From contig OY282354.1 in the NCBI GenBank assembly GCA_958295485.1, positions 310,001 to 374,000 on the forward strand: DNA of 64,000 bases, given 5' to 3'. The DNA is from an uncultured Gammaproteobacteria bacterium. GTDB lineage: Bacteria; Pseudomonadota; Gammaproteobacteria; Eutrophobiales; Eutrophobiaceae. Made by a program: the position numbers and the translations under genes. How positions within the stretch are numbered: position 1 is the first letter of the stretch; the number at the start of each line of letters is the position of its first letter. This document shows positions 1-64,000 of this stretch, in pieces. Under the pieces are notes generated by a model, which saw only the letters and a list, made by a program, of their open reading frames with translations, made no database searches and was not told the origin of the DNA.

Positions 1-1
1 T

Positions 2-556
2 ACGATGCTGTTGACGTTTATCTCCCTGATCGGCTACAGCGTGGTCTATTCCATGTTCCTGAAACGGGCGACCCCGCAGAACATCGTGATCGGCGGCGCG
101 GCCGGCGCGGCCCCGCCGGTGCTGGGCTGGACTGCGGTAAGTGGTCAGCTGGATCCCCACGCATTGTTGCTTTTTTTGATCATCTTTGCCTGGACTCCCC
201 CCCACTTTTGGGCCTTGGCGATTGCCCGGCGCAAGGATTACGAGAACGCCGGCATTCCCATGTTGCCGGTGACCCACGGAGTCGCCTTCACCCGGCTGCA
301 TATACTGCTGTACACCCTGATTTTATTCATCGTCAGCTTGTTGCCTTATTTGACCGGAATGAGCGGCATGACGTATTTATTCGGCGCGGTGGCCTTGGGG
401 GTTGGTTTTCTGTATTTTACAATCAGGTTGCTGAAGACCGATGAAACTGCGGCGGCCATGCGCACGTTCAGTTACTCCGTCTGGTATTTAACGGGGATAT
501 TCGCCTGCTTGTTGGCAGACCATTATATCCCTGCAATGACGCAGCTGATCGGGTAA
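2..556 (+). CDS. cyoE: Heme O synthase (protoheme IX farnesyltransferase), C-terminal part
   Basis: This is the C-terminal 184 codons of a UbiA-family prenyltransferase, open to the left edge, so the true start lies outside the window; the full family length is about 300. It adds a farnesyl group to heme b to give heme o for terminal oxidases, in the inner membrane. The motif [15 protein letters not shown] is the second conserved loop of CyoE/CtaB proteins. Several hydrophobic membrane helices are visible before and after it, and the stop is TAA at 554-556. It converges on yggT. Identification is firm; whether the cell uses heme o or a is not shown here. Confidence 0.93.
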
Positions 557-628
557 ATCAAGACCGGCCGTTCGCCTTCCGGTCAAGTCGAATAACCGTT
601 TCCCCATCGTCTCTCCAATGCGCCGGCC

Positions 629-1210
629 TCAACCGGCTAAAGCTCTTGCCAGATCAGTAAGAGGTCTTACCAGCAAAATCAACGACAACTGTAAAAAAAC
701 AAACACCAGAATCGGTGAAAGATCAATGCCGTGCATGGAGGGCAATAATCGACGGGCGGGTCGTAACAGGGGTTCGGACAATTCATATAGAAGAACGGTA
801 ATGGGGTTATACGAACCCGGGTTGATCCAGCTGAGCAGGATATGTACAAAAATGACAAATATGAAGATGTAAATGATTGAGGTCAACAACTCGGCAATGC
901 TGAGTACGATCAGGGAGGCAAATGAAAAGAAAGCGCCATAAGTGATTAAACTGGTCAGGGTGAGTTCAATGGCCTGGAGCGAGACCATCAAAACGATGGT
1001 TGACCAATCGATACCGGCAAAACCCGGGATGACCCGGCGTAACAGTCGCAACGGCGGGTTGGTTGCCGTTAACAGGAAGCGTGATATGGGGTTACGGGAA
1101 TCGGCCCGGACCGTCTGCAATAGAAACCGCAAGACCACTAATAAAATATAAATGGAAAAAGCAGTGCTGATTAAATATAACACTGCATCAGCCAGGTAAG
1201 AGTTTCCCAT
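629..1210 (-). CDS. yggT: YggT family integral membrane protein
   Basis: A 193-residue protein with two YggT repeats (about residues 5-85 and 100-190), each with two hydrophobic helices and the conserved phrases NPISRFLL and INPGSYNPIT, which mark the loop between them. The family is linked to membrane stress and osmotic shock tolerance, but its biochemical role is not established. It starts 3 bases after the proC stop and is surely in the same operon (yggS-proC-yggT), a very common proteobacterial order. Length is normal for the two-repeat form. Confidence 0.9.
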   Translation of the reverse strand: MGNSYLADAVLYLISTAFSIYILLVVLRFLLQTVRADSRNPISRFLLTATNPPLRLLRRVIPGFAGIDWSTIVLMVSLQAIELTLTSLITYGAFFSFASLIVLSIAELLTSIIYIFIFVIFVHILLSWINPGSYNPITVLLYELSEPLLRPARRLLPSMHGIDLSPILVFVFLQLSLILLVRPLTDLARALAG

Positions 1211-1213
1211 TGC

Positions 1214-2038
1214 TTATTCCACCGGTCCCGCCAATTCCACCGAGCGCGCATGACAGGCAGTCAGCGCCCGCCGCAATAGTTGCTCCAATCCCCCATCCCG
1301 GAACACCTGTATCGCCTGTTCCGTCGTTCCCCCCGGTGAGGTGACTTGCTGTCGCAAGGTTGCCGCATCCATGCCGGTTTCTTTCAGCATCCTGGCCGCC
1401 CCCAGTGCGGTTTCAATCGTCAGCATACGGGCTTGTTCCCGGTCCAGCCCCATGTCGACGGCGATTTTTCCCAGCAGTTCGATGATCAGGAAAAAATAAG
1501 CCGGCCCGCTGCCGGAGACCGCGGTGACCGTATCCAGCAAGGACTCATCATCCAGCCAGACCGCGACGCCGACGGCCTGCATGATCCGCGTTGCCAGTTG
1601 CCGTTGCGTTGCGGTGACGTCCCCGGCGGCATACAGGGCCGCCGCGCCGGCCCGCACCAGCGCCGGCGTGTTGGGCATGACCCGCACGACGGGACAGAGG
1701 CCATCGAGTTGTTTTGCGATGGTATCGGCGCGAATGCCGGCCGCGATGGAGACGATTAAAGGGCGTTCGGTTTTCAGCGCCGCCCTGATGCCAGCCAGGA
1801 CGGCCGGGAGGATTTGCGGCTTGACCGCAAGGACAATGACCGCCGCGCCGGTGATGTTGCCGGCTATCCCGGCGCCAGTCTGGATATTGAACTCGGTCTC
1901 GACCCTGCGCCGTTGATTGCCGTCCGGCTCCACCCCGAACAGGGAAGCAACGGGATAACCATTGGCGATAAGCCCGCCGATGAGACTCCCCCCCATGTTG
2001 CCACAGCCGACAAAAATGATTTTCTGATCCTCCGCCAT
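1214..2038 (-). CDS. proC: Pyrroline-5-carboxylate reductase
   Basis: This enzyme reduces 1-pyrroline-5-carboxylate to L-proline with NAD(P)H, the last step of proline synthesis, in the cytoplasm. The 274-residue chain has the N-terminal Rossmann motif GCGNMGGSLIGGL (about residues 11-23) and the signature SGSGPAYFF near residue 170 in the C-terminal dimerisation and substrate domain, followed by the conserved TSPGGTTEQA. Length is that of the family. It sits between yggS and yggT on the same strand, with an 81-base gap from yggS. Confidence 0.97.
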   Translation of the reverse strand: MAEDQKIIFVGCGNMGGSLIGGLIANGYPVASLFGVEPDGNQRRRVETEFNIQTGAGIAGNITGAAVIVLAVKPQILPAVLAGIRAALKTERPLIVSIAAGIRADTIAKQLDGLCPVVRVMPNTPALVRAGAAALYAAGDVTATQRQLATRIMQAVGVAVWLDDESLLDTVTAVSGSGPAYFFLIIELLGKIAVDMGLDREQARMLTIETALGAARMLKETGMDAATLRQQVTSPGGTTEQAIQVFRDGGLEQLLRRALTACHARSVELAGPVE

Positions 2039-2119
2039 ATGAGCATCATATCAATTACCGCCAGGATTTGTACCAAAACCATAATCGGTCATAAACCGTG
2101 CCACGGATTGATCACATCG

Positions 2120-2803
2120 TTACGTCCTTGGGCCGAATAAGGCGGTACCGATCCTGACCAGGGTTGCCCCTTCGGCGATGGCGGCCGGCATATCATTAGT
2201 GGTGCCCATGGACAGGGTATCGAGTGGGTAGCCGGCGCTGATCAGCCGGTCATACAGGTCGCGCAGTTTGGCGAAGGCCAGTCTTTGTGTGGTGAAGTCG
2301 TTTGAAAGGGCGGGTAGCGCCATGAGCCCTCTCAGCCTTAACCGGGACAGGGGGAGGACTTGCCTGGCCAACTGCCCGGCTTCATCCATGGCAACGCCGG
2401 CCTTGCCCGGCTCGGCATCGACGTTGACTTGGATACAGATATTCAGGGGGGGCAACCCGGACGGGCGCGCCGCATTTAACCGATTGGCGATCTTGATACG
2501 ATCAACCGAGTGTATCCAGTGAAAATGGCTGGCGATCTGACGGGTTTTATTGGATTGCACCGGGCCGATGAAATGCCAGGTAAGGGGCTGCCCGGTCAAT
2601 TGCCGGATTTTCCCCAGGGTCTCCTGAACGTAGTTCTCGCCGAAATCCAGTTGCCCCAACTGCGCGAGCGATAAAATATCGGCATGATTACGAGTCTTGC
2701 TCACGGCGAGCAGTTTCACGCTGCCGGCCTCCCGCCCGAATTGTCGCTCTGCTGCCGCTATTTGCTGGCGTACCTGTTGCAGTTGTTCATGGAGGCTTTT
2801 CAT
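2120..2803 (-). CDS. yggS: YggS-family pyridoxal phosphate homeostasis protein
   Basis: A 227-residue single-domain PLP-binding protein of alanine-racemase fold, used in vitamin B6 and amino-acid homeostasis and not as a known catalyst. The PLP lysine is in LLAVSKTRN (about residue 36). Other family marks are FGENYVQE and the phosphate-binding SMGTTNDMPAAI close to the C terminus, where most family members read SMGMSxDxxxAI. It heads the yggS-proC-yggT operon. No pilT is seen upstream, unlike in many relatives. Confidence 0.95.
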   Translation of the reverse strand: MKSLHEQLQQVRQQIAAAERQFGREAGSVKLLAVSKTRNHADILSLAQLGQLDFGENYVQETLGKIRQLTGQPLTWHFIGPVQSNKTRQIASHFHWIHSVDRIKIANRLNAARPSGLPPLNICIQVNVDAEPGKAGVAMDEAGQLARQVLPLSRLRLRGLMALPALSNDFTTQRLAFAKLRDLYDRLISAGYPLDTLSMGTTNDMPAAIAEGATLVRIGTALFGPRT

Positions 2804-3027
2804 ATTTGATTAGTTGATTGAAAATGCAGTTTATCATGCAACAAATGGAGTGCAAGGAGCCGAGCCGGTCGTAACGTCGTTCGCGGCAGGTGGTTGGCGG
2901 GGTGTTGAACCAGAACAATGAGGTGTTCAAGGCAGCGGAAGATGGATGGAACGGGCCGTGCTGGACGGGTACTGCGGAATGCCTCGGTATATCTCTGACA
3001 AGCCCGCCGATTTTTCTTGCAGGCAAT

Positions 3028-3054
3028 AAAAAAGGGTCATTAAGACCCTTTTTT
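3028..3054. terminator. Bidirectional intrinsic terminator after pqqA
   Basis: A perfect 11-bp stem (AAAAAAGGGTC / GACCCTTTTTT) with a 5-base loop ATTAA. Read on the minus strand it begins about 20 bases after the pqqA stop and ends in a run of T, so it should end or attenuate pqqA transcription. It works in both directions on paper. Confidence 0.85.
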
Positions 3055-3074
3055 ATACAGCACGTAGTGTGAAA

Positions 3075-3149
3075 TTACTTGTTGTTGATGTACATCGTAA
3101 CTTCGAAGCCGAAGCGGATGTCGTTATACTCAGGAGTTTCCCATTTCAT
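3075..3149 (-). CDS. pqqA: PQQ precursor peptide PqqA
   Basis: A 24-residue peptide, MKWETPEYNDIRFGFEVTMY plus INNK. It matches the PqqA family in length and in the key E-V-T-M-Y element, whose Glu and Tyr side chains are joined and become the PQQ skeleton; the start MKW and the phrase RFGFEVTMY also fit. A good ribosome binding site (GAGGAAG) lies about 6 bases before the ATG at 3149. The peptide is the substrate of the radical SAM enzyme PqqE with the chaperone PqqD. No pqqB, C, D or E is next to it; downstream is a strong terminator and then yggS. The gene therefore looks monocistronic, with the rest of the pathway elsewhere. Confidence 0.9.
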   Translation of the reverse strand: MKWETPEYNDIRFGFEVTMYINNK

Positions 3150-3381
3150 GTTGACTTCCTCGCAGTTGGTTAATTAAAGGGGTTAAAAACTTCTTCATGT
3201 AAGACAGTGCAGATAGTGTGCCACAATTTGGCCTGGCGCTGAAAAAAGGAATAATTGTTTTTATATCAGATAGTTACAGTTTTATTCAAATGGAGTAAAA
3301 AAATCGCGCGGCGGGTACGATCGACGAAATTGGTTGCAACTATTCAACTGATTGGTTGTTATCAACCACTCCCGGGCTCAA

Positions 3382-4287
3382 CTACGTTACGTCGTGGTTA
3401 AGCGGATACACTGCATTACCCGCAAAAACCGGGCCGTCCACGCAGACCCGTTGCATGGACAGTTTACCGTTTTGATACACGGGCACGGCACAGCCCGCGC
3501 AACCTCCGACCGCACAGGCCATGTATTCCTCCAGTGAGACCTGGCAAGGCAGGGAAAACGCCTGTGCCAAGTGGGCAACGGCCCGCAACATGGGCGTCGG
3601 CCCGCAACTGAATATCTCGACCTGCTGGCGCTGGTCCGCGTCCATGTTTTCCAGCCATTGCCGCGCCATCCCGGTAACAAACCCGTCGTAACAGCCGCTG
3701 TAACCCTGTTTGCTGGCAAGTCGGCTGGCAACCCCCCAGTCTTCCAATAACGGCATGCAGGCGGTCACGTGGTTGGGGATGCCATCGATCATGATCCGGG
3801 AAGGCCTGGGGGTAAAGGGAAAAGGGATCTCAGAGCCCATAATAACAAGGGGGTTCACGCCCCCGGCCTGTTTGTCGGTCTGTTTACACATACGCTCGGC
3901 AAGAAACACCATGGGAGGAATGCCTACCCCACCGCCGATGAGTAAGGGCTTACTCCGGTAATTATTCTGCTTGAACGGCACACCGATGGGGCCTAACAGG
4001 CTGAGCTGATCGTTGACCCTGGCGGCAGCCAGTTTTTTTGTGCCTGAACCATGAACCTTATACAGAATCTCAATCCAGCCGGCCCCGGCATCAGCGCGCA
4101 TGATCGACATGGGACGGCGCATGGGCAAGTCGTCATGGCAACGCAGGTGAATGAAGCTGCCCGGCAAGGCTTGCGATGCAGTGTCGCCCGCCGCCAGGCG
4201 CATCAGGTATTGACCGGCCGGCAGCGGCTGATGTTGCAATACAACGGCGTCCTCGACGAAGATGGTCTCTCGATTGTCAGCCTGCAT
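3382..4287 (-). CDS. pyrK: Dihydroorotate dehydrogenase electron transfer subunit (PyrK-like)
   Basis: A 301-residue ferredoxin-reductase-type flavoprotein. The FAD site is in RRPMSIMRA (about residue 57), the nucleotide-binding glycine loop is LIGGGVGIPPMVF (about 115), and a C-terminal [2Fe-2S] site has the spacing C-x4-C-x2-C followed by RVCVDGPVF. In the class 1B enzyme this subunit passes electrons from PyrD to NAD+. It lies 148 bases downstream of pyrX on the same strand, so a role in pyrimidine synthesis is likely. No pyrD is in the window, so the partner is unknown; the protein could also serve another oxidoreductase. Confidence 0.85.
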   Translation of the reverse strand: MQADNRETIFVEDAVVLQHQPLPAGQYLMRLAAGDTASQALPGSFIHLRCHDDLPMRRPMSIMRADAGAGWIEILYKVHGSGTKKLAAARVNDQLSLLGPIGVPFKQNNYRSKPLLIGGGVGIPPMVFLAERMCKQTDKQAGGVNPLVIMGSEIPFPFTPRPSRIMIDGIPNHVTACMPLLEDWGVASRLASKQGYSGCYDGFVTGMARQWLENMDADQRQQVEIFSCGPTPMLRAVAHLAQAFSLPCQVSLEEYMACAVGGCAGCAVPVYQNGKLSMQRVCVDGPVFAGNAVYPLNHDVT

Positions 4288-4435
4288 ATCTTATCAAGGG
4301 ACGCGCTGACCGCGCCGGATTTTGGATATTATCGACAGCAGGGAAATTTCCATCAAGGATAAGCGACCCCAAGTTACAAGGTTCCAGGGTCATGCCTGGC
4401 GAGCCAGAGCAGCGCATGTATCACGCGGGCGCTTT

Positions 4436-5716
4436 TTACGGGTCCTCATATACCACCTTGCCGTTGAGGATAGTATGGCTGGTTTTGCCGTTCATTTCCC
4501 AGTTATCGAAGGGCGTATTTTTTCCGGCGCTGGTTAATTCGTCTGCTTTGACTGTCCACTGCCGGTTGGTGTCGAAAATAAACAGATCGGCCTTGGCGCC
4601 GGGTTCAAGGGCGCCCGCATCCAGGCCGGCAATCGCGGCTGGTTGACAGGTGAGCGCGCGCAGGATTCGTTCAAGACTGAAACCGTGAGTATCCGCCAAG
4701 TTGAACATTAACGGCGCCAGTACCTCCAGGGTTGAAGCGCCGGGTTCAGTTGCGCCGAACGGCGCGGCCTTGGCATCTTCGTCATGGGGTTGGTGGTCCG
4801 AGCAGACGGCGTCGATGGCGCCGGACCTGAGCCCGTCAAGCAGGGCGTGTTTGTCCCGGTCGGTACGCAGGGGCGGTAACAGGTGACATTGAGAGTTAAA
4901 TCCGTCCACGTCGATTTCCGTGAGATACAAATGACAGATACCGACGTCAGCCGTGACCGGCAGTCCCTGCTGTTTTGCCTCCTTGATCATCGCCACGCCC
5001 CTTGCGGAAGACAGGCGGCAAAAATGGGCGGTGACTCCGGTCTGCTCGATTAACAACAAGGCGCGACTGATAGCGGTCGTCTCCGCGGTTTCAGGAATAC
5101 CGGGCAACCCCAAGCGAGCGCTGATCTGACCTTCATGCATCACCCCGTTGTTTTTCAGGTAGCTGTCTTCCGGCGAGATAAAAACCGGCACGGCAAAACC
5201 GGCGGCATATTCAAGCGCGCGTCTTAGCGCTTCCGTGTTGACAATCGGCCGGCAGGCATTGGAAAAGCCGATGCAACCCGCCTGTTTGAGCGCCGCCATT
5301 TCCGTTAATTGCTCCCCGGCAAGACCCTTGGTGAGCGCGCCCAACGGGTAAATCCGGGTCTTGTCAACCCGGTATTGACGTTGGTGAATCAGTTCAACAA
5401 CCGCCGGCGTGTCTATCACCGGCCAGGTATCCGGCGGGCATACCAGGCTGGTTACTCCTGAACGGGCGGCGGCTTCCGATTCGGAGGCGATGGTTGCCTT
5501 ATGCTCAAAGCCCGGCTCGCGAAGGTGTACGCTCAGGTCAACGATCCCCGGACAAACATATTGCCCGTTCAGCGTCAATTCAAGCTCCGCGGTGAAGCCT
5601 TCCATCGGGTCGATGACAGAGATGATTTTGCCATCCGCTATATACACGTCTCCCCGCCCGTCAACCCGGGTGGCGGGACAGATGACGTGGCCGTTATTGA
5701 TTTTAATCCGCATCAA
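4436..5716 (-). CDS. pyrX: Dihydroorotase-like protein, probably non-catalytic (PyrX/PyrC')
   Basis: A 426-residue amidohydrolase-fold protein of the dihydroorotase family. Its closest recalled relatives are the Pseudomonas PyrC'/PyrX proteins that stabilise aspartate carbamoyltransferase without being active. The first metal histidine is lost: [10 protein letters not shown] stands where active enzymes have DxHxH. The DDG segment of active class I enzymes is replaced by GFSNA. The downstream [11 protein letters not shown] is kept. It overlaps pyrB by 4 bases (ATGA), which fits a PyrB-PyrX complex. Residual activity cannot be excluded from sequence, since the second His and the late Asp remain. 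A separate active dihydroorotase should exist elsewhere. Confidence 0.88.
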
Positions 5717-6705
5717 CCGCCGCCCGCTTTTTCACCCGGTTTTTCGCTTGGAGCAGAACCCATGACCATTGCCATGACAGCCATGCGTATCGCTATGCCG
5801 TGGCTGACCTGTTGCAGGATGACCGACCTCTCCCCGTCCGCGACCTGTGAATCAATTTCTATTCCCCGGTTGATCGGTCCCGGGTGCATGACGATGACAT
5901 CAGGCTTTGCCACGCCCAGGCGTTTCTCGGTCAGGCCGAAACAACTGAAGTATTCATGCTCGCTGGGCAAGACGGCGTTTTTTATGCGTTCCCGTTGCAA
6001 GCGCAACATGGTAATCACGTCCACGTCTTGCAGCCCTTCGGCCAGATCATGAAATACGCGTACGCCCAGGTTCTCGATATTTTTCGGCAACAGGGTCTTT
6101 GGCGCTATGACCCGTATATCGCTGACTCCTAAAACATTCAAAGCGTGTATTTCCGAGCGGGCAACCCGCGAGTGAGCGATATCGCCGACGATAGCGACCC
6201 GCAGTGGCGCAAAATCCGGTTTATGCCGGCGGATGGTGAACATGTCCAACATCGCCTGGGTAGGATGGGCATGGCTACCATCGCCCGCATTAATCACGTG
6301 GATATTTTCCGCCACTTGGCTGGCGATAAAATGCGCGGCCCCGCTGTTCCCATGGCGCACGACGAACATATCGCAGTGCATGGCCTCCAGGGTGTGCAGT
6401 GTGTCTTGCAAGGTCTCACCTTTATTGGCGGCCGATGCGGCAATGTTGATGTTAAGTACGTCGGCTGACAGGCGTTTGGCTGCCAGTTCAAAGGTTGTTC
6501 GCGTCCGGGTACTCGGTTCGAAAAACAGGTTTACCACTGTTTTGCCCCGCAACAAGGGCACTTTTTTTACCGCGCGGTCGCCTACGCCGGCAAACGATTC
6601 AGCGTAATCGAGGATAGTTGACAGGATTTGACGATTCAGCCCTTCCGTCGACAAGAAATGTTTAAGACGGCCTTGTTGATCCAGTTGCGGGTTAAACGCC
6701 GTCAT
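5713..6705 (-). CDS. pyrB: Aspartate carbamoyltransferase catalytic subunit
   Basis: A 330-residue enzyme that joins carbamoyl phosphate and aspartate to carbamoyl aspartate, the committed step of pyrimidine synthesis. The carbamoyl-phosphate motif [13 protein letters not shown] is near residue 60, and the conserved HPTQAMLD and HPGPINRG follow at about 145 and 275. It overlaps both pyrR and pyrX by 4 bases. No pyrI regulatory gene is present, which agrees with the class A (PyrB-PyrX) enzyme of pseudomonads. Confidence 0.97.
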
Positions 6706-7202
6706 TCTGTCGTTGTCATTTCCAGCGCCAGGGGTTCCGGCCCGGTGAGTTTAATGTGCTCGTTCGCATCGAGATTGAGAGATTTTCCGACGACGTCAGC
6801 CTGCACGGGCAATTCCCTGCCGCTGCGGTCTACCAGTACCGCCAGACAGATGCTCGCCAGCCTGCCGTAATCGAATAATTCATTCATGGCCGCGCGCACC
6901 GTCCTGCCGGTGTAGAGCACGTCGTCGATTAAAATCACGTGACGGTCGGCAATGTCGAAAGGCAGGTTGGAGGGGGTCACCCGTGGATGCAGGCCGACCC
7001 GGCTGAAGTCATCCCGGTAGAATGCGATGTTCAGCTTGCCGAGTGGCGAGTCGGAACCATACATTCGGTGCAATCGTTGAGCTATCCAGACGCCGCCGGT
7101 GTGGATGCCGACAAATAAGGGATCATGTCTGTCGTGGTCTTCCAGGTATCGATCCAGGTCTGACTTCATGGTCCGGATCAGTTGATGGACATTAATCCGC
7201 AT
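6702..7202 (-). CDS. pyrR: PyrR bifunctional regulator / uracil phosphoribosyltransferase
   Basis: A 166-residue phosphoribosyltransferase. The PRPP-binding loop [18 protein letters not shown] lies at about residues 90-107 and [15 protein letters not shown] near residue 26-40. In Bacillus PyrR binds pyr mRNA for attenuation and makes UMP from uracil; in gammaproteobacteria the regulatory role is less certain. It is first in the pyrR-pyrB-pyrX set, 70 bases after ruvX. I see no clear PyrR-binding leader hairpin ahead of it. Confidence 0.93.
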
Positions 7203-7272
7203 AACTCACCAAAACCCGCCCTTGCGCGTTGTAAGCAGGGGTCGCTTGTCATCAATGAAAAACCCCTCCGGT

Positions 7273-7710
7273 TCAGCCATTGTAACACCTTCTGACAAGC
7301 CTGGTATTTTGTTGCAACCAACCCTCCAGGATAACCTGAGCCGCAATGTGATCGATTTTCGCTTTTTTTGGTTGCCGGGTAGCGGCCTCAAAGGTCGATA
7401 ATCTTTCATCCGCGCGCAGCACGGGCAACCGATAACGGCCATGTAATTTTCTGGCAAACTTATCAGCATGAGCGGTGACAGGCTGTCTGCTGCCATCGAT
7501 ATTCAATGGATTTCCCACGAGCAGGGCCTGGGGCCGCCATTGTTTGATTATGGTAGTGATCCGGCCCCAATCAGGCCGGTGATTATGAACGGGAATAATT
7601 TCCAGCGGCGTCGCCGTGTCAGTCAGGGTTTGACCAACCGCCACGCCTATTTTTTTCGTGCCGTAATCAAAACAGAGCAGGGTAATTTGCCGTGATGTTT
7701 CGTTATTCAA
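7273..7710 (-). CDS. ruvX: Putative pre-16S rRNA nuclease / Holliday junction resolvase-like YqgF
   Basis: A 145-residue RNase H-fold nuclease. The first acidic residue is in LLCFDYGTKKIGVAVGQ and the family motif LLVGNPLNIDGSRQPVT is in the middle, with DERLSTFEA after it. It acts in 16S rRNA 5' end maturation; a role at Holliday junctions has also been claimed for the family. The usual family text is VGLPLNMDG; here VGNPLNIDG is a minor change. It lies between yqgE and pyrR as in Pseudomonas. Confidence 0.93.
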   Translation of the reverse strand: MNNETSRQITLLCFDYGTKKIGVAVGQTLTDTATPLEIIPVHNHRPDWGRITTIIKQWRPQALLVGNPLNIDGSRQPVTAHADKFARKLHGRYRLPVLRADERLSTFEAATRQPKKAKIDHIAAQVILEGWLQQNTRLVRRCYNG

Positions 7711-7790
7711 TCTTTAACCCATCAGCCCCGTTGAAGGCGCGGCCGGGTCGGGATGATACGCCAACCCGGGAACGGGAACCGCGCGTGAGA

Positions 7791-8378
7791 TCACGCGTGG
7801 CCGACCCCCGTTGATATTTGATTGGAGTCTATGCCTAACAAGGCGGTTGCGGATGTCCAGCGTTGTTCAAATGGGGTTTTAAAAATAATATCCAGGTCCG
7901 CGGAGACGTTAAGCCAGGCATTGTCTTTTATCTCATTCTCCAGTTGACCGGCTGCCCAACCGGCGTAACCCAGCGCGATCATGAAATTTTTCGGGCCCGC
8001 GCTTTCTGCAATAGCATGTAATATGTCAAGGGACGTTGTCACCCCCAGGACATCGTTGATATTAATCGATGAATCCCATTGACTATCCGGTTCGTGTAAC
8101 ACAAAGCCCCTGTCGGTGTGAACGGGCCCGCCGTGATAAACGGGCGCCTGCCTGATGGTTTTATTCTGCGGCTTCAGTTTCATTTGCGCCAGGATTTCAC
8201 CCAACTCGCATTCCAAAGGGCGATTGATGACGATACCCATTGCGCCTTCGTCATTGTGCGCGCAGATATAGGTGACGGTTTGATAGAAATCAGGATCCAA
8301 CAGGTTTGGCATGGCGATGAGAAACTGGTTAGTGAGGTTGTTGGATAGCATGGCCGCCATAGTATCGGTATAAGACAA
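7791..8378 (-). CDS. yqgE: YqgE/AlgH family protein
   Basis: A 195-residue member of the YqgE/AlgH family (DUF179), with the N-terminal signature NQFLIAMPNLLDPDFYQTV and the conserved GAMGIVINRPL, PVYHGGPV and ALGYAGWAAGQLE. The function is unproven; it is named from a link to alginate regulation in Pseudomonas. The true start is more likely one of the internal Met codons at 8360 or 8351 (MLSNNLTNQF), since family members begin just before that motif. It stands between tonB and ruvX. Confidence 0.92.
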   Translation of the reverse strand: MSYTDTMAAMLSNNLTNQFLIAMPNLLDPDFYQTVTYICAHNDEGAMGIVINRPLECELGEILAQMKLKPQNKTIRQAPVYHGGPVHTDRGFVLHEPDSQWDSSININDVLGVTTSLDILHAIAESAGPKNFMIALGYAGWAAGQLENEIKDNAWLNVSADLDIIFKTPFEQRWTSATALLGIDSNQISTGVGHA

Positions 8379-8449
8379 AAAAAACTACTTTGAGATAATA
8401 AAAATGGTCTCCGGGCGCGAGTATTTTTGCGGCTTTGGAGCTGACTGAT

Positions 8450-9343
8450 CTACCTGAACCCACGGTTATTTAAAAATTGCCAGGTTCGGGTAATGTGTAA
8501 AATATCTGTTTCAGCGCGGAAGCCCTTGGGGAAAGGCGCATATGGTGAAGCCAGCTCTACAATTCTGATCGCAGCTTCATCCAGTATTTTATGGCCTGAG
8601 GAGCGGCGAATGGTAATTTGATTAACGCTGCCGTCTGAATTTAATGCTACGTCCAGGATCAGGTTGCCCGAGATTTTCCGTTTTCTTGCTTCATCCGGGT
8701 AATTCAAGTTCCCGACGCGCTCGACTTTCGCCCGCCATGCTTCCATATAAGCCGCATATTTATATTCACGGGTGCTGGCCGATATGAATTTTCTTTTGGG
8801 CCGCTCCGCTTTCGCTTCAAGTTTGCGTTCTATCTCTGCATTCATGGCGGCTATCCTGAAACTGTTAGTCAGCAAAGCAGTGGCGGTTGGCTTGGGCTTG
8901 GTCGGGGGTTCCTTTTCTGCGGTTTTCGTTATGGCCGGTTCGACGTTCAACGGCTTGGTGATTTCCGCCGGCACCGGCGTCGTATCGACGGTCGTTTCAG
9001 GGCTGGTTTTAATCACCGGTTCGGACGGTTGTGTTTCCGGCGGCGCGACGACTTCCAGCTGTTCGCCGGGAAGGGGGGGGGGCGAAGGGGTTGCCGGTAT
9101 AATTTCCTGTGGGACATCACCTCCACCCTGCTGATTGGCTTGCGCCAGGATGTCTGTTTCGTCCTCCATCTTGCTTGACTGTTGAACAAGGATGACTTCC
9201 ATCGAGTCATAACGCGGTTTAATTTCATCCCCGGGTTTGAAGACGATCCCTAAAATGATAATGGCATGGAGGATGATGGCGAGGCAAAGGGTTAAGCCAA
9301 GCCGGTCAGCCGGCGTGATCTCCGGCTGTATCGCAACCGCCAT
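8450..9343 (-). CDS. tonB: TonB energy transducer
   Basis: About 297 residues from the ATG at 9341-9343, which starts two bases after the gshB stop; a longer start at 9364 would overlap gshB and is less likely. There is one N-terminal membrane helix (about residues 18-35), then a periplasmic Pro/Glu/Thr-rich stretch and a C-terminal TonB domain with YPDEARKRKISG, IRRSSGHKILDEAA and the YAPFP motif. It links ExbBD to outer-membrane receptors; two such receptors are encoded at 39.6 and 46.0 kb. exbB and exbD are not in the window. In many gammaproteobacteria this tonB copy beside gshB is linked to type IV pili or other tasks, so the partner receptor is open. Confidence 0.9.
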   Translation of the reverse strand: MAVAIQPEITPADRLGLTLCLAIILHAIIILGIVFKPGDEIKPRYDSMEVILVQQSSKMEDETDILAQANQQGGGDVPQEIIPATPSPPPLPGEQLEVVAPPETQPSEPVIKTSPETTVDTTPVPAEITKPLNVEPAITKTAEKEPPTKPKPTATALLTNSFRIAAMNAEIERKLEAKAERPKRKFISASTREYKYAAYMEAWRAKVERVGNLNYPDEARKRKISGNLILDVALNSDGSVNQITIRRSSGHKILDEAAIRIVELASPYAPFPKGFRAETDILHITRTWQFLNNRGFR

Positions 9344-9345
9344 AC

Positions 9346-10296
9346 TCAAGGCGCCACCCCACATTTTTCAGCAATGCAGTCCATGACTTTATCCGAGATA
9401 GTTGTTCCGTAGAGTCTGTCGAGTTCCCTGACACAGGTTGGACTCGTTACATTGATCTCCGTCAGGTAATCGCCAATCACGTCCAACCCGACAAAGATCA
9501 GTCCCATATCACGCAACATCGGCCCGACCTGTTCGCAGATCCAGTTATCCCGCGCGGATAAATCCACGCCCTTGCCGATACCGCCGCGGGCTAAATTGCC
9601 CCGTATGTCACCGTGTTTCGGCAGCCGCGCCAAAGCATGGTCAACCGGGTGGCCGTCGATAAGTAAAATACGTTTGTCGCCGCGTTCAATCGCCGTCAAG
9701 TACTGCTGCGCCATGATAAACCGTTGCGCGTTCCCGGTTAAGGTTTCCACGATGACGTTCTTATTCACATCGTTATTGTCAACAAGAAAAATGGAGGCGC
9801 CGCCCATGCCATCCAGTGGTTTTAATACAACCTGACCGTATTTTTCCATGAAACCATTGATATGTTCCGCCTCGCGGCTGATTAACGTCGGCGCGATACA
9901 TTGTGGAAAATGGGTAATAAAAGCCTTTTCGTTCGCGTCGCGCAAGCCAGCCGGATGATTGACGACCAATGTTCCGGTTGCCGCCACATGCCCCAGGATA
10001 TAAGTCATATAAATATATTCCATATCAAACGGCGGGTCCTTGCGCATCAAAATCACGTCCAACTCCGCCAGCGCCAATTCAGCTTGGGCATGAAATTCAT
10101 ACCAGCCGGCCGCATCATCCGCTACCGTCAACAGCCGGGTGTTTGCCCGCGCCATATTGCCGGCCAACCAGATGTCGTTCATTTCCATGTAATGGATGTC
10201 CCATTTTTTTCGTTGGGCAGCCAACAACAAAGCCAGCGTCGTGTCTTTTTTGACGTTTATCCCGGCGATGGGGTCCATGATTACGCCTATTTTCAT
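9346..10296 (-). CDS. gshB: Glutathione synthetase
   Basis: A 316-residue ATP-grasp ligase that joins gamma-glutamylcysteine and glycine. The N-terminal MKIGVIMDPIAGINVKKDTT is typical; VVLKPLDGMGGASIF is the ATP loop, and VGLDVIGDYLTEINVTSPT near residue 280 carries the metal ligands. Length is normal. It opens the gshB-tonB-yqgE-ruvX-pyr run. The first step enzyme GshA is not here. Confidence 0.97.
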   Translation of the reverse strand: MKIGVIMDPIAGINVKKDTTLALLLAAQRKKWDIHYMEMNDIWLAGNMARANTRLLTVADDAAGWYEFHAQAELALAELDVILMRKDPPFDMEYIYMTYILGHVAATGTLVVNHPAGLRDANEKAFITHFPQCIAPTLISREAEHINGFMEKYGQVVLKPLDGMGGASIFLVDNNDVNKNVIVETLTGNAQRFIMAQQYLTAIERGDKRILLIDGHPVDHALARLPKHGDIRGNLARGGIGKGVDLSARDNWICEQVGPMLRDMGLIFVGLDVIGDYLTEINVTSPTCVRELDRLYGTTISDKVMDCIAEKCGVAP

Positions 10297-10371
10297 CGGT
10301 TAAAATCTATCAAAATAATATGGAGGTAGTCTATAGTGTATCCATAAAATGACATTCCTGCGCAGATATTA

Positions 10372-11310
10372 ATGACCGGTTCAACGTTACGTATCGTCAC
10401 AAGAGGAAGTCCGTTGGCGCTATGGCAGGCTGAATTTGTTCGCGCCGCTTTACAAGGGTTGCACCCTGGCCTGTCTGCCGGGATACACGGCGTTAAAACA
10501 GTTCCCGACCGATTTCTGCAGCGGACACTGGCCGATATGGGCGGCAAAGGCATGTTTGTCAAGGAGTTGGAGCAGGCCCTGTTGAACGGCGAAGCGGACC
10601 TGGCCGTCCACTCGATGAAGGATGTCACTGTCGATATTCCCCCCGGCTTGTCGATACCGGTCATCATGCAGAGAGAAGATCCAAGGGACGTGTTGATATC
10701 CGAACGTTACGCAAGGTTGGCCGAATTACCGGCCGGGGCGAAAGTCGGCACGTCCAGTCTGCGCCGCCAATGTCAACTTAATGCAAAATATCCGGGGTTA
10801 GACCTGCTGGATATCCGTGGCAACGTGGGTAGCAGATTGCAAAAGCTGGATAACAAGGAATATGATGCCTTGATTCTTGCGGCGGCAGGGGTAAAACGCC
10901 TGGGGATGGAAAATCGGATCAAGGAGTATATAGACGTGGAAGACATCCTGCCGGCGGTTGGCCAGGGCGCGCTGGGCATTGAGATCAGGGAAGGCGACCG
11001 GCGGGTGTCGGAACTTGTCCGGCCGCTGAATCACGAGGAAACCAATTTATGTGTGACTGCAGAAAGGGCCTTATCCCGAAAACTCTACGGGGGGTGCCAC
11101 CTGCCCATAGCGGCCTATGCTGAAATTTCAAAGGGCATCCTTTCCATGACGGCGCTGGCAGGGCATCTTGACGGCTCCAGGATAGAAAAAAACAGGATCG
11201 CCGGCACCGTGGCCCTGGGTGAAGAGCTTGGCCGGGAATTAGGGGAGAGGTTATTAAAACAGGGGGCAGACGAGATTTTAGCCGGGATTATGGGCGATGC
11301 AGACAATTGA
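10372..11310 (+). CDS. hemC: Hydroxymethylbilane synthase (porphobilinogen deaminase)
   Basis: A 312-residue enzyme that links four porphobilinogens to hydroxymethylbilane. Motifs: IVTRGSPLALWQAEFV at the N terminus, the catalytic Asp in DLAVHSMKDV, RRQCQLNAKYP, DIRGNVGSRLQKL, and the cofactor cysteine in KLYGGCHLP (about residue 242), which carries the dipyrromethane. It is divergent from gshB and is first in hemC-hemD-hemX-hemY. Confidence 0.98.
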   Translation: MTGSTLRIVTRGSPLALWQAEFVRAALQGLHPGLSAGIHGVKTVPDRFLQRTLADMGGKGMFVKELEQALLNGEADLAVHSMKDVTVDIPPGLSIPVIMQREDPRDVLISERYARLAELPAGAKVGTSSLRRQCQLNAKYPGLDLLDIRGNVGSRLQKLDNKEYDALILAAAGVKRLGMENRIKEYIDVEDILPAVGQGALGIEIREGDRRVSELVRPLNHEETNLCVTAERALSRKLYGGCHLPIAAYAEISKGILSMTALAGHLDGSRIEKNRIAGTVALGEELGRELGERLLKQGADEILAGIMGDADN

Positions 11311-12085
11311 CCCCTCCCTGGCCGGGAAAAAAATATGGGTCACAAGGCCGGCGCATCAGTCTGTAGAGCTTTGCGAAATGATAAAGGCGCGGCAAGGCGT
11401 TGCGCTGAGGTTGCCCACCGTGGAGATTCGCCCGGCCCGGGTGGATTCACGATTGTTGGAAAACGAGCAAGGTCTGACAGGTTCGGACATCGCCATTTTT
11501 ATCAGTAAAAATGCGGCTATTCATGCCTGGCGCCTGTTTCCCCAGCTGGTTGATGTACTGCAAGATAAGACTGTGCTTGCCGTGGGCCGGGCCACCGCCG
11601 AGTGTTTGAAGGCGCTGGGGCTGAATAACGTCATGTATGCAGAGGCCGGCGGCGGCACCGAAGCCTTGTTGCAATTGCCCGCGTTGTCCGGGACGGAAAT
11701 CAAAGGCAAGCAGGCGCTCATTATCCGCGGCCAGGGCGGCAGGGAGGCGTTGCGGGACCGATTGGCGGCCCTTGGGGTCAGCGTGGATTACCTGGAAGTG
11801 TATCGGCGGGAGAAACCCGACATGAGCCGGGCGGATATGGCGCGGTACTGGCGTGATGAGAAACCGGATGCCGTGATAATCACCAGCCTGGAAGGACTGA
11901 ATAATTTGATCGAAATGATGCCGGCGACTGCACGGACACAGTTGTATAAGACGGGAATCATCGTGATGAGTGAACGAATAAAACAACACGCTGCGGCAAC
12001 GGGATTTATCCGCATAGCAGTGGCGGAGGACAACAGCGACGCGGGCCTGGTGGACGCATTGGTGAACATGAACGAGGCCGGTTGA
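11297..12085 (+). CDS. hemD: Uroporphyrinogen-III synthase
   Basis: A 262-residue HemD-fold protein that cyclises hydroxymethylbilane with inversion of ring D. The family is weakly conserved; support comes from IWVTRPAHQSVELC, DIAIFISKNAAIHA, ALIIRGQGGREALRDRL, VDYLEVYRRE and ITSLEGLNNLIEM. Its ATG at 11297 overlaps the end of hemC by 14 bases, so the two are translationally coupled. Confidence 0.95.
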   Translation: MQTIDPSLAGKKIWVTRPAHQSVELCEMIKARQGVALRLPTVEIRPARVDSRLLENEQGLTGSDIAIFISKNAAIHAWRLFPQLVDVLQDKTVLAVGRATAECLKALGLNNVMYAEAGGGTEALLQLPALSGTEIKGKQALIIRGQGGREALRDRLAALGVSVDYLEVYRREKPDMSRADMARYWRDEKPDAVIITSLEGLNNLIEMMPATARTQLYKTGIIVMSERIKQHAAATGFIRIAVAEDNSDAGLVDALVNMNEAG

Positions 12086-12088
12086 ATA

Positions 12089-13375
12089 GTGAATGAGAAG
12101 ACCGACAAGGTAGAGACAAAGGGTGCCGCCAAGCAGCCGGCGCAAGGTGAGGCCGGGCAGCCGGCGCAGCCTGAGACGGGGCAGCCGGCACAGCCTGAGA
12201 CCGGGCAGCCGGCACAGCCTGAGGCTGGGCAACCGGCACAGCCTGAGGCCGGGCAGCCGGCGCAGCCCGAGACGGCACAACCTGAGGCCGGGCAACCGGC
12301 GCAGCCTGAGACCGGGCAGCCGGCGCAAGGTGAGGCCGGGCAGCCGAAACAGCATGAAGCCGGCCAGCCGGCAAAGTCCCCGCCGGGCAAATCGCGGCTC
12401 CCTGCGCTGCTCCTGACAGTCCTTATCGTGGTTGCCGCGGCCGCCGGTTACCTGGCTGTCAAAATCAAGCAGGGCCAAGGCTCGAACGTCATTACTATTC
12501 AATCCCTGTCTGCCCGGCTGGATGAGCTGGAAGATGCCGACGCATCGCTAAGTCGGGAAAACGAGTTGTTAAGCGCCCGGTTGGCCGAAACGAATCAACA
12601 GGTCGCCGGGTTGATGGATGGGTTCAGCAGTCTTTACCAACAAACAAACAGGGATGCCGGCTGGCAGTTGATGGAGATAAAATACCTGCTGATGACGGCA
12701 TCCCATCGGCTTGTCCTGGAACGGGACGTCAGTACGGCATTGGCCGCTTTGCGAATCGTCGATACAAAGCTCCGGGCAATCCCCGATCCCAACCTCATCC
12801 CCTTGCGCGAACAATTGGTTACCGACATGAACCGCTTGAAGGCAACCGCCGCCCCGGACTTCACCGGCCTGGCCCTGCTTTTGAGTGAATTGGCAGGACG
12901 GGTTGAACAATTCCCGTTGAAGACCGGCAAGACAAACCCGGCGACCACAGCCCCCGTTGAAGTCGAGGGGCCAGCAACGGAAACCGGCTGGCAACGGTTG
13001 AGTCGCGTAATCTGGCGGGAGTTGAAGACCCTGGTGGTTATCTCCCGTTCAGATAAAAAGGCCGCCGTCTTGTTGCCGGAAGAGCAGTATTTCTTATATC
13101 AGAATTTGAGATTGCAACTTGAATCGGCCCGTTTGGCTGTCTTGCTCAAGGACGGCGATCATTTTCAGGAATCCGTCAATACTTGCAAGGATTGGTTGCA
13201 TGACCATTTCGACACGAGCGATAACCGGGTGCGCACGGCATTGGCTTCATTGACGGACCTGGCGGCAATCGATTTAGATGAAACCATTCCTTCCATTGAT
13301 CGATCATTGCGGGCGCTGGAAAATTATCTGGCGAGGCAGGCCGGGGCAATGATCAATGATGAGGCGCAACGGTGA
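12089..13375 (+). CDS. hemX: HemX-like membrane protein with expanded N-terminal repeats
   Basis: A 428-residue protein of the HemX family, which lies with hemCD in gammaproteobacteria; despite the name its role in heme synthesis is unproven. It starts at a GTG three bases after the hemD stop. Residues about 14-95 hold roughly ten copies of an 8-residue repeat, consensus GQPAQPE(T/A), cytoplasmic if the topology is as in relatives. A single membrane helix (about residues 104-125) is followed by a coiled-coil-like LSARLDELEDADASLSREN segment and an alpha-helical periplasmic part. It overlaps hemY by 4 bases. Confidence 0.88.
   Translation: MNEKTDKVETKGAAKQPAQGEAGQPAQPETGQPAQPETGQPAQPEAGQPAQPEAGQPAQPETAQPEAGQPAQPETGQPAQGEAGQPKQHEAGQPAKSPPGKSRLPALLLTVLIVVAAAAGYLAVKIKQGQGSNVITIQSLSARLDELEDADASLSRENELLSARLAETNQQVAGLMDGFSSLYQQTNRDAGWQLMEIKYLLMTASHRLVLERDVSTALAALRIVDTKLRAIPDPNLIPLREQLVTDMNRLKATAAPDFTGLALLLSELAGRVEQFPLKTGKTNPATTAPVEVEGPATETGWQRLSRVIWRELKTLVVISRSDKKAAVLLPEEQYFLYQNLRLQLESARLAVLLKDGDHFQESVNTCKDWLHDHFDTSDNRVRTALASLTDLAAIDLDETIPSIDRSLRALENYLARQAGAMINDEAQR
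12130..12372 (+). repeat. 24-bp tandem repeat array inside hemX
   Basis: About ten units of 24 bases coding for GQPAQPE(T/A), with variants (AQGEA, KQHEA, and one shortened unit PETAQPEA). All units are in frame. Close DNA identity between units suggests recent slippage or unequal exchange, so copy number may differ between strains. Confidence 0.9.
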
Positions 13376-14604
13376 GATTGATATTCACCGTACTGGCCGT
13401 ACTGGTTGTCGCCACCCTCATCGGCTGGTTATTGCAGGGCACTTCCGGCGGATTGATATTCACCTATGGTGAATGGGTCATACAAACCAGCCTTGTCGTG
13501 TTCGCGCTCGCCTTCATCGCCGTGTTTCTTGTAGCTTATTTTTTATTCTGGCTGGTGAGAAGGTTAATTCGCCTGCCGGCTGATTGGGGTCGTTGGTCTG
13601 AATACCGGCGCCAGCGTCGTTCGGAGAAACTCCTTTCCCAGGGGTTGCTGGCGATGATGGAAGGCAACTGGCCGGAAGCCGAGCGGGCCTTTCAGAAAGG
13701 CGCGACTTACTCCCAAGCGCCCCTGGTTAACTACCTGGCCGCGGCGCGGGCGGCAAACTGGCAGGGTGGGGCAGACCGGAGTGACCACTACCTGCGCCTC
13801 GCCGACCAGCATAATAAAAATACTGATTTGGCGGTGGGGATTACCCGGGCCGAGTTGCAGATCAGTCAAAAGCAGTCTGAACAGGCCTATGCCACCTTGA
13901 AACTGTTAGACAGTGAACGACCCGGCCATGACCAAGTCAAAATCATGCTGCTGGAAGCGGCGGCACAGGTAAAGGATTGGTTACAGGTGGTCGAATTATT
14001 AAAGAAGTTTAGACGCAAGAGCCTGTTGCCCATTGAGCAGATAAGAGCAAAACAATTAGCCGCTTATGCCGGTTTGTTGCAACAGGCCGGGGAGGCGCGC
14101 CCGGCCCTGGAGAAGACCTGGCGGGAAATTCCGGGCAAGCTGAAAAAAGAATTTTACTTGCTCGAGACCTACGTGACGGAACGTTTGCGCCATGCTGACA
14201 GCAGCGATTGCGAGGGCCTGTTGCGCAATGCGCTCAGGAAAAAATGGGACTCGGGATTGATCCGGTTGTTTGGCTTGGTTGACGGCAAAAATCCGAAGCA
14301 ACAATTGGGTTTTGCTGAAAAACACCTGGCCCGGTTCCCCGAAGATGCGGCCTTGCTGTTGACCCTGGGCCGTCTGTGTAAAAAAAATCACCTGTGGGGA
14401 AAAGCGAAAGCTTACCTGGAACGAAGCATCGAAGCGCAACCCAACCCCGAAGCCTACCAGGAATTGGCGACCCTGCTTGAGCAACAGGGCGAACCCGTCG
14501 CTGCCGCCGCGTATTACCAGAAAGGCCTGAACATGGCAGCCACCCTGCGCACGAATCCAGGCCCGGCCACGGATTCCCTGGTGGAAATCAAAAGCCCACC
14601 ATAA
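13372..14604 (+). CDS. hemY: HemY-like TPR membrane protein
   Basis: A 410-residue protein starting at GTG 13372, overlapping the hemX stop by 4 bases. Two membrane helices (about residues 2-20 and 40-63) are followed by a HemY_N segment with LIRLPADWGRWSEYRRQRRS, then TPR helices such as GNWPEAERAFQKGA and a last set near ALLLTLGRLCKKNHLWGKA. The hemX-hemY pair is conserved in gammaproteobacteria with an unsettled role near heme synthesis. It must not be confused with protoporphyrinogen oxidase HemY. Confidence 0.92.
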   Translation: MRLIFTVLAVLVVATLIGWLLQGTSGGLIFTYGEWVIQTSLVVFALAFIAVFLVAYFLFWLVRRLIRLPADWGRWSEYRRQRRSEKLLSQGLLAMMEGNWPEAERAFQKGATYSQAPLVNYLAAARAANWQGGADRSDHYLRLADQHNKNTDLAVGITRAELQISQKQSEQAYATLKLLDSERPGHDQVKIMLLEAAAQVKDWLQVVELLKKFRRKSLLPIEQIRAKQLAAYAGLLQQAGEARPALEKTWREIPGKLKKEFYLLETYVTERLRHADSSDCEGLLRNALRKKWDSGLIRLFGLVDGKNPKQQLGFAEKHLARFPEDAALLLTLGRLCKKNHLWGKAKAYLERSIEAQPNPEAYQELATLLEQQGEPVAAAAYYQKGLNMAATLRTNPGPATDSLVEIKSPP

Positions 14605-14615
14605 CCAAGTTTAAC

Positions 14616-15497
14616 CTATCCAGCCGCTGTCGGTTTGGCCGCCAGGATGTGTTGGATGATCGGTTCGATGATCAGCTGGATGGCGAAGTTGGTTTTGCCG
14701 GCCGGGATGACAATCGTGTAGGGGGTGGACATGAAGGAGCCGTGCAACATCTCCAGCAAGTAGAGGAAATCGATCTCCAGTTTATCCCGGTTACGCACGT
14801 GGATGACAGTAAAACTCTCATCGCTGGACGGGACGTGCGCAGCGCTGAAGGGGTTGGCCGTATCGATGGTGGGTACCCGTTGCAGGTTGATGTCGGTGCG
14901 CGAGAATTGCGGGGTGATGTAGTGAACGTAGTCATGCATGCGGTTCAGGATCATATTGGTCGCATCTTCCGCGGTATAGCCGCGTACCGCTTTATCCCGC
15001 TGGATTTTCTGGATCCATTCCAGGTTAATCATCGGGGTGATGCCGATGAGCAAGTCCACGTATTGAGCGATATCGACTGTATCGGTGAGCAGGCCGCCGT
15101 GCAAACCTTCGTAGAACATCAAGTCCGTGTTTTCAGGCAGGTCTTCCCAGGGTGTCAGTGAACCGGGCGCGCTGCCGTAACGAGCTGATTGCTCTTCAGT
15201 GTGAATATAATACCGATGTTTGCCGGCGCCGAATTCGGCATACTCCTTGAAACTCGCTTCCAATTCCGTGAACAAATTGCCCTCCGGGCCGAAGTGAGTA
15301 ATATTTTTGCCAGCGGTTTTGGCCTGTTCGGTTACCTGGTCCATTTCCTTGCGGTCGTACCGGTGATAACTGTCGCCCTCGATGAGGGCGGCGTTGATCC
15401 CCTGGCGGTTGAAGATCTTCTCAAACGCAATCCTGATATTGGATGTCCCGGCGCCCGATGAGCCGGTTACTGCAATGATGGGGTGTTTTTTTGACAT
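14616..15497 (-). CDS. prkB: Phosphoribulokinase (PrkB type)
   Basis: A 293-residue kinase with Walker A GSSGAGTS (residues 12-19), the phosphate-acceptor region EGDSYHRYDRKEMD, FGPEGNLFTELE, MFYEGLHGGL and FSRTDINLQRVPTID. It phosphorylates ribulose 5-phosphate to ribulose 1,5-bisphosphate in the Calvin cycle. Caution: E. coli has a close homologue (PrkB) and no RuBisCO, so this gene alone does not show CO2 fixation. It ends 11 bases from hemY, which it faces. Confidence 0.93.
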   Translation of the reverse strand: MSKKHPIIAVTGSSGAGTSNIRIAFEKIFNRQGINAALIEGDSYHRYDRKEMDQVTEQAKTAGKNITHFGPEGNLFTELEASFKEYAEFGAGKHRYYIHTEEQSARYGSAPGSLTPWEDLPENTDLMFYEGLHGGLLTDTVDIAQYVDLLIGITPMINLEWIQKIQRDKAVRGYTAEDATNMILNRMHDYVHYITPQFSRTDINLQRVPTIDTANPFSAAHVPSSDESFTVIHVRNRDKLEIDFLYLLEMLHGSFMSTPYTIVIPAGKTNFAIQLIIEPIIQHILAAKPTAAG

Positions 15498-15513
15498 GTT
15501 TGTCCTCGCTTGG

Positions 15514-15605
15514 TTTTAATGCTGCCCTCAGCGCGCCCATGTTCCCTTAGCCGCCGTCCCTGCCACGCTTTCGGTCGCGGGTGCCCGCCGGGGGCAGCAT
15601 TAAAA
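15514..15605. repeat. 14-bp inverted repeat between prkB and msbA
   Basis: Perfect arms TTTTAATGCTGCCC (15514-15527) and GGGCAGCATTAAAA (15592-15605) with a 64-base spacer. It lies just upstream of prkB (minus strand) and about 110 bases before msbA. It could be a long-armed operator, a cruciform, or the ends of a small decayed element. Confidence 0.75.
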
Positions 15606-15715
15606 TCAAGGGGCCGGCGCGATCATCACACGCCCCTTCATAAGGAATGCAGGCTGAAGACGATGCTGTATACTCCTGTCCGGTATCACCAGTTTCATTA
15701 AACGATTTTGACGCC

Positions 15716-17497
15716 ATGAATCAAAGGAAACCCTCTGATCTTGCACTTTACTTACGCTTATTGGCCTATGTAAAGCCCTATCGACGGATTTTTGCCATTG
15801 CCGTGTTGGCCATGGTGATTTTAGCCTTGACCAGTCCGGCGATCGCCGCCCTGTTCAAAAGCATTACGGAAGGGGTGTTCTTTAATGCCGATGTCAACCT
15901 CATTACCCGGGTAATCATCCCGATCGTGCTCGTTTTTCTTATTGCCGCTGTCTCTGCCTATATCAGCAAGTATGCGCTTGCCTGGGTCGCCAACAGGTTC
16001 GTCATGGACCTTCGGGTGGAGATGTTTACCCGGTTATTACAATTACCGTGCGCCAGCCTGGACCGACACGCCGCCGGCAGCGTGATTTCCAAATTCACCT
16101 TCGACGTGACCCAATTGAAGGAAGCCGGTACCAACGTGATAACCACTTTGGTCAGGGATACCTTGAGCATTATCGGACTGGTCGCCTGGATGGCGTATGT
16201 CAACTGGTTAATGGCAACCATCGCGTTAATTTCAGGGCCTTTTATTTTGTTTATATTATTAGTGATCCGCGTACGCTTGCGCAGGATGAGCGGGTTTCTG
16301 CAGGATTCCATGGCCGAATTGCACCACGTGCTCAGCGAAGCCATCGCCAGCCACCGGATCATTAAAATTTTTGCCGGGCGGAAACAGGAAGGCGAAAAAT
16401 TCAGACAGAGGGCCAATGCCAACCGGCGCTTCAGCATGAAATTTACCGCTGCCTCAGCCGCCAGCACGCCGGCGATTAATATGATTACGGCCATTGTGCT
16501 GGCGGTCATTGTTTACGTGGCCGCGGCGCATGCTGCGGCTGGCAAGATTTCCGTGGCCGAATTCAATTCTTTTTTTGCCGCGCTGTTGATGCTGCTAAGC
16601 CCGCTGAGAAGGCTGGCGCGGGTGAATGAAGACGTGCAAAGGGGACTGGCTGCAAGTGAAAGTGTTTTTGCCTTCATCGACCAGGAAATAGAAGCGGACA
16701 ACAGCGCCGCTGCCACCGGCAGGCTGACGGGAACCATTGAAATACGCGATCTGGGTTTTGGTTACAATGAAGAAGGCGGCCCGGTATTGCAAAACGTGTC
16801 ACTGAATATCCCCGCGGGCCAATCCATTGCCATCGTCGGACCATCCGGCAGCGGGAAGACGTCCCTGGTCAATTTAATCCCCCGATTTTATGATAACGCC
16901 GCCGGCAAGATATTAGTGGACGGACATGACATTCGCGATCTCTCCTTGTCCCGGCTGCGCGAGAATATCGCCCTGGTCAGCCAGGAGGAGGCTTTATACA
17001 ACGACACGGTGCGCAATAATATCGCCTATGGCGGCAACCGCGATGCGAGCATGGAGCAGGTTGTGACGGCAGCCCGCCGGGCCGATGCCCTGACGTTTAT
17101 TGAAGCATTGGAAAACGGGTTCGATACCGTCATCGGCAACGACGGTTCACGCCTGTCGGGCGGGCAGCGCCAGCGCATCGCCCTGGCCCGGGCGATTTTG
17201 AAAGATGCGCCCATCCTGATTTTGGACGAAGCAACGTCGGCGCTGGATGCGGAATCGGAGCGCAGCATTCAACGGGCATTGGCTTCGGTCAAGCAGAACA
17301 AGACCTGCATTATCATTGCGCACCGCCTGTCCACCATAGAAAACGCCGATCACATCTTTGTCCTGGAAGACGGCAGGCTGGTTGAGTCCGGTACCCATTC
17401 CCAACTGATTACGCAGAATGGCGCTTACACCCGCCTGTATGATCAGGAAAAAAGCGCGGAGACTGAGGAGCCTGGGTTTGAGCGGCGCTTGCCCTGA
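15716..17497 (+). CDS. msbA: Lipid A flippase MsbA (ABC transporter)
   Basis: A half-size ABC exporter of 593 residues from ATG 15716, with six N-terminal membrane helices and a C-terminal ATPase: Walker A GPSGSGKTS (about 381), signature LSGGQRQRIALARA, Walker B ILILDEATSALD, and the H-loop histidine in IIIAHRLST. The start at 15716 (MNQRKPSD) fits relatives better than one 23 codons earlier. MsbA moves core lipid A across the inner membrane. The usual partner lpxK is not next to it. Confidence 0.92.
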   Translation: MNQRKPSDLALYLRLLAYVKPYRRIFAIAVLAMVILALTSPAIAALFKSITEGVFFNADVNLITRVIIPIVLVFLIAAVSAYISKYALAWVANRFVMDLRVEMFTRLLQLPCASLDRHAAGSVISKFTFDVTQLKEAGTNVITTLVRDTLSIIGLVAWMAYVNWLMATIALISGPFILFILLVIRVRLRRMSGFLQDSMAELHHVLSEAIASHRIIKIFAGRKQEGEKFRQRANANRRFSMKFTAASAASTPAINMITAIVLAVIVYVAAAHAAAGKISVAEFNSFFAALLMLLSPLRRLARVNEDVQRGLAASESVFAFIDQEIEADNSAAATGRLTGTIEIRDLGFGYNEEGGPVLQNVSLNIPAGQSIAIVGPSGSGKTSLVNLIPRFYDNAAGKILVDGHDIRDLSLSRLRENIALVSQEEALYNDTVRNNIAYGGNRDASMEQVVTAARRADALTFIEALENGFDTVIGNDGSRLSGGQRQRIALARAILKDAPILILDEATSALDAESERSIQRALASVKQNKTCIIIAHRLSTIENADHIFVLEDGRLVESGTHSQLITQNGAYTRLYDQEKSAETEEPGFERRLP

Positions 17498-17540
17498 AGG
17501 TGGCGGACCGGCCCTATCTTACCCAGTCAGTTAGAGGCAG

Positions 17541-17592
17541 ATTCTTCACGTAGCCCGTCCTTGAGCGAAGCGAAGGGCTCAGAATGACGCGG
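17541..17592. repeat. Dispersed palindromic repeat of the GGCTCAGAATGAC type
   Basis: A GC-rich segment between msbA and pmbA contains TTGAGCGAAGCGAAGGGCTC followed by AGAATGACGCGG. A related segment occurs at 54022-54112. Such short intergenic palindromes recur in many bacterial genomes; here the segment could also act as a shared terminator, since msbA and pmbA converge on it. Confidence 0.6.
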
Positions 17593-17615
17593 GGTCCGAT
17601 TTTCCGCATTATCCC

Positions 17616-18950
17616 TTATTCGCCGGCAATGGTCATGTTCTCGAGCAGCACGGAGCCGGTTTTGATATTGCCCCGGTGGTCTACGTCGTTGCCGACGCTG
17701 ATGATTTGTCGGAACATGTCCGCGAGGTTGGCGGCGACGGTGATTTCCTCCACCGGGAATTGACGTTCGCCCCGTTCGATCCAGAAGCCTGAGGCCCCGC
17801 GGGAATAATCGCCGGTCACCTGGTTCACGCCGAAGCCGATCATGTCGGTGATCAGCAAGCCGGTATCCATCTGTCTCAGCAACGCTTCCAGGTTTTGATC
17901 GCTGTTTTTTACCACCAGGTTATGTACCCCGCCGGCATTGCCGGTGGGTGTCAGCCCTAATTTTCGGGCGGAATAGGCGCTCAACAGGTAGCTTTCCAGG
18001 ACACCGTCCCGGATCAAGTGTTTTCGCCGGGTGGCCATGCCGTCACCGTCGAATGGGGCGCTGCCCAGCGCCTTGGGCAGGTGGGGTTGTTCTTCGATCT
18101 GCAGGTGCGGGGCAAAGATCTCCTCGCCTAACTTGTCCAATAGAAACGAGGCCTTGCGGTATAAGGCATCGCCGGAGGCGGCATTGATGAAAGCGGCGAA
18201 CAAGCCCCTGGCAACGGGCGCTTCGAAAATGACCGGCGCCGACCGGGTCGATAATTTCTGCGCGTTCAACCGGGACAGGGTCCGGTGGGCGGCTTCCTCC
18301 CCTACCGCCTTGACGCTGTCGAGATCACGGTAATCCCGGGCCTTGGTATACCAGCCGTCCCGCTGCATATTGCCGTTCTCCTCGGCAATGACCGTGCAGT
18401 CGATATTGTGGGACGACCAATCCCAGCCATTGATGAAATGATGGGTATTGCCGTACAAGTGCGACCCCGCGTAAGTCGATACTATCGCCCCATCGGAATT
18501 TGTCAGGCGACGGTCCGTTTGTCGCGCCGCGCTTTCACATTCGATGGCAAGCTCAATGGCGGCCTGGGGGTCGATGTCCCAACCGTGACATAAATCCAGG
18601 TCCGGCGCGTTCTTTGCCAAGTATCGAGGTTCAATCAAACCGGCGCAGTCATCTTCACTGGCGTTCTTTGCAATGGTGCAGGCGGCGGCGGCTGTCGCTT
18701 CAGTGGCCTTGTCGGAAAAATCCGTTGTGGAGGCCGAGCCTTTGCGTCCCCCCATGTACACGGTTATCCCCAACCCCTTATCGCGTTGATGCTCTATGGT
18801 TTCAACCCGGCCCATACGCACAGTGACCGACAAACCTTTCCCCGTACCGATAGCGGCTTCCGCCGAATCCGCACCTATTTCCCGGCAGCGCGCCAGCGCC
18901 TTGTCGATAATGACCCGGACATCGTCATGGTTAGTTTGCATCGCGCACAT
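17616..18950 (-). CDS. pmbA: Metalloprotease subunit PmbA/TldE
   Basis: A 444-residue protein of the TldD/PmbA family. It pairs with TldD to form a zinc protease that processes peptides such as microcin B17 and CcdA. PmbA itself lacks the HExxxH motif found in TldD, as here. Motifs include GLSVTVRMGRVETIEHQRDK, VYMGGRKGSASTTDF and the C-terminal GASGFWIERGERQFPVEEIT. tldD is not in the window. The start may be the Met three codons in (18941). Confidence 0.95.
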   Translation of the reverse strand: MCAMQTNHDDVRVIIDKALARCREIGADSAEAAIGTGKGLSVTVRMGRVETIEHQRDKGLGITVYMGGRKGSASTTDFSDKATEATAAAACTIAKNASEDDCAGLIEPRYLAKNAPDLDLCHGWDIDPQAAIELAIECESAARQTDRRLTNSDGAIVSTYAGSHLYGNTHHFINGWDWSSHNIDCTVIAEENGNMQRDGWYTKARDYRDLDSVKAVGEEAAHRTLSRLNAQKLSTRSAPVIFEAPVARGLFAAFINAASGDALYRKASFLLDKLGEEIFAPHLQIEEQPHLPKALGSAPFDGDGMATRRKHLIRDGVLESYLLSAYSARKLGLTPTGNAGGVHNLVVKNSDQNLEALLRQMDTGLLITDMIGFGVNQVTGDYSRGASGFWIERGERQFPVEEITVAANLADMFRQIISVGNDVDHRGNIKTGSVLLENMTIAGE

Positions 18951-19061
18951 TAAAACTGATTAAATCGCAGACTACTTGTATTTACATAAAGGGATCTCTA
19001 TTAATTCACAAAATCGGATATAATTCAAACCCGGGGCGATTCAGCCCGTTGTATCTGGCGA

Positions 19062-19163
19062 TGCCGACGTCCCAGGAAAAGTTTGGGGTTTAAGACTCCG
19101 TGGAAGGTGTTCTGTGAGCGGGTTCAGAAAGACGCCAAAACAAAATCACTTGTTGGCTTATGA
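19062..19163 (+). pseudogene. IS30-family transposase, C-terminal remnant (left copy)
   Basis: In one frame this reads CRRPRKSLGFKTPWKVF then CERVQKDAKTKSLVGL and a stop. RPRKSLGFKTPxxVF is the standard C-terminal motif of IS30-family transposases. Only the last 30 or so codons remain, with no start and no catalytic DDE region. A second, about 75% similar copy is at 19904-20001, on the other side of the toxin-antitoxin pair. Confidence 0.75.
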
Positions 19164-19205
19164 CTTGAATCCTCCCCTGAATTTGCGAAAAAATGAGGTA
19201 ATGCC

Positions 19206-19451
19206 GTGACAACCCTGACAATTGATCTACCCGACCCACTTGCTAAAGAAGCTAATGATGCCGGGCTACTCGAACCAAGAGCTATCGAGGCCATGTTACG
19301 CGAGAACTTGCGTCGTAACGCCCTCAATGACTTATTTACTGCCGCTGATAAATTGGCTATCACCGACTTTCCTTCCATGACGATGGATGAGATCCAGGCC
19401 GAAGTGAACGCCGTGCGTACACAAAGGCAGCAACGTGCGCCTGGTGCTTGA
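19206..19451 (+). CDS. Antitoxin of a PIN-type toxin-antitoxin pair
   Basis: An 81-residue protein starting at GTG 19206. The N-terminal TTLTIDLPDPLAKEANDAG looks like a ribbon-helix-helix-type DNA-binding strand and first helix, followed by an acidic linker. It overlaps the toxin gene by 17 bases, the usual arrangement of such operons. It should neutralise the PIN nuclease and repress the operon. Family assignment rests on context and weak motif similarity. Confidence 0.8.
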   Translation: MTTLTIDLPDPLAKEANDAGLLEPRAIEAMLRENLRRNALNDLFTAADKLAITDFPSMTMDEIQAEVNAVRTQRQQRAPGA

Positions 19452-19857
19452 TACCAATATCGTAGTATCAGGTTTGCTCTGGGGCGGGGTACCGCGTCAG
19501 TTACTCGATTTGGGAAGGGACAATCAAGTAACGCTATTTACCAGCAGTATGCTACTTGATGAACTAGCAGATGTGTTGGGGCGTCGTAAGTTTGGCGCTA
19601 TGCTCGCATCACAAGAGATCACATCGACTTTCCTGGTACAGCGTTATGGCATGTTGACCAATTTGGTAAGGCTTGGATCGATTAAACGTACTGTCCCCAG
19701 GGATGCCGACGATGATGTTGTCATTGCTACCGCATTAGCCGCGCAAGCGGATGTCATTGTCACCGGCGATAGTGATTTGCTTGCGTTGCATCCATACCAA
19801 GGCCTGCAAATCCTCAATGCTACTGATGCGTTGGAGCAGGCAACCCTTTCAATATGA
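19435..19857 (+). CDS. PIN-domain toxin (COG1569-like ribonuclease)
   Basis: A 140-residue PIN-domain protein. The acidic active-site residues are visible: D in RLVLDTNIVVSGLLW, E in MLLDELADVL, D in PRDADDDVVIATA and D in VIVTGDSDLLAL. The form with NIVVSGLLWGG belongs to the PIN subfamily often annotated as the toxin component of type II systems. It probably cuts RNA when free of the antitoxin. The pair is flanked by IS30 transposase remnants, so it may have been brought in by mobile DNA. Confidence 0.88.
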   Translation: MRLVLDTNIVVSGLLWGGVPRQLLDLGRDNQVTLFTSSMLLDELADVLGRRKFGAMLASQEITSTFLVQRYGMLTNLVRLGSIKRTVPRDADDDVVIATALAAQADVIVTGDSDLLALHPYQGLQILNATDALEQATLSI

Positions 19858-19903
19858 AACCACAGAGGGATACAAGCATTAGACATAGTAATAACGGTTT
19901 CAG

Positions 19904-20001
19904 GCCTGCCAAAGAGCTTGGGGGATAAGACTCCATGGAAGGTGTTCTCTGAGCTGGTTCAGAAAAACGCCAAAGCCAAATCGGTTGCACTCATGATTTG
20001 A
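19904..20001 (+). pseudogene. IS30-family transposase, C-terminal remnant (right copy)
   Basis: Reads LPKSLGDKTPWKVFSELVQK then NAKAKSVALMI and a stop. It is the same transposase C-terminal region as at 19062-19163, slightly diverged, and lies directly before uvrD. The two fragments are in direct orientation about 840 bases apart. Confidence 0.72.
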
Positions 20002-20090
20002 ATCCGTCTCTGAACTGGCGTCCGAAAAAAGTCGGATTGAACTACCTATCCGGCTATTCTAACACCCTGGCAAGCGTTACAATGGATTAT

Positions 20091-22244
20091 ATGGATATTT
20101 CAGTCGTATTAGACGGGTTGAATGAGGCGCAACGGCAGGTCGTTGCCGCGCCGACGGGCAACGTATTGGTGTTGGCGGGCGCCGGCAGCGGCAAGACGCG
20201 GGTGCTGGTGCACCGTATCGCCTGGTATATTCAAACGGAGCAAGCCTCGCCCTTCGGCATATTGGCGGTGACTTTTACCAACAAGGCCGCGGCCGAGATG
20301 CGCGCCCGGATTGAAAACCTGCTGCAGCGGCCCATCGGCGGGATGTGGGTGGGGACGTTTCACGGCCTCGCCCATCGACTCTTACGCGCGCATTGGCAGG
20401 AAGCGGGCCTGCCGGAGAGTTTTCAGATTTTGGACAGTGAAGATCAGTTGCGTACCCTGAGACGAATCATCAAGGGCATGAACCTGGACGAGTCCCAGTA
20501 TTCCGCCAAGGAGGCCCAATGGTTTATCAATGCACGTAAAGATGACGGGTTGAGACCCCGGCACATCGACCCTCGGGATGACCCGACGTTGGAGCGGATG
20601 GCGCATATCTATCAGACCTATCAACAAACTTGCGACCGCGCCGGCCTGGTGGATTTCGCCGAGTTGTTGTTGAGGGCGCATGAGCTGTTTCGCGACCAGG
20701 CCAGTCTCCTGGGGCATTATCAGCAACGCTTTCGTCACCTGTTAGTGGATGAATTTCAGGATACCAACGCGCTGCAATACGCTTGGCTGCGATTGTTGAC
20801 AGGCAAGGACAACCATTTGTTCGCGGTCGGCGATGATGATCAATCCATTTACAGTTTTCGCGGCGCCTGCATGGAAAACATGCAACGCTTCGAGCAGGAT
20901 TTCCCGGCGCCGGCTTTGCACCGACTTGAGCAAAACTATCGTTCGACCACAAATATCTTGAATGCCGCCAATGCCTTGATCGGCAACAACGTGTCCCGCC
21001 TCGGCAAAAACCTGTGGACTGACGAGAAAGCAGGCGGCAAGCTGGACCTGTATGCGGCCTATAACGAACATGACGAAGCCCGCTTCGTGGTGGACCGGAT
21101 CAAGGCGACCAAGCAGGATGCCATCGATTACCGGGACAACGCCGTCCTGTACCGGGTCAGCGCCGCCTCGCGGGTGCTGGAAGAGGCATTGATGCAGGCC
21201 CAGGTGCCCTACCGCGTATTCGGCGGCGTGCGTTTTTACGAACGTATGGAAATCAAGGACGCCCTGGCTTATCTGCGTCTTGGCGCCTTTCAGGATGACG
21301 ACGCTTCTTTCGAGCGCATCGTCAATACCCCCTCCCGCGGTATCGGGCAACGTAGCCTCGAGGAACTCCGCCACCGGGCCAGAACAGACAACATCTCGTT
21401 ATGGCGGGCCGCCCAGGCGCTGGTCGCGGACAAACTCATGCCGGCCCGCGCCTTATCCGCATTGGCGGCGTTCCTCGGCTTGATGCAGCAGGTGGCGCAG
21501 TCCATACGCGACAAGCCCCTGGATGAGGCGATGGACGTCGCCATCCAGACCAGTGGCCTCATCGAGCATTACCGGAAAGAGAAAGGGGAAAAGGGCCTTG
21601 CCCGCATCGAGAACCTGGAAGAGTTGGTGCGGGCCGCGGGGGAATTCGAAGTCAACGAAGACGTCCACGGTGACTTGGAACCTTTGCCGGCATTTTTGTC
21701 CCATGCCGCGCTGGAATCCGGCGAAACCCAGGCTGATGCGTATAGTGACGCGGTCAACTTGATGACCCTGCACATCGCCAAGGGGCTCGAGTTTCAACAG
21801 GTTTATCTGGTGGGAATGGAAGAGGGCCTGTTTCCCCATCAACGCAGCTCGGACGACCCGGCGAAATTGGAAGAGGAGCGCCGGCTTTGTTACGTGGGCA
21901 TTACCCGGGCCAAGCGAAAATTGACCTTGAGTTATGCCCAGCGCCGACGCCTGCACGGCGCGGACTTCTACCCGAGCCCGTCCCGCTTTTTGGGTGAAAT
22001 TCCGGCCGAGCTCATCAATGAAACCAACTTGGGCGGTTCAGTCACCCAGGAATTTTTCAGTAAAGTGACGCCCCGTAGCGATGCCCCCTTTGACTTGGGC
22101 CAGCGGGTGCTGCACGCCAAGTTCGGCGAAGGCGTCGTACTGAACCTCGAGGGCCAGGGCAGCCACACCCGGGTACAGGTGAACTTTGAGGCATCCGGTT
22201 CAAAGTGGCTGGTGTTGGCCTATGCCAATTTGCAACCTGCTTGA
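20091..22244 (+). CDS. uvrD: DNA helicase II UvrD
   Basis: A superfamily 1 3'-5' helicase of 717 residues from ATG 20091 (MDISVVLDGLNEAQR), the start that fits E. coli UvrD; the open frame extends upstream into the transposase remnant. Walker A GAGSGKTR (about residue 30), motif II DEFQDTN, motif III VGDDDQSIYSFRGA, motif IV LEQNYRST and motif VI VGITRAK are in order. The C-terminal Tudor-like part ends in GSKWLVLAYANLQPA. It acts in mismatch and nucleotide excision repair. Confidence 0.97.
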   Translation: MDISVVLDGLNEAQRQVVAAPTGNVLVLAGAGSGKTRVLVHRIAWYIQTEQASPFGILAVTFTNKAAAEMRARIENLLQRPIGGMWVGTFHGLAHRLLRAHWQEAGLPESFQILDSEDQLRTLRRIIKGMNLDESQYSAKEAQWFINARKDDGLRPRHIDPRDDPTLERMAHIYQTYQQTCDRAGLVDFAELLLRAHELFRDQASLLGHYQQRFRHLLVDEFQDTNALQYAWLRLLTGKDNHLFAVGDDDQSIYSFRGACMENMQRFEQDFPAPALHRLEQNYRSTTNILNAANALIGNNVSRLGKNLWTDEKAGGKLDLYAAYNEHDEARFVVDRIKATKQDAIDYRDNAVLYRVSAASRVLEEALMQAQVPYRVFGGVRFYERMEIKDALAYLRLGAFQDDDASFERIVNTPSRGIGQRSLEELRHRARTDNISLWRAAQALVADKLMPARALSALAAFLGLMQQVAQSIRDKPLDEAMDVAIQTSGLIEHYRKEKGEKGLARIENLEELVRAAGEFEVNEDVHGDLEPLPAFLSHAALESGETQADAYSDAVNLMTLHIAKGLEFQQVYLVGMEEGLFPHQRSSDDPAKLEEERRLCYVGITRAKRKLTLSYAQRRRLHGADFYPSPSRFLGEIPAELINETNLGGSVTQEFFSKVTPRSDAPFDLGQRVLHAKFGEGVVLNLEGQGSHTRVQVNFEASGSKWLVLAYANLQPA

Positions 22245-22283
22245 TATAAGAAGATAAAAACGCATCTTCAACAGGAAACTCTT

Positions 22284-23372
22284 ATGAAAATAAAACCATT
22301 TTTATTGTGTCTCTTGTTCATCGCGTTCCTGGCTGGTTGTGAGAGCGGCAGTCCGGGCGGCGGGACAGGTCCGGAAATCGACGCCGACAAGACCTATCGT
22401 TGGAAGATGGTGACCACCTGGCCGGCGAACTTTCCCGTGTTCCAGGAAGCGCCGGAAATGTTTGCTGAAAACGTTCGCATCATGAGCAACGGCCGACTTG
22501 ATATCAAGGTCTTCGCCGGCGGGGAACTGGTGCCGGCCCTGCAGGTGTTCGATGCCGTTTCCCAAGGGGCCGTGGAAATGGGGCATGGCGCGGCCTATTA
22601 CTGGGCGGGCAAGGTGCCGGCTGCGCAGTTTTTTTCCACCGTTCCCTTTGGCATGGGAAAGAAAGGCATGGAGGCCTGGATCTACCATGGCGGTGGATTG
22701 GAATTATGGAACGAGTTGTATGAACCCTTTGGCGCGATCGCTTTGCCCATGGGCAATACCGGGGTGCAGATGGGGGGGTGGTTCAATAAAAAGATAGACA
22801 GCATCGATGATTTGAAGGGGTTGCGCATGCGTATACCCGGTCTTGGCGGCAAGGTGCTGGACAGGGCCGGCGGCAACCCCATATTGATGTCGGGCGGTGA
22901 GCTCTATACGGCCCTGGAGCGGGGCACCATCGATGCCACGGAGTGGGTGGGACCCCTCCATGATCTGCGTCTGGGCCTGAACCGCGCCGCCGCCTACTAT
23001 TATTATCCCGGCTGGCATGAACCGGGCACGGAATTGGAACTGCTGATCAATAAAGACCGTTGGGAAAGCCTGCCCGCGGACTTGCAGATGATAGTTAAAC
23101 AAGCCGCCGCCGCCACCAGCGAATGGAGCTACAGCGCCATGGAATACCATAACAGCCAGGCGCTCGAAGCGTTATCCGCGAAAAAGAACGTGCAGGTCTT
23201 GCCGTTCCCCCGGGAAGTCATGGAAGAGTTACGCGACATCACCGCTGAAACCCTGGCCGTCGAAGCGGAAAAAGACCACGACTTCAAGCGCGTATATGAC
23301 GCCTACCGGGCATTTCGGGAAAATTACCAACAGTGGCGCCGTCTCAGTTCACAGGCGCTGGAGAATTATTGA
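22284..23372 (+). CDS. TRAP-type substrate-binding lipoprotein (DctP family)
   Basis: A 362-residue binding protein. A signal peptide ends in a lipobox (FLAGC, Cys about 19), so it is anchored as a lipoprotein, which is unusual for a TRAP P-subunit. The body has YRWKMVTTWPANFPVF, LKGLRMRIPGLGGKVL and the ATEWVGPLHDLRLGL segment, as in the group that includes the 2-oxoacid binder TakP. No dctQ or dctM membrane genes are nearby, so the transport partner is elsewhere or the protein works differently. Its ligand is not predictable, though an organic acid is likely from the family. Confidence 0.88.
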   Translation: MKIKPFLLCLLFIAFLAGCESGSPGGGTGPEIDADKTYRWKMVTTWPANFPVFQEAPEMFAENVRIMSNGRLDIKVFAGGELVPALQVFDAVSQGAVEMGHGAAYYWAGKVPAAQFFSTVPFGMGKKGMEAWIYHGGGLELWNELYEPFGAIALPMGNTGVQMGGWFNKKIDSIDDLKGLRMRIPGLGGKVLDRAGGNPILMSGGELYTALERGTIDATEWVGPLHDLRLGLNRAAAYYYYPGWHEPGTELELLINKDRWESLPADLQMIVKQAAAATSEWSYSAMEYHNSQALEALSAKKNVQVLPFPREVMEELRDITAETLAVEAEKDHDFKRVYDAYRAFRENYQQWRRLSSQALENY

Positions 23373-23377
23373 CTGCT

Positions 23378-23887
23378 CTATTGGCTATTTGCCACCATGT
23401 AATCCACCGCAGCCTTGACTTCCTCATCGGTGAGATTGGGGTTGCCGCCTTTTGCTGGCATGGCGATGGTTCCTCCCGCGCTGATAAAACCCTTGATCGA
23501 GTGTTCGTAAAGCAAGGCCATGCCCTGGGCGATACGGTTCTCCCAAGCGGCTTTGTCGCCTAATTTCGGGATGCCGGGCAGACCGCTGTGACAACTGATG
23601 CAAAGTCCTTGATACACTCTTTGGCCCATGTCAATGGGTTCGGCATCTGTCTCCTCAGCAACGGCCGCCAACATCGATTCCGGCGCCTCTGTTGCCTCGC
23701 CGGCAACGTTCACCACGCCCACCGGGAGGGTATTCGCTGATACCCTGGTTGATTGTTTGAGTGCGATAGCGTCTTCATCAATGCCGAGATAGCGGGCGAG
23801 CACGATAAATATGACGATCATCACGACCGAGAGGCCGATGACAATTGAATAATTATAAAAAAATACCCGATCCTGCTCTGCATCCAT
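23378..23887 (-). CDS. Membrane-anchored cytochrome c5-type protein
   Basis: A 169-residue protein with one N-terminal membrane helix (about residues 13-33), a variable linker and a C-terminal single-heme domain with CISCHSG (about residue 95). The sixth-ligand Met is probably in GGTIAMPAKGG near residue 145, and the NLTDEEVKAAVDYMV helix is typical of cytochrome c5. It carries electrons on the periplasmic side. It converges on the TRAP-type binding protein gene with 5 bases between the stops. Confidence 0.92.
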   Translation of the reverse strand: MDAEQDRVFFYNYSIVIGLSVVMIVIFIVLARYLGIDEDAIALKQSTRVSANTLPVGVVNVAGEATEAPESMLAAVAEETDAEPIDMGQRVYQGLCISCHSGLPGIPKLGDKAAWENRIAQGMALLYEHSIKGFISAGGTIAMPAKGGNPNLTDEEVKAAVDYMVANSQ

Positions 23888-23969
23888 CGTGATTACCGTT
23901 GATCAATTGAGTCGATTTTATAGTTCCGGAAATATATTGCATTATGGGGAAGAACAAACAAAGTGCAAC

Positions 23970-24013
23970 AGGCGCTCCCGCTGTTCGTCGAAAGTGGGTT
24001 GGGGGAACTGCTG
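23970..24013 (+). repeat. Dispersed repeat, copy A
   Basis: A 44-bp copy of an element whose core is TTCGTCGAAAGTGGGTT, beginning GGCGCTCCCGCT and ending AACTGCTG. It lies 15 bases past the stop of the 317-residue gene. Copies B (26671-26722, inverted) and C (55630-55759) share the core. A and B bracket the nitrile hydratase operon. Confidence 0.8.
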
Positions 24014-24028
24014 AAATGCGATATGGGT

Positions 24029-24982
24029 TTAAATGGCATTAATCGCTATGGGCTGATTCGCTTCGTTGTAAGGGGACTGCATTTTAACGACTTGCCTGGC
24101 GATGTTGTGCCATGCCGAGCGCCCTTCAGCATCTTCACCGCGCGAACCTTTTGCAGCCACCGCGGCTTTTTCTTTAAGGTAATCTTCAATGCCCGTCTTC
24201 TTCAGTACATCCTGAAAGTCTTCGTGCCGTAATCGGTCAAAGGGTTTTTCTGCGCCGTATTTATCATGCAACGGGTGGGGTGGATAGATATGAAAGGTTG
24301 CCGAATAACCATCAGGTATGACCAACTCTTTTTTTGACAGCAGTTTGGGCAATAAATGCGTGTGCGGCCCCCTTTCCGTGCCGGCGCCTTTTGCCGGGAC
24401 CGGCGTGTAAACTTCGATGCGGCCAAGCTTCGAGATAACGATGCGGGCAGGTGATGAGCTTTGCAGCAGTTCGAGCACGTCCCGGCCCTGGTCAAGCATG
24501 ACCTGTCCGGACAACGAGGTCAGTTTTTCAATGAGCCGGCCCTCTTTCGTGCGAACGCAAAACCGGATAGGTTCCAGGCCGAGGCCGAGGTCAAACAGTC
24601 GTTCTTCCCGATCTTCGTCATTCACCGCGTCTTTATCTACCCCCATATCTGTAATCACCCGGTTTACTTTAACCCCGGCCCGTGTTTGAGGTAACGCCAG
24701 GGCCACGGTTTGTGTCCAGGAGCGGGTGCAATGGGTCAATTGCTCGTAGGCAAAACAGGTGATTTGCGCCGGCAGTTTGATGGATATGGCGCCACGGTCT
24801 GTAACTGCAGAGAGACATTCATCCGTTTCCCTGAGCTCGACGGTTTCACCCTCATCATACATGAACTCTGCGATTGCGCCGGAGACGCCGTTGCTCCAAC
24901 TGCTTTCAGGGGCGCGCAGGTAACGTTTGATAAGCTCGATTACCGCTGAGCGAGGGGCGGGTTTCCTAATGATCGTGTCCAT
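24029..24982 (-). CDS. Uncharacterised protein encoded last in the nitrile hydratase operon
   Basis: A 317-residue soluble protein without signal peptide or membrane helix. I do not recognise a function. The conserved-looking core is SKLGRIEVYTPVP, then GPHTHLLPKLL (about residues 215-225) and HIYPPHPLHDKYG (about 246-258). Proteins with GPHTH...LPKLL and a PPHPL motif are known to me only as uncharacterised. Its start overlaps the accessory gene by 17 bases, so it is co-transcribed with the hydratase. The His-rich core could bind metal, which would suit a cobalt enzyme, but this is inference. FDLGLGLEPIRFCVRT is another likely conserved block. Confidence 0.8.
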   Translation of the reverse strand: MDTIIRKPAPRSAVIELIKRYLRAPESSWSNGVSGAIAEFMYDEGETVELRETDECLSAVTDRGAISIKLPAQITCFAYEQLTHCTRSWTQTVALALPQTRAGVKVNRVITDMGVDKDAVNDEDREERLFDLGLGLEPIRFCVRTKEGRLIEKLTSLSGQVMLDQGRDVLELLQSSSPARIVISKLGRIEVYTPVPAKGAGTERGPHTHLLPKLLSKKELVIPDGYSATFHIYPPHPLHDKYGAEKPFDRLRHEDFQDVLKKTGIEDYLKEKAAVAAKGSRGEDAEGRSAWHNIARQVVKMQSPYNEANQPIAINAI

Positions 24983-25304
24983 GCAGGCGTTGATGCTCCT
25001 GTTGCACCTGATGTTTGCGGCTTGCTAATAAATCCGTTGTGACCAGGCCCTTGCCAGTGGTTATTTCTTCCAATGCCGCCAGCCAATGGTTGTAATAGGT
25101 ATCGCCGATGTCGGGGTCGCCTTGGGCGCGGGCGGCAGAAATAGCCTTGCCCAGTTGCTCTGCCCACTCCTGCCAGGTGAAGAGGCCCTGCTCATGCAGT
25201 TTTAATACCAAGGCAAACGCCTGGGCCTGCCAGGGCTCCTTGAAAATCGGCCCGCCTTCACCGATGGGCAGCTCAGGCAAGACATCAAGAGCGGGTGATT
25301 GCAT
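24966..25304 (-). CDS. Nitrile hydratase accessory protein (cobalt insertion)
   Basis: A 112-residue protein homologous to the N-terminal half of the hydratase beta subunit, as all such activators are. It has GGPIFKEPWQAQAFALVLKL, FTWQEWAEQLG, YYNHWLAALE and a His-rich tail (HQRLHGHDH) that could handle the metal. In Co-type enzymes this protein forms a complex with alpha and swaps in a cobalt-loaded subunit. It lies 6 bases after the beta gene. Confidence 0.9.
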   Translation of the reverse strand: MQSPALDVLPELPIGEGGPIFKEPWQAQAFALVLKLHEQGLFTWQEWAEQLGKAISAARAQGDPDIGDTYYNHWLAALEEITTGKGLVTTDLLASRKHQVQQEHQRLHGHDH

Positions 25305-25310
25305 GGATGA

Positions 25311-25979
25311 TCACTGTCCGGCCTGGTCCATATAATCATCAAACAGGTCGATATGGACGTGGTCAGCGGCCGGCGCATCCTCACCCCACAGTTCCCGGGC
25401 GCTGAATTTTACGTTATACACATGCTGCGGTTTATCCGGCCCGCCGTGAGCATTGGTATCGGGCAGGAGGAATATCCCGTGGCGCATTTCTATCACGCCG
25501 CGTTTTCCCCTGATATAACGAGGCAGCCGGGTATGGTGCAGCGGATTGATATTTTTAGCGATGATCGCATCGCCTGCCTTGAACTTCGGCGCGATATCGA
25601 CATCCACGAATACGGGCAAGCGATTATTCATGCCGTATTGCACCCTCTCCGGCGTCGCTGCTTCCACGCCGGTCGCCAGTTCCGGCGCAAGTACCTTGCC
25701 TGATTCAAGCTCTTCCTTTGTGATCAGGTTTTTATTCAGCATCATTAATTCCAGGCTGTACAACCACTTTTCGTAGTACTTGAACGTTAAATAATCCTGG
25801 GGTGGGATGGTTTCCGTCAGATAACGCACTTCGTCTGTCGCATAAATGCCGGCAGCCAACGTGGCGAAGGTAAGGCCAAACACTTTCTTTTCCCAGTCTT
25901 CATGAAATACCGGTTCATCTTTTTCAATATTCATCGGCCCGATGTTATCCATACCGCCGATATCATGAATGCCGTTCAT
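25311..25979 (-). CDS. nthB: Nitrile hydratase beta subunit
   Basis: A 222-residue subunit. The N-terminal MNGIHDIGGMDNIG is diagnostic, followed by EPVFHEDWEKKVFGL and EVRYLTETIPPQDYLTFKYYEKWL. The C-terminal SH3-like domain has FKAGDAIIAKNINPLHHTRLPRYIRGKRG and ends in HVHIDLFDDYMDQAGQ. With alpha it hydrates nitriles to amides. Length and single-chain form argue against thiocyanate hydrolase, where this region is split in two genes. It is 11 bases after alpha. Confidence 0.96.
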   Translation of the reverse strand: MNGIHDIGGMDNIGPMNIEKDEPVFHEDWEKKVFGLTFATLAAGIYATDEVRYLTETIPPQDYLTFKYYEKWLYSLELMMLNKNLITKEELESGKVLAPELATGVEAATPERVQYGMNNRLPVFVDVDIAPKFKAGDAIIAKNINPLHHTRLPRYIRGKRGVIEMRHGIFLLPDTNAHGGPDKPQHVYNVKFSARELWGEDAPAADHVHIDLFDDYMDQAGQ

Positions 25980-25990
25980 AACATTACACC

Positions 25991-26590
25991 CTATTGCAAC
26001 GCGATCAACCCGGTTCCGACCATGGCATCGCGGGTGACGATTTTACTCAATTCCTCTTCGCTCATTCCCTCGGCGCCGGCTGGCCGTTTGGGTAAAACCA
26101 GGTACCTGATCTCGGCATTGCTGTCCCACACGCGCACTTCGGTGTCTGTGGATAATTCAAGGCCGAATTCTCTTAATAAACCGCGCGGGTCGCGGACTGC
26201 TTTGGCCCGGAACGGCGTACTTTTATACCAGTTGGGCGGTAAGCCCAATACGGGCCAGGGATAACAGGAGCAAAGTGTGCAAACCACCAGGTTATGGATC
26301 TTGTCGGTATTTTCCTTGACTACCATGTGGCTGCCTTCGATCCCCGTGTATTCCATCTCTGCCAGCGCAGCTGAGGCGTCTTCCAGCAACGTGGCTTTAA
26401 AGTCGGGATCAGTCCAAGCCCTGGCAACGACCTTGGCGCCGATATGCGGCCCCACCTTGTTTTCATAGTTGTCGATAATGGCATCCAGGGCCTGTTGGTT
26501 CACCAGACCCTTTTCGATTAACAGGGACTCCAGCGCCTTGACCCGAAGCTGCACGTCCGATAACGGCGCCCGATGATTTGATTCTGTCAT
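25991..26590 (-). CDS. nthA: Nitrile hydratase alpha subunit, cobalt type
   Basis: 199 residues from the ATG at 26590, with GAGGAA about 10 bases upstream; a frame running further upstream passes through the dispersed repeat and is not used. The metal motif VCTLCSC (Cys 104, 107, 109) has Thr after the first Cys, which marks the cobalt class (iron enzymes have Ser). [14 protein letters not shown] follows. Two of the cysteines are oxidised in the mature enzyme. First gene of alpha-beta-accessory-unknown. No amidase gene follows, so the fate of the amide is not shown here. Confidence 0.96.
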
Positions 26591-26670
26591 TTTATTTAAT
26601 TCCTCGATTACTCCGCTGTGAAAATCAGCATGACACAAGACAACCAGCCGCTTCAAGTATTTTTTGCGGC

Positions 26671-26722
26671 AGTTCCCGCTAACAGCCCCCAAACCCACTT
26701 TCGACGAACAGCGGGAACGCCT
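26671..26722 (-). repeat. Dispersed repeat, copy B
   Basis: The most complete compact copy: outer arms AGTTCCCGCT and AGCGGGAAC can pair around the shared core. It is inverted relative to copy A and lies about 80 bases upstream of the nthA start, so it could also influence that promoter. Confidence 0.8.
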
Positions 26723-26777
26723 GGGTTTTTTGCATGGCAAGTGACGTGAGTGAGATATTCAGGTATAAGGATTGATC

Positions 26778-27983
26778 ATGCGTCAATCGAAATTTATTTT
26801 ACTGGTATCTATTGCAGGAATAATCGTCGCTGCCAGCATGGGTATTCGACAGTCCTTCGGGATGTTTTTGCAGCCCGTCGTCACTGATCTGGTGATTACC
26901 CGGGAAATATTCGGGCTTGCAATTGCCATACAGAATCTTATCTGGGGCCTGGCACAGCCTTTTGCCGGCATGTTGGCGGATAAATACGGCAGTTTCCGGG
27001 TACTGGTCATCGCAAGCGGCATTTATATCGCCGGTCTCGTCCTGACTGCTTATACCTCATCTGCCACGGGTTTGTACCTGAGTTTGGGCGCGTTGGTCGG
27101 CCTCGGCATGAGCGGCACTACATTTACGGTGGTATTAAGCTCGGTTGGCAGACTGGTGCCGGAAGAAAAAAGGAGCCTGGCGTTTGGTCTTGTTTCAGCC
27201 GGGGGTTCGGTCGGCATGTTTTCCTTTGTTCCGGCCAGCCAGTTGTTTATCGGACTGTATGGCTGGGCCGTTGCCCTCCTTATCCTGGCCGGCTGCGTCA
27301 TGGTTGTCCCGTTGTTTTCACTGTTTTTTCGTTCTCAGATAAAACAGGATGTCGCCCGGCCGGACACGCGGGAAGGGACTTTATCGCAGTCTCTGGGGAT
27401 AGCCGGCGTCCATTCCGGTTATTGGCTTTTAAATCTTGGTTTTCTTGTATGTGGTTTCCACGTGGCGTTTATTGGAACGCACCTGCCGGCGTTCTTGAAT
27501 GACCAGGCGGTCTCGCCCATGCTGGCGGCAAGCGCGCTCGCCCTGATCGGTTTTTTTAATATTATCGGCACGTACCTGGCCGGCCTGTTTGGCGGCCGTT
27601 ATCGAAAAAAGTATTTATTGAGTGGTTTGTACCTGGGTCGGGCAATCGTTATCGCCTTGTTTATCATGCTTCCCCTGAGCGATGTATCGCTGTTGCTGTT
27701 TGCCGCGGCGATGGGTTTATTATGGTTGGGCACCGTGCCGCTGACCAGCGGCCTGGTTGCCGAGATTTTTGGTACCCGTTACAGCGGGACCTTATTCGGC
27801 ATTGTTTTCTTCAGCCACCAGGTCGGCAGTTTCCTGGGGGCGTGGTTGGGCGGTTATTTCTTCGAGGCCACCGGGTCTTATACCCTGATGTGGCAAATGG
27901 CCATATTGTTAGGCCTTGTCTCCGCCTTGTTGCATTGGCCCATACGGGATGCGCCGATGATTGTGCGGGCGGCGCCGGCGTAA
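26778..27983 (+). CDS. Major facilitator superfamily transporter
   Basis: About 401 residues from ATG 26778, with twelve predicted membrane helices. GMLADKYGSFRVLV between helices 2 and 3 is the MFS loop motif, and MGIRQSFGMFLQPV and GLVSAGGSVGMF resemble the monocarboxylate/oxalate-formate type branch. The substrate is unknown. It is divergent from the nitrile hydratase operon, so uptake of a nitrile, amide or acid, or export of product, is possible. Confidence 0.85.
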   Translation: MRQSKFILLVSIAGIIVAASMGIRQSFGMFLQPVVTDLVITREIFGLAIAIQNLIWGLAQPFAGMLADKYGSFRVLVIASGIYIAGLVLTAYTSSATGLYLSLGALVGLGMSGTTFTVVLSSVGRLVPEEKRSLAFGLVSAGGSVGMFSFVPASQLFIGLYGWAVALLILAGCVMVVPLFSLFFRSQIKQDVARPDTREGTLSQSLGIAGVHSGYWLLNLGFLVCGFHVAFIGTHLPAFLNDQAVSPMLAASALALIGFFNIIGTYLAGLFGGRYRKKYLLSGLYLGRAIVIALFIMLPLSDVSLLLFAAAMGLLWLGTVPLTSGLVAEIFGTRYSGTLFGIVFFSHQVGSFLGAWLGGYFFEATGSYTLMWQMAILLGLVSALLHWPIRDAPMIVRAAPA

Positions 27984-27990
27984 CGGGGCG

Positions 27991-28077
27991 CGGGCAACCA
28001 CGGGGATTGTCCCTGCGGCACACGGCAATCGCGGGAGTTGCCTGCAGGGTATGCAGATAATCGCGGCGGGTTGCCCG
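27991..28077. repeat. Inverted repeats between MFS gene and dsbA
   Basis: Arms CGGGCAACC (27991-27999) and GGTTGCCCG (28069-28077) enclose a second smaller hairpin (GGCAA / TTGCC). The two neighbouring genes converge here, so it may end transcription from both sides, although no T-run follows. Confidence 0.5.
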
Positions 28078-28106
28078 TGTGGTTTGTGGATAATGACGGT
28101 GTGTGG

Positions 28107-28736
28107 TTATTGGCGTCGTTCAACCCCGGTCAGGTAATTCATTGTTTCTATCATTCGCTCAAATGAACCGGCCGAGGACGCCGAGACCAGGTATTTGCCA
28201 TTGACGATAACGGCGGGAACACCGGTAATCCTGGCATTGCGGGCCAGGAAAAACGCCTGTTTCATCTTGATCTTCGTTTCGTTGGAATCATAGTGTTTGG
28301 TGAATTTCTCTTTGTCGATGCCTGTTTCCTGCGCAAAATCGATAAGGCTTTCCCGGGTAAAAATTTTCCTGCGGTTTTGATGTATGGCTTTGAACAGGGG
28401 GCGGTGTAATTTTTCCAGCGCCCCCATTTTCTTTGCGGCGTAAAAGGCCCTGGCGTGGGGAATCCAGCTTTTGTTCAATGCGCCGGGAACGCGGCGAAAG
28501 ACAACGTCTTCGGGGATGTTTTCTTGCCATGCCTCAATATGGGGCTCGAAGCTGAAACAATGGGAACAGCCATACCAGAAGATTTCGACGACTTCGATTT
28601 TATCACCCGATTGGGTGGGTTGGGCGGGTTTGATCTGCGTGTATGAATCATCGATTGACTGTGCCTTGACCGGAGTGATTAAAAGCCCTGACGTGAGAAC
28701 AGAGAAAATTAATATTTGTATTATGCGCATTGTCAT
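28107..28736 (-). CDS. dsbA: Periplasmic thiol:disulfide interchange protein DsbA
   Basis: A 209-residue protein from ATG 28736, with a signal peptide ending about PVKAQ and a thioredoxin-fold domain. The active site is CSHC in EIFWYGCSHCFSFEPH, and the cis-proline is in ITGVPAVIVNGKY. CSHC is a less common variant of the usual CPHC. It introduces disulfides in the periplasm. It lies 49 bases downstream of ccsA on the same strand, joining the cytochrome c maturation genes. A longer upstream frame lacks a signal peptide and is not chosen. Confidence 0.93.
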   Translation of the reverse strand: MTMRIIQILIFSVLTSGLLITPVKAQSIDDSYTQIKPAQPTQSGDKIEVVEIFWYGCSHCFSFEPHIEAWQENIPEDVVFRRVPGALNKSWIPHARAFYAAKKMGALEKLHRPLFKAIHQNRRKIFTRESLIDFAQETGIDKEKFTKHYDSNETKIKMKQAFFLARNARITGVPAVIVNGKYLVSASSAGSFERMIETMNYLTGVERRQ

Positions 28737-28785
28737 GCTTCCGTTATTTAAAAATTCGATCTGTTGCCTGAGCAGCCCAGGCAGT

Positions 28786-29955
28786 TTATAACTCGCCGTA
28801 AGAATGCAAGCCGGATAAAAACATATTAACACCCAAAAAGGCAAACAGGGTAACGAACAGGCCCGCGATTGCCCAGACTGCCATCGCCGCCCCACGCCAG
28901 CCTTTGCTCATGCGCATATGCAGCCAGGCCGCATAATTCAACCAGACGATCAAGGCCCAGGTCTCTTTCGGGTCCCACGACCAATATCCCCCCCAGGCCT
29001 CGGCAGCCCATAATGAACCAAGGATGGTTGCAACGGTAAAGAAGGCGAAGCCAAGGGAAATGGCCTTGTACATCATATCGTCTATGTCCGCCAGCGCCGG
29101 CAACCGCGCCAGCGCGCTGTTATTATCCGGTTTTATTTCGTCGCCTTTAATCAGGTAAGCCAAACCGAGCATTGCGGCGATACTGAAACAACCATAGCCG
29201 ATGAAGTTTGCCGGCACGTGGATCTTCATCCAGTAACTTTGCAGCGCCGGCACCAGTGGCTGGATTTCATGGGCGCCCCTGTCAAAGGTATACCATAATA
29301 AAAACCCGACGGCAGCGCTGACGATGAGCAGGACGAAACCGCCGAGGGCTTTGGTCTGGTAACGCTTTTCATAATGCAGGTAAATGATCGCGGTGATGAC
29401 GCAAAACAGGATAAACACTTCATAAAGGTTGCTTACCGGGATATGACCCACCTCCGGGCTGATCAGGTAGGATTCATGCCAGCGAACCAACATGCCCGTC
29501 AAGCCTGCGCCCGTCGCGGACCAAGTTAAACCGGCGCCTGCAGAACCTGAAAATGCGGAGCCGGTGAACAGGGCGTAGAAATAAGCCAAGGCGGCCAGCA
29601 CAAAGAGAAAACTCATCCACATGATCGCCGATTGGCTGGCCAGGAAATATTGCAATAAGAAGCGTTCTTCTGCATGGGCCAGGTTGGCCTCGTAGAGGTA
29701 GACCGAGAGCAATGCCAGGGTTGTTACGATGAGAAACAGCCGCCTGAGTTCAGCCCAGGCAACGCCGGCATAACTCAAGGCGAGGGCGAGGCAACCGAAT
29801 ATGATGAATTCATAATTGTCCATGTATTGGCGATAGTTAAAATACGCCCAGCCGAAACCAAACAGGATAAGCGCAAACCAAAGGTAATCGACAAGCCGCA
29901 GTCGAAGCCGGTTGTCCGTCAGTTTGAGGTTGTTTGCAATCGTTTCTGTTGTCAT
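28786..29955 (-). CDS. ccsA: Cytochrome c synthase subunit CcsA/ResC
   Basis: A 389-residue membrane protein. The WWD heme-handling motif is seen as WGGYWSWDPKETWALIVWL (about residues 310-328), with conserved histidines near HESYLISP and at the last periplasmic loops. With ResB it exports heme and attaches it to apocytochromes (system II). Its gene is 58 bases after resB. The name CcsB is also used for this protein in some annotations. Confidence 0.93.
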   Translation of the reverse strand: MTTETIANNLKLTDNRLRLRLVDYLWFALILFGFGWAYFNYRQYMDNYEFIIFGCLALALSYAGVAWAELRRLFLIVTTLALLSVYLYEANLAHAEERFLLQYFLASQSAIMWMSFLFVLAALAYFYALFTGSAFSGSAGAGLTWSATGAGLTGMLVRWHESYLISPEVGHIPVSNLYEVFILFCVITAIIYLHYEKRYQTKALGGFVLLIVSAAVGFLLWYTFDRGAHEIQPLVPALQSYWMKIHVPANFIGYGCFSIAAMLGLAYLIKGDEIKPDNNSALARLPALADIDDMMYKAISLGFAFFTVATILGSLWAAEAWGGYWSWDPKETWALIVWLNYAAWLHMRMSKGWRGAAMAVWAIAGLFVTLFAFLGVNMFLSGLHSYGEL

Positions 29956-30013
29956 AGCCTTACCGCGTATTTATCATTTGCCGCATTGGCGCGCATACAG
30001 GAGATGGGTTGCA

Positions 30014-31993
30014 TTACTCTCCAGGGGTCAATTGTTTTATTGTACGGGAAATTTGCGCAAAATAACGATTGAAATCCCGTGCATGACGGGTCCGCACGCC
30101 GCCGATTAATATGTCGGTCCGGGCGTCCCTGGAATTTATGATTGCCCACAAACGTTGATGTGGCACGTAAAATAACAAAAACACCCCTGCTATCAGCAGG
30201 CTGAAGCCAAAATAAACCCATTTTGTGCCGGGCGATCGGGTTATCTGTAGTCCCGTCGCTTCGACATGTTCAAAATCGGTCAGCTGCAGGTAGTATGGGG
30301 ATCCATACTCGTGCAAGGCGGATAACGCGACGATGGCGTCATTCAGAAACTGTATGTCCCTTTCGGATAAACTCCCGGCATTGATGCCTTCATTTTCCAT
30401 CATCGCCATATAAGCCTGTTGCAAACCGAAACGCAGGATCTTCATTGAGGTATTGCTCAAGGACTGTATTGTTGCAGCATCCAGCTCCTGGTCCAGGTGT
30501 TGTTGCAGGGAAGGAAACCCCCCATCAAGGAACAGCCTGGTTAATCTCAGGATGACGGCGCTGATCTCCCGTTCCGGGATTTTTTCAACGGAGGCATTAT
30601 CCGCGAGCAGGGCTTCCCGGTTATCGGCATAAATCCGCGCGAGTTTTTCGGCGTCATTCAACAGGGCGAGAAACCGTAAAAAACGCGTTGCTGAACCATC
30701 ATCATCGGCGGGTATGTGCAGGTATTTGAATTCCTCTGCTACGGCGGAACGCACGCCGCTCAACAGGAATTCACGTCCCTCCAGGGTGATGGGGTACATG
30801 TAGTTCAGGTATTCCTTCGCCGAGCCGTCAGGTTGACGGATTTTAAAAGCGACGCTCGGGCCGAAATCGCGAAACTTTTTATTTAATGTCGGGTCGTCGT
30901 TGGCGAAGATATTGAATTTCCGAAATTCAGCTATTTCCAACCTGTGCGGGTTGTTGTCGTATTGCAGGGTAAGCGACTGGTTGACGGTTGCCGAATGTTC
31001 CCGGGCATGGGGGGCAGGTGAAAATAAATCGTGCAGCCTGAACTCGAGTTTTGAGCCGCCGTCGCCAAAACTGGCTTGATAGATGGTATAGCCCCGGTAA
31101 CTCAACGGGTGATTTACCGCGATGGTTTTTTCAACGCTGTTGTTGTTTTCGTGGATGACGAGATCACTTTCAAACGACTTGGGCTGGCCGCTGGGATAAT
31201 GCTCTATGCGAAAGTCCTTGACTAATATGCTGAAGGGCAGTGGTTGCACCAGGTAACCGGCGCCTGAATTGATAAACGCCGCCTTGACGGCGCGGCCTTC
31301 GGGGATTGAAACACTGGCGCGGAATGAGCGGTTGTCTACCGACAGCTTGCTCTCGTCCGGTATCTGGCTTAGGGGGATTTCCCTGGTTTCCGCCTGAAGC
31401 GTCCCTTGCAGGGCGCGTATTTTCAAGGGGGCGTTGCTGTCGAGAAACCCGCCGATACAGATAATGACTATCGCAGAGTGGGTAAACAGGTAACCAAACC
31501 GATTGCCGGCGCCTTTCATTGCCGCAAGAGTGGTTTTTCCATCCTGGCGTTTTATCCGGGTTCTAAACCCGATTTGATTAAAATAAGCCGTCAGTTTGTT
31601 TACCGCCTCGGCATGGGGAAGCCGGGTTCGATGCCGGCTGTGGTTCGCCAGGTTGAGCAATTGCCCTTCCTGCATGTTTTCCTGGTACTGTTTCAGGCTG
31701 GCGAGGACTCTTGGCGTGTTTCGATAAAGACAGAAACTGGTTGACGTTATCAGGAACGCCAGGGTCAGGATGAACCAGCCGCTTGAATAGATATCGTATA
31801 AGCCCAGTTGTTCAAATACGCCGTGCCAGAAGGGGCCGAATTTAACCAGGTAATTTTGGTAGGGTTCATTTTGCTTGAGCACTGTGCCGATAACCGAAGC
31901 AAAGGCGATGGCAACCAACAAAGTGATTGCCAGGTTCATGGAACCCAGGAACCTGGAAAATTGATTGATTGTCCGTTGGGGAGCGCGTGTCAT
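30014..31993 (-). CDS. resB: Cytochrome c biogenesis protein ResB/Ccs1
   Basis: A 659-residue protein with three N-terminal helices (the first in LAITLLVAIAFASVIGTVL), a large periplasmic domain, and a last helix at about residues 585-605 (WVYFGFSLLIAGVFLLFYVPH). The early SMNLAITLLV and VLKQNEPYQNYL are typical. It works with CcsA. It heads resB-ccsA-dsbA. The periplasmic part is longer than in Bacillus but usual for proteobacteria. Confidence 0.93.
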   Translation of the reverse strand: MTRAPQRTINQFSRFLGSMNLAITLLVAIAFASVIGTVLKQNEPYQNYLVKFGPFWHGVFEQLGLYDIYSSGWFILTLAFLITSTSFCLYRNTPRVLASLKQYQENMQEGQLLNLANHSRHRTRLPHAEAVNKLTAYFNQIGFRTRIKRQDGKTTLAAMKGAGNRFGYLFTHSAIVIICIGGFLDSNAPLKIRALQGTLQAETREIPLSQIPDESKLSVDNRSFRASVSIPEGRAVKAAFINSGAGYLVQPLPFSILVKDFRIEHYPSGQPKSFESDLVIHENNNSVEKTIAVNHPLSYRGYTIYQASFGDGGSKLEFRLHDLFSPAPHAREHSATVNQSLTLQYDNNPHRLEIAEFRKFNIFANDDPTLNKKFRDFGPSVAFKIRQPDGSAKEYLNYMYPITLEGREFLLSGVRSAVAEEFKYLHIPADDDGSATRFLRFLALLNDAEKLARIYADNREALLADNASVEKIPEREISAVILRLTRLFLDGGFPSLQQHLDQELDAATIQSLSNTSMKILRFGLQQAYMAMMENEGINAGSLSERDIQFLNDAIVALSALHEYGSPYYLQLTDFEHVEATGLQITRSPGTKWVYFGFSLLIAGVFLLFYVPHQRLWAIINSRDARTDILIGGVRTRHARDFNRYFAQISRTIKQLTPGE

Positions 31994-32068
31994 AAGTGTC
32001 TTTGGAGAAAGCAGACGGGTTGATGCTGGATCGGGGATTTTTATGACCCCCTCATTCTACGGCAGGGT

Positions 32069-32677
32069 CTAATGCAAACCCTGGAGGTAATCAGCCACTG
32101 CTTTAATGTTATCGTTCGACATTCTGCCGGCCACGTCGCGCATGATGCCGCTTTGATCATTCGCCCGTTCTTCTGTCTTGAACGCTTTCAGCTGCATCTC
32201 CGTGTAGATAGCGTGCTGTGCATTGACCCTGGGATATTTTGCCGCGGGATTGCCCGTGCCGTTGGGACCATGGCAGGCCATACATGCCGCCAGTCCCTTG
32301 CCCGCATCGCCTGCACGATACAGACGCTCCCCTAATTCCACGTTTTCCGGTTGGGTCACGCCCGTCCTGGGTTGTTGCGCCGCGTAATAAGCAGCGAGAT
32401 CAGCAATATCCTGGTCACTTAAAAGCATGACCATGGGCGCCATTGCATCGTTTTTTCTTCGTCCCGATTTGAAATCATGCAATTGTTTTTCGGTATATTC
32501 GGTATGCTGGCCGGCGAGATTCGGCCAGGTCGGGTTACTGCTGTTGCCGTCAGGGCCGTGACAGGCGGCGCACGTTGCCGATTTCTCTTTGCCCGCTTCA
32601 ATATTTCCCGCGGCGATTGAATTCGCAGAAATCAACATCAAGATAATCAGACCACAGGTTGATTTGTTTATTGACAT
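32069..32677 (-). CDS. Cytochrome c4 (diheme)
   Basis: A 202-residue secreted protein with two heme domains: CAACHG (about residue 36) and CMACHG (about 130). Signal peptide about residues 1-22. Each half ends in a helix with the repeated form DLAAYYAAQ / AVADYLQGL. It carries electrons to terminal oxidases. It is encoded before resB on the same strand and divergent from engB, as in Pseudomonas. Confidence 0.95.
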   Translation of the reverse strand: MSINKSTCGLIILMLISANSIAAGNIEAGKEKSATCAACHGPDGNSSNPTWPNLAGQHTEYTEKQLHDFKSGRRKNDAMAPMVMLLSDQDIADLAAYYAAQQPRTGVTQPENVELGERLYRAGDAGKGLAACMACHGPNGTGNPAAKYPRVNAQHAIYTEMQLKAFKTEERANDQSGIMRDVAGRMSNDNIKAVADYLQGLH

Positions 32678-32888
32678 CCAAAGTACCTTTATATGGCATA
32701 TTATTTTTGCGGATGGCGCTATCTTACAGAATAATAGAAGCTGGCGGCGAAAAATTTTCGCCCCCGGCCCATCATATGAAGCGCTCCGCCTGGTGGGCAG
32801 AGCCGGAGAGGGGTTTGTAACAAGCCGGCATGAATCCTTCCTGAATCTACCTTGTCAGGAAGACTTGAGCCGTCATTTTTATACGTGT

Positions 32889-33479
32889 ATGAATTACAAT
32901 CGATACCATAAAACCACCTACCTTTGCAGCGCCCACAGACTTTCACAGTTACCCGCTGATAAAGGGAGGGAAATCGTCTTTGCCGGCAGGTCGAACGCCG
33001 GGAAATCGAGTGTTATCAACGCCCTGACGCAGCAAAAAGGTTTGGCCCGGGCGAGTAAACAGCCCGGTCGAACCCGGCAGATTAATTTTTTTACGTTGGG
33101 GGCGGATACGCGTCTGGCAGATCTGCCGGGTTACGGCTATGCCAGGGCGCCGGCCTCCCTGAAACAACACTGGGGACAACTCATCAATGCCTATCTTGAA
33201 CGACGCCGGGCCTTGGCCGGGTTAATTTTGATCGTCGACATCCGGCGTTCCTTGACCGGGCCTGACGGTCAAATGTTGAGCTGGTGTGAGGCAAAAGCCC
33301 TGCCGGCGCACATATTGCTGAATAAGGCCGATAAACTTTCCCGTGGCGCCGCTAAACAAGCCCTTTTTGAAGTTCGGAAGCGCGTGGCTGAAAATATCGG
33401 CGTCCAGCTGTTCTCCGCGACAAAAAAACGCGGCCTTGATGAGTTGGCCCAAGTAATGGATGCCTGGATAGATGCTTGA
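32889..33479 (+). CDS. engB: Ribosome biogenesis GTPase EngB/YihA
   Basis: A 196-residue GTPase from ATG 32889. G1 is AGRSNAGKSSVIN, G2 with PGRTRQINFF, G3 DLPGYGYA, G4 LNKADKLSR and G5 FSATKKRG. It helps assemble the 50S subunit. An open frame extends 100 codons upstream across the promoter region of the cytochrome gene; it has no family similarity and is not included. Confidence 0.96.
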   Translation: MNYNRYHKTTYLCSAHRLSQLPADKGREIVFAGRSNAGKSSVINALTQQKGLARASKQPGRTRQINFFTLGADTRLADLPGYGYARAPASLKQHWGQLINAYLERRRALAGLILIVDIRRSLTGPDGQMLSWCEAKALPAHILLNKADKLSRGAAKQALFEVRKRVAENIGVQLFSATKKRGLDELAQVMDAWIDA

Positions 33480-33497
33480 TTTGCCTATGATAAAGAG

Positions 33498-33539
33498 TGG
33501 CCCCGGAGCCGCAAGGGGGAAGGAAGGCTGCCGGGGCCA
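33498..33539. terminator. Strong GC hairpin after engB
   Basis: Arms TGGCCCCGG and CCGGGGCCA with an inner AGCC/GGCT extension, starting 19 bases after the engB stop. There is no T-run, so it may be a non-canonical terminator or an mRNA-stabilising hairpin. Confidence 0.45.
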
Positions 33540-33699
33540 AGTATCCCCGGCTGGGGAGGGCCGGGGTTGGTTTACCGCCTTACACAGGGGAATGACAGGC
33601 AGTATTCGTAAGACGCACAAGAGCGTAAAAAGTTCCTGAGCCTTGTCCCAACAGGATTTTATGCACAAAGTGGAGGTTAACCGGCGGTTTTTCCGGGCA

Positions 33700-33950
33700 G
33701 AAATGGCGAAATGCTCGCAAAAACTACAGGCGTTAATTTAAGTATTTGAAATATAACACATTTTTGAAATCGATTAATTTTTAACAATTTTGTCATAAGG
33801 TCACTGTTTCTACCTATTTCGAGGTCAATGAGTTCATTCCATCCACAGAGTTATCCACAAAAATTGTGAATAACAAAAAAACTCTAATGGCAATAAGCAA
33901 TTAAGTTTGTAATCTTAAGAATAGCATTAAAAGAGTGGGCTAACTTCCAA
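33700..33950. other. Non-coding AT-rich stretch with two DnaA-box-like sites
   Basis: From 33480 to 34090 I see no gene. Within it, 33720-33930 is strikingly AT-rich against a GC-rich genome. TTATCCACA (33851-33859) is a perfect DnaA box, and TGTGAATAA (33865-33873) is its near match on the other strand (TTATTCACA); the two face each other 5 bases apart. This could be a DnaA-regulated site or part of an origin; the neighbours are not the usual origin genes. Confidence 0.45.
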
Positions 33951-34090
33951 TATGAAAATGATCGCAAGACCTGACTTAACCCGCGCAGCTTACCCGATCG
34001 CGTGTTGTCAATGGATTATCGGAAATGCGGAGCTTTCTCGCAAAGACAAGCTGCGCCGGACGCGCCTTAAGGCCAGGGTTCCTGTTATTT

Positions 34091-34900
34091 TCAAGGTGAG
34101 ATTTTGTCCGGCTGTATCGACAGGGCCGAGGGATGAGAAATGCGTATGCGAAGCTGGTCCTTCACCCGATAGACCCTGCCCCGCACCAATACCGTTTGCC
34201 TTACCAATTCTTCGAGCTCCAGCGTGTTGAAATAGACCAGGTCAGCGCGCCGGATGCGGATAACGAGGGCCCGGCCCAGCTCCAGCCAGACTGATGACTT
34301 GCTTTGTCCAAGCCGGGTGACCGTCCCCAGGATTTGTCGATACCCCTGTTCATATTCCCCCAGGGCCTCAGCGCGTTTAATTTGGTAATCAGGGTCAGAC
34401 CACAGACCCCGACCCTGTTCCCGGGCAAGCTGCGCGGCCTTTTGGTAGCATGGTAGATAATCCAGGTTGGGAGGGATGGTCAGCGGGGTGGCCAAGCCGG
34501 CGCTTAGCAGCGATTGCTGGATATTAACGCCGTTGGCCATGAAAACATAGGCCAACCCGCGGCCATGTCGATCGCGCCGTTGCCGGCCGTATTGCAGTCG
34601 GATGCGTTTGTCGGCCCCCAGCAGCATTTCCAGGCTCGCCTTGGCCGCGCGCCCCCCGGGTTCGTCTGGTTTACCGTCACGACCGAGTTCCGGAGTATCG
34701 ATTCCGATAAGCCTGATTTTTTCCCTGTTCTCCAGGAACAGCGTGTCGCCATCTATCACATGCTTGACCCTGGCTGTCCTGTCGAAATCACCGCTGCGAC
34801 AGCCAGCGGCGGTTGCGCTGTTCAAGGCAGAGGTATAAAAGCAGACCGATAAAAGCAAAAAAACGCCCGTATCAAGCGTTTTTCGCGACAATGGGGGCAT
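34091..34900 (-). CDS. Secreted staphylococcal-nuclease-like protein
   Basis: A 269-residue protein with an N-terminal signal sequence (about residues 1-32) and an SNase OB-fold domain: HVIDGDTLFL, IRLIGIDTPELG and RDRHGRGLAYVF carry the Asp, Arg and Glu-type active-site pattern. A second, OB-like C-terminal part (about residues 185-265) has no clear name. It probably cleaves nucleic acid outside the cytoplasm. It starts 9 bases after rpmE ends, the same order as in Pseudomonas. Confidence 0.88.
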   Translation of the reverse strand: MPPLSRKTLDTGVFLLLSVCFYTSALNSATAAGCRSGDFDRTARVKHVIDGDTLFLENREKIRLIGIDTPELGRDGKPDEPGGRAAKASLEMLLGADKRIRLQYGRQRRDRHGRGLAYVFMANGVNIQQSLLSAGLATPLTIPPNLDYLPCYQKAAQLAREQGRGLWSDPDYQIKRAEALGEYEQGYRQILGTVTRLGQSKSSVWLELGRALVIRIRRADLVYFNTLELEELVRQTVLVRGRVYRVKDQLRIRISHPSALSIQPDKISP

Positions 34901-34909
34901 GACGCCCGT

Positions 34910-35110
34910 TCACATATTGTATTTGCGACGGAATTTATCCACCCTGCCGGCCGTATCCAGCATCTTCTGCTTGCCTGTATAAAACGGGTGGCATTGCGAG
35001 CATACCTCTATATGCAGGTCACCCCCATAGGTCGAGTGGGTAGTGAAGACGTTGCCACAACTACAGGTGACGTTGATCTCATTATATTTCGGGTGAATGT
35101 CGGTTTTCAT
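34910..35110 (-). CDS. rpmE: 50S ribosomal protein L31, zinc form
   Basis: A 66-residue protein, [20 protein letters not shown] onward, with two cysteine pairs (CSCG near residue 16 and CSQC near 37) that bind zinc. The [17 protein letters not shown] terminus is typical. Being the C+ type, it may have a zinc-free paralogue elsewhere under Zur control. Confidence 0.97.
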
Positions 35111-35165
35111 CTTTCAACTCTGCTTCATTTTCAGGCAGGAGTAGTGTAGGGGAAAAAGACCCGTC

Positions 35166-35936
35166 TTACAACCTGAATTCCGCGACGACGGGGGTATGAT
35201 CCGATGGTCGTTCCAACCGGCGGGGGGCAATATCTATCCAGCTGTCGGCGCAGCGCCGGGTGAGTGAGGCGTTGGCAAGGATGAGGTCGATGCGCAAACC
35301 GCGATTACGTTCAAAAGCCCCGCTACGATAATCCCACCAGGAAAACGATTTTTCTTCCTGCTCAAACAACCGGTAGGTATCCACCAGACCTCGATCAAGC
35401 AGCCTGAGCAGGGCAGCTCTTTCCGCCTGGCTACAGAGGATTTTATCCCGCCATTCCTCCGGGTCGTAAACGTCTTCATCTTTTGGCGCGATGTTGAAAT
35501 CACCAAGCAGGATCAGGTGATCATGGCGTTCAAGCAGCTGACCGGTCAAGACCTCAAGCTGTGCCAGCCATTCCAGCTTGTAGGCATATTTCCCGGAGCC
35601 GACCTCGGCGCCGTTGGGCACATAGAGATTCAGGACGCAAACGTTATCGATAAGGGCGCAAAGCACGCGCTTTTGCGGGTCACTGAAACCTGGCAGTTCA
35701 GTATGGAGCGCCGCTGTCGGATTTTTACTGATGGTGGCTACGCCGTTATAGGTTTTTTGGCCGGAAAAAATCACATGGTAGCCTTTTTCAAGAAAGGCCG
35801 GCGCGGGGAAATTCTCATCCTGAATCTTGGTTTCCTGCAAGGCAAGCACGTCCGGTTCATTATCATCGAGCCACTGTAATACGGCTGGCAGACGTACCTT
35901 GAGCGAATTAACATTCCAACTGGCGATTTTCCACAT
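35166..35936 (-). CDS. xthA: Exodeoxyribonuclease III
   Basis: A 256-residue endonuclease/exonuclease/phosphatase-fold enzyme: WKIASWNVNSLKVRLP, LQETKIQDENFP, GDFNIAP and the C-terminal SDHTPVVAEF motifs. It is the main AP endonuclease of base excision repair. Length is normal. Confidence 0.96.
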   Translation of the reverse strand: MWKIASWNVNSLKVRLPAVLQWLDDNEPDVLALQETKIQDENFPAPAFLEKGYHVIFSGQKTYNGVATISKNPTAALHTELPGFSDPQKRVLCALIDNVCVLNLYVPNGAEVGSGKYAYKLEWLAQLEVLTGQLLERHDHLILLGDFNIAPKDEDVYDPEEWRDKILCSQAERAALLRLLDRGLVDTYRLFEQEEKSFSWWDYRSGAFERNRGLRIDLILANASLTRRCADSWIDIAPRRLERPSDHTPVVAEFRL

Positions 35937-36018
35937 GGGCGCTTTCAGGGTGGTTTGCTTCAGACGCGCAAGCCGTCGCGGCGGTGGTGTAATGGAAAAT
36001 TCATGCCGGGCAATGCGC

Positions 36019-38079
36019 TCAGGCCGCGACCTTGTTATCCTGTGGCAAAATGCCGGAGTGTCTTAACAAGGCATCTATCGCAGGTCTGCGGCCGCGAAAT
36101 TCGATAAACAAGTCCATCGGGTCCCGCGACCCGCCCTGTTCGAGTATGCTGCGGAGAAATTCATTGCCCGCGGCGGCATTAAAAATGCCGTCCTCTTCAA
36201 ACCTGGAGAAAGCATCGGCAGAGAGTACTTCCGCCCATTTGTAACTGTAATAGCCCGCGGCATAACCCCCGGCAAAGATATGGGAGAAGCCGTGCTGGAA
36301 ACGGTTGTCGGCGGGGGGGTTGACGACTGCGACGTATTGCCTGACCTCATCCAACAGTGATTGTATGTCCGTCGTATCACGGCCCCGTTGTTCGTGGTGC
36401 AGGCGAAAATCAAACAGGGCAAGTTCAAGTTGACGCACCATGTGCATACCGGATTGAAATGTCCTGGCGCGACGCATTTTATCGAACAACTTGTCCGGGA
36501 CCGGCTGGCCGGTTTCAAAGTGTCGCGCGAACAGGTCCAATGATTCCCGTTCCCAACACCAGTTCTCCAGGAATTGACTAGGCAACTCCACCGCATCCCA
36601 GGGGACCCCGTTTATGCCGGCAACCCCGGCGTAATCAATCAGGGTCAACATGTGATGCAGCCCATGGCCGAATTCATGAAACAGGGTGATCACTTCATCG
36701 TGGGTAAGCAGCGAAGGTTTGCCGGATAGCGGCGGGGTAAAATTACAAGTCAGGTAGGCGACCGGCGTTTGCACGGCGCCGTTATTCAATTTGCGGGTGA
36801 CGCATTCGTCCATCCATGCGCCGCCGCGTTTGTGCGAACGGGCATACAGGTCGAGATAAAAGCCGCCGCGAACTTGGCCCTGAGCGTCTTTGACTTCAAA
36901 AAACATCACGTCAGGATGCCAGACGTCGATGCCGTCTTTGGGCGCTATGCTGAGCCCATACAATTTATTGACCACCGAGAACAGTCCTTCGATGATCCGG
37001 TTTGCCGGAAAATAGGGGCGTAGTTCCTCCTGGGAAAAATCGAACCTGTTTTGCCTCAATTTTTCCGAGCAATAAGGGATGTCCCAGGCGTATAATTCTT
37101 CCAGGCCGCATTCCTGCCCGGCAAAGTCCTTCAAGGCCGCTATTTCATCTTCTGCCACCGCCTTGCTGTGCCTGACAAGATTATCCAGGAACTCCATGAC
37201 CTCAGCCGGTGTTTCAGCCATTTTTTTAACCAGTGAACAGGCCGCATAGTTTTGATAGCCCAACAAGGCGGCAAGCTCCTGTCTCAATGATAATATCTCC
37301 GTCATCAGCGGGCCGTTGTCCCATTTCCCCGCATCGGGGCCCTGGTCGGACGCGCGGGTGTTATAGGCCGTGTACATTTCCTTTCTGAATTCCCGGTCAT
37401 CGGCATAAGTCATCACCGGGTGATACGATGGAAATTCCAATGTGAACAACCAGCCTTTTTGCTCATGTTGTCGTGCATTCTCGGCGGCCAGTTCAATGAC
37501 CGTCTCCGGCAACCCCCCCAGCAGCGCTTCATCAGTGATCGATTTTGTCCACCCGTGGGTTGCATCAAGCAGGTTTTCTTCAAACTTCGTTTGCAGCTGG
37601 GAAAGCCTTTGTTGCAACGTTTTGTATTTGTTTTTTTCCTGTGGCCCTAACTCAATTCCCGACAGACGAAAATCCCTTAACGCGTTCTCGATGATCTTTT
37701 GCTGGGAAATATCCAGCTGGGAAAACTCGTCGCTCCCGGCAATGGTCTTGCAGGCGCGGTACAAGTCCTGGTTCTGCCCCAGTTCGGTCGCGTGGTCGGT
37801 CAGCTTGGGCAAGCAAGCGTTATAGGCGCGCCGCAATGCTTCATTGTCGGCCACTGAGTGCAGGTGACTGACGGGCGACCAGGCGCGATGCAGCTGATCG
37901 TCCTTGTCTTCGAGAGGCTGCATCAACGACTCCCAGGTATGATCTTCCCGTTTCTCCAACAGGCCCCGAACCAGGGCGCGATGCTCATCGATTAGCCGGT
38001 CGATAGCCGGCTCTACATGCTCGGGATTAATTCGGCTGAAAGCCGGCAGCCGCAGATTTTCAAGTAACGGATTGGTCAT
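36019..38079 (-). CDS. prlC: Oligopeptidase A
   Basis: A 686-residue M3 zinc peptidase. The active-site motif FHEFGHGLHHML (about residue 470) and the later zinc Glu in the helix ELPSQFLENWCWE are present. It degrades short peptides, including cleaved signal peptides, in the cytoplasm. Length and the start MTNPLLENLRLPAFSRI match E. coli PrlC. Confidence 0.97.
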   Translation of the reverse strand: MTNPLLENLRLPAFSRINPEHVEPAIDRLIDEHRALVRGLLEKREDHTWESLMQPLEDKDDQLHRAWSPVSHLHSVADNEALRRAYNACLPKLTDHATELGQNQDLYRACKTIAGSDEFSQLDISQQKIIENALRDFRLSGIELGPQEKNKYKTLQQRLSQLQTKFEENLLDATHGWTKSITDEALLGGLPETVIELAAENARQHEQKGWLFTLEFPSYHPVMTYADDREFRKEMYTAYNTRASDQGPDAGKWDNGPLMTEILSLRQELAALLGYQNYAACSLVKKMAETPAEVMEFLDNLVRHSKAVAEDEIAALKDFAGQECGLEELYAWDIPYCSEKLRQNRFDFSQEELRPYFPANRIIEGLFSVVNKLYGLSIAPKDGIDVWHPDVMFFEVKDAQGQVRGGFYLDLYARSHKRGGAWMDECVTRKLNNGAVQTPVAYLTCNFTPPLSGKPSLLTHDEVITLFHEFGHGLHHMLTLIDYAGVAGINGVPWDAVELPSQFLENWCWERESLDLFARHFETGQPVPDKLFDKMRRARTFQSGMHMVRQLELALFDFRLHHEQRGRDTTDIQSLLDEVRQYVAVVNPPADNRFQHGFSHIFAGGYAAGYYSYKWAEVLSADAFSRFEEDGIFNAAAGNEFLRSILEQGGSRDPMDLFIEFRGRRPAIDALLRHSGILPQDNKVAA

Positions 38080-38184
38080 GCCTTATTGATGAGTTGCGTT
38101 TATCCGCCGCATTATAAACCAAAACAAGGAAGGCCGCTTGCGCAGCGGCCTGGTTCGGTCCTGCATGTGTAGCAATAATGGGAA

Positions 38185-38199
38185 TGAGAATTATTCTTA
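38185..38199. promoter_or_regulatory. Fur-box-like site upstream of bfr
   Basis: TGAGAATTATTCTTA matches the 7-1-7 Fur pattern TGATAATnATTATCA at most positions. It lies about 85 bases before the bfr ATG and upstream of the predicted -35. Confidence 0.55.
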
Positions 38200-38221
38200 T
38201 TATAAATCAATAACTTATGTC

Positions 38222-38249
38222 TTGACTGCCGGAATTTTTCTGCTATTAT
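38222..38249 (+). promoter_or_regulatory. Sigma-70-type promoter of bfr
   Basis: TTGACT (38222-38227) and TATTAT (38244-38249) with a 16-base spacer, 36 bases before the bfr start. Close to consensus. Confidence 0.6.
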
Positions 38250-38285
38250 TCAAAACTCATTCTTTATTGTTTACGGAGACGGATC

Positions 38286-38750
38286 ATGCAAGGCGACAAA
38301 AAAATTCTCGACTACCTCAACAGCGTGCTTAAAAATGAACTGACGGTGATTAACCAGTATTTCCTGCATGCGCGCATGTGGAAAGACTGGGGTCTGAAGG
38401 AACTGAATGAACATGAATACCAGGAATCCGTCGGTGAGATGAAACATGCGGACCGGCTGATTGAGCGCATCCTGTTTTTGGAGGGCCTGCCCAATTTACA
38501 GGACTTGGGCAAACTCTACATTGGTGAGCATACCAGGGAGATGCTGGAGTGTGACTTGAAGCAGGAGCATATCGCCATACCGTTGTTGCGGGAGGCTATC
38601 ACTTACTGCGAGTCCGTACAAGACTTCATCACCCGTGAACTCCTGGAAGATATTCTGGAAGATGAGGAGGAACACGTGGACTGGCTGGAGACCCAGCTTG
38701 AGCTGATAGAGAGAGTCGGCCTGGAGAATTATCAGCAATCCAAGATGTAG
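38286..38750 (+). CDS. bfr: Bacterioferritin
   Basis: A 154-residue four-helix ferritin. The start [20 protein letters not shown] is typical, with diiron ligands in [31 protein letters not shown] and the C-terminal [14 protein letters not shown] Met near residue 52 within the EMKHAD helix could be the heme ligand. It stores iron as ferric mineral. It begins the iron island and is followed by bfd, its reductive-release partner. Confidence 0.97.
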
Positions 38751-39259
38751 GAATGCCATGATAAGGACGAACTTTTTTATCAATTGGCAGGAGTCGCTTC
38801 GACTTGTTGCGGCCGGCATGTTTGAATTCGCTTGCCGGCAAGTTCAAATATGGAGTCCGGGAGGGGAGAATTTATTTCACCCCCAGGGCTTTCTTGAGAG
38901 CCGGAACATCCGGGCCTGGAGTTGCACTGCATCATGCCCCTCAAATTACCACAGCAGCGCCACCAGGCGCTCCTGTGGCGTACATTTCAGCCTGTAGTAG
39001 AAGCTCGTCGACTATAGCGGGTCGCCACCCGTGTTCTGTGGTTCCGGCAAGACCGGATTAAGCAGTCGCTCCTGCATGTCGTAATAGATTTTCCGCAGCT
39101 CGATATCACACTCCGGAAGGTAATTCCGGCCATAATTGAGTAGCTCCTCTGTTCATCCACGGCCGCGAATACCGTTTCTTTGCTGAAGTTGGTCGAACGC
39201 CATTTCCTTAGGGAAGTATCGGCACAGCGACCCATTAAAATTCCAGTGTAAAAATTAAT
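38751..39259. other. About 500 bases with no clear gene, possible decayed reading frame on the minus strand
   Basis: No intact gene of more than 80 codons is convincing. On the minus strand, frames spliced across 1-base shifts give protein-like stretches such as ELLNYGRNYLPECDIELRKI and YYRLKCTPQERLVALLW, interrupted by stops. This could be a pseudogene. I do not recognise a family. Confidence 0.3.
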
Positions 39260-39274
39260 TGCGAATAATTCTCA
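39260..39274. promoter_or_regulatory. Fur-box-like site upstream of bfd
   Basis: TGCGAATAATTCTCA fits the 7-1-7 Fur pattern in most positions and lies 50 bases before the bfd ATG, a good place for repression. Confidence 0.6.
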
Positions 39275-39324
39275 TTTGTGTTAATGTTCTTATTACTGGT
39301 ATATCAGTAGTGAGGTAACGCGAG

Positions 39325-39528
39325 ATGTATGTATGTGTATGCAATGCCGTGACGGAGCGGCAGGTCAGACAGGCTATAAGTCAAGGGGCGGTGACCGTGC
39401 GGCAGCTCAAGCATGAGTTGGATGTTGCCGGGGAGTGTGGTTCCTGTCACGATTGTCTGGAGGATTATCTTGCACAGGCATTTGCGCTCGAATCCGCCAG
39501 CTTGGGGCCGCCATCGTTGGCTGATTAG
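39325..39528 (+). CDS. bfd: Bacterioferritin-associated ferredoxin
   Basis: A 67-residue BFD-domain [2Fe-2S] protein. The four cysteines are in YVCVCNAVTE (C-x-C) and CGSCHDC (C-x2-C or C-x5-C). It reduces ferric iron in Bfr so that it can be released under iron shortage. The Fur-like site upstream agrees with induction at low iron. The C-terminal 20 residues go beyond the usual length and look unstructured. Confidence 0.94.
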   Translation: MYVCVCNAVTERQVRQAISQGAVTVRQLKHELDVAGECGSCHDCLEDYLAQAFALESASLGPPSLAD

Positions 39529-39564
39529 TGATTGGAATTTAGATCCCTCTCCCCCTCTAAATGA

Positions 39565-39579
39565 GAATAATAATTATTC
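39565..39579. promoter_or_regulatory. Perfect palindromic Fur-box-like site before the FecA-like receptor
   Basis: GAATAATAATTATTC is a perfect 7-1-7 palindrome inside AATGAGAATAATAATTATTC, 67 bases before the receptor ATG. It is the best of the three sites. Confidence 0.72.
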
Positions 39580-39645
39580 AGATTATACGCGGCTTGTCAG
39601 CTGCAATCTCTTTAATTACAAAATTGAAAAAGGAGAAAATCCATC

Positions 39646-41988
39646 ATGTCTCGTATCATCTGTTTCGGGGAGCGTCGGGTCAACGGCCCGTCTCCGGTTC
39701 GTCATTTTTCGTTGTTTGCGGCTAATAAGCCGCCCGCGCTGTATCTTCTGCAAACCGTCGCGTGTTTATGCGCTGGATTGGTCCTGTCGCTGGCAAATTT
39801 CAGGGTACTTGCCGATGACCCGCCGGCAGCAGGGGTTGAGGAGGAAATCACGGTTGTCGGCAGCCAGACTGACGCGCAGGGCGTTGCCGGCTCGGCTCAC
39901 TTTATCGGCCCGGAGGAACTGGAGAAATTCACCTACTCCGATATTCAGCGTATCGGGCGCGAGGTACCCGGCGTCTCGATACAGGTAGAAGATGGCTATG
40001 GATTGCGCCCCAACATCAGTATCCGCGGGGTTGCTACGGAACGCAGTGGCCGTATTACCCTGTTAGAAGACAATGTATTGATCGCGCCGGCGCCGTATTC
40101 GGCGCCGTCGGCCTACTACTTTCCCACCGCCGGGCGTATGTATGCGTTTGAAGCGCTGAAAGGGCCGGCGGCGATAACGCAGGGACCTTACACTATCGGC
40201 GGGGCGTTGAACATGATATCGACGCCGGTCCCGGATGACCCGGGTGGCATGGTGATGGCCGAGGGCGGTGAGGATGGGACTTACCGTATCCATGCCCATT
40301 ACGGGGGGGGCTTGCAGAACGGTCTCGGTTTTTTGGTCGAAACCCACCAGTGGGGCGCGGACGGCTTTCAGGAAATAGATCGCAGCGACCGCGATACCGG
40401 CCTCAGGCTTGAGGATTATACGATCAAACTGCGTTATTCTCCTCCCGACTCCCGCCAGCAGTTTGACTTCAAGTTTCAATATGCCGACCAGGAATCCAAT
40501 CAAAGCTATCTTGGTTTGACCGACGCGGATTTCGCCGACGATGCCTACCGCCGTTACGGTTTGTCCGAACTCGACAATATCGAAACCGAGCATTTCCAGT
40601 ACATCGTGCGCTACAAGTTCGACGTCACCGACTCCCTGACCTTGACCGCGACAGGCTATCATAATGAACACGGACGCAACTGGTTCAAGACCGAGGGGTT
40701 GGATGCGGACGGCAGCGAAAACGCCCGGGAGTTTCGACGGACCAGTTGGTTCAACGTCATCCGTGCATTGAATCATGGCGATTCGCTGGACGGATTGTCG
40801 CCGACGCAACTTCAGGGCGTTTTGGACGGCACGGTCGATACCCCCCCGGGCAGCATTCAAGTACGCTCGAACGCCCGTGAATACTTTTCTCGCGGTGGGC
40901 AGCTCTCCCTGGCCTGGAATGGCGAACTCGGCCCGATGACGCACAAGCTCGAGCTAGGCGTCCGCTACCACGAAGATGAAGAAGACCGACTGCAACGCAA
41001 CAGCACGTACCACCAGGAAGGTGGCAGCTTGGTTTTGGATGACCTTGGCGAACTGGGGAACGCCGGGAATCGCGTGCAGGAGGCCGAGGCCGTCGCGGTG
41101 CATATCTACGATCGCATCGAGTGGGGCAACTGGGTGTTCAGCCCGGGGTTGCGCTATGAAGACATCGATCAAAAACGCACTCGGTGGAGAGACCGGGGTG
41201 AGGATGCCGATGCGCGCAATACGCTTCGGGATAGCCGGAAGAACAAGACCAAGGTCTGGTTGCCGGGCTTGGGCGTTCTTTATCGCCTGAGCGATAACTG
41301 GACTGTGCTGGGTGGTGTACACAAGGGCTTTACCGCGCCCAGCAACGCGCCGGGCGTCGATGAAGAGAAAGCGATTAACTACGAGTTGGGATTCAGGTAT
41401 GCTGGCGCCAACGTGCGGGGGGAGGTCATCGGCTTCCTGAGTGATTACGACAATATCCTTGGCGAATGTACGGCATCGTCCGGCGCTGACTGTGCGATTG
41501 GCGATGCATTTAACGGCGATGCCGCGAAGGTCGCCGGCGTGGAACTGTTGCTCTCGGCTGATTTGGCGCCGAACCAGGCGTTCAGCGTACCGCTGTCGTT
41601 TGTTTATACTTACATGGATGCCGAATTTGAGACGGATATCGCGGATACTGACTTTTTCGGCGATGTAAGCGAAGGGGACCCCATCCCTTACATCCCGGAC
41701 CATCAACTCCGCGTATCCGCCGGCATTGAACAACCGCGCTGGGCCGCGTACATCAGCGCGAATTATGTGGACAAGGTATGCGTACGCGCCTCATGCGGTG
41801 ACTTTGAACGTACCGATGACACGTTGACGGTCGATCTTGCGGCCAACTTCCGGTTCAACGACAAGATGACGTTATTCGGACGCATAGAGAACGTGACGGA
41901 TGCCGAAGATATGCTCGGCCGTCACCCCTACGGCGCCCGACCGAACAAGGACCGAACCGCCATCGCCGGCCTGCGTTTCAGGTTTTGA
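39646..41988 (+). CDS. TonB-dependent receptor, FecA-like
   Basis: A 780-residue outer-membrane receptor. A long signal region (about residues 1-57) precedes a TonB box (EEEITVVGSQ), the plug (PNISIRGVATERSGRITLLED, EALKGPAAITQGPYTIGGALN) and a 22-strand barrel ending in GLRFRF. The plug is of the ferric citrate/FecA type, but no FecIR regulators are adjacent. It probably brings a ferric chelate into the periplasm for the FbpABC permease encoded next. Confidence 0.92.
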   Translation: MSRIICFGERRVNGPSPVRHFSLFAANKPPALYLLQTVACLCAGLVLSLANFRVLADDPPAAGVEEEITVVGSQTDAQGVAGSAHFIGPEELEKFTYSDIQRIGREVPGVSIQVEDGYGLRPNISIRGVATERSGRITLLEDNVLIAPAPYSAPSAYYFPTAGRMYAFEALKGPAAITQGPYTIGGALNMISTPVPDDPGGMVMAEGGEDGTYRIHAHYGGGLQNGLGFLVETHQWGADGFQEIDRSDRDTGLRLEDYTIKLRYSPPDSRQQFDFKFQYADQESNQSYLGLTDADFADDAYRRYGLSELDNIETEHFQYIVRYKFDVTDSLTLTATGYHNEHGRNWFKTEGLDADGSENAREFRRTSWFNVIRALNHGDSLDGLSPTQLQGVLDGTVDTPPGSIQVRSNAREYFSRGGQLSLAWNGELGPMTHKLELGVRYHEDEEDRLQRNSTYHQEGGSLVLDDLGELGNAGNRVQEAEAVAVHIYDRIEWGNWVFSPGLRYEDIDQKRTRWRDRGEDADARNTLRDSRKNKTKVWLPGLGVLYRLSDNWTVLGGVHKGFTAPSNAPGVDEEKAINYELGFRYAGANVRGEVIGFLSDYDNILGECTASSGADCAIGDAFNGDAAKVAGVELLLSADLAPNQAFSVPLSFVYTYMDAEFETDIADTDFFGDVSEGDPIPYIPDHQLRVSAGIEQPRWAAYISANYVDKVCVRASCGDFERTDDTLTVDLAANFRFNDKMTLFGRIENVTDAEDMLGRHPYGARPNKDRTAIAGLRFRF

Positions 41989-42021
41989 TCAGGATAAAAA
42001 ATAACAGCTGAGGAGGCGCTC

Positions 42022-43029
42022 ATGAGATCGATGTCAATTTTGATAGCTTTTATATTGAGCGCTCAAACGGTCATCGCCGGCGAAGTCAATGTTTATTCCG
42101 CGCGCAAGGAGGCCCTGGTTAAGCCGTTGTTTGACGCCTTTACGGAGGAGTCGGGAATCAAGGTCAACCTGGTTGCCGGCAAAGCGGACGCCTTGATTAA
42201 ACGGTTGGAGCTCGAGGGTGAAAACTCACCGGCGGATATGTTGTTGACAGTGGACGCCGGGCGTTTGTACCGGGCAAAAGAGAAAAACTTGTTCCAGGCG
42301 ATCAACTCCGAAAAACTCACCGAGGCGATCCCTGAGAATTACCGCGACCCCCAAGGCTTCTGGTATGGCTTATCACTCAGGGCCAGGGTGATAGTCTATT
42401 CCAAAATGAATGTCCAACCGGGTTTGCTTTCCACTTATGAGGACCTGGCCGACCCCAAGTGGGAAAAACAAATTTGCGTGCGTTCCTCATCCAATATCTA
42501 TAATCAATCACTGGTCGCCTCCATGATTGTCCATCACGGCCAAACGGCAACGGAACAATGGATAAGGGGGCTGACAGGAAACTTCGCAAGAGAACCAAAA
42601 GGCGGGGACCGGGACCAGATCAAGGCAGTGGCGGCCGGTCAATGCAACCTGGCCATAGTGAATACTTACTATCTGGCAGCCATGTTGAATTCCAACATCG
42701 ACCGTGAAAGCGCCACCGCCGGGGAAGTCGGGTTGTTTTGGCCGAACCAGGATGGAAGGGGCGTGCATATTAACGTCAGCGGCGCGGGCGTAACGAGGTC
42801 CGCAAGACATAAAGACTCCGCCGTTGCATTGCTGGAGTACCTTGCCGCGGCCCCGGCGCAGGCATGGTATGCAGAGACTAATCACGAATTTCCGGTTCGG
42901 CGGGGAGTCAACAGCAGCAAGACCTTGCAATCGTGGGGCCGGTTCAAGGCCGATAGCCTGAGCCTGGAAGTGTTGGGAGAAAATAATCAGGCCGCCGTGC
43001 GCAGCATGGATAAAGCCGGCTGGAAGTAA
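42022..43029 (+). CDS. fbpA: Ferric iron ABC transporter, periplasmic binding protein
   Basis: A 335-residue binding protein with a signal peptide ending about TVIAG, then EVNVYSARKEALVKPLFDAF, typical of FbpA/FutA proteins. The iron-binding tyrosine pair is probably in VNTYYLAAML (about residue 214). It binds free Fe3+ in the periplasm. It starts 33 bases after the receptor gene and a clear GAGGAGG-like ribosome site is present. Confidence 0.93.
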   Translation: MRSMSILIAFILSAQTVIAGEVNVYSARKEALVKPLFDAFTEESGIKVNLVAGKADALIKRLELEGENSPADMLLTVDAGRLYRAKEKNLFQAINSEKLTEAIPENYRDPQGFWYGLSLRARVIVYSKMNVQPGLLSTYEDLADPKWEKQICVRSSSNIYNQSLVASMIVHHGQTATEQWIRGLTGNFAREPKGGDRDQIKAVAAGQCNLAIVNTYYLAAMLNSNIDRESATAGEVGLFWPNQDGRGVHINVSGAGVTRSARHKDSAVALLEYLAAAPAQAWYAETNHEFPVRRGVNSSKTLQSWGRFKADSLSLEVLGENNQAAVRSMDKAGWK

Positions 43030-43084
43030 TTTGACCGGCAGCCTGCGCCGCGGAAAAATGAACCGGTTCAATGTTGTCTCTGGA

Positions 43085-43132
43085 GTGGTAGCTTGTCCCC
43101 GCTCCCCTTGAGGGAGAGGGCCGGGGAGAAGG
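43085..43132. repeat. GC-rich palindrome between fbpA and fbpB
   Basis: CCCCGCTCCCCTTGAGGGAG followed by AGGGCCGGGGAGAAGGG forms an imperfect hairpin (CTCCCCTTGAGGGAG). Similar palindromes are common dispersed repeats in proteobacteria. Its place between binding-protein and permease genes suggests that it may stabilise the fbpA part of the mRNA. Confidence 0.5.
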
Positions 43133-43187
43133 GATGCTTACTTCCGCGCCGCCGGCTCCCAACCTGCATATCTCCTCAGGAAACGCG

Positions 43188-44870
43188 ATGGGCGCGTCGG
43201 CGACAGCGTCGTTAAAGCTGTTTCCATTCAGCCCGCCACAGCGCTGGGTGGTGGCGGCGGTCGCGATGTCCGCCGTCATGTCGATTCCCGTCGTCGTGGT
43301 GCTGGCATCGGTATTCGTCTCCAGCGGTGACGTCTGGCAACACCTGTATGAAACGGTGCTTGCCGATTACGTCGTCAACTCGCTGTTATTGATGCTCGGC
43401 GTGGGCAGCCTGGCGCTGCCCTTAGGCGTTATCCCCGCCTGGTTGGTTACCATGTACCGGTTCCCATTCAGCCGACAACTGGAGTGGGCATTGTTGTTGC
43501 CCCTGGCCATCCCCGCCTATATCATCGCTTACACTTACACGGGCATGTTGGACGTTGCCGGCCCGGTGCAATCCTGGTTGCGGGAGGCGTTTGCGTGGCA
43601 GTATGGTGATTACTGGTTTCCTGAAATTCGCTCCCTGCCGGGCGCGATATTGATGTTGTCACTGGTATTGTATCCTTATGTTTACCTGCTCGCCCGGGCG
43701 GCTTTTATAGAACAGTCGGCCTGCGCCGTTGAAGTCGCGCGCACCTTGGGCGCCGGCCCCGGCAGGGCGTTTTTCAAAGTGGTATTGCCCCTGGCCCGGC
43801 CGGCGATTTTCGCCGGTTTGTCGCTGGTGTTGATGGAAGCCCTGGCGGATTACGGCGTCGTGCAATATTTTGGCGTGACCACGTTTACCACCGGCATCTT
43901 CAAAACGTGGTTTGGCCTGGGCAGCAGCATCGCCGCCGCCCAGCTATCCGCCTTGCTGATGTGTTTTGTTCTTTTTTTGATCCTCCTGGAAAATCGTTCA
44001 AGACGCCAGGCGCGGTATCATCATACCAGCACCCGTTATGGTCGCCTGGAACCCAAGCGGTTGCATAATTGGCATAAGCTGTCGGCGCTGGTTATCTGCG
44101 TACTGCCGGTATTATTCGGATTCATCCTCCCGGCCGGCCAGCTACTGACATGGGCGATGCAGACTTATCAAGATTCCATTGACGCCGGGTTTTTAATCTT
44201 GACGGGCCGTAGTATTGGACTGGCTTTTATTACTGCCATCCTCGCCGTGGCGCTGGCATTGGTGGTGGGATATGCAAAACGGTTGCAACCCGGGTTAACG
44301 ACAAGCTCGGCCAACCGCCTGCTGAGTATGGGTTATGCCGTTCCGGGGACAGTGATCGCCATAGGCGTATTACTACCGTTTACATGGCTGGACCGCCATA
44401 TAGACAGGTGGCTCGGTGTATTTTTCGGCATCGAAAGCGGGCTGCTGCTGAGCGGTACGGTCACGATATTGGTATTCGCTTACCTGGCGCGGTTCCTGGC
44501 CATATCCGTGAATGCGGTGGACGCCGGCCTGATGAAAATTAAACCATCGATGGATGAGGCCGGCAGAAGCGCGGGCATCAGCGGGCTCAGGCTATTGCGA
44601 CAAGTACACGCGCCTATCCTGCGCGGGAGTTTGCTGACGGCAATGCTGTTGGTCTTCGTCGACGTCCTGAAGGAACTGCCGGCGACGTTGGTATTAAGGC
44701 CGTTTAATTTTAACACGCTGGCAATCCGTACTTACGAGCTTGCCAACGAGGAAAGATTGGCTGATGCCGCTTTTCCGGCATTGGCAATCGTGCTGGTCGG
44801 CATCCTGCCGGTGATTATATTGAGTCACTCCATTTCACAATCATGCCCCGGTAATGTCAAACAAACTTGA
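43188..44870 (+). CDS. fbpB: Ferric iron ABC transporter, fused permease
   Basis: About 560 residues from ATG 43188, which has AGGAAA in front; an upstream ATG at 43134 lies at the edge of the palindromic repeat and is less likely. Twelve membrane helices in two halves, each with an EAA loop (ACAVEVARTLGAGPGRAF and MDEAGRSAGISGLRLL). It carries Fe3+ across the inner membrane. The 3' end overlaps fbpC by 17 bases. Confidence 0.92.
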   Translation: MGASATASLKLFPFSPPQRWVVAAVAMSAVMSIPVVVVLASVFVSSGDVWQHLYETVLADYVVNSLLLMLGVGSLALPLGVIPAWLVTMYRFPFSRQLEWALLLPLAIPAYIIAYTYTGMLDVAGPVQSWLREAFAWQYGDYWFPEIRSLPGAILMLSLVLYPYVYLLARAAFIEQSACAVEVARTLGAGPGRAFFKVVLPLARPAIFAGLSLVLMEALADYGVVQYFGVTTFTTGIFKTWFGLGSSIAAAQLSALLMCFVLFLILLENRSRRQARYHHTSTRYGRLEPKRLHNWHKLSALVICVLPVLFGFILPAGQLLTWAMQTYQDSIDAGFLILTGRSIGLAFITAILAVALALVVGYAKRLQPGLTTSSANRLLSMGYAVPGTVIAIGVLLPFTWLDRHIDRWLGVFFGIESGLLLSGTVTILVFAYLARFLAISVNAVDAGLMKIKPSMDEAGRSAGISGLRLLRQVHAPILRGSLLTAMLLVFVDVLKELPATLVLRPFNFNTLAIRTYELANEERLADAAFPALAIVLVGILPVIILSHSISQSCPGNVKQT

Positions 44871-45894
44871 AGTCAAAAGCCTGACGGTTGCTTATGCTGA
44901 TAAAACCATCATCGATGACGTGTCATTCGGTCTCGACAAGGGTCTTATCGGCTGCCTGCTGGGGCCCAGCGGCTGTGGGAAAACGACGTTGTTGAGAACC
45001 ATCGCCGGGTTTGAACAGCCGGCCGGCGGCGAGATAAGGATTAGCAACACTTGTTTCAGCAGCGCCAGGACACTGATACCCGTGGAACAAAGAAACGTGG
45101 GCATGGTTTTTCAGGATTTCGCGCTGTTTCCTCATCTTACAGCCCGTGACAATATCGCTTTTGGCCTGCACAAGTCGGCAGAACCGGCGCGCCGGGCGAG
45201 AATTGACGAAGTGATTCAATTGCTGGAAGTCAGGGATTTTCAGGACAGATATCCACACCAGTTGTCGGGGGGGCAACAGCAACGGGTGGCGATTGCAAGA
45301 GCGATTGCGCCGCGACCGGAGATATTATTGCTGGATGAGCCGTTTTCCAACATGGACATCGAGTTAAGAGAGCAAATCGCCCGGGAAATACGCAAAATTC
45401 TCAAACAGGATAACATGACGACGGTTTTAGTGACCCATAATCAACTGGAAGCCTTTGCCATGGCCGATGAGATCGGCGTCATTCAAAATGGAAAACTCTT
45501 GCAGTGGGACAATGCCTTTGACCTGTATCATCGCCCGGCCTGCGCCTACGTGGCGAACTTCATCGGCGAAGGCGTTTTTTTAACGGGCACGGTATTGAGC
45601 GAACTGGCGGTAGAAACCGAATTAGGCGTGATAACGGGAGCGCGTGAACATGGTTTCGCGCCGAATGACCAGGTATTGGTGCTGATTCGTCCCGATGATA
45701 TTATCCACGATGACAACAGCAGTTTAACCGCGACCGTGCTGGATAAGGCCTTCCGCGGCGCCGAATTTCTCTACACGCTGGCGTTGCCCAGCGGCGCCCG
45801 CGTACTGAGCCTGGCGCCAAGTCATCATGATCATGCCATGAAAGAAGCCATAGGCATCCGTCTGGAAATCGACCACCTGGTGGCATTTGAATAA
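44854..45894 (+). CDS. fbpC: Ferric iron ABC transporter, ATP-binding protein
   Basis: A 346-residue ATPase: Walker A GPSGCGKTT, signature LSGGQQQRVAIARA, Walker B LLLDEPFSNMD, H-loop VTHNQLEA. A C-terminal TOBE-like regulatory part follows from about residue 235. It completes receptor-fbpA-fbpB-fbpC, transcribed in one direction behind the Fur-like site. Confidence 0.94.
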   Translation: MSNKLEVKSLTVAYADKTIIDDVSFGLDKGLIGCLLGPSGCGKTTLLRTIAGFEQPAGGEIRISNTCFSSARTLIPVEQRNVGMVFQDFALFPHLTARDNIAFGLHKSAEPARRARIDEVIQLLEVRDFQDRYPHQLSGGQQQRVAIARAIAPRPEILLLDEPFSNMDIELREQIAREIRKILKQDNMTTVLVTHNQLEAFAMADEIGVIQNGKLLQWDNAFDLYHRPACAYVANFIGEGVFLTGTVLSELAVETELGVITGAREHGFAPNDQVLVLIRPDDIIHDDNSSLTATVLDKAFRGAEFLYTLALPSGARVLSLAPSHHDHAMKEAIGIRLEIDHLVAFE

Positions 45895-46017
45895 TTAATT
45901 CCATACCTGCCTGGCGATACGGAGCAGGTTTCGCCCGGGTATCTTTTGTATATTCGTCTCAGTATAAGACCTTTTCAGTAAACATTCCGTTCAGTCCATA
46001 CACCAGGTCGGCCGGGG

Positions 46018-48378
46018 TCACTGCTGAAAGCGTAAATTGATCCCGAACGTGCGTGGGTCGCCGAAATAATTAAGCGCATATCCCAAGTCGGTAACTGTGT
46101 CCAGGCCATTAGTGCGATAAAGTTCATCCGTCACATTCTTGATAAACGCTTCAAGTTGAAATTGACCAAGTTGACTGTCCGGCGGCGGCGCTATTTTCAA
46201 ATTTAAATCCAATAGACCAAAACCATCCTCTTTAATCAACTCGATATTTACCGGGTCAAAAAATGTCTCACCCTGATAAGAATAAGCTGCCCCTAAGGAA
46301 ACCTCCCAGTCTGATGGAAACTGCACGCGATACTCCGCGGCAATACTCGCAGTGATTTCCGGCGCGTTTTGAAACTTCCTGTCACTTAAATCACCCAGCG
46401 TTGCATCAATAAATTCATCAAACTCCGCATTCGTGTATCCAAGCGTGCCGGCAAAAAAGAAATTCTCTGTTGGTCGGGCCATGACTTCGAGTTCCAAACC
46501 TGTAATTGTCGCCTCAGCTGCATTTGCTACAGTACTGATGAAACCCGCTCCTGCTGGATCCGTTATGAATACCTGCTGCTGAATGTCGGAATAATCCATG
46601 TAAAACCCGGCGATGTTTGCTTGTAACCTGTCATCAAACCAACGAGATTTAATGCCCGCTTCAAAACTATATACCTTTTCAGGATCATATGGTTGTGTCT
46701 GACCCTGTGCAGCAGAGCGTGGATTAAATCCGCCGCTTTTGAAGCCCTTGGAGAAACTCGCATAAGTTAAAACAGCTTGCATTATTTGATAATCCAGCAC
46801 GATTTTAGGCGAAAAATTATTAAACCCGGTCGAAATGCCCGGCTCGTTGAAACTGACCGTTCCATCAGCCTGTATTCTAAGGGCTGCAAGGGTTTTATCT
46901 TCTGTTGAAAACCGGGCGCCGAATGTGACAGAGAATTTATCGGTAAAGGCATAAGTCGCCGAGCCAAACCCGGCGACCGTTTCCGCTTCTTGGCGGACCG
47001 TGCGATCAAACCCCAAGTCGGCCCCTAACCCGATATCGAAAATCACCGAGATGGGAAGGCGCTGCTTTTCCTTGAAATAATAAACCCCCAGTAACCATTT
47101 TAACCGGTCGTCAAATCCCCTGCCGAGCAATTGAAACTCCTGGGACACTTGCCATTGCTCAAATTCGTCGGAATCCTGGTCTAATATTGTAAATGAGGTC
47201 CCATCCAAATCAGTTTGCACCAATTCCTCTATCTCACGATAGCCGGTGATTGAACGAAATTCATAATCGCCTGTATCCCAATTGATATTAAGCGTCGTGC
47301 CCCACACATCAAGGCTATGACTGTTGGGTGAATCGTTGCTGATTTTGCGTACATGGCTGTCCAGGTCAGACGCTCCACCGGAATTACCCGCGACAAACGG
47401 CGATAAAGATCCAAAGCCCCTTTCAATAGAAGGTAAATATTGCTGGGTCCTGTCCAGGCCAGTGATGAAAAGACCCGGGCCATTGGATTCATCGCGGGTT
47501 ACATCTACAGACCAGTTGACATCAAGATTCTCTGTCGGTCTTGCGCGTAACGCAAACCTGCCTGTCAGTACATCCTTGTCGTTCAGCTCTTCATCCAGAA
47601 ATGTATTCTCGGTAAAACCGCTGTTTTTCTCACCATATACCGCGGCCCGCACAAATAACTTGTCTTTGATAACAGGTACCTGTCCATAAGCGGCGCCGGT
47701 TAAACTGTCGTAACTGCCCACCCCCACTTCAGCGGAAAATTCTGTTTCGTTCGTTGGTTGTCTGGTGACGACATTCACGGCGCCACCGATAGCGTTACGA
47801 CCAAAGAGCGTGCCCTGCGGGCCACGCAGTATTTCTATACGTTCGATGTCATTCAGCTTGAACAGGGCCCCATGCTGCCTGGCCAGATAAATGCCATCAA
47901 TATAAATACCAACGCCGGGGTCTCCTAATTCATCACTTTGACCGATACCACGTACATGAACCGTGGCTTGGCTGGTGGAGTCGCGTCCATGATTGAGTTT
48001 GAAATTGGGCGCCACGCGCGAGACTTCGGCTATATCCGTCATGTTATATCTCTCCAAATCCTGCGCAGTCAGCGCAGTAATGGAGACAGGTGTATCCTGT
48101 AGCGTAGATTCACGTTTTTGTGAGGTGACAACCACCTCCTCCAACACTGAAATCGACTTGTCCCGACTGGAAGCGCCTTGGCTGTTTCGCTCCCTGCCAC
48201 CGGTATTTTCCGCTAAAACCATGCTCGATGTTTGCGGTTCAGTACGGAAATTTACCCGTTCATCAAGCTCCGCCCCCGAGATGCAATTAACCGTGGCGCC
48301 CAGCGCAAACAATCCTGCTGACCATGATATTCTTCTGACTAAACGCTTTCTCCTGTGGGCTGACATGTCCGACCTCAT
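46018..48378 (-). CDS. TonB-dependent receptor with Y-x-x-x-D barrel type
   Basis: A 786-residue receptor. The TonB box region SVLEEVVVTSQKRESTLQDT leads into a plug with SITALTAQDLERYNMTDIAE, VGIYIDGIYLARQHGA and RGPQGTLFGRNAIGGAVNVV. The barrel ends in TFGINLRFQQ. This is the broad class often tied to unknown substrates (saccharides, terpenes, siderophores), different from the FecA-like receptor. It faces fbpC and has no clear Fur site. Substrate unknown. An alternative start is Met 5 (48366). Confidence 0.9.
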   Translation of the reverse strand: MRSDMSAHRRKRLVRRISWSAGLFALGATVNCISGAELDERVNFRTEPQTSSMVLAENTGGRERNSQGASSRDKSISVLEEVVVTSQKRESTLQDTPVSITALTAQDLERYNMTDIAEVSRVAPNFKLNHGRDSTSQATVHVRGIGQSDELGDPGVGIYIDGIYLARQHGALFKLNDIERIEILRGPQGTLFGRNAIGGAVNVVTRQPTNETEFSAEVGVGSYDSLTGAAYGQVPVIKDKLFVRAAVYGEKNSGFTENTFLDEELNDKDVLTGRFALRARPTENLDVNWSVDVTRDESNGPGLFITGLDRTQQYLPSIERGFGSLSPFVAGNSGGASDLDSHVRKISNDSPNSHSLDVWGTTLNINWDTGDYEFRSITGYREIEELVQTDLDGTSFTILDQDSDEFEQWQVSQEFQLLGRGFDDRLKWLLGVYYFKEKQRLPISVIFDIGLGADLGFDRTVRQEAETVAGFGSATYAFTDKFSVTFGARFSTEDKTLAALRIQADGTVSFNEPGISTGFNNFSPKIVLDYQIMQAVLTYASFSKGFKSGGFNPRSAAQGQTQPYDPEKVYSFEAGIKSRWFDDRLQANIAGFYMDYSDIQQQVFITDPAGAGFISTVANAAEATITGLELEVMARPTENFFFAGTLGYTNAEFDEFIDATLGDLSDRKFQNAPEITASIAAEYRVQFPSDWEVSLGAAYSYQGETFFDPVNIELIKEDGFGLLDLNLKIAPPPDSQLGQFQLEAFIKNVTDELYRTNGLDTVTDLGYALNYFGDPRTFGINLRFQQ

Positions 48379-48443
48379 TTTGTAGTTACGGGATTAACTT
48401 CTTACCGGTTAATAACGAACAACCGGGGTATTATAAGATATAA

Positions 48444-48486
48444 AGGGTCAGGTAAAAAACCCATCAAAAACCAAATGCCTGACCCT
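48444..48486. repeat. REP-like hairpin with AGGGTCAGG / CCTGACCCT arms
   Basis: Nine-base arms at 48444-48452 and 48478-48486. A third CCTGACCCC is at 48711-48719, right at the end of the transposase remnant. The pieces look like the flanking palindromes of a REP-associated transposase unit. Confidence 0.6.
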
Positions 48487-48574
48487 GTCCGTCGCTAAAT
48501 ACCGGATATGATAAAACCAGGCAGTTTATTTGTCCTTGACAGCTTCCATGACCAGGGCGGTGGGAAGTGATACA

Positions 48575-48715
48575 ATGACGAGTCGAAATACAGCAATTAG
48601 CAAAGCTTACCAGAGCGGCGGGTATACCTTGAGGGAAACAGGAGATCACTTCGGATTGCATTATTCGACGGTGAGTGGAATTATCAAAAATCAGAATCAA
48701 AAATCAAAGACCTGA
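48575..48715 (+). pseudogene. REP-associated tyrosine transposase, C-terminal remnant
   Basis: The small frame contains ISKAYQSGGYTLRETGDHFG then LHYSTVSGIIKNQ, the helix-turn-helix tail seen at the C terminus of REP-associated (Y1) transposases. The catalytic HUH and tyrosine parts are missing. The CCTGACCCC motif overlaps its stop, as is common for such units. Confidence 0.65.
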
Positions 48716-48726
48716 CCCCGTACTTT

Positions 48727-49089
48727 ATGAAAGTAAAAAGCGCGACCGGGATTGCCCGTCTTATCAATGCGGCGACGTATTCATGCCAGGGGCTGGTTGC
48801 CTGCTTCAAAAGTGAGGCCGCTTTCCGACAGGAATTGACCTTGGCGGTGATCTTTTTGCCGCTGGGCATCTGGCTGGGTGATTCAGGCGTCGAGCGCGCC
48901 CTGCTCGTGGGCAGCGTTTTATTGATCCTGGTCGTGGAATTGTTGAATACCGGCGTCGAATACGTCGTTGACCGTTTCGGCGACGAAATTCATGAGTTGT
49001 CGGGCAAGGCAAAGGATATCAGTTCGGCGGCCGTGTTCCTGGCCATGTGCAATTTTGTCATCATGTGGGTACTGGTCTTGTTTTTTTAA
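48727..49089 (+). CDS. dgkA: Diacylglycerol kinase
   Basis: A 120-residue inner-membrane enzyme with three helices. The motifs AATYSCQGLVACFKSEAAFR, ELLNTGVEYVVDR (substrate and metal Glu) and HELSGKAKDISSAAVFLA are diagnostic. It recycles diacylglycerol from membrane-derived oligosaccharide and lipid A modification. It begins 11 bases after the transposase remnant. Confidence 0.97.
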   Translation: MKVKSATGIARLINAATYSCQGLVACFKSEAAFRQELTLAVIFLPLGIWLGDSGVERALLVGSVLLILVVELLNTGVEYVVDRFGDEIHELSGKAKDISSAAVFLAMCNFVIMWVLVLFF

Positions 49090-49095
49090 CGCGGG

Positions 49096-49590
49096 ATGGA
49101 ACCCATTAGCCGGTTTATGAAAATCAGGTCGTACAAACCGGCTGATATAAGACAAATCTCGCTATTGTACTTCAATACAATTCGCCGGGTTAATGCGCGG
49201 GATTATACGGCGCAACAAATTCGCGCATGGGCGCCTGGTATCCCGGACAATGCGTTCTGGTCCAATCGGTTTTTAACCCGTGCAGTATTCGTGGCTGAGC
49301 TCGGCGACAAGATCATCGGTTTTGCCGAGTTTGAAAAAAGCGGCCATGTTGACTGTTTTTATGTGCACCACGAGCATATCCGCCAAGGTGTCGGGTCGGC
49401 GCTGATGACAAAACTGGAAGATGAAGCAAGGGCGGCCAATGTTCACCGGTTGTTTGCCGAGGTCAGTATCACTGCAAAGGGGTTTTTTGAAAAAAAGGGG
49501 TTTGTTGTAAAAGAAGAGCGAACCACCGAATATCATGCCGTAGAGTTCCAACTTTACCTGATGGAACGCTTCCTTGGCTTACAGTTTTAA
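49096..49590 (+). CDS. GNAT family N-acetyltransferase
   Basis: A 164-residue acetyltransferase. The acetyl-CoA loop is in IRQGVGSALMTKLEDEA (about residues 94-110), after the strand VDCFYVHHEH. The nearest pattern is YafP/ElaA-like small acetyltransferases of unknown substrate. It may start at Met 8 (49117). Its end overlaps the facing gene by 12 bases. Confidence 0.87.
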   Translation: MEPISRFMKIRSYKPADIRQISLLYFNTIRRVNARDYTAQQIRAWAPGIPDNAFWSNRFLTRAVFVAELGDKIIGFAEFEKSGHVDCFYVHHEHIRQGVGSALMTKLEDEARAANVHRLFAEVSITAKGFFEKKGFVVKEERTTEYHAVEFQLYLMERFLGLQF

Positions 49591-50724
49591 TTCACCGAAA
49601 TAAACTTCGATATTATCTTTTGCATAAACCAGTCGGACCCGGGTTCTTTCCTGGTTGACTCGTTCTCCTTCGACTACTTTTGGCTTGAAACGCCACGTTG
49701 GGGCGACGTCCAGGGAGACTTTGTCAAAAATCTTGCCGGGTTTTGACTCGATGATCGTCGGGTCCAATACCCGCCCGTCCGTCGTCACCGTAAATTCCAC
49801 CAGGGCCCACCCTATCGGTCTTACACCATCTTTGAAAACGGGATACTTGGGCCGCATGACAAATAACGGAAGGGCGGCGCCGTCTTTATCCGGGGTATGT
49901 TTGATGACCTTATCGGCATGGGGGATAAATTTGTCGTCACGCAGGGCAACGTATAATTTTGCCAGGCGGGAATGGTTTGCCAGGACTACCGGATCATCTT
50001 CGAGCAGGTTGTCTTTATATATCCGTAACGCCTCCGTATAATCCTCCTCCGCCTTTTCATAATCTTTTCGGGCAAGGTTGATATCCCCGATAAAGGAAAT
50101 TACGTCAGCCGAACGTATGCTGTCCTGACCAAAATTCTCAACATAAATAGCCAGGGCCTGCCTGTAGACCGCTTCGCCTTCATCTAATTTTTTGTCGGCG
50201 ATATCAAGCGTCGCCTGCTGTATCAATATATCGGCTATGGCCGGGTCTTTATCGCTGAATTTCCTGGTAATTATCGAGATGATTTTATTTAATTCCTGCC
50301 GGGCCTTTTCCAGTTCTTTTCTGCTGGCGTATATTTTGGCGTGATCTTCATGCACCGTGATTAAATCCATCTCGTCGGGGCCGAACCGCTTGATAAGGTC
50401 GGCTTTTGCTTTCAGCAGGATTGGTTCGGCCTCCTCGATTTTGTCGATTATGATCAATACATGGGCCAAGTTGACTTGCAGGACGGAAATTTTTTCATGA
50501 TCGGCGCCCAGTTCCTCAATGGCGAGGTCCAAAACCTTCCGCGCAAGTTCGGCGGCGCGGGGATAGTTCCGCTGTGTATAGGCGGCGTTGTATGCGCGAT
50601 AAGTTTTCGTGAAATCTTTGGAAACCTGTTGTTGTTCCTGCTGTTGCTGTGGTTGTTCCTGGGCCGTTACAGGTTGGCAACAGAGCAATAAGAGGCTGGT
50701 GGTACCAGTTAGAATTAAACGCAT
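49579..50724 (-). CDS. Periplasmic TPR protein with C-terminal TonB domain
   Basis: A 381-residue protein with an N-terminal signal-like helix (about residues 1-21), a Gln-rich linker and about five TPR-like repeats, for example YTQRNYPRAAELARKVLDL and RKDYEKAEEDYTEALRIYKD. A C-terminal TonB fold follows (about residues 285-375: PKYPVFKDGVRPIGWALVEF, GRVLDPTIIESKP, APTWRFKP). The function is unknown. It has no cytoplasmic ExbB-type anchor, so it may not be a classic energy transducer. Confidence 0.85.
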   Translation of the reverse strand: MRLILTGTTSLLLLCCQPVTAQEQPQQQQEQQQVSKDFTKTYRAYNAAYTQRNYPRAAELARKVLDLAIEELGADHEKISVLQVNLAHVLIIIDKIEEAEPILLKAKADLIKRFGPDEMDLITVHEDHAKIYASRKELEKARQELNKIISIITRKFSDKDPAIADILIQQATLDIADKKLDEGEAVYRQALAIYVENFGQDSIRSADVISFIGDINLARKDYEKAEEDYTEALRIYKDNLLEDDPVVLANHSRLAKLYVALRDDKFIPHADKVIKHTPDKDGAALPLFVMRPKYPVFKDGVRPIGWALVEFTVTTDGRVLDPTIIESKPGKIFDKVSLDVAPTWRFKPKVVEGERVNQERTRVRLVYAKDNIEVYFGELKL

Positions 50725-50741
50725 TTTTGATCTTTTATTAA

Positions 50742-51143
50742 TCAGTATAAGGCAACTTGTTCAAAATCCCTGCCATTATAATAGTAAGCCTGTAAATCCG
50801 GCCCATTATTCAGCAAGGAAGCGATGTAGTAAATAACATCCGGGTATGCTGCGAGTTCTTTGTCGATGGTCGATGGCGCCGCCGGGGATGAAGGATGTGA
50901 GTGAAAAATACCGCACAATGTTTGGTTTGCTTCACGCATCAGGCGAAAGGCCTGGATTTGATCTTCCGGGTCCATCAGGTACCGTTGTGTTTGATCTTCC
51001 GCAATATTCGTTATCGGATAATAGGTTTCCGGGACCATGTCGGTCCCGCCCAACAGCCCGCAGACCTCCAATCGCCTGTCGGAAGCCGCGTGCTTATACA
51101 TTTGCTGTTTCAGCGCCGGCGCCAGTTTTACTGTTCTCATCAT
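50742..51143 (-). CDS. M67 family JAMM metallopeptidase (Mec+-like)
   Basis: A 133-residue JAB/MPN-domain protein with a full JAMM motif: Glu26 in RRLEVCGLLGG and H81-S-H-P with Ser91 and Asp94 in FHSHPSSPAAPSTID. Related bacterial proteins remove cysteine or other groups from ubiquitin-like carrier proteins. Its start lies inside the 3' end of the E1-like gene (50-base overlap), so the two are tightly coupled. The substrate is not shown, as no ubiquitin-like carrier is recognised nearby. Confidence 0.9.
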   Translation of the reverse strand: MMRTVKLAPALKQQMYKHAASDRRLEVCGLLGGTDMVPETYYPITNIAEDQTQRYLMDPEDQIQAFRLMREANQTLCGIFHSHPSSPAAPSTIDKELAAYPDVIYYIASLLNNGPDLQAYYYNGRDFEQVALY

Positions 51144-51891
51144 TTTTACCGCATACCGGACATTCAGGATCTTTTGACAAAATGGCCGTATGCCATTCCA
51201 TATTCATTACGTCCACCAACAATAATTTGCCTTGCAACGTATTGCCCAAACCCATGATTAATTTCATTGCCTCCGTGGCCTGTATACTGCCGATGATGCC
51301 CAGCAGGGGCGCGAGCACACCATTGGCAGTGCAGGTTTCTTCGACTGCCGCGTCATCTTTATAGAGACAACGATAACAGGGTGAGGTTTCATCGCCTGGA
51401 TTAAATACGCTAATTTGCGCTTCAAAGCGTATGGCCGCGCCTGAAACCAGGGGTGTTTTTGTCTTTACAGAGGCCCCGTTGACGGCGAACCGGGTGCTGA
51501 AATTATCACTGGCATCGACGATAACGTCCGCCGCCCCGGCGTACCTGGCCAGTTCATCCCCATCCAGGGCACGATCGATTAACGTCAGCTTGACGCCGGG
51601 ATTAATCGCTGCCAGGTGGTCCCCGGCGGACTCGACTTTTAATCGGCCTATATCGGCGGTCATGTGCAGTATCTGCCGTTGTATGTTGGATAAATCGACC
51701 TTGTCAAAATCAACAAGAATAATGTGACCCACCCCGCCGGCGGTCAAATAAATCGATGCGGCGGAACCCAACCCGCCAGCGCCGATAATCAACACCGTCG
51801 CCTCCGCCAGGCGCAGTTGTCCCGCGGCGTCGATCTCGGGCAGCATGATCTGCCGGCTGTAACGTAGTAATTGTTCGTCATTCATGTTCAT
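51094..51891 (-). CDS. moeB: E1-like adenylyltransferase (MoeB/ThiF/HesA family)
   Basis: About 265 residues from ATG 51891; the upstream open frame overlaps another gene. Rossmann motif IIGAGGLGSAASIYL (about 35-49), VDLSNIQRQILH, DASDNFSTRF and two zinc cysteine pairs, CYRC and CPVC. It adenylates the C terminus of a ubiquitin-like protein such as MoaD or ThiS. In Pseudomonas moeB stands at the same place beside prmC-prfA-hemA. The added JAMM gene is less usual. Confidence 0.93.
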   Translation of the reverse strand: MNMNDEQLLRYSRQIMLPEIDAAGQLRLAEATVLIIGAGGLGSAASIYLTAGGVGHIILVDFDKVDLSNIQRQILHMTADIGRLKVESAGDHLAAINPGVKLTLIDRALDGDELARYAGAADVIVDASDNFSTRFAVNGASVKTKTPLVSGAAIRFEAQISVFNPGDETSPCYRCLYKDDAAVEETCTANGVLAPLLGIIGSIQATEAMKLIMGLGNTLQGKLLLVDVMNMEWHTAILSKDPECPVCGKNDENSKTGAGAETANV

Positions 51892-51896
51892 TTCAT

Positions 51897-52076
51897 TTAC
51901 GGACGAAATGTGAATCCCCGGCGGTTTTGCCACTGTTTTTCCCGGTCTTGCGCGGCGGCTTCCCGGGCGAACCTGGAATAATGCACGTAAATATCTTCAA
52001 CGAGTCGCCGCCAGCTACAATGATATTCTAACCGGCCGGCCTCATTTTTGCCCCGCGATTTTTTATCTTCGCTCAT
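51897..52076 (-). CDS. Small 59-residue protein between prmC and moeB
   Basis: Reads MSEDKKSRGKNEAGRLEYHC onward, rich in charged and aromatic residues, with SWRRLVEDIYVHYSRFAREA in the middle, and ends in RRGFTFRP. It begins at ATG 52076, overlaps the prmC stop by 4 bases and ends just before the moeB start, so it is spaced exactly like a translated operon member. It lacks a glycine-glycine tail and does not look like a beta-grasp carrier. I do not recognise it. Confidence 0.65.
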   Translation of the reverse strand: MSEDKKSRGKNEAGRLEYHCSWRRLVEDIYVHYSRFAREAAAQDREKQWQNRRGFTFRP

Positions 52077-52909
52077 GGACGCCTTGCCATGCTGTGACGC
52101 TCATGTCCGGCATAATCCTTGTGCGTGGATACGTCCTGGTAATTATTCGACTTGAATTGATCCCTGACGAAATCACCCTGGTTGTGGGCATGTTCAATGA
52201 TCATGAACCCACCGGGGTTCAGGCGCTTGACCGCGGCAGGGATGATTGCCCGGATACAGGTTTGCCCTTTATATCCGCCATCGAGAGCTATTCTCGGTTC
52301 GTATCTGGTTTCACTTGATACCGGCGTTTTGCCAAGATAGTCAATATAGGGTGGGTTACATAAAATCGCATCAAAGCATTTATTTTGTAACCCCCCGAAC
52401 CAATCCGATTGATGGAAGGTGATATTTGAAAGGGTCATTGCGGCGGCATTTTGTCGTGCAACGCGTAAGGCGCCGGCGCTCAGGTCCACGGCGGTGATTT
52501 TACAAGCAGGACGGGCGGCGGCCACGGCCACGGCAATGGCGCCGCTGCCGGTACCGAGATCAAGAATTTGATGTGGGCTGTTCCCGGGGATATGCTTTAG
52601 CGCCAGTTCAACCAGTAATTCCGTTTCCGGCCTGGGGATCAGGGTATTTTGATCCACCGCGAAATTGATCGATAAAAACTCTTTTGTTCCGGTGAGATAG
52701 GCAACGGGACACCCCCCCTTTCTATTATGCAGCAGCCGCCTGAAATCCCCGGTCAGCTCTTCCGCGACAGCTGTTTCGGGGTGGGCGTAAAACCGGCTCC
52801 GGTCAATCTTCAGCAGGGATGCCAACAGGACTTCGGCATCCAGTCGGGGGGCGCTTGAGGATTGCAATTGTTTCACCGCAAGGTTCAAGAGCTGCCGGGT
52901 GGTTTGCAT
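52073..52909 (-). CDS. prmC: Release factor glutamine methyltransferase
   Basis: A 278-residue SAM-dependent methyltransferase. The N-terminal helical part contains LDAEVLLA, followed by IPRPETELLV, the SAM loop DLGTGSGAIAVAVA and the catalytic NPPYIDYL (about residue 185). It methylates the GGQ glutamine of RF1 and RF2. It starts 7 bases after prfA, its substrate gene. Confidence 0.97.
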   Translation of the reverse strand: MQTTRQLLNLAVKQLQSSSAPRLDAEVLLASLLKIDRSRFYAHPETAVAEELTGDFRRLLHNRKGGCPVAYLTGTKEFLSINFAVDQNTLIPRPETELLVELALKHIPGNSPHQILDLGTGSGAIAVAVAAARPACKITAVDLSAGALRVARQNAAAMTLSNITFHQSDWFGGLQNKCFDAILCNPPYIDYLGKTPVSSETRYEPRIALDGGYKGQTCIRAIIPAAVKRLNPGGFMIIEHAHNQGDFVRDQFKSNNYQDVSTHKDYAGHERHSMARRP

Positions 52910-52916
52910 TCTGAGG

Positions 52917-53999
52917 TCACTCGCCCAGGGTGGCTAATTGGTCCGCCTGGTGTTCGTTTATAAGCGGGTCGATGACCCTGTCCAACTCACCTTGCATGAT
53001 TTCTTCCAATCGATACAGGGTGAGGTTAATCCTGTGGTCCGTTACCCTGCCCTGTGGAAAATTGTAGGTCCTGATACGTTCTGAACGATCGCCCGAACCA
53101 ACCAGGTTACGCCTGTTCTCGGCGATTTCGGATGCCTGTTTTTCTTTCTCCACGGAAAGCAGTTTCGCTCGCAGCAAGGACATGGCCCGGGCGCGATTCT
53201 TGTGTTGTGAACGCTCGTCCTGGCATTCCACGACAATGCCGGTGGAAAGATGGGTGATGCGTATGGCCGAGTCGGTTTTATTGACATGCTGGCCGCCGGC
53301 GCCGGAAGCGCGAAAGGTATCTGTTCTCAGATCATTCTGGTTGATTTCAATTTCATTTATCTCATCAGCCTCAGGCAGGATGGCGACGGTGCAGGCCGAG
53401 GTATGAATGCGACCCTGGGATTCCGTTTCCGGCACCCGTTGGACCCGGTGCGCGCCGGATTCGAATTTCAGCCTCGAGTAGGCGCCGGTACCGAGCAGCC
53501 GCATGATAATGGCCTTATAACCGTCGAGGCCACTCTCCGTGGCGCTCAGGACTTCGATTTTCCAGCCTGATTTTTCCGCATAACGGGAATACATCCGCAT
53601 TAAATCGGCTGAGAACAAGGCTGCTTCTTCCCCGCCCGTGCCAGCGCGAATTTCGAGAAAGATGTTGCTTTTATCTGCCGGGTCCCTGGGCAGCAACAAT
53701 TTATGCAGCGCCAATTCAAGGGTTTCATGTCGTTGCCGGGCGATTTCAATTTCCTCATTAGCCAGTTCCCGAATGTCCCTGTCACCGTCTTTGAGCATGT
53801 CTTTGGCGCTGTTCAGGGACAGTAAATTTGACTGGTATTCCTTGAAACAGTCGACGATGGGTGTGATTTCCGCCGCTTCCTTGTTCAGGTCGCGAAAGCG
53901 ATTTTGATCTTTTATCACCTCAGGAGTGGCTAACAGCGCGTGAATTTCTTCCCGGCGGTCGCTCAGCTTTCCCAATTTTTTTTGCAAGCTGTCTTTCAT
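52917..53999 (-). CDS. prfA: Peptide chain release factor 1
   Basis: 360 residues from ATG 53999 ([12 protein letters not shown]), three codons inside the open frame. The stop-codon-reading loop region [13 protein letters not shown] and the peptidyl-release motif [13 protein letters not shown] are intact. It ends translation at UAA and UAG. Order hemA-prfA-prmC as in E. coli and Pseudomonas. Confidence 0.98.
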
Positions 54000-54021
54000 A
54001 ATAGGCAATAGACAAATAAAA

Positions 54022-54112
54022 AATTCCCCGTCATCCCGGGGCGCGTAGCGACGAAGAATCTCAACCGTCGGCCCGGACTCTTCGCCGCCGGCTCAGAATG
54101 ACAAGAGGAGCG
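54022..54112. repeat. Dispersed palindromic repeat of the GGCTCAGAATGAC type (second copy)
   Basis: Between hemA and prfA, GTCATCCCGGGGCGCGTAGC, then GACGAAGAATC and later CGGCTCAGAATGACAAGAGG. It shares GGCTCAGAATGAC and the GCGACGAAG-like arm with 17541-17592. The hemA-prfA gap of 172 bases is mostly this element. Confidence 0.6.
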
Positions 54113-54171
54113 CCGGCTTGATCCGGGGTTTGTGCATCAGGACATAATGCAGGAAGTATAACGTTAAACGG

Positions 54172-55452
54172 CTACTTGGGTTTCCCGGATTTCGAATCTT
54201 CCGGGGTCAGGTTGAATAATCCCTGGACAATTTGCAGTATTTCTTCTTTTTTGGTTGAACTGAGTTTGTGCAACTGTGAACTGGGTGGGTGGATCAATTT
54301 GTTGGTCAATGAACGCGTCACTTCACGCAACAGGTCTTCCGGATCCGTCCCCTGTTGTAATTTTTGCAGGGCCGATTGTAATACATCCTCCCGGACTTGT
54401 TGCGCCTGGTCGCGAATCGCCCGGATGGTCGAAACCGCATCGAGCGAATTTACCCACCCCATGAAGTGAACCACCTCCGTATCGATAATTTGTTCCGCCT
54501 GTTTCACCGCTTCCCGGCGGCTTTTAATATTATCATCGATAATGCTTTTCAAGTCGTCAACCGTATATAAGTAAACATCTTCAAGTTCACCCGCTTCGGG
54601 CGCTACGTCCCGCGGCACTGCAATATCCACGATAAACATTGGCCGGCGCTTGCGTTTTAGAATTGCGGACTCAATCGTATCCTTGCCGAGGATGGGAAGC
54701 TGACTGGCGGTAGAGGATATAATGATATCCGCCTCGTCCAGGTGCCGGGGTATTTCATTCAATGAAATCGCATACGCCGAGTATTGTCGCGCCAGGTTTT
54801 GCGATCTTTCCAGGGTGCGGTTGGCTATGATCATTTTATGCAGGCCGTTGTCATGCAGATACTTGACGGCGAGTTCCGTTGTCTCCCCGGCGCCGATGAG
54901 CAACGCCGTTTGCCCGGATAAATCCCCGAATATCTGTTTGGCCAGACGGACTGCCGCATACGCGACGGAAACCGGATGATTCCCTATCACGGTATTGCTC
55001 CTGACGTCTTTGGCCACTTTGAATGAATGCTGGAAGAGTCGGTTCAGCATCTTGCCGATGTTGCCTGACTGCAGGGCCGTATGGTACGCCTGTTTCAATT
55101 GTCCCAGGACTTGTGGTTCCCCGACCATCATCGAGTCCAGTCCACTGGCGACTCGCAACACGTGTTTTACCGCGTTTGCATCGGGATGGGTGTAAATGTA
55201 GTTTTGCAATTCGTTTTTTTTGCAGCCGTGAAAGCCGGAAAACCAGTCAATAGGCCATTCCGCATCGCCGTCATCCAGGCTGCAATAAATCTCAGTGCGA
55301 TTGCAGGTGGACAGGATGGCTGCTTCGTTGATACCCGTGTTTCCGGTCAACTCATTCAAGGCATCAGGCAATATCTTGCTGTCGAAGGTGACTTTTTCCC
55401 GCACCTCCAGGGGCGCGGTTGCATGATTGAGACCAAATGCCAGCAGTGTCAT
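54172..55452 (-). CDS. hemA: Glutamyl-tRNA reductase
   Basis: About 426 residues from ATG 55452 (MTLLAFGLNHATAPLEVREKV); an earlier TTG is less likely. The catalytic Cys is in ILSTCNRTEIYC and the NADPH loop in ALLIGAGETTELAVKYL. It makes glutamate-1-semialdehyde, the start of C5 tetrapyrrole synthesis, and thus feeds the hemC/hemD products at 10-12 kb. Confidence 0.97.
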   Translation of the reverse strand: MTLLAFGLNHATAPLEVREKVTFDSKILPDALNELTGNTGINEAAILSTCNRTEIYCSLDDGDAEWPIDWFSGFHGCKKNELQNYIYTHPDANAVKHVLRVASGLDSMMVGEPQVLGQLKQAYHTALQSGNIGKMLNRLFQHSFKVAKDVRSNTVIGNHPVSVAYAAVRLAKQIFGDLSGQTALLIGAGETTELAVKYLHDNGLHKMIIANRTLERSQNLARQYSAYAISLNEIPRHLDEADIIISSTASQLPILGKDTIESAILKRKRRPMFIVDIAVPRDVAPEAGELEDVYLYTVDDLKSIIDDNIKSRREAVKQAEQIIDTEVVHFMGWVNSLDAVSTIRAIRDQAQQVREDVLQSALQKLQQGTDPEDLLREVTRSLTNKLIHPPSSQLHKLSSTKKEEILQIVQGLFNLTPEDSKSGKPK

Positions 55453-55629
55453 GTCATCAGTCAATTTTGGTTAAACTTTGCATATCCCAAGCCGTATTTC
55501 TCATCAGGGAACGCACTGGGCGCGCCCTGCCGCCACCGAGTCCTGCCCCCGACAAGGGGGGTTAGAAGGGGTTTAGCGAAGGCGCGTCCGGCGCAGCCCG
55601 TATTGGCAATAAGGTAACATATTATCCCA

Positions 55630-55759
55630 GGCGCTCCCGCTAATTTCGTCGAAAGTGGGTTTGGGGCTGTTTTTCCGTTCCAAGGGCTATTCCCCCGCTC
55701 ATCCCTGGCGTTAGTCACTCCAAAACAGCCCCTGAACCCACTGTTGGCGGGAACTGCTG
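55630..55759. repeat. Dispersed repeat, copy C (long form)
   Basis: A left half (55630-55674) and a right half (55722-55759) hold the shared sequences GTGGGTTTGGGGCTGTTTT and AAAACAGCCCCTGAACCCAC in inverted order, with about 47 bases between. The two halves can form one long stem. The region 55465-55838 has no gene other than this element. Confidence 0.8.
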
Positions 55760-55838
55760 ATATTATCCTGATGTCATTGACAGTAAAGAAATTTCCATTG
55801 ACCATAAACGAACCAAAACATGAGTTCAATTTCAACCC

Positions 55839-57179
55839 ATGAAACCATCCCTGGTTATTGAAGACAGCCTGATCGACCGAATTGCGCGGCCCTTCCAGAT
55901 TTTTGCGTCCCATAAGCTGGCGGGCGCGGCCCTGTTGCTCGCCGCCACGGGTATCGCCATCGCCTGGGCCAACTCGCCCTGGGCCGGTTTCTACGACCGC
56001 TGGCTGCATACGGAAGCCACGTTATCCATCGGCCGGTTTGGCTTGAGCAAATCCATCAACCACTGGATCAACGATGGCCTGATGGGCGTGTTCTTTTTCG
56101 TAGTCGGCCTGGAAATCAAGCGGGAGCTGCTGGCAGGGGAGTTGGCGAATCCCAGGGCAGCGGCATTGCCCATCATCGCCGCCATTGGCGGCATGGTCGT
56201 GCCCGCGCTCATCTACTTCTCCTTCAATAGCAGTGGGGCGCCCGCCGTCGGTTGGGGCATCCCGATGGCCACGGATATTGCGTTCGCGCTGGGCATTCTT
56301 GCCGTTTTCCCGGTGTCGATCTCGCTCAAGGTCTTTCTCACCGCGCTGGCGATCGTGGATGACATAGGCGCGATCGTCGTGGTCGCTGTCTTCTATACGG
56401 ACACCATCGCGCTGGAAAGCCTGCTTGTCGGCGGCCTGTTGTTAGGTGTCTCCATCGGCGCCAATGCCATCGGCGTGCGTAATCCGATCATCTATTTTCT
56501 CATCGGGCTCGCGGTATGGGTGGCCTTCTACAAGTCAGGGGTTCACGCGACCCTTGCCGCAGTGTTGATGGCGTTCACCATTCCCGCGCGCACCGCCATA
56601 AACGGCCAGCAATTGCATGACAAGACTCGGGAGTTGTTGCAGCAACTGAAGGACACCGGACTTCCTGCGGGCCGGCGTCTGTTGACAAACCGGCAGCATC
56701 ATATCGTTCACTCGATAGAGCAACTGACGGAAGACGCCACCGCGCCCTTGCAAGAACTCGAACACGCGCTCATGCCTTTAGTCACCTTTATCATCCTCCC
56801 CCTGTTTGCCCTGGCGAATGCCGGCGTGAGCCTGGAGTTTGATACCTTGCGCCTGCTGGCCCAGCCGGTCAGCCTGGGTATCATCCTGGGTCTGCTAATC
56901 GGCAAGCCACTGGGCATCTGGCTGTTCGCCTGGGCGGGGGTAGCGCTACGCATCGCGGAGCTCCCCAAGGGCGTCAACCTGTTCCACGTCGCCTCGGTGG
57001 GCTGCCTGGCGGGCGTCGGTTTCACCATGGCCCTGTTTATCGCCACCCTCGCCTTCGAAGATGCCGCGCTGATTGAAACCGCCAAGACCGCCGTCCTCGC
57101 CGGGTCCCTGCTATCGGCCCTGGCAGGATCATTAATCCTGTTGCTGATCGCAAGCTCCGGCCCGGAAGACGATACTTGA
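55839..57179 (+). CDS. nhaA: Na+/H+ antiporter NhaA
   Basis: A 446-residue inner-membrane antiporter. Transport aspartates are in AIVDDIGAIVVVA, and the early FFFVVGLEIKRELLAGEL and IPMATDIAFALGIL motifs are diagnostic. It is longer than E. coli NhaA (about 388) through an extra cytoplasmic segment, about residues 250-310, with charged helices. Base usage is somewhat more GC-rich than its surroundings. It follows repeat C, so it may be an insertion. Confidence 0.95.
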   Translation: MKPSLVIEDSLIDRIARPFQIFASHKLAGAALLLAATGIAIAWANSPWAGFYDRWLHTEATLSIGRFGLSKSINHWINDGLMGVFFFVVGLEIKRELLAGELANPRAAALPIIAAIGGMVVPALIYFSFNSSGAPAVGWGIPMATDIAFALGILAVFPVSISLKVFLTALAIVDDIGAIVVVAVFYTDTIALESLLVGGLLLGVSIGANAIGVRNPIIYFLIGLAVWVAFYKSGVHATLAAVLMAFTIPARTAINGQQLHDKTRELLQQLKDTGLPAGRRLLTNRQHHIVHSIEQLTEDATAPLQELEHALMPLVTFIILPLFALANAGVSLEFDTLRLLAQPVSLGIILGLLIGKPLGIWLFAWAGVALRIAELPKGVNLFHVASVGCLAGVGFTMALFIATLAFEDAALIETAKTAVLAGSLLSALAGSLILLLIASSGPEDDT

Positions 57180-57186
57180 ATATTGC

Positions 57187-57318
57187 AAACAAAAGATCGT
57201 TCAGCGACTGCCTGAAGAGCGCCGGAACCTCGTCGATTCTCCAACCGTCTTGAGGCCATAGTCGATCAAGCTTGTCGTTGCCACTGTTCCCCGCTTGTGG
57301 CGCCCGAGTCAGGTTCAA
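57187..57318 (-). pseudogene. bioB: Possible cut-off 5' end of biotin synthase gene
   Basis: The minus-strand frame includes DGWRIDEVPALFRQSLNDLL followed by FA, which fits the N-terminal W-x-x-x-x-V-x-x-LF-x-x-x-x-x-DLLFxA of BioB. The likeness ends at about 57190, next to the nhaA stop, and no radical SAM motif follows. If correct, nhaA insertion or deletion removed the rest. Confidence 0.4.
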
Positions 57319-57485
57319 ACGACGGTCGAGATCGCTGACAGTCCTTCTTCATGCTGTACAACGCTTGATTCACAGTGAGGCAGCAAAGCGGCTGTTTCGC
57401 GTCTTGTCTCACGCCACCATCAGTTCCATTCTCGTGTCATCATATATTATGCCTTTTATATATAGATATCATATAATAAAATTAA

Positions 57486-57525
57486 AATGTCATGATTATT
57501 TTTCATAATGTCATCTATTTTTCAT
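57486..57525. promoter_or_regulatory. Two tandem direct repeats, possible operator of the XRE regulator
   Basis: AATGTCATGATTATTTTTCAT (57486-57506; last base beyond the 20 shared) and AATGTCATCTATTTTTCAT (57507-57525) lie head to tail in an AT-rich stretch, ending 12 bases before a TATAAT box. Such repeats over a promoter suit autorepression. Confidence 0.55.
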
Positions 57526-57537
57526 TATTTAATAGGC

Positions 57538-57543
57538 TATAAT
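57538..57543 (+). promoter_or_regulatory. Predicted -10 box of the XRE regulator
   Basis: TATAAT 33 bases before the ATG at 57576. The matching -35 falls inside the second direct repeat (weak match). Confidence 0.5.
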
Positions 57544-57575
57544 CAGAATACGAGTTATTAATTGAGGAAAATTCC

Positions 57576-58529
57576 ATGAAGATCGATCCAGAACGCCTTA
57601 AGACATTGCGCACCAGGCTCCGATTGTCCCGCAAGAACCTTGCAGACAAGTCCCGGGTTTCAGCCCGGCAGATTGCGCGGATCGAGGCGGGAAAAAGCCG
57701 AACTGGGCGCGAGAACACTGTCACGCGACTCGCTGCAGCCTTGAATGTCGAGATCGGGATACTTACCGGCGATAAACCACTTCCCGACGGTCGGCCCGAA
57801 GCCGAAACCACATCTGTCCAAATCAGCAGCACGATCAGTCCGCAAAGACGGCTCGAATACGATTTAGTGAAGCGCCGTTATGGTTTGAGTGCCAGACACC
57901 TCATCAATTGGGCGCCCCTCTTGTTTGTGTTGCTGGCCGAAGGGAGTCTTGCATGGCGTCGGCAAAAGCTCAAGGAAGTAAAGGAGGCGGCAGGTTGTCT
58001 GAGTGAACTTGGAAAAACATACAGTCATCTCTATTTCGCGTATTGTCTGGACCAAGTCAAAGCAGGTTACGAAACAGAGCAGGAGTCCATTGATAAGGCG
58101 GATCTCCTCGGCGATGTAGTGAGAGACAAAGGATTTTCTGGCTCTGCTGGATGCTTTTTCCCAGATGATGCCCTGTTTGATGTTACTCCGTTTTATAATT
58201 ACCTGTTCAAGTTCGCGGCCGATCTTGAGGTTCCCGGCATAATTAATTTCTGGCTTGAATCCTTTAACCCCCACCCCGATGAATTTTTGGGGATGGAACC
58301 TCACAACCTTTTCCGTGACGATCTGGACGAAATCACAGGCGGATCCATTCGCGCTCGATTGGCTTTGGACTTTGGCGATGTACGCCTATCTGAGATTCCC
58401 GAGGGGCTCATGTCAGAGGAAGCGAAGGACAAGCGCGTCGCGTGGCTTGAAAGCAGACTAAGTGACAGTTTGATGGGGATCGCGGGTTTGATAGAAGCCT
58501 CAAAAGACCCCGAAGGAGATGAACGATGA
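57576..58529 (+). CDS. XRE-type helix-turn-helix regulator with a long unknown C-terminal part
   Basis: A 317-residue protein. The N-terminal HTH (about residues 8-65) has LSRKNLADKSRVSARQIARI then EAGKS. The remaining 230 residues, with YDLVKRRYGLSARHLINWAP and LLFVLLAEGSLAWRRQKL, match no domain that I know. It overlaps the next gene by 4 bases. The direct repeats in its promoter suggest that it controls itself. Confidence 0.85.
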   Translation: MKIDPERLKTLRTRLRLSRKNLADKSRVSARQIARIEAGKSRTGRENTVTRLAAALNVEIGILTGDKPLPDGRPEAETTSVQISSTISPQRRLEYDLVKRRYGLSARHLINWAPLLFVLLAEGSLAWRRQKLKEVKEAAGCLSELGKTYSHLYFAYCLDQVKAGYETEQESIDKADLLGDVVRDKGFSGSAGCFFPDDALFDVTPFYNYLFKFAADLEVPGIINFWLESFNPHPDEFLGMEPHNLFRDDLDEITGGSIRARLALDFGDVRLSEIPEGLMSEEAKDKRVAWLESRLSDSLMGIAGLIEASKDPEGDER

Positions 58530-58747
58530 GACCGATGGAAGTCACCGATCATGCGGTATTGCGACACTTGGAACGGGTCAAAGGCATTGACGTCGAAGGA
58601 ATCCGCCGACATATTAAAAAATCTCTGGATATGCCCTCCGTACGAAAGGTGGTTGATTTTGCCGGCGATACCAAATTCAAGATCAAAACCAACGAAGCCA
58701 CTTACTGCATTAAAGACCGGACTGTTATCACTTGCTATCCCGAATAG
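58526..58747 (+). CDS. Small protein coupled to the XRE regulator
   Basis: A 73-residue protein, with TDHAVLRHLERVKGIDVEGI near the N terminus and FKIKTNEATYCIKDRTVITC near the end. I recall similar small proteins in phage-like regions; their role is unknown. The ATGA overlap with the regulator suggests a functional pair, perhaps toxin-antitoxin-like. Confidence 0.75.
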   Translation: MRPMEVTDHAVLRHLERVKGIDVEGIRRHIKKSLDMPSVRKVVDFAGDTKFKIKTNEATYCIKDRTVITCYPE

Positions 58748-58859
58748 CAGTGGCCCGCTGTCTTGTTTACCTCGACATGGCCTCATCGCTACATAGTACC
58801 GAAGCCCGCCGACCAAAACCGTACGGGCTTCTCAACAATAAGGTCCGGGCTTATGCCCG

Positions 58860-59222
58860 CTAGGGAATTGTGATTTCGAAGTACGTGAGACCTTCAATGG
58901 GTATATCATTAAGCCGATAACGACCGAAGCTCCAAGTTTTGTCATGTTCCATGACTGCATGCCAGAGGATTAAGCCAAAGAATTTCGCCGAAGCGTTTTC
59001 ATCACTTTCACAAGCATCATATATCGGCTGAAATACTGTGCCGTTCCAGTTTCTCCCCGGTATCCAGCTTGATGTCTCGATTTTTGAGACGGACATACGC
59101 GAATGCAACTCATCATGGATTGCTTGATAATCATCGTCACTTATTCTTGTCCGCCAGCGATTATAGTCCACTATATGAGGAATTTTCTTAATGTAAGATT
59201 CATTGTCAATTGAGTAGAGCAT
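58860..59222 (-). CDS. Uncharacterised 120-residue protein
   Basis: A soluble protein, with HIVDYNRWRTRISDDDYQAI early and FFGLILWHAVMEHDKTWSFG late. No domain recognised. It is AT-richer than the genes nearby and lies alone between the XRE pair and the HicB-like gene, in reverse orientation. Confidence 0.6.
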   Translation of the reverse strand: MLYSIDNESYIKKIPHIVDYNRWRTRISDDDYQAIHDELHSRMSVSKIETSSWIPGRNWNGTVFQPIYDACESDENASAKFFGLILWHAVMEHDKTWSFGRYRLNDIPIEGLTYFEITIP

Positions 59223-59415
59223 AGGTAATTCTCATCTGTCATTTTCTCAAGATAAATTATACTGAAATTAATTGGAGTGAGCCAGCTCTAGTTGTCAGGA
59301 GGGCGCACGTTAAAATTTTGACGTCTTGGAGAAAAGCCTGGGGGGCTCAGGCAGAAATTTGCCCCGGCTTTTCTGGTTGATTAGAATGTCGGCGTGTTAA
59401 TAAAAAGGCATACTC

Positions 59416-59580
59416 ATGAAGATCAAAGTAGTCGTTCACAAAGCTGAAGAAGGTGGTTTTTGGGCAGGGATCCCGTCTATTCCCGGTTGTGTCTCCCAGG
59501 GCGCCACGATGGATGAGTTGAGGGCGAAGAGACAAGATGCCATTCCTGGTTGTTTATCCGTTGAAACTTTCCGGGGCTGA
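59416..59580 (+). CDS. Orphan HicB-like antitoxin domain protein
   Basis: A 54-residue protein reading MKIKVVVHKAEEGGFWAGIP then SIPGCVSQGATMDELRAK. This is the HicB fold (partially degraded RNase H) that binds HicA toxins. The C-terminal DNA-binding part is missing and no hicA is found on either side. It ends 5 bases before htpX. Confidence 0.8.
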   Translation: MKIKVVVHKAEEGGFWAGIPSIPGCVSQGATMDELRAKRQDAIPGCLSVETFRG

Positions 59581-59585
59581 AACTG

Positions 59586-60467
59586 ATGACGCGAATCTTT
59601 CTTTTCCTGGCGACCAATATCGCGATCATCGCGCTGATCAGTATCGTATTTCAGATTTTCGGCATCGAGGGTATCCTCGCCAGTAACGGCGTGGACTTGA
59701 ACCTGTCTGCGCTGCTGGTGATGTCCGCGGTGATCGGCTTTGGTGGTTCCTTCATCTCCCTGGCGGTGTCCAAGTGGTCTGCAAAGTGCCTCATGGGAGT
59801 CCGGGTCATCAACCAGCCGGCCGACGAGACTGAGCGGTGGTTGCTGCAAACCGCCCGGCGCCAAGCGGACGAGGCCGGTATCGGCATGCCTGAAGTGGGG
59901 ATTTTCCCCTCGGAGACGGTGAATGCCTTTGCCACCGGCATGAACCGCAACAAGGCCCTGGTAGCCATGAGTAGCGGCCTGCTGCGCCAGATGAGCCGGG
60001 GCGAAGCCGAGGCGGTGCTGGCGCACGAGGTGGCCCACGTGGCGAACGGCGACATGATCACCATGGGGCTGTTGCAGGGCGTCATCAATACCTTTGTGGT
60101 GTTCCTGTCTCGCCTCGTGGGCTTCTTCGTTGACCGGGTAGTGCTGAAAAACCGGCGCGGCCTGGGGATCGGATACTTCATTGCCTCCATCGTCGCGCAG
60201 ATTTTCCTGTCGATACTGGCTTCCTTCATCGTCATGTGGTTTTCCCGTCAGCGGGAATTTCGCGCTGATGCGGGCGGCGCCCGACTGGCCGGCCGCGGCA
60301 AGATGATCGCCGCCCTGCGCCGGTTGCAAGGCGACAGACAGGAAGACCTGCCCGGAGAGTTTGCCGCCTTCGGCATAGCCGGCGCCCGCCCCACCGGCCT
60401 GCGCCGCTTCCTGATGAGCCATCCCCCGCTGGAAGACCGAATCGCGGCGCTGGAGCGCCAGAACTGA
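59586..60467 (+). CDS. htpX: Membrane-bound zinc protease HtpX
   Basis: A 293-residue protein with four membrane helices and the zinc motif HEVAH in AVLAHEVAHVANGD (about residue 147), plus the third ligand Glu in the QREFRADAGGARLAG region. It degrades damaged membrane proteins and is normally under envelope-stress control. C terminus is MSHPPLEDRIAALE. Confidence 0.96.
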   Translation: MTRIFLFLATNIAIIALISIVFQIFGIEGILASNGVDLNLSALLVMSAVIGFGGSFISLAVSKWSAKCLMGVRVINQPADETERWLLQTARRQADEAGIGMPEVGIFPSETVNAFATGMNRNKALVAMSSGLLRQMSRGEAEAVLAHEVAHVANGDMITMGLLQGVINTFVVFLSRLVGFFVDRVVLKNRRGLGIGYFIASIVAQIFLSILASFIVMWFSRQREFRADAGGARLAGRGKMIAALRRLQGDRQEDLPGEFAAFGIAGARPTGLRRFLMSHPPLEDRIAALERQN

Positions 60468-60641
60468 ACCGGGGAAACACCCCTTTCCTTTCGCGGTCGC
60501 CTCCTGCCTGCGAGGGGTTATCCGGAAATTTAGCGAGGCGACAGTTAATGCCCCGCTCAGATACGGACGAGATAGATTGAATAAAGACTTGTATTGGCGA
60601 ATGCTAATACCGTCGCACACTGGAGAAATAACTTGAAAGAA

Positions 60642-63017
60642 ATGTATAAGTGGACTCACTGGTTCGAGGAGTTGGCTGGGAAAATTGCTGATGGCGGACC
60701 TGAATACTTGATAGAGAAAGCCAAACGGGTGGATTGGGTAAAAAGCAAATCACTTCTTAAATATGGAGATGAAAATATAGACCCATTTTCATTTTTATAT
60801 TTCTTGGCGAGCAAAAGCACAATAAACCAACGGAAAACTGTGTATAAAAAGGTTCACGGAGAGTTTGAGATAAAATCCCCTCTTCCAGACACAAAGAATG
60901 AGGATTTGTTTATTTTTCCAAAGTTTTTAGGAAATGCTTTGTTCCATCTAGGTAAGGGTACCGGGAACCCTGATTTGTTCTGGAAAATATTCCGACAATC
61001 AACGCAAAAAAACCCGAATTTAGCAGAGGAAGACTTTAAAGCTGCGCTGAAACCTGGGAATAATGTCGATGTTACAAAACTCACCCAGTGCTTGTTTTTA
61101 ATAAATCCCAAGCACTTTCTTCCGATTGACGATCAAACCTGTTTTGCTTCTGAGTACATGGGTTTACCCAATCTCAAAGAGATAAAGAAGCGGATGAGAG
61201 GAAAAGATGGTCGGGATTACTATCAGGAACTGATGAAGAAATTCAACCACACCTTTCCCGGATGTGAGCTCTATGAGATCAATACTGCCCTCTGGTTGCT
61301 GAAAAAACGCACCGATAAAGAAAATATAGCCACTTTTCAAGTATCTACCCATGTATATGAAGGTGAAGGTAAAGGTAAAGGAGACTTCTGGAGCGATGGT
61401 GATGACGCTTTTGAGAAAAATAATTTTGTCTTTACCCGTTGGCAGGGAGAAGTACAACCCCGGAATTACTGGGCTCGGGTTGAGGCTGAGAATCTGGTTG
61501 GTGCTGATGAGAGCTACTACTACCCGGTTACCGAACCAAAGAAAGGGGATATCATCCTGGTTCGGACAGGGCATAAAGGCAGGGCTATCGGCATCGTGCT
61601 CGCTAATGATTACGATTCTGGTGGGGGGCCAGACAAAAGCAGCCGCATCCATGTTGCATGGATAAACAAGTCAGAGCAAGAACTTAAACTGTCCAAAGTG
61701 CCAGGACCTGCTCGTGCTTATGATACCGATGATACCGATGAGTGGGGATGGGTTTTTATGGACGCGGCCCCTCTGCTAGGATTTGATCGTGCTCACGATG
61801 CCACCCTTAAAGACTTCTCTCAAGCTGATGGCTACAAACGGGCATTGGATTTTATCGATAGAGTGAAGAAGTCCGCCGGAACAGGAAAGGAGAGCGCTCA
61901 CGATTCCAACTCAACCCCTGACCATGACTTGAATAAAACTATGACACATCCTTTGAATCAGATCCTGTACGGTCCGCCGGGTACCGGCAAAACCTGGGAT
62001 ACCACCTACCGTGCGCTGACAATCATTGAAGGTGTTTCTGTCGACAAGCTCAAAGAAGATCGCGAAGCAGCCAAGGAAAGATTCAACAAACTGAAAGAGA
62101 AAGATCAGATAGAAATGGTTACCTTTCATCAGAACTTTTCCTACGAGGATTTTATAGAAGGAATTCGCCCCGTGCTTGCCAAAGGGGAAGACGGGAATGA
62201 AAACGGCATCCGTGCCAAAGGGGAAGATGGGAATGAAAAGGGCATCCGATACGAGCTTAGGGCTGGCATCTTCAAGGCGATTGCCGACCGGGCGTCTGAA
62301 CCAAGCTCGTCAGAGAGGAATTATGTCTTGATCATCGATGAGATCAACCGCGGGAACATTGCGAAGATCTTCGGGGAGTTGATTACCTTGGTTGAACCGT
62401 CGAAGCGTCTCGGAGAGGGCGATGCGACGACGGCGAAACTGCCCTACTCCGGCGATGAATTCGGCGTGCCGAATAACCTGTATATCATCGGCACGATGAA
62501 TACCGCAGATCGTTCGATTGCATTGCTGGACACGGCGCTCCGGCGGCGGTTTGAATTTGTCGAAATGATGCCGGAACCGGAGCTTTTCAGCAAGGCTATC
62601 GAGGGCGTGGATTGCCAGAAGTTACTGGAGGCAATGAATAAACGGATTACCGTTCTGCTCGACCGGGACCATCAGATCGGACACAGTTATTTCCTTGATG
62701 TCGAGGATATCGAAGATCTGAAAAAAGCTTTTCAAAACAAAGTCATACCGTTATTGCAGGAATATTTTTACGATCACTGGGAAAAAATCGACTGGACGCT
62801 AAACCAGAACGGCTTTGTCAAAGATGAAACTATTAAAGACAGCGCTCTCCTCAAGTCCGGCCTGGTGGACAGCGACCGTAAAATATATGAGTTACTGTCT
62901 TTTAGTGAACCGGGGTGGACTGATCCTGAAGAATACAAAACAATCTACAATGAGGGAGCCAAACAAAAGCCCGATGCCGCAGAAGCTGAAACTGCTGAAA
63001 CCGAACAGGGCATATGA
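60642..63017 (+). CDS. mcrB: McrB-type GTPase of a methyl-dependent restriction system
   Basis: 791 residues from ATG 60642; an upstream start at 60594 is also open. Three parts: an N-terminal domain (about 1-215) with CLFLINPKHFLPID; a middle part (about 220-385) with FTRWQGEVQPRNYWARVEAE and KKGDIILVRTGHKGRAIGIV, which looks like a PUA/EVE-type modified-base reader; and an AAA+ domain with Walker A LYGPPGTGKTWD, Walker B VLIIDEINRGNIAKIFGEL and the McrB motif GTMNTADRSIALLDTALRRR. It overlaps mcrC by 4 bases (ATGA). The GTP class is inferred from NTADRS. Confidence 0.92.
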   Translation: MYKWTHWFEELAGKIADGGPEYLIEKAKRVDWVKSKSLLKYGDENIDPFSFLYFLASKSTINQRKTVYKKVHGEFEIKSPLPDTKNEDLFIFPKFLGNALFHLGKGTGNPDLFWKIFRQSTQKNPNLAEEDFKAALKPGNNVDVTKLTQCLFLINPKHFLPIDDQTCFASEYMGLPNLKEIKKRMRGKDGRDYYQELMKKFNHTFPGCELYEINTALWLLKKRTDKENIATFQVSTHVYEGEGKGKGDFWSDGDDAFEKNNFVFTRWQGEVQPRNYWARVEAENLVGADESYYYPVTEPKKGDIILVRTGHKGRAIGIVLANDYDSGGGPDKSSRIHVAWINKSEQELKLSKVPGPARAYDTDDTDEWGWVFMDAAPLLGFDRAHDATLKDFSQADGYKRALDFIDRVKKSAGTGKESAHDSNSTPDHDLNKTMTHPLNQILYGPPGTGKTWDTTYRALTIIEGVSVDKLKEDREAAKERFNKLKEKDQIEMVTFHQNFSYEDFIEGIRPVLAKGEDGNENGIRAKGEDGNEKGIRYELRAGIFKAIADRASEPSSSERNYVLIIDEINRGNIAKIFGELITLVEPSKRLGEGDATTAKLPYSGDEFGVPNNLYIIGTMNTADRSIALLDTALRRRFEFVEMMPEPELFSKAIEGVDCQKLLEAMNKRITVLLDRDHQIGHSYFLDVEDIEDLKKAFQNKVIPLLQEYFYDHWEKIDWTLNQNGFVKDETIKDSALLKSGLVDSDRKIYELLSFSEPGWTDPEEYKTIYNEGAKQKPDAAEAETAETEQGI
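62178..62249 (+). repeat. In-frame 36-bp duplication inside mcrB
   Basis: Two adjacent 36-base units code for AKGEDGNENGIR and AKGEDGNEKGIR, with 3 base differences. It lies between Walker A and Walker B in the AAA+ domain. It adds a loop of 12 residues and looks recent. Confidence 0.9.
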
Positions 63018-64000
63018 TCGTGCCCGTCAATAGAAAAGAACCCGTCGTCGTCAGGGAATATGAAAAACTGAAAGGTCTCAGCAAAGATGAAATACAAGAC
63101 CTGGAAGAATTTGCCCTTGAGAATCAAACTGACAGGCGGGACAAATCCCGGCCCGCCGTCCTGGTGTTGAGAAACAACCAACTCTATGCTCAAAACTACG
63201 TCGGCGTTATCGAAACCCGAAAACGAACCGTGTTGGAAATTCTGCCGAAGGTGGATTTTTTTGAGGACAAGGAAAACAACCGGCGGGTTTTTCTCAATAT
63301 GCTACGCGCTTGGCGCGGGTTCAAATGGGCGCAACTCCCCGAGAGCGGCATAATGGCCATGCAACGGTTCAATATGTTGGAAGTATTTGTCTGGCTGTTT
63401 CTGAATAATCTCGTTCTGTTGGCGCAACGCGGACTTGCCCGCCATTATCAGCCGGTTGAAGACAACTTGTCTTGCCTGCGCGGGCGGATACTGTTTCCGC
63501 AGCATATTCGGGAAAATTCGACTAACCAGGCGCGATTTTACGTCGGCTATGATGAATTTACCACCGACCGTCCGGCCAATCGTCTGATTCACAGCGCGAT
63601 TCAAAAACTGATCGGTTTTGCGCGGGAGCCGAAAAATCAACAATTGTTGCACCAGTTGCGTATCTGTTTTGCCGACGTCCCGGAGTCAACGCGACTCGAA
63701 AACGACTGGCAGCGGCATCGGGTGGACCGCTCAATGCAGCATTACGATGCAGTGATGCAGTGGGTCAGGCTGTTTCTCTTCAATCATGGTCTAACCACGT
63801 TTGCCGGCAAACACGTCAACCAGTCCCTGTTGTTTCCGATGGAGGAAGTGTTTGAAAGTTTTGTCGCGTCGTGTTTCCGCCGGTATCAGGAAGATTTTTC
63901 AGTTTATGTACAGCAGGCGAAAAAATATCTTGCTGAAATTAACGGGCAGAAAGCCTTCGCGTTGAAACCAGACATCCGTTTGGAGAGGGGGAAGGAAACG
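63014..64000 (+). CDS. mcrC: McrC nuclease subunit, 5' part
   Basis: Open from ATG 63014 to the right edge (329 codons, no stop), overlapping mcrB by 4 bases. The N-terminal DUF-type region has VLEILPKVDFF and NLSCLRGRILFPQHI, typical of McrC. The chain reaches FALKPDIRLERGKE, where the Asp of the PD-(D/E)XK nuclease site is. The rest, with the DxK part, is outside the window. McrC cuts DNA after McrB translocation. Confidence 0.92.
   Translation, partial: MIVPVNRKEPVVVREYEKLKGLSKDEIQDLEEFALENQTDRRDKSRPAVLVLRNNQLYAQNYVGVIETRKRTVLEILPKVDFFEDKENNRRVFLNMLRAWRGFKWAQLPESGIMAMQRFNMLEVFVWLFLNNLVLLAQRGLARHYQPVEDNLSCLRGRILFPQHIRENSTNQARFYVGYDEFTTDRPANRLIHSAIQKLIGFAREPKNQQLLHQLRICFADVPESTRLENDWQRHRVDRSMQHYDAVMQWVRLFLFNHGLTTFAGKHVNQSLLFPMEEVFESFVASCFRRYQEDFSVYVQQAKKYLAEINGQKAFALKPDIRLERGKET

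Follow-up and report, generated by a model that had tools for sequence, protein, structure and literature searches.

The window, i.e. the whole 64-kb stretch of DNA that was analysed, carries a compact operon of four genes on the minus strand, encoding, in this order, the alpha and beta subunits of a nitrile hydratase (NHase), the NHase accessory protein and a 317-residue protein of the Pfam family DUF6925. The alpha subunit gene (25991..26590; TIGR01323, E 1.3e-89) has its probable start, judged from sequence, at the ATG at 26590, within a frame readable up to 26740, and the motif CTLCSC, within VCTLCSC, assigns the enzyme to the cobalt type. It is followed by the beta subunit gene (25311..25979; TIGR03888, E 4.2e-67) and by the accessory, cobalt-insertion gene (24966..25304), which encodes a His-rich C-terminus and matches TIGR03889 (nitrile_acc) above the cut-off, with E 2.7e-27. 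The last gene (24029..24982, minus strand) starts with an ATG at 24982, its stop codon ends at 24029, and it overlaps the accessory gene by 17 bp. The original prediction had placed this reading frame correctly, although without a strand; the overlap proved exact and the association with a Co-type NHase is borne out by the motif and by the three profile matches.

The operon as a whole is flanked by a 37-nt inverted repeat (95%; 23969-24005 and 26687-26723). The genome holds 13 exact copies of the 20-nt core, CTGTTCGTCGAAAGTGGGTT, and 48 when up to 3 mismatches are allowed, against 0 for the reversed control; the repeat is therefore a dispersed one. A gene for an MFS transporter related to monocarboxylate/oxalate transporters (26772-27983) is divergent from the operon; amide or carboxylate products could be its cargo. 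Elsewhere in the window, two small neighbouring plus-strand ORFs (19206-19857) look, by eye only, like an antitoxin and PIN-domain pair. The cytochrome c gene downstream of the operon was considered as a fifth member and discarded: it is present in 48 of the 53 genomes of the host's genomic family, mostly without DUF6925, and is thus a housekeeping neighbour outside the system. A search for cobalamin riboswitches across the 64-kb window, NHase operon included, found none.

Family assignment and conserved residues

The profile search, which had been proposed as a check, assigned the 317-residue protein to DUF6925 (PF21973) with E 5.6e-81 and 272.6 bits, against a cut-off of 27, over profile positions 2-280 of 300. 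To our knowledge, no function has been assigned to this Pfam family. The original prediction knew of no described role for the protein: the literature searched contained no paper on DUF6925, in agreement with this, whereas the family itself was already named in Pfam. The published name 'BtuN' was considered and set aside, as the two papers that use it give no definition linking it to DUF6925. NCBIfam profiles gave no match, and sequence searches against solved structures, whether by the single protein or by a profile built from 52 sequences, returned chance matches only.

DUF6925 was found in 7 of the 53 genomes of the host's genomic family, namely in six of the seven genomes of its own genus, including that of the window, and in one genome of a second genus; in the host it is single-copy. 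Relatives from the host's genus share 55-58% identity with the window protein and the one from the second genus 39%, and the order alpha-beta-accessory-DUF6925 is kept in 6/6 relatives of the genomic family, across the two genera. Given the Pfam match, these identities and a core that is invariant across 52 relatives, the ORF is, on sequence grounds, well past chance level. NHase occurs in 23 of the 369 genomes of the class, and at the 14 alpha subunit loci from its other families no DUF6925 was found nearby, while beta and accessory genes are close by in most. As the gene is missing beside the majority of the Co-type NHases in the class, the protein is dispensable for cobalt insertion.

Both His-rich motifs noticed earlier were located in the protein: residues 205-215 read GPHTHLLPKLL and residues 234-243 PPHPLHDKYG. 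The impression of conservation holds fully for the first only. Among 124 proteins, the first His of GPHTH (residues 205-209; 24356..24370, minus strand) is kept in 120 and the second in 122. Both are present in all 79 proteins from B12 operons and in all 11 NHase-linked ones, the few replacements falling among the rest; in many B12-operon members the PPHP His is replaced by Asn or Ser, or falls in a gap. GPHTH, W89, D116, D131, R144, R188 and E190 are invariant or nearly so in the family, and the HxH of the GPHTH loop makes it a candidate metal-binding site. Two features common among B12-operon members have been lost in the window clade, the RTHxA segment and Cys96, the latter being replaced by Ala. 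A convergent loss of the RTHxA His in co-transcribed NHase-linked members was also considered and rejected, because the change seen in Reyranella is common to B12-operon members too.

Of the functions suggested at first, two found no counterpart in Pfam and NCBIfam. Neither Amidase nor CN_hydrolase profiles match the protein, which leaves an amide-processing enzyme unsupported, and no regulator-family profile matches it, which leaves a regulator equally unsupported. The same searches gave no match to DNA-binding, membrane or signalling domains, nor to the G3E GTPase domain, and the CxCC motif is absent from the sequence. The HemS (PF05171) and ChuX_HutX (PF06228) profiles gave no match at E<=1, and neither did the TIGR03889 and NHase_beta_N profiles match the protein; the accessory gene upstream does match.

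Genomic context of the family

Relatives were collected by a genome scan, from which the best 80 of 361 were taken; among these, most lie beside B12 uptake genes. The neighbourhood survey, also proposed beforehand, covered 123 loci with a readable protein: btu genes are found within 6.5 kb in 79, NHase in 10 and neither in 34, some of the latter being on short contigs. Typically DUF6925 follows btuB-btuF-btuC-btuD, sometimes together with cbiZ, cobQ, cbtAB or a HoxN-type cobalt transporter. The same picture emerges from annotated plasmids (Methylorubrum pCMU01, Methylobacterium pMRAD01 and plasmids of Novosphingobium, Aminobacter, Phaeobacter, Paracoccus, Shinella and Komagataeibacter), where the gene is terminal or near-terminal in an operon for TonB receptor, binding protein, FecCD permease and ATPase, or divergent from it; several of the btuB-F-C-D operons show overlaps of 4-23 bp. 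In single plasmid records it adjoins adenosylcobinamide amidohydrolase (CbiZ), cobyric acid synthase (cobQ) or a HoxN-type transporter. The cluster of pCMU01 corresponds to btuBFCD with a cobalamin riboswitch ahead of btuB (PMC3621897). Further loci have cbtA/cbtB or HoxN next to the gene, and one of them (L217) shows the order riboswitch-cbtA-DUF6925.

The association with riboswitches was quantified in a class-wide alphaproteobacterial sample of 385 genomes, 26 of which carry DUF6925 at a total of 28 loci. The 115 Mb of these 26 genomes contain 79 cobalamin riboswitches (RF00174), and 14 of the 28 loci have one within 7 kb, against 0.29 expected (P ~ 1e-16); direct scans of DUF6925 loci were concordant. 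The original prediction would have been contradicted by family members lying mostly far from NHases with another proven role. The first half of this holds, as most members are indeed remote from NHases, but their other main neighbourhood comes without a proven role and, being cobalt-centred, supports a metal-related function. Because the family is found elsewhere mostly in vitamin B12 and cobalt uptake operons, DUF6925 is probably a cobalt or corrinoid helper.

The close association of DUF6925 with TonB receptor and ABC importer genes would also suit a protein that regulates cobalt/B12 uptake or assists in the transport, matching uptake to demand in the NHase operon and having no part in NHase maturation. 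This is quite improbable, as the domain searches gave nothing of a DNA-binding, membrane or signalling kind, and in the window its co-translated partner is the NHase accessory gene, and no transporter gene. The host has a B12 locus of its own (G000:C1:1460000-1473000; L146), with genes for a FecCD permease, an ABC ATPase and a periplasmic binding protein, and with a cobalamin riboswitch (L146 6082-6303; contig position 1466081) directly before genes for a TonB receptor and a BtuR/CobO adenosyltransferase. No second DUF6925 was found at this locus or elsewhere in the host genome; the copy in the window therefore seems to be dedicated to the NHase operon.

DUF6925 also lies beside NHases of the CTLCSC type in two further lineages, Afipia and Reyranella. 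At the two Reyranella loci (L043 and L053) the alpha and beta genes are immediately upstream, on the same strand, with no accessory gene detected, and DUF6925 is followed by a cobalamin riboswitch and then by btuB, a nitrilase-like gene, btuF, btuC and btuD. In the two Afipia loci (L067 and L083) a full alpha-beta-accessory set is divergent from DUF6925. A maximum-likelihood tree of 78 sequences places the NHase-linked proteins in three positions: the window clade, Afipia within a Bradyrhizobium B12 clade (support 100/98) and Reyranella (100/99). The NHase-linked label requires three changes on the tree, two of which are forced by well-supported branches, so that the linkage arose independently.

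Two peculiarities of these loci were recorded. In Afipia the NHase alpha gene (L067:9187-10293) encodes a long His/Asp-rich N-terminal stretch (HDHDHHDHHHHGHHHHHDDDH) before the NHase domain; the stretch is probably metal-binding. In Reyranella-type B12 uptake operons, a gene for a carbon-nitrogen hydrolase of the nitrilase superfamily is located between btuB and btuF (L043:13141-13911, L053:13518-14225, L054:13179-13946, L056:13230-13973).

Only ~5% of the retrieved relatives, and none of the 28 sampled alphaproteobacterial loci, adjoin an NHase, as would be expected if the placement were accidental and the protein had a role unrelated to NHase in this host. Such an accident is unlikely in view of the gene order, which two genera keep with protein identities of 39-58%, of the three tree positions at which adjacency to a Co-type NHase arose, and of the ~0.005 adjacencies within 2 kb expected in the set by a rough, approximate estimate from the NHase frequency of the window's class (23/369).

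Predicted fold

AlphaFold models were obtained for the window protein (pLDDT 91.5) and for a btuB-linked relative (pLDDT 91.8); the two are not wholly independent, since their input alignments overlap. In comparisons with the PDB, the best match of both was 3na2, a structure of unknown function. For the window protein it scored Z 7.8, followed by HemS, ChuS, PhuS, HutX and ChuX at Z 5.1-5.6, with unrelated folds at 2.9 or less; for the relative it scored Z 7.2, followed by haem-handling proteins at Z 4.5-5.8, with unrelated folds up to 4.6, and in both cases the aligner warns that values below 8 may be due to chance. Foldseek matches to sliding clamps (TM ~0.1) were discarded as meaningless, and VIA-align reordered the ranking. 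Profile-profile comparison by hhalign against 23 HemS and 7 ChuX-type proteins scored DUF6925 no better than control families. As modelled, then, the fold weakly resembles those of metallo-tetrapyrrole handlers. The resemblance is attractive because HemS-type proteins are cytosolic partners in haem uptake systems (PMC6018153); given Z values below 8 and profile comparisons at control level, it is used here as a lead only.

Proposed role and comparison with known systems

Co-type NHase is an industrial enzyme for the production of acrylamide and nicotinamide, and the cytosolic route by which it receives cobalt is partly understood. Co-location by itself fits a chaperone, an enzyme or a sensor alike. 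The contexts found, i.e. corrinoid uptake and remodelling, cobalt transporters and Co-type NHase, have in common that DUF6925 would handle cobalt, free or bound, after import. The reading preferred here, with a probability of about 0.5, is that the window protein is a cytosolic accessory for cobalt or corrinoid handling, recruited to supply cobalt to NHase. The metal chaperone suggested originally is thus the guess best fitted by the riboswitches, the B12 uptake and cobalt transporter genes and the recurrent Co-NHase linkage; the binding and delivery that it implies are deduced from these contexts.

In the proposed scheme, the general job of the family would be the soluble, cytosolic handling of cobalt, free or as corrinoid, right after uptake, and in most organisms the protein would be made from btuBFCD or cbtA operons under cobalamin riboswitch control. 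In the lineage of the window a copy would have become the fourth gene of a Co-type NHase operon, translationally coupled to the accessory gene. During NHase maturation, cobalt would most likely be passed to the accessory protein or to the alpha subunit, possibly via the conserved GPHTH (HxH) loop.

A more specific role may be envisaged, in which DUF6925 binds a cobamide once it has been imported into the cytosol and then hands it over, reduces or dealkylates it, or opens the molecule so that cobalt is released, the NHase operon thereby obtaining cobalt from corrinoids. Its place in btuBFCD(-cbiZ) operons, which mirrors that of HemS-type proteins in haem uptake, and the structures ranked highest for both models (3na2, HemS, PhuS, ChuS, HutX) point this way. 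Restriction to corrinoids nevertheless appears rather unlikely: the Z values, only 4.5-7.8, are in the range possibly due to chance, hhalign stays at control level, and at some loci the partner of DUF6925 is a cobalt transporter instead of a corrinoid importer. Moreover, riboswitch control would imply expression when cobalamin is scarce, a state in which a cobalt-stripping enzyme would be counterproductive, so that a corrinoid-destroying role is the less likely form. That HemS has its corrinoid counterpart in DUF6925, a cytosolic protein which would receive a corrinoid or a cobalt chelate after import and release or hand on its cobalt, and which some NHase operons would have captured for loading the enzyme with scavenged cobalt, is an improbable extension.

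With the preferred reading, cobalt supply by a recruited cytosolic accessory, DUF6925 gains a concrete candidate role in cobalt/B12 metabolism and may be a missing component of many btuBFCD operons. A fourth NHase-operon gene borrowed from the B12 regulon would offer a direct handle on the cobalt route, and possibly an aid in recombinant production.

The window protein belongs to DUF6925 by full-length match and invariant core; most members are found with btuBFCD under cobalamin riboswitches, whereas the window clade is located in an NHase operon. A survey published in 2009 on how nickel, cobalt and B12 are used names Co-NHases but, in its retrieved passages, no DUF6925-like partner. COG0523/CobW G3E GTPases are likewise metal-supplying accessories encoded in B12 or NHase clusters, and one of this type, Nha3, is the activator of Fe-type NHase (PMC7689651); DUF6925 differs from them in having neither a P-loop GTPase match nor CxCC. 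Cytosolic haem chaperones and oxygenases (HemS/ChuS/PhuS, ChuX/HutX) occupy an analogous operon position, the shared plan being TonB receptor, binding protein, permease and ATPase plus a cytosolic protein, and they are among the top fold matches, but they differ in lacking Pfam or profile-profile similarity, in a haem instead of a cobalamin context, and in Z values below 8. Finally, the NHase accessory proteins of the P14K type (TIGR03889), known chaperones of cobalt insertion and subunit swapping, share with DUF6925 the operon and, presumably, the assistance to cobalt supply, while being unrelated to it in sequence; the window carries both, side by side.
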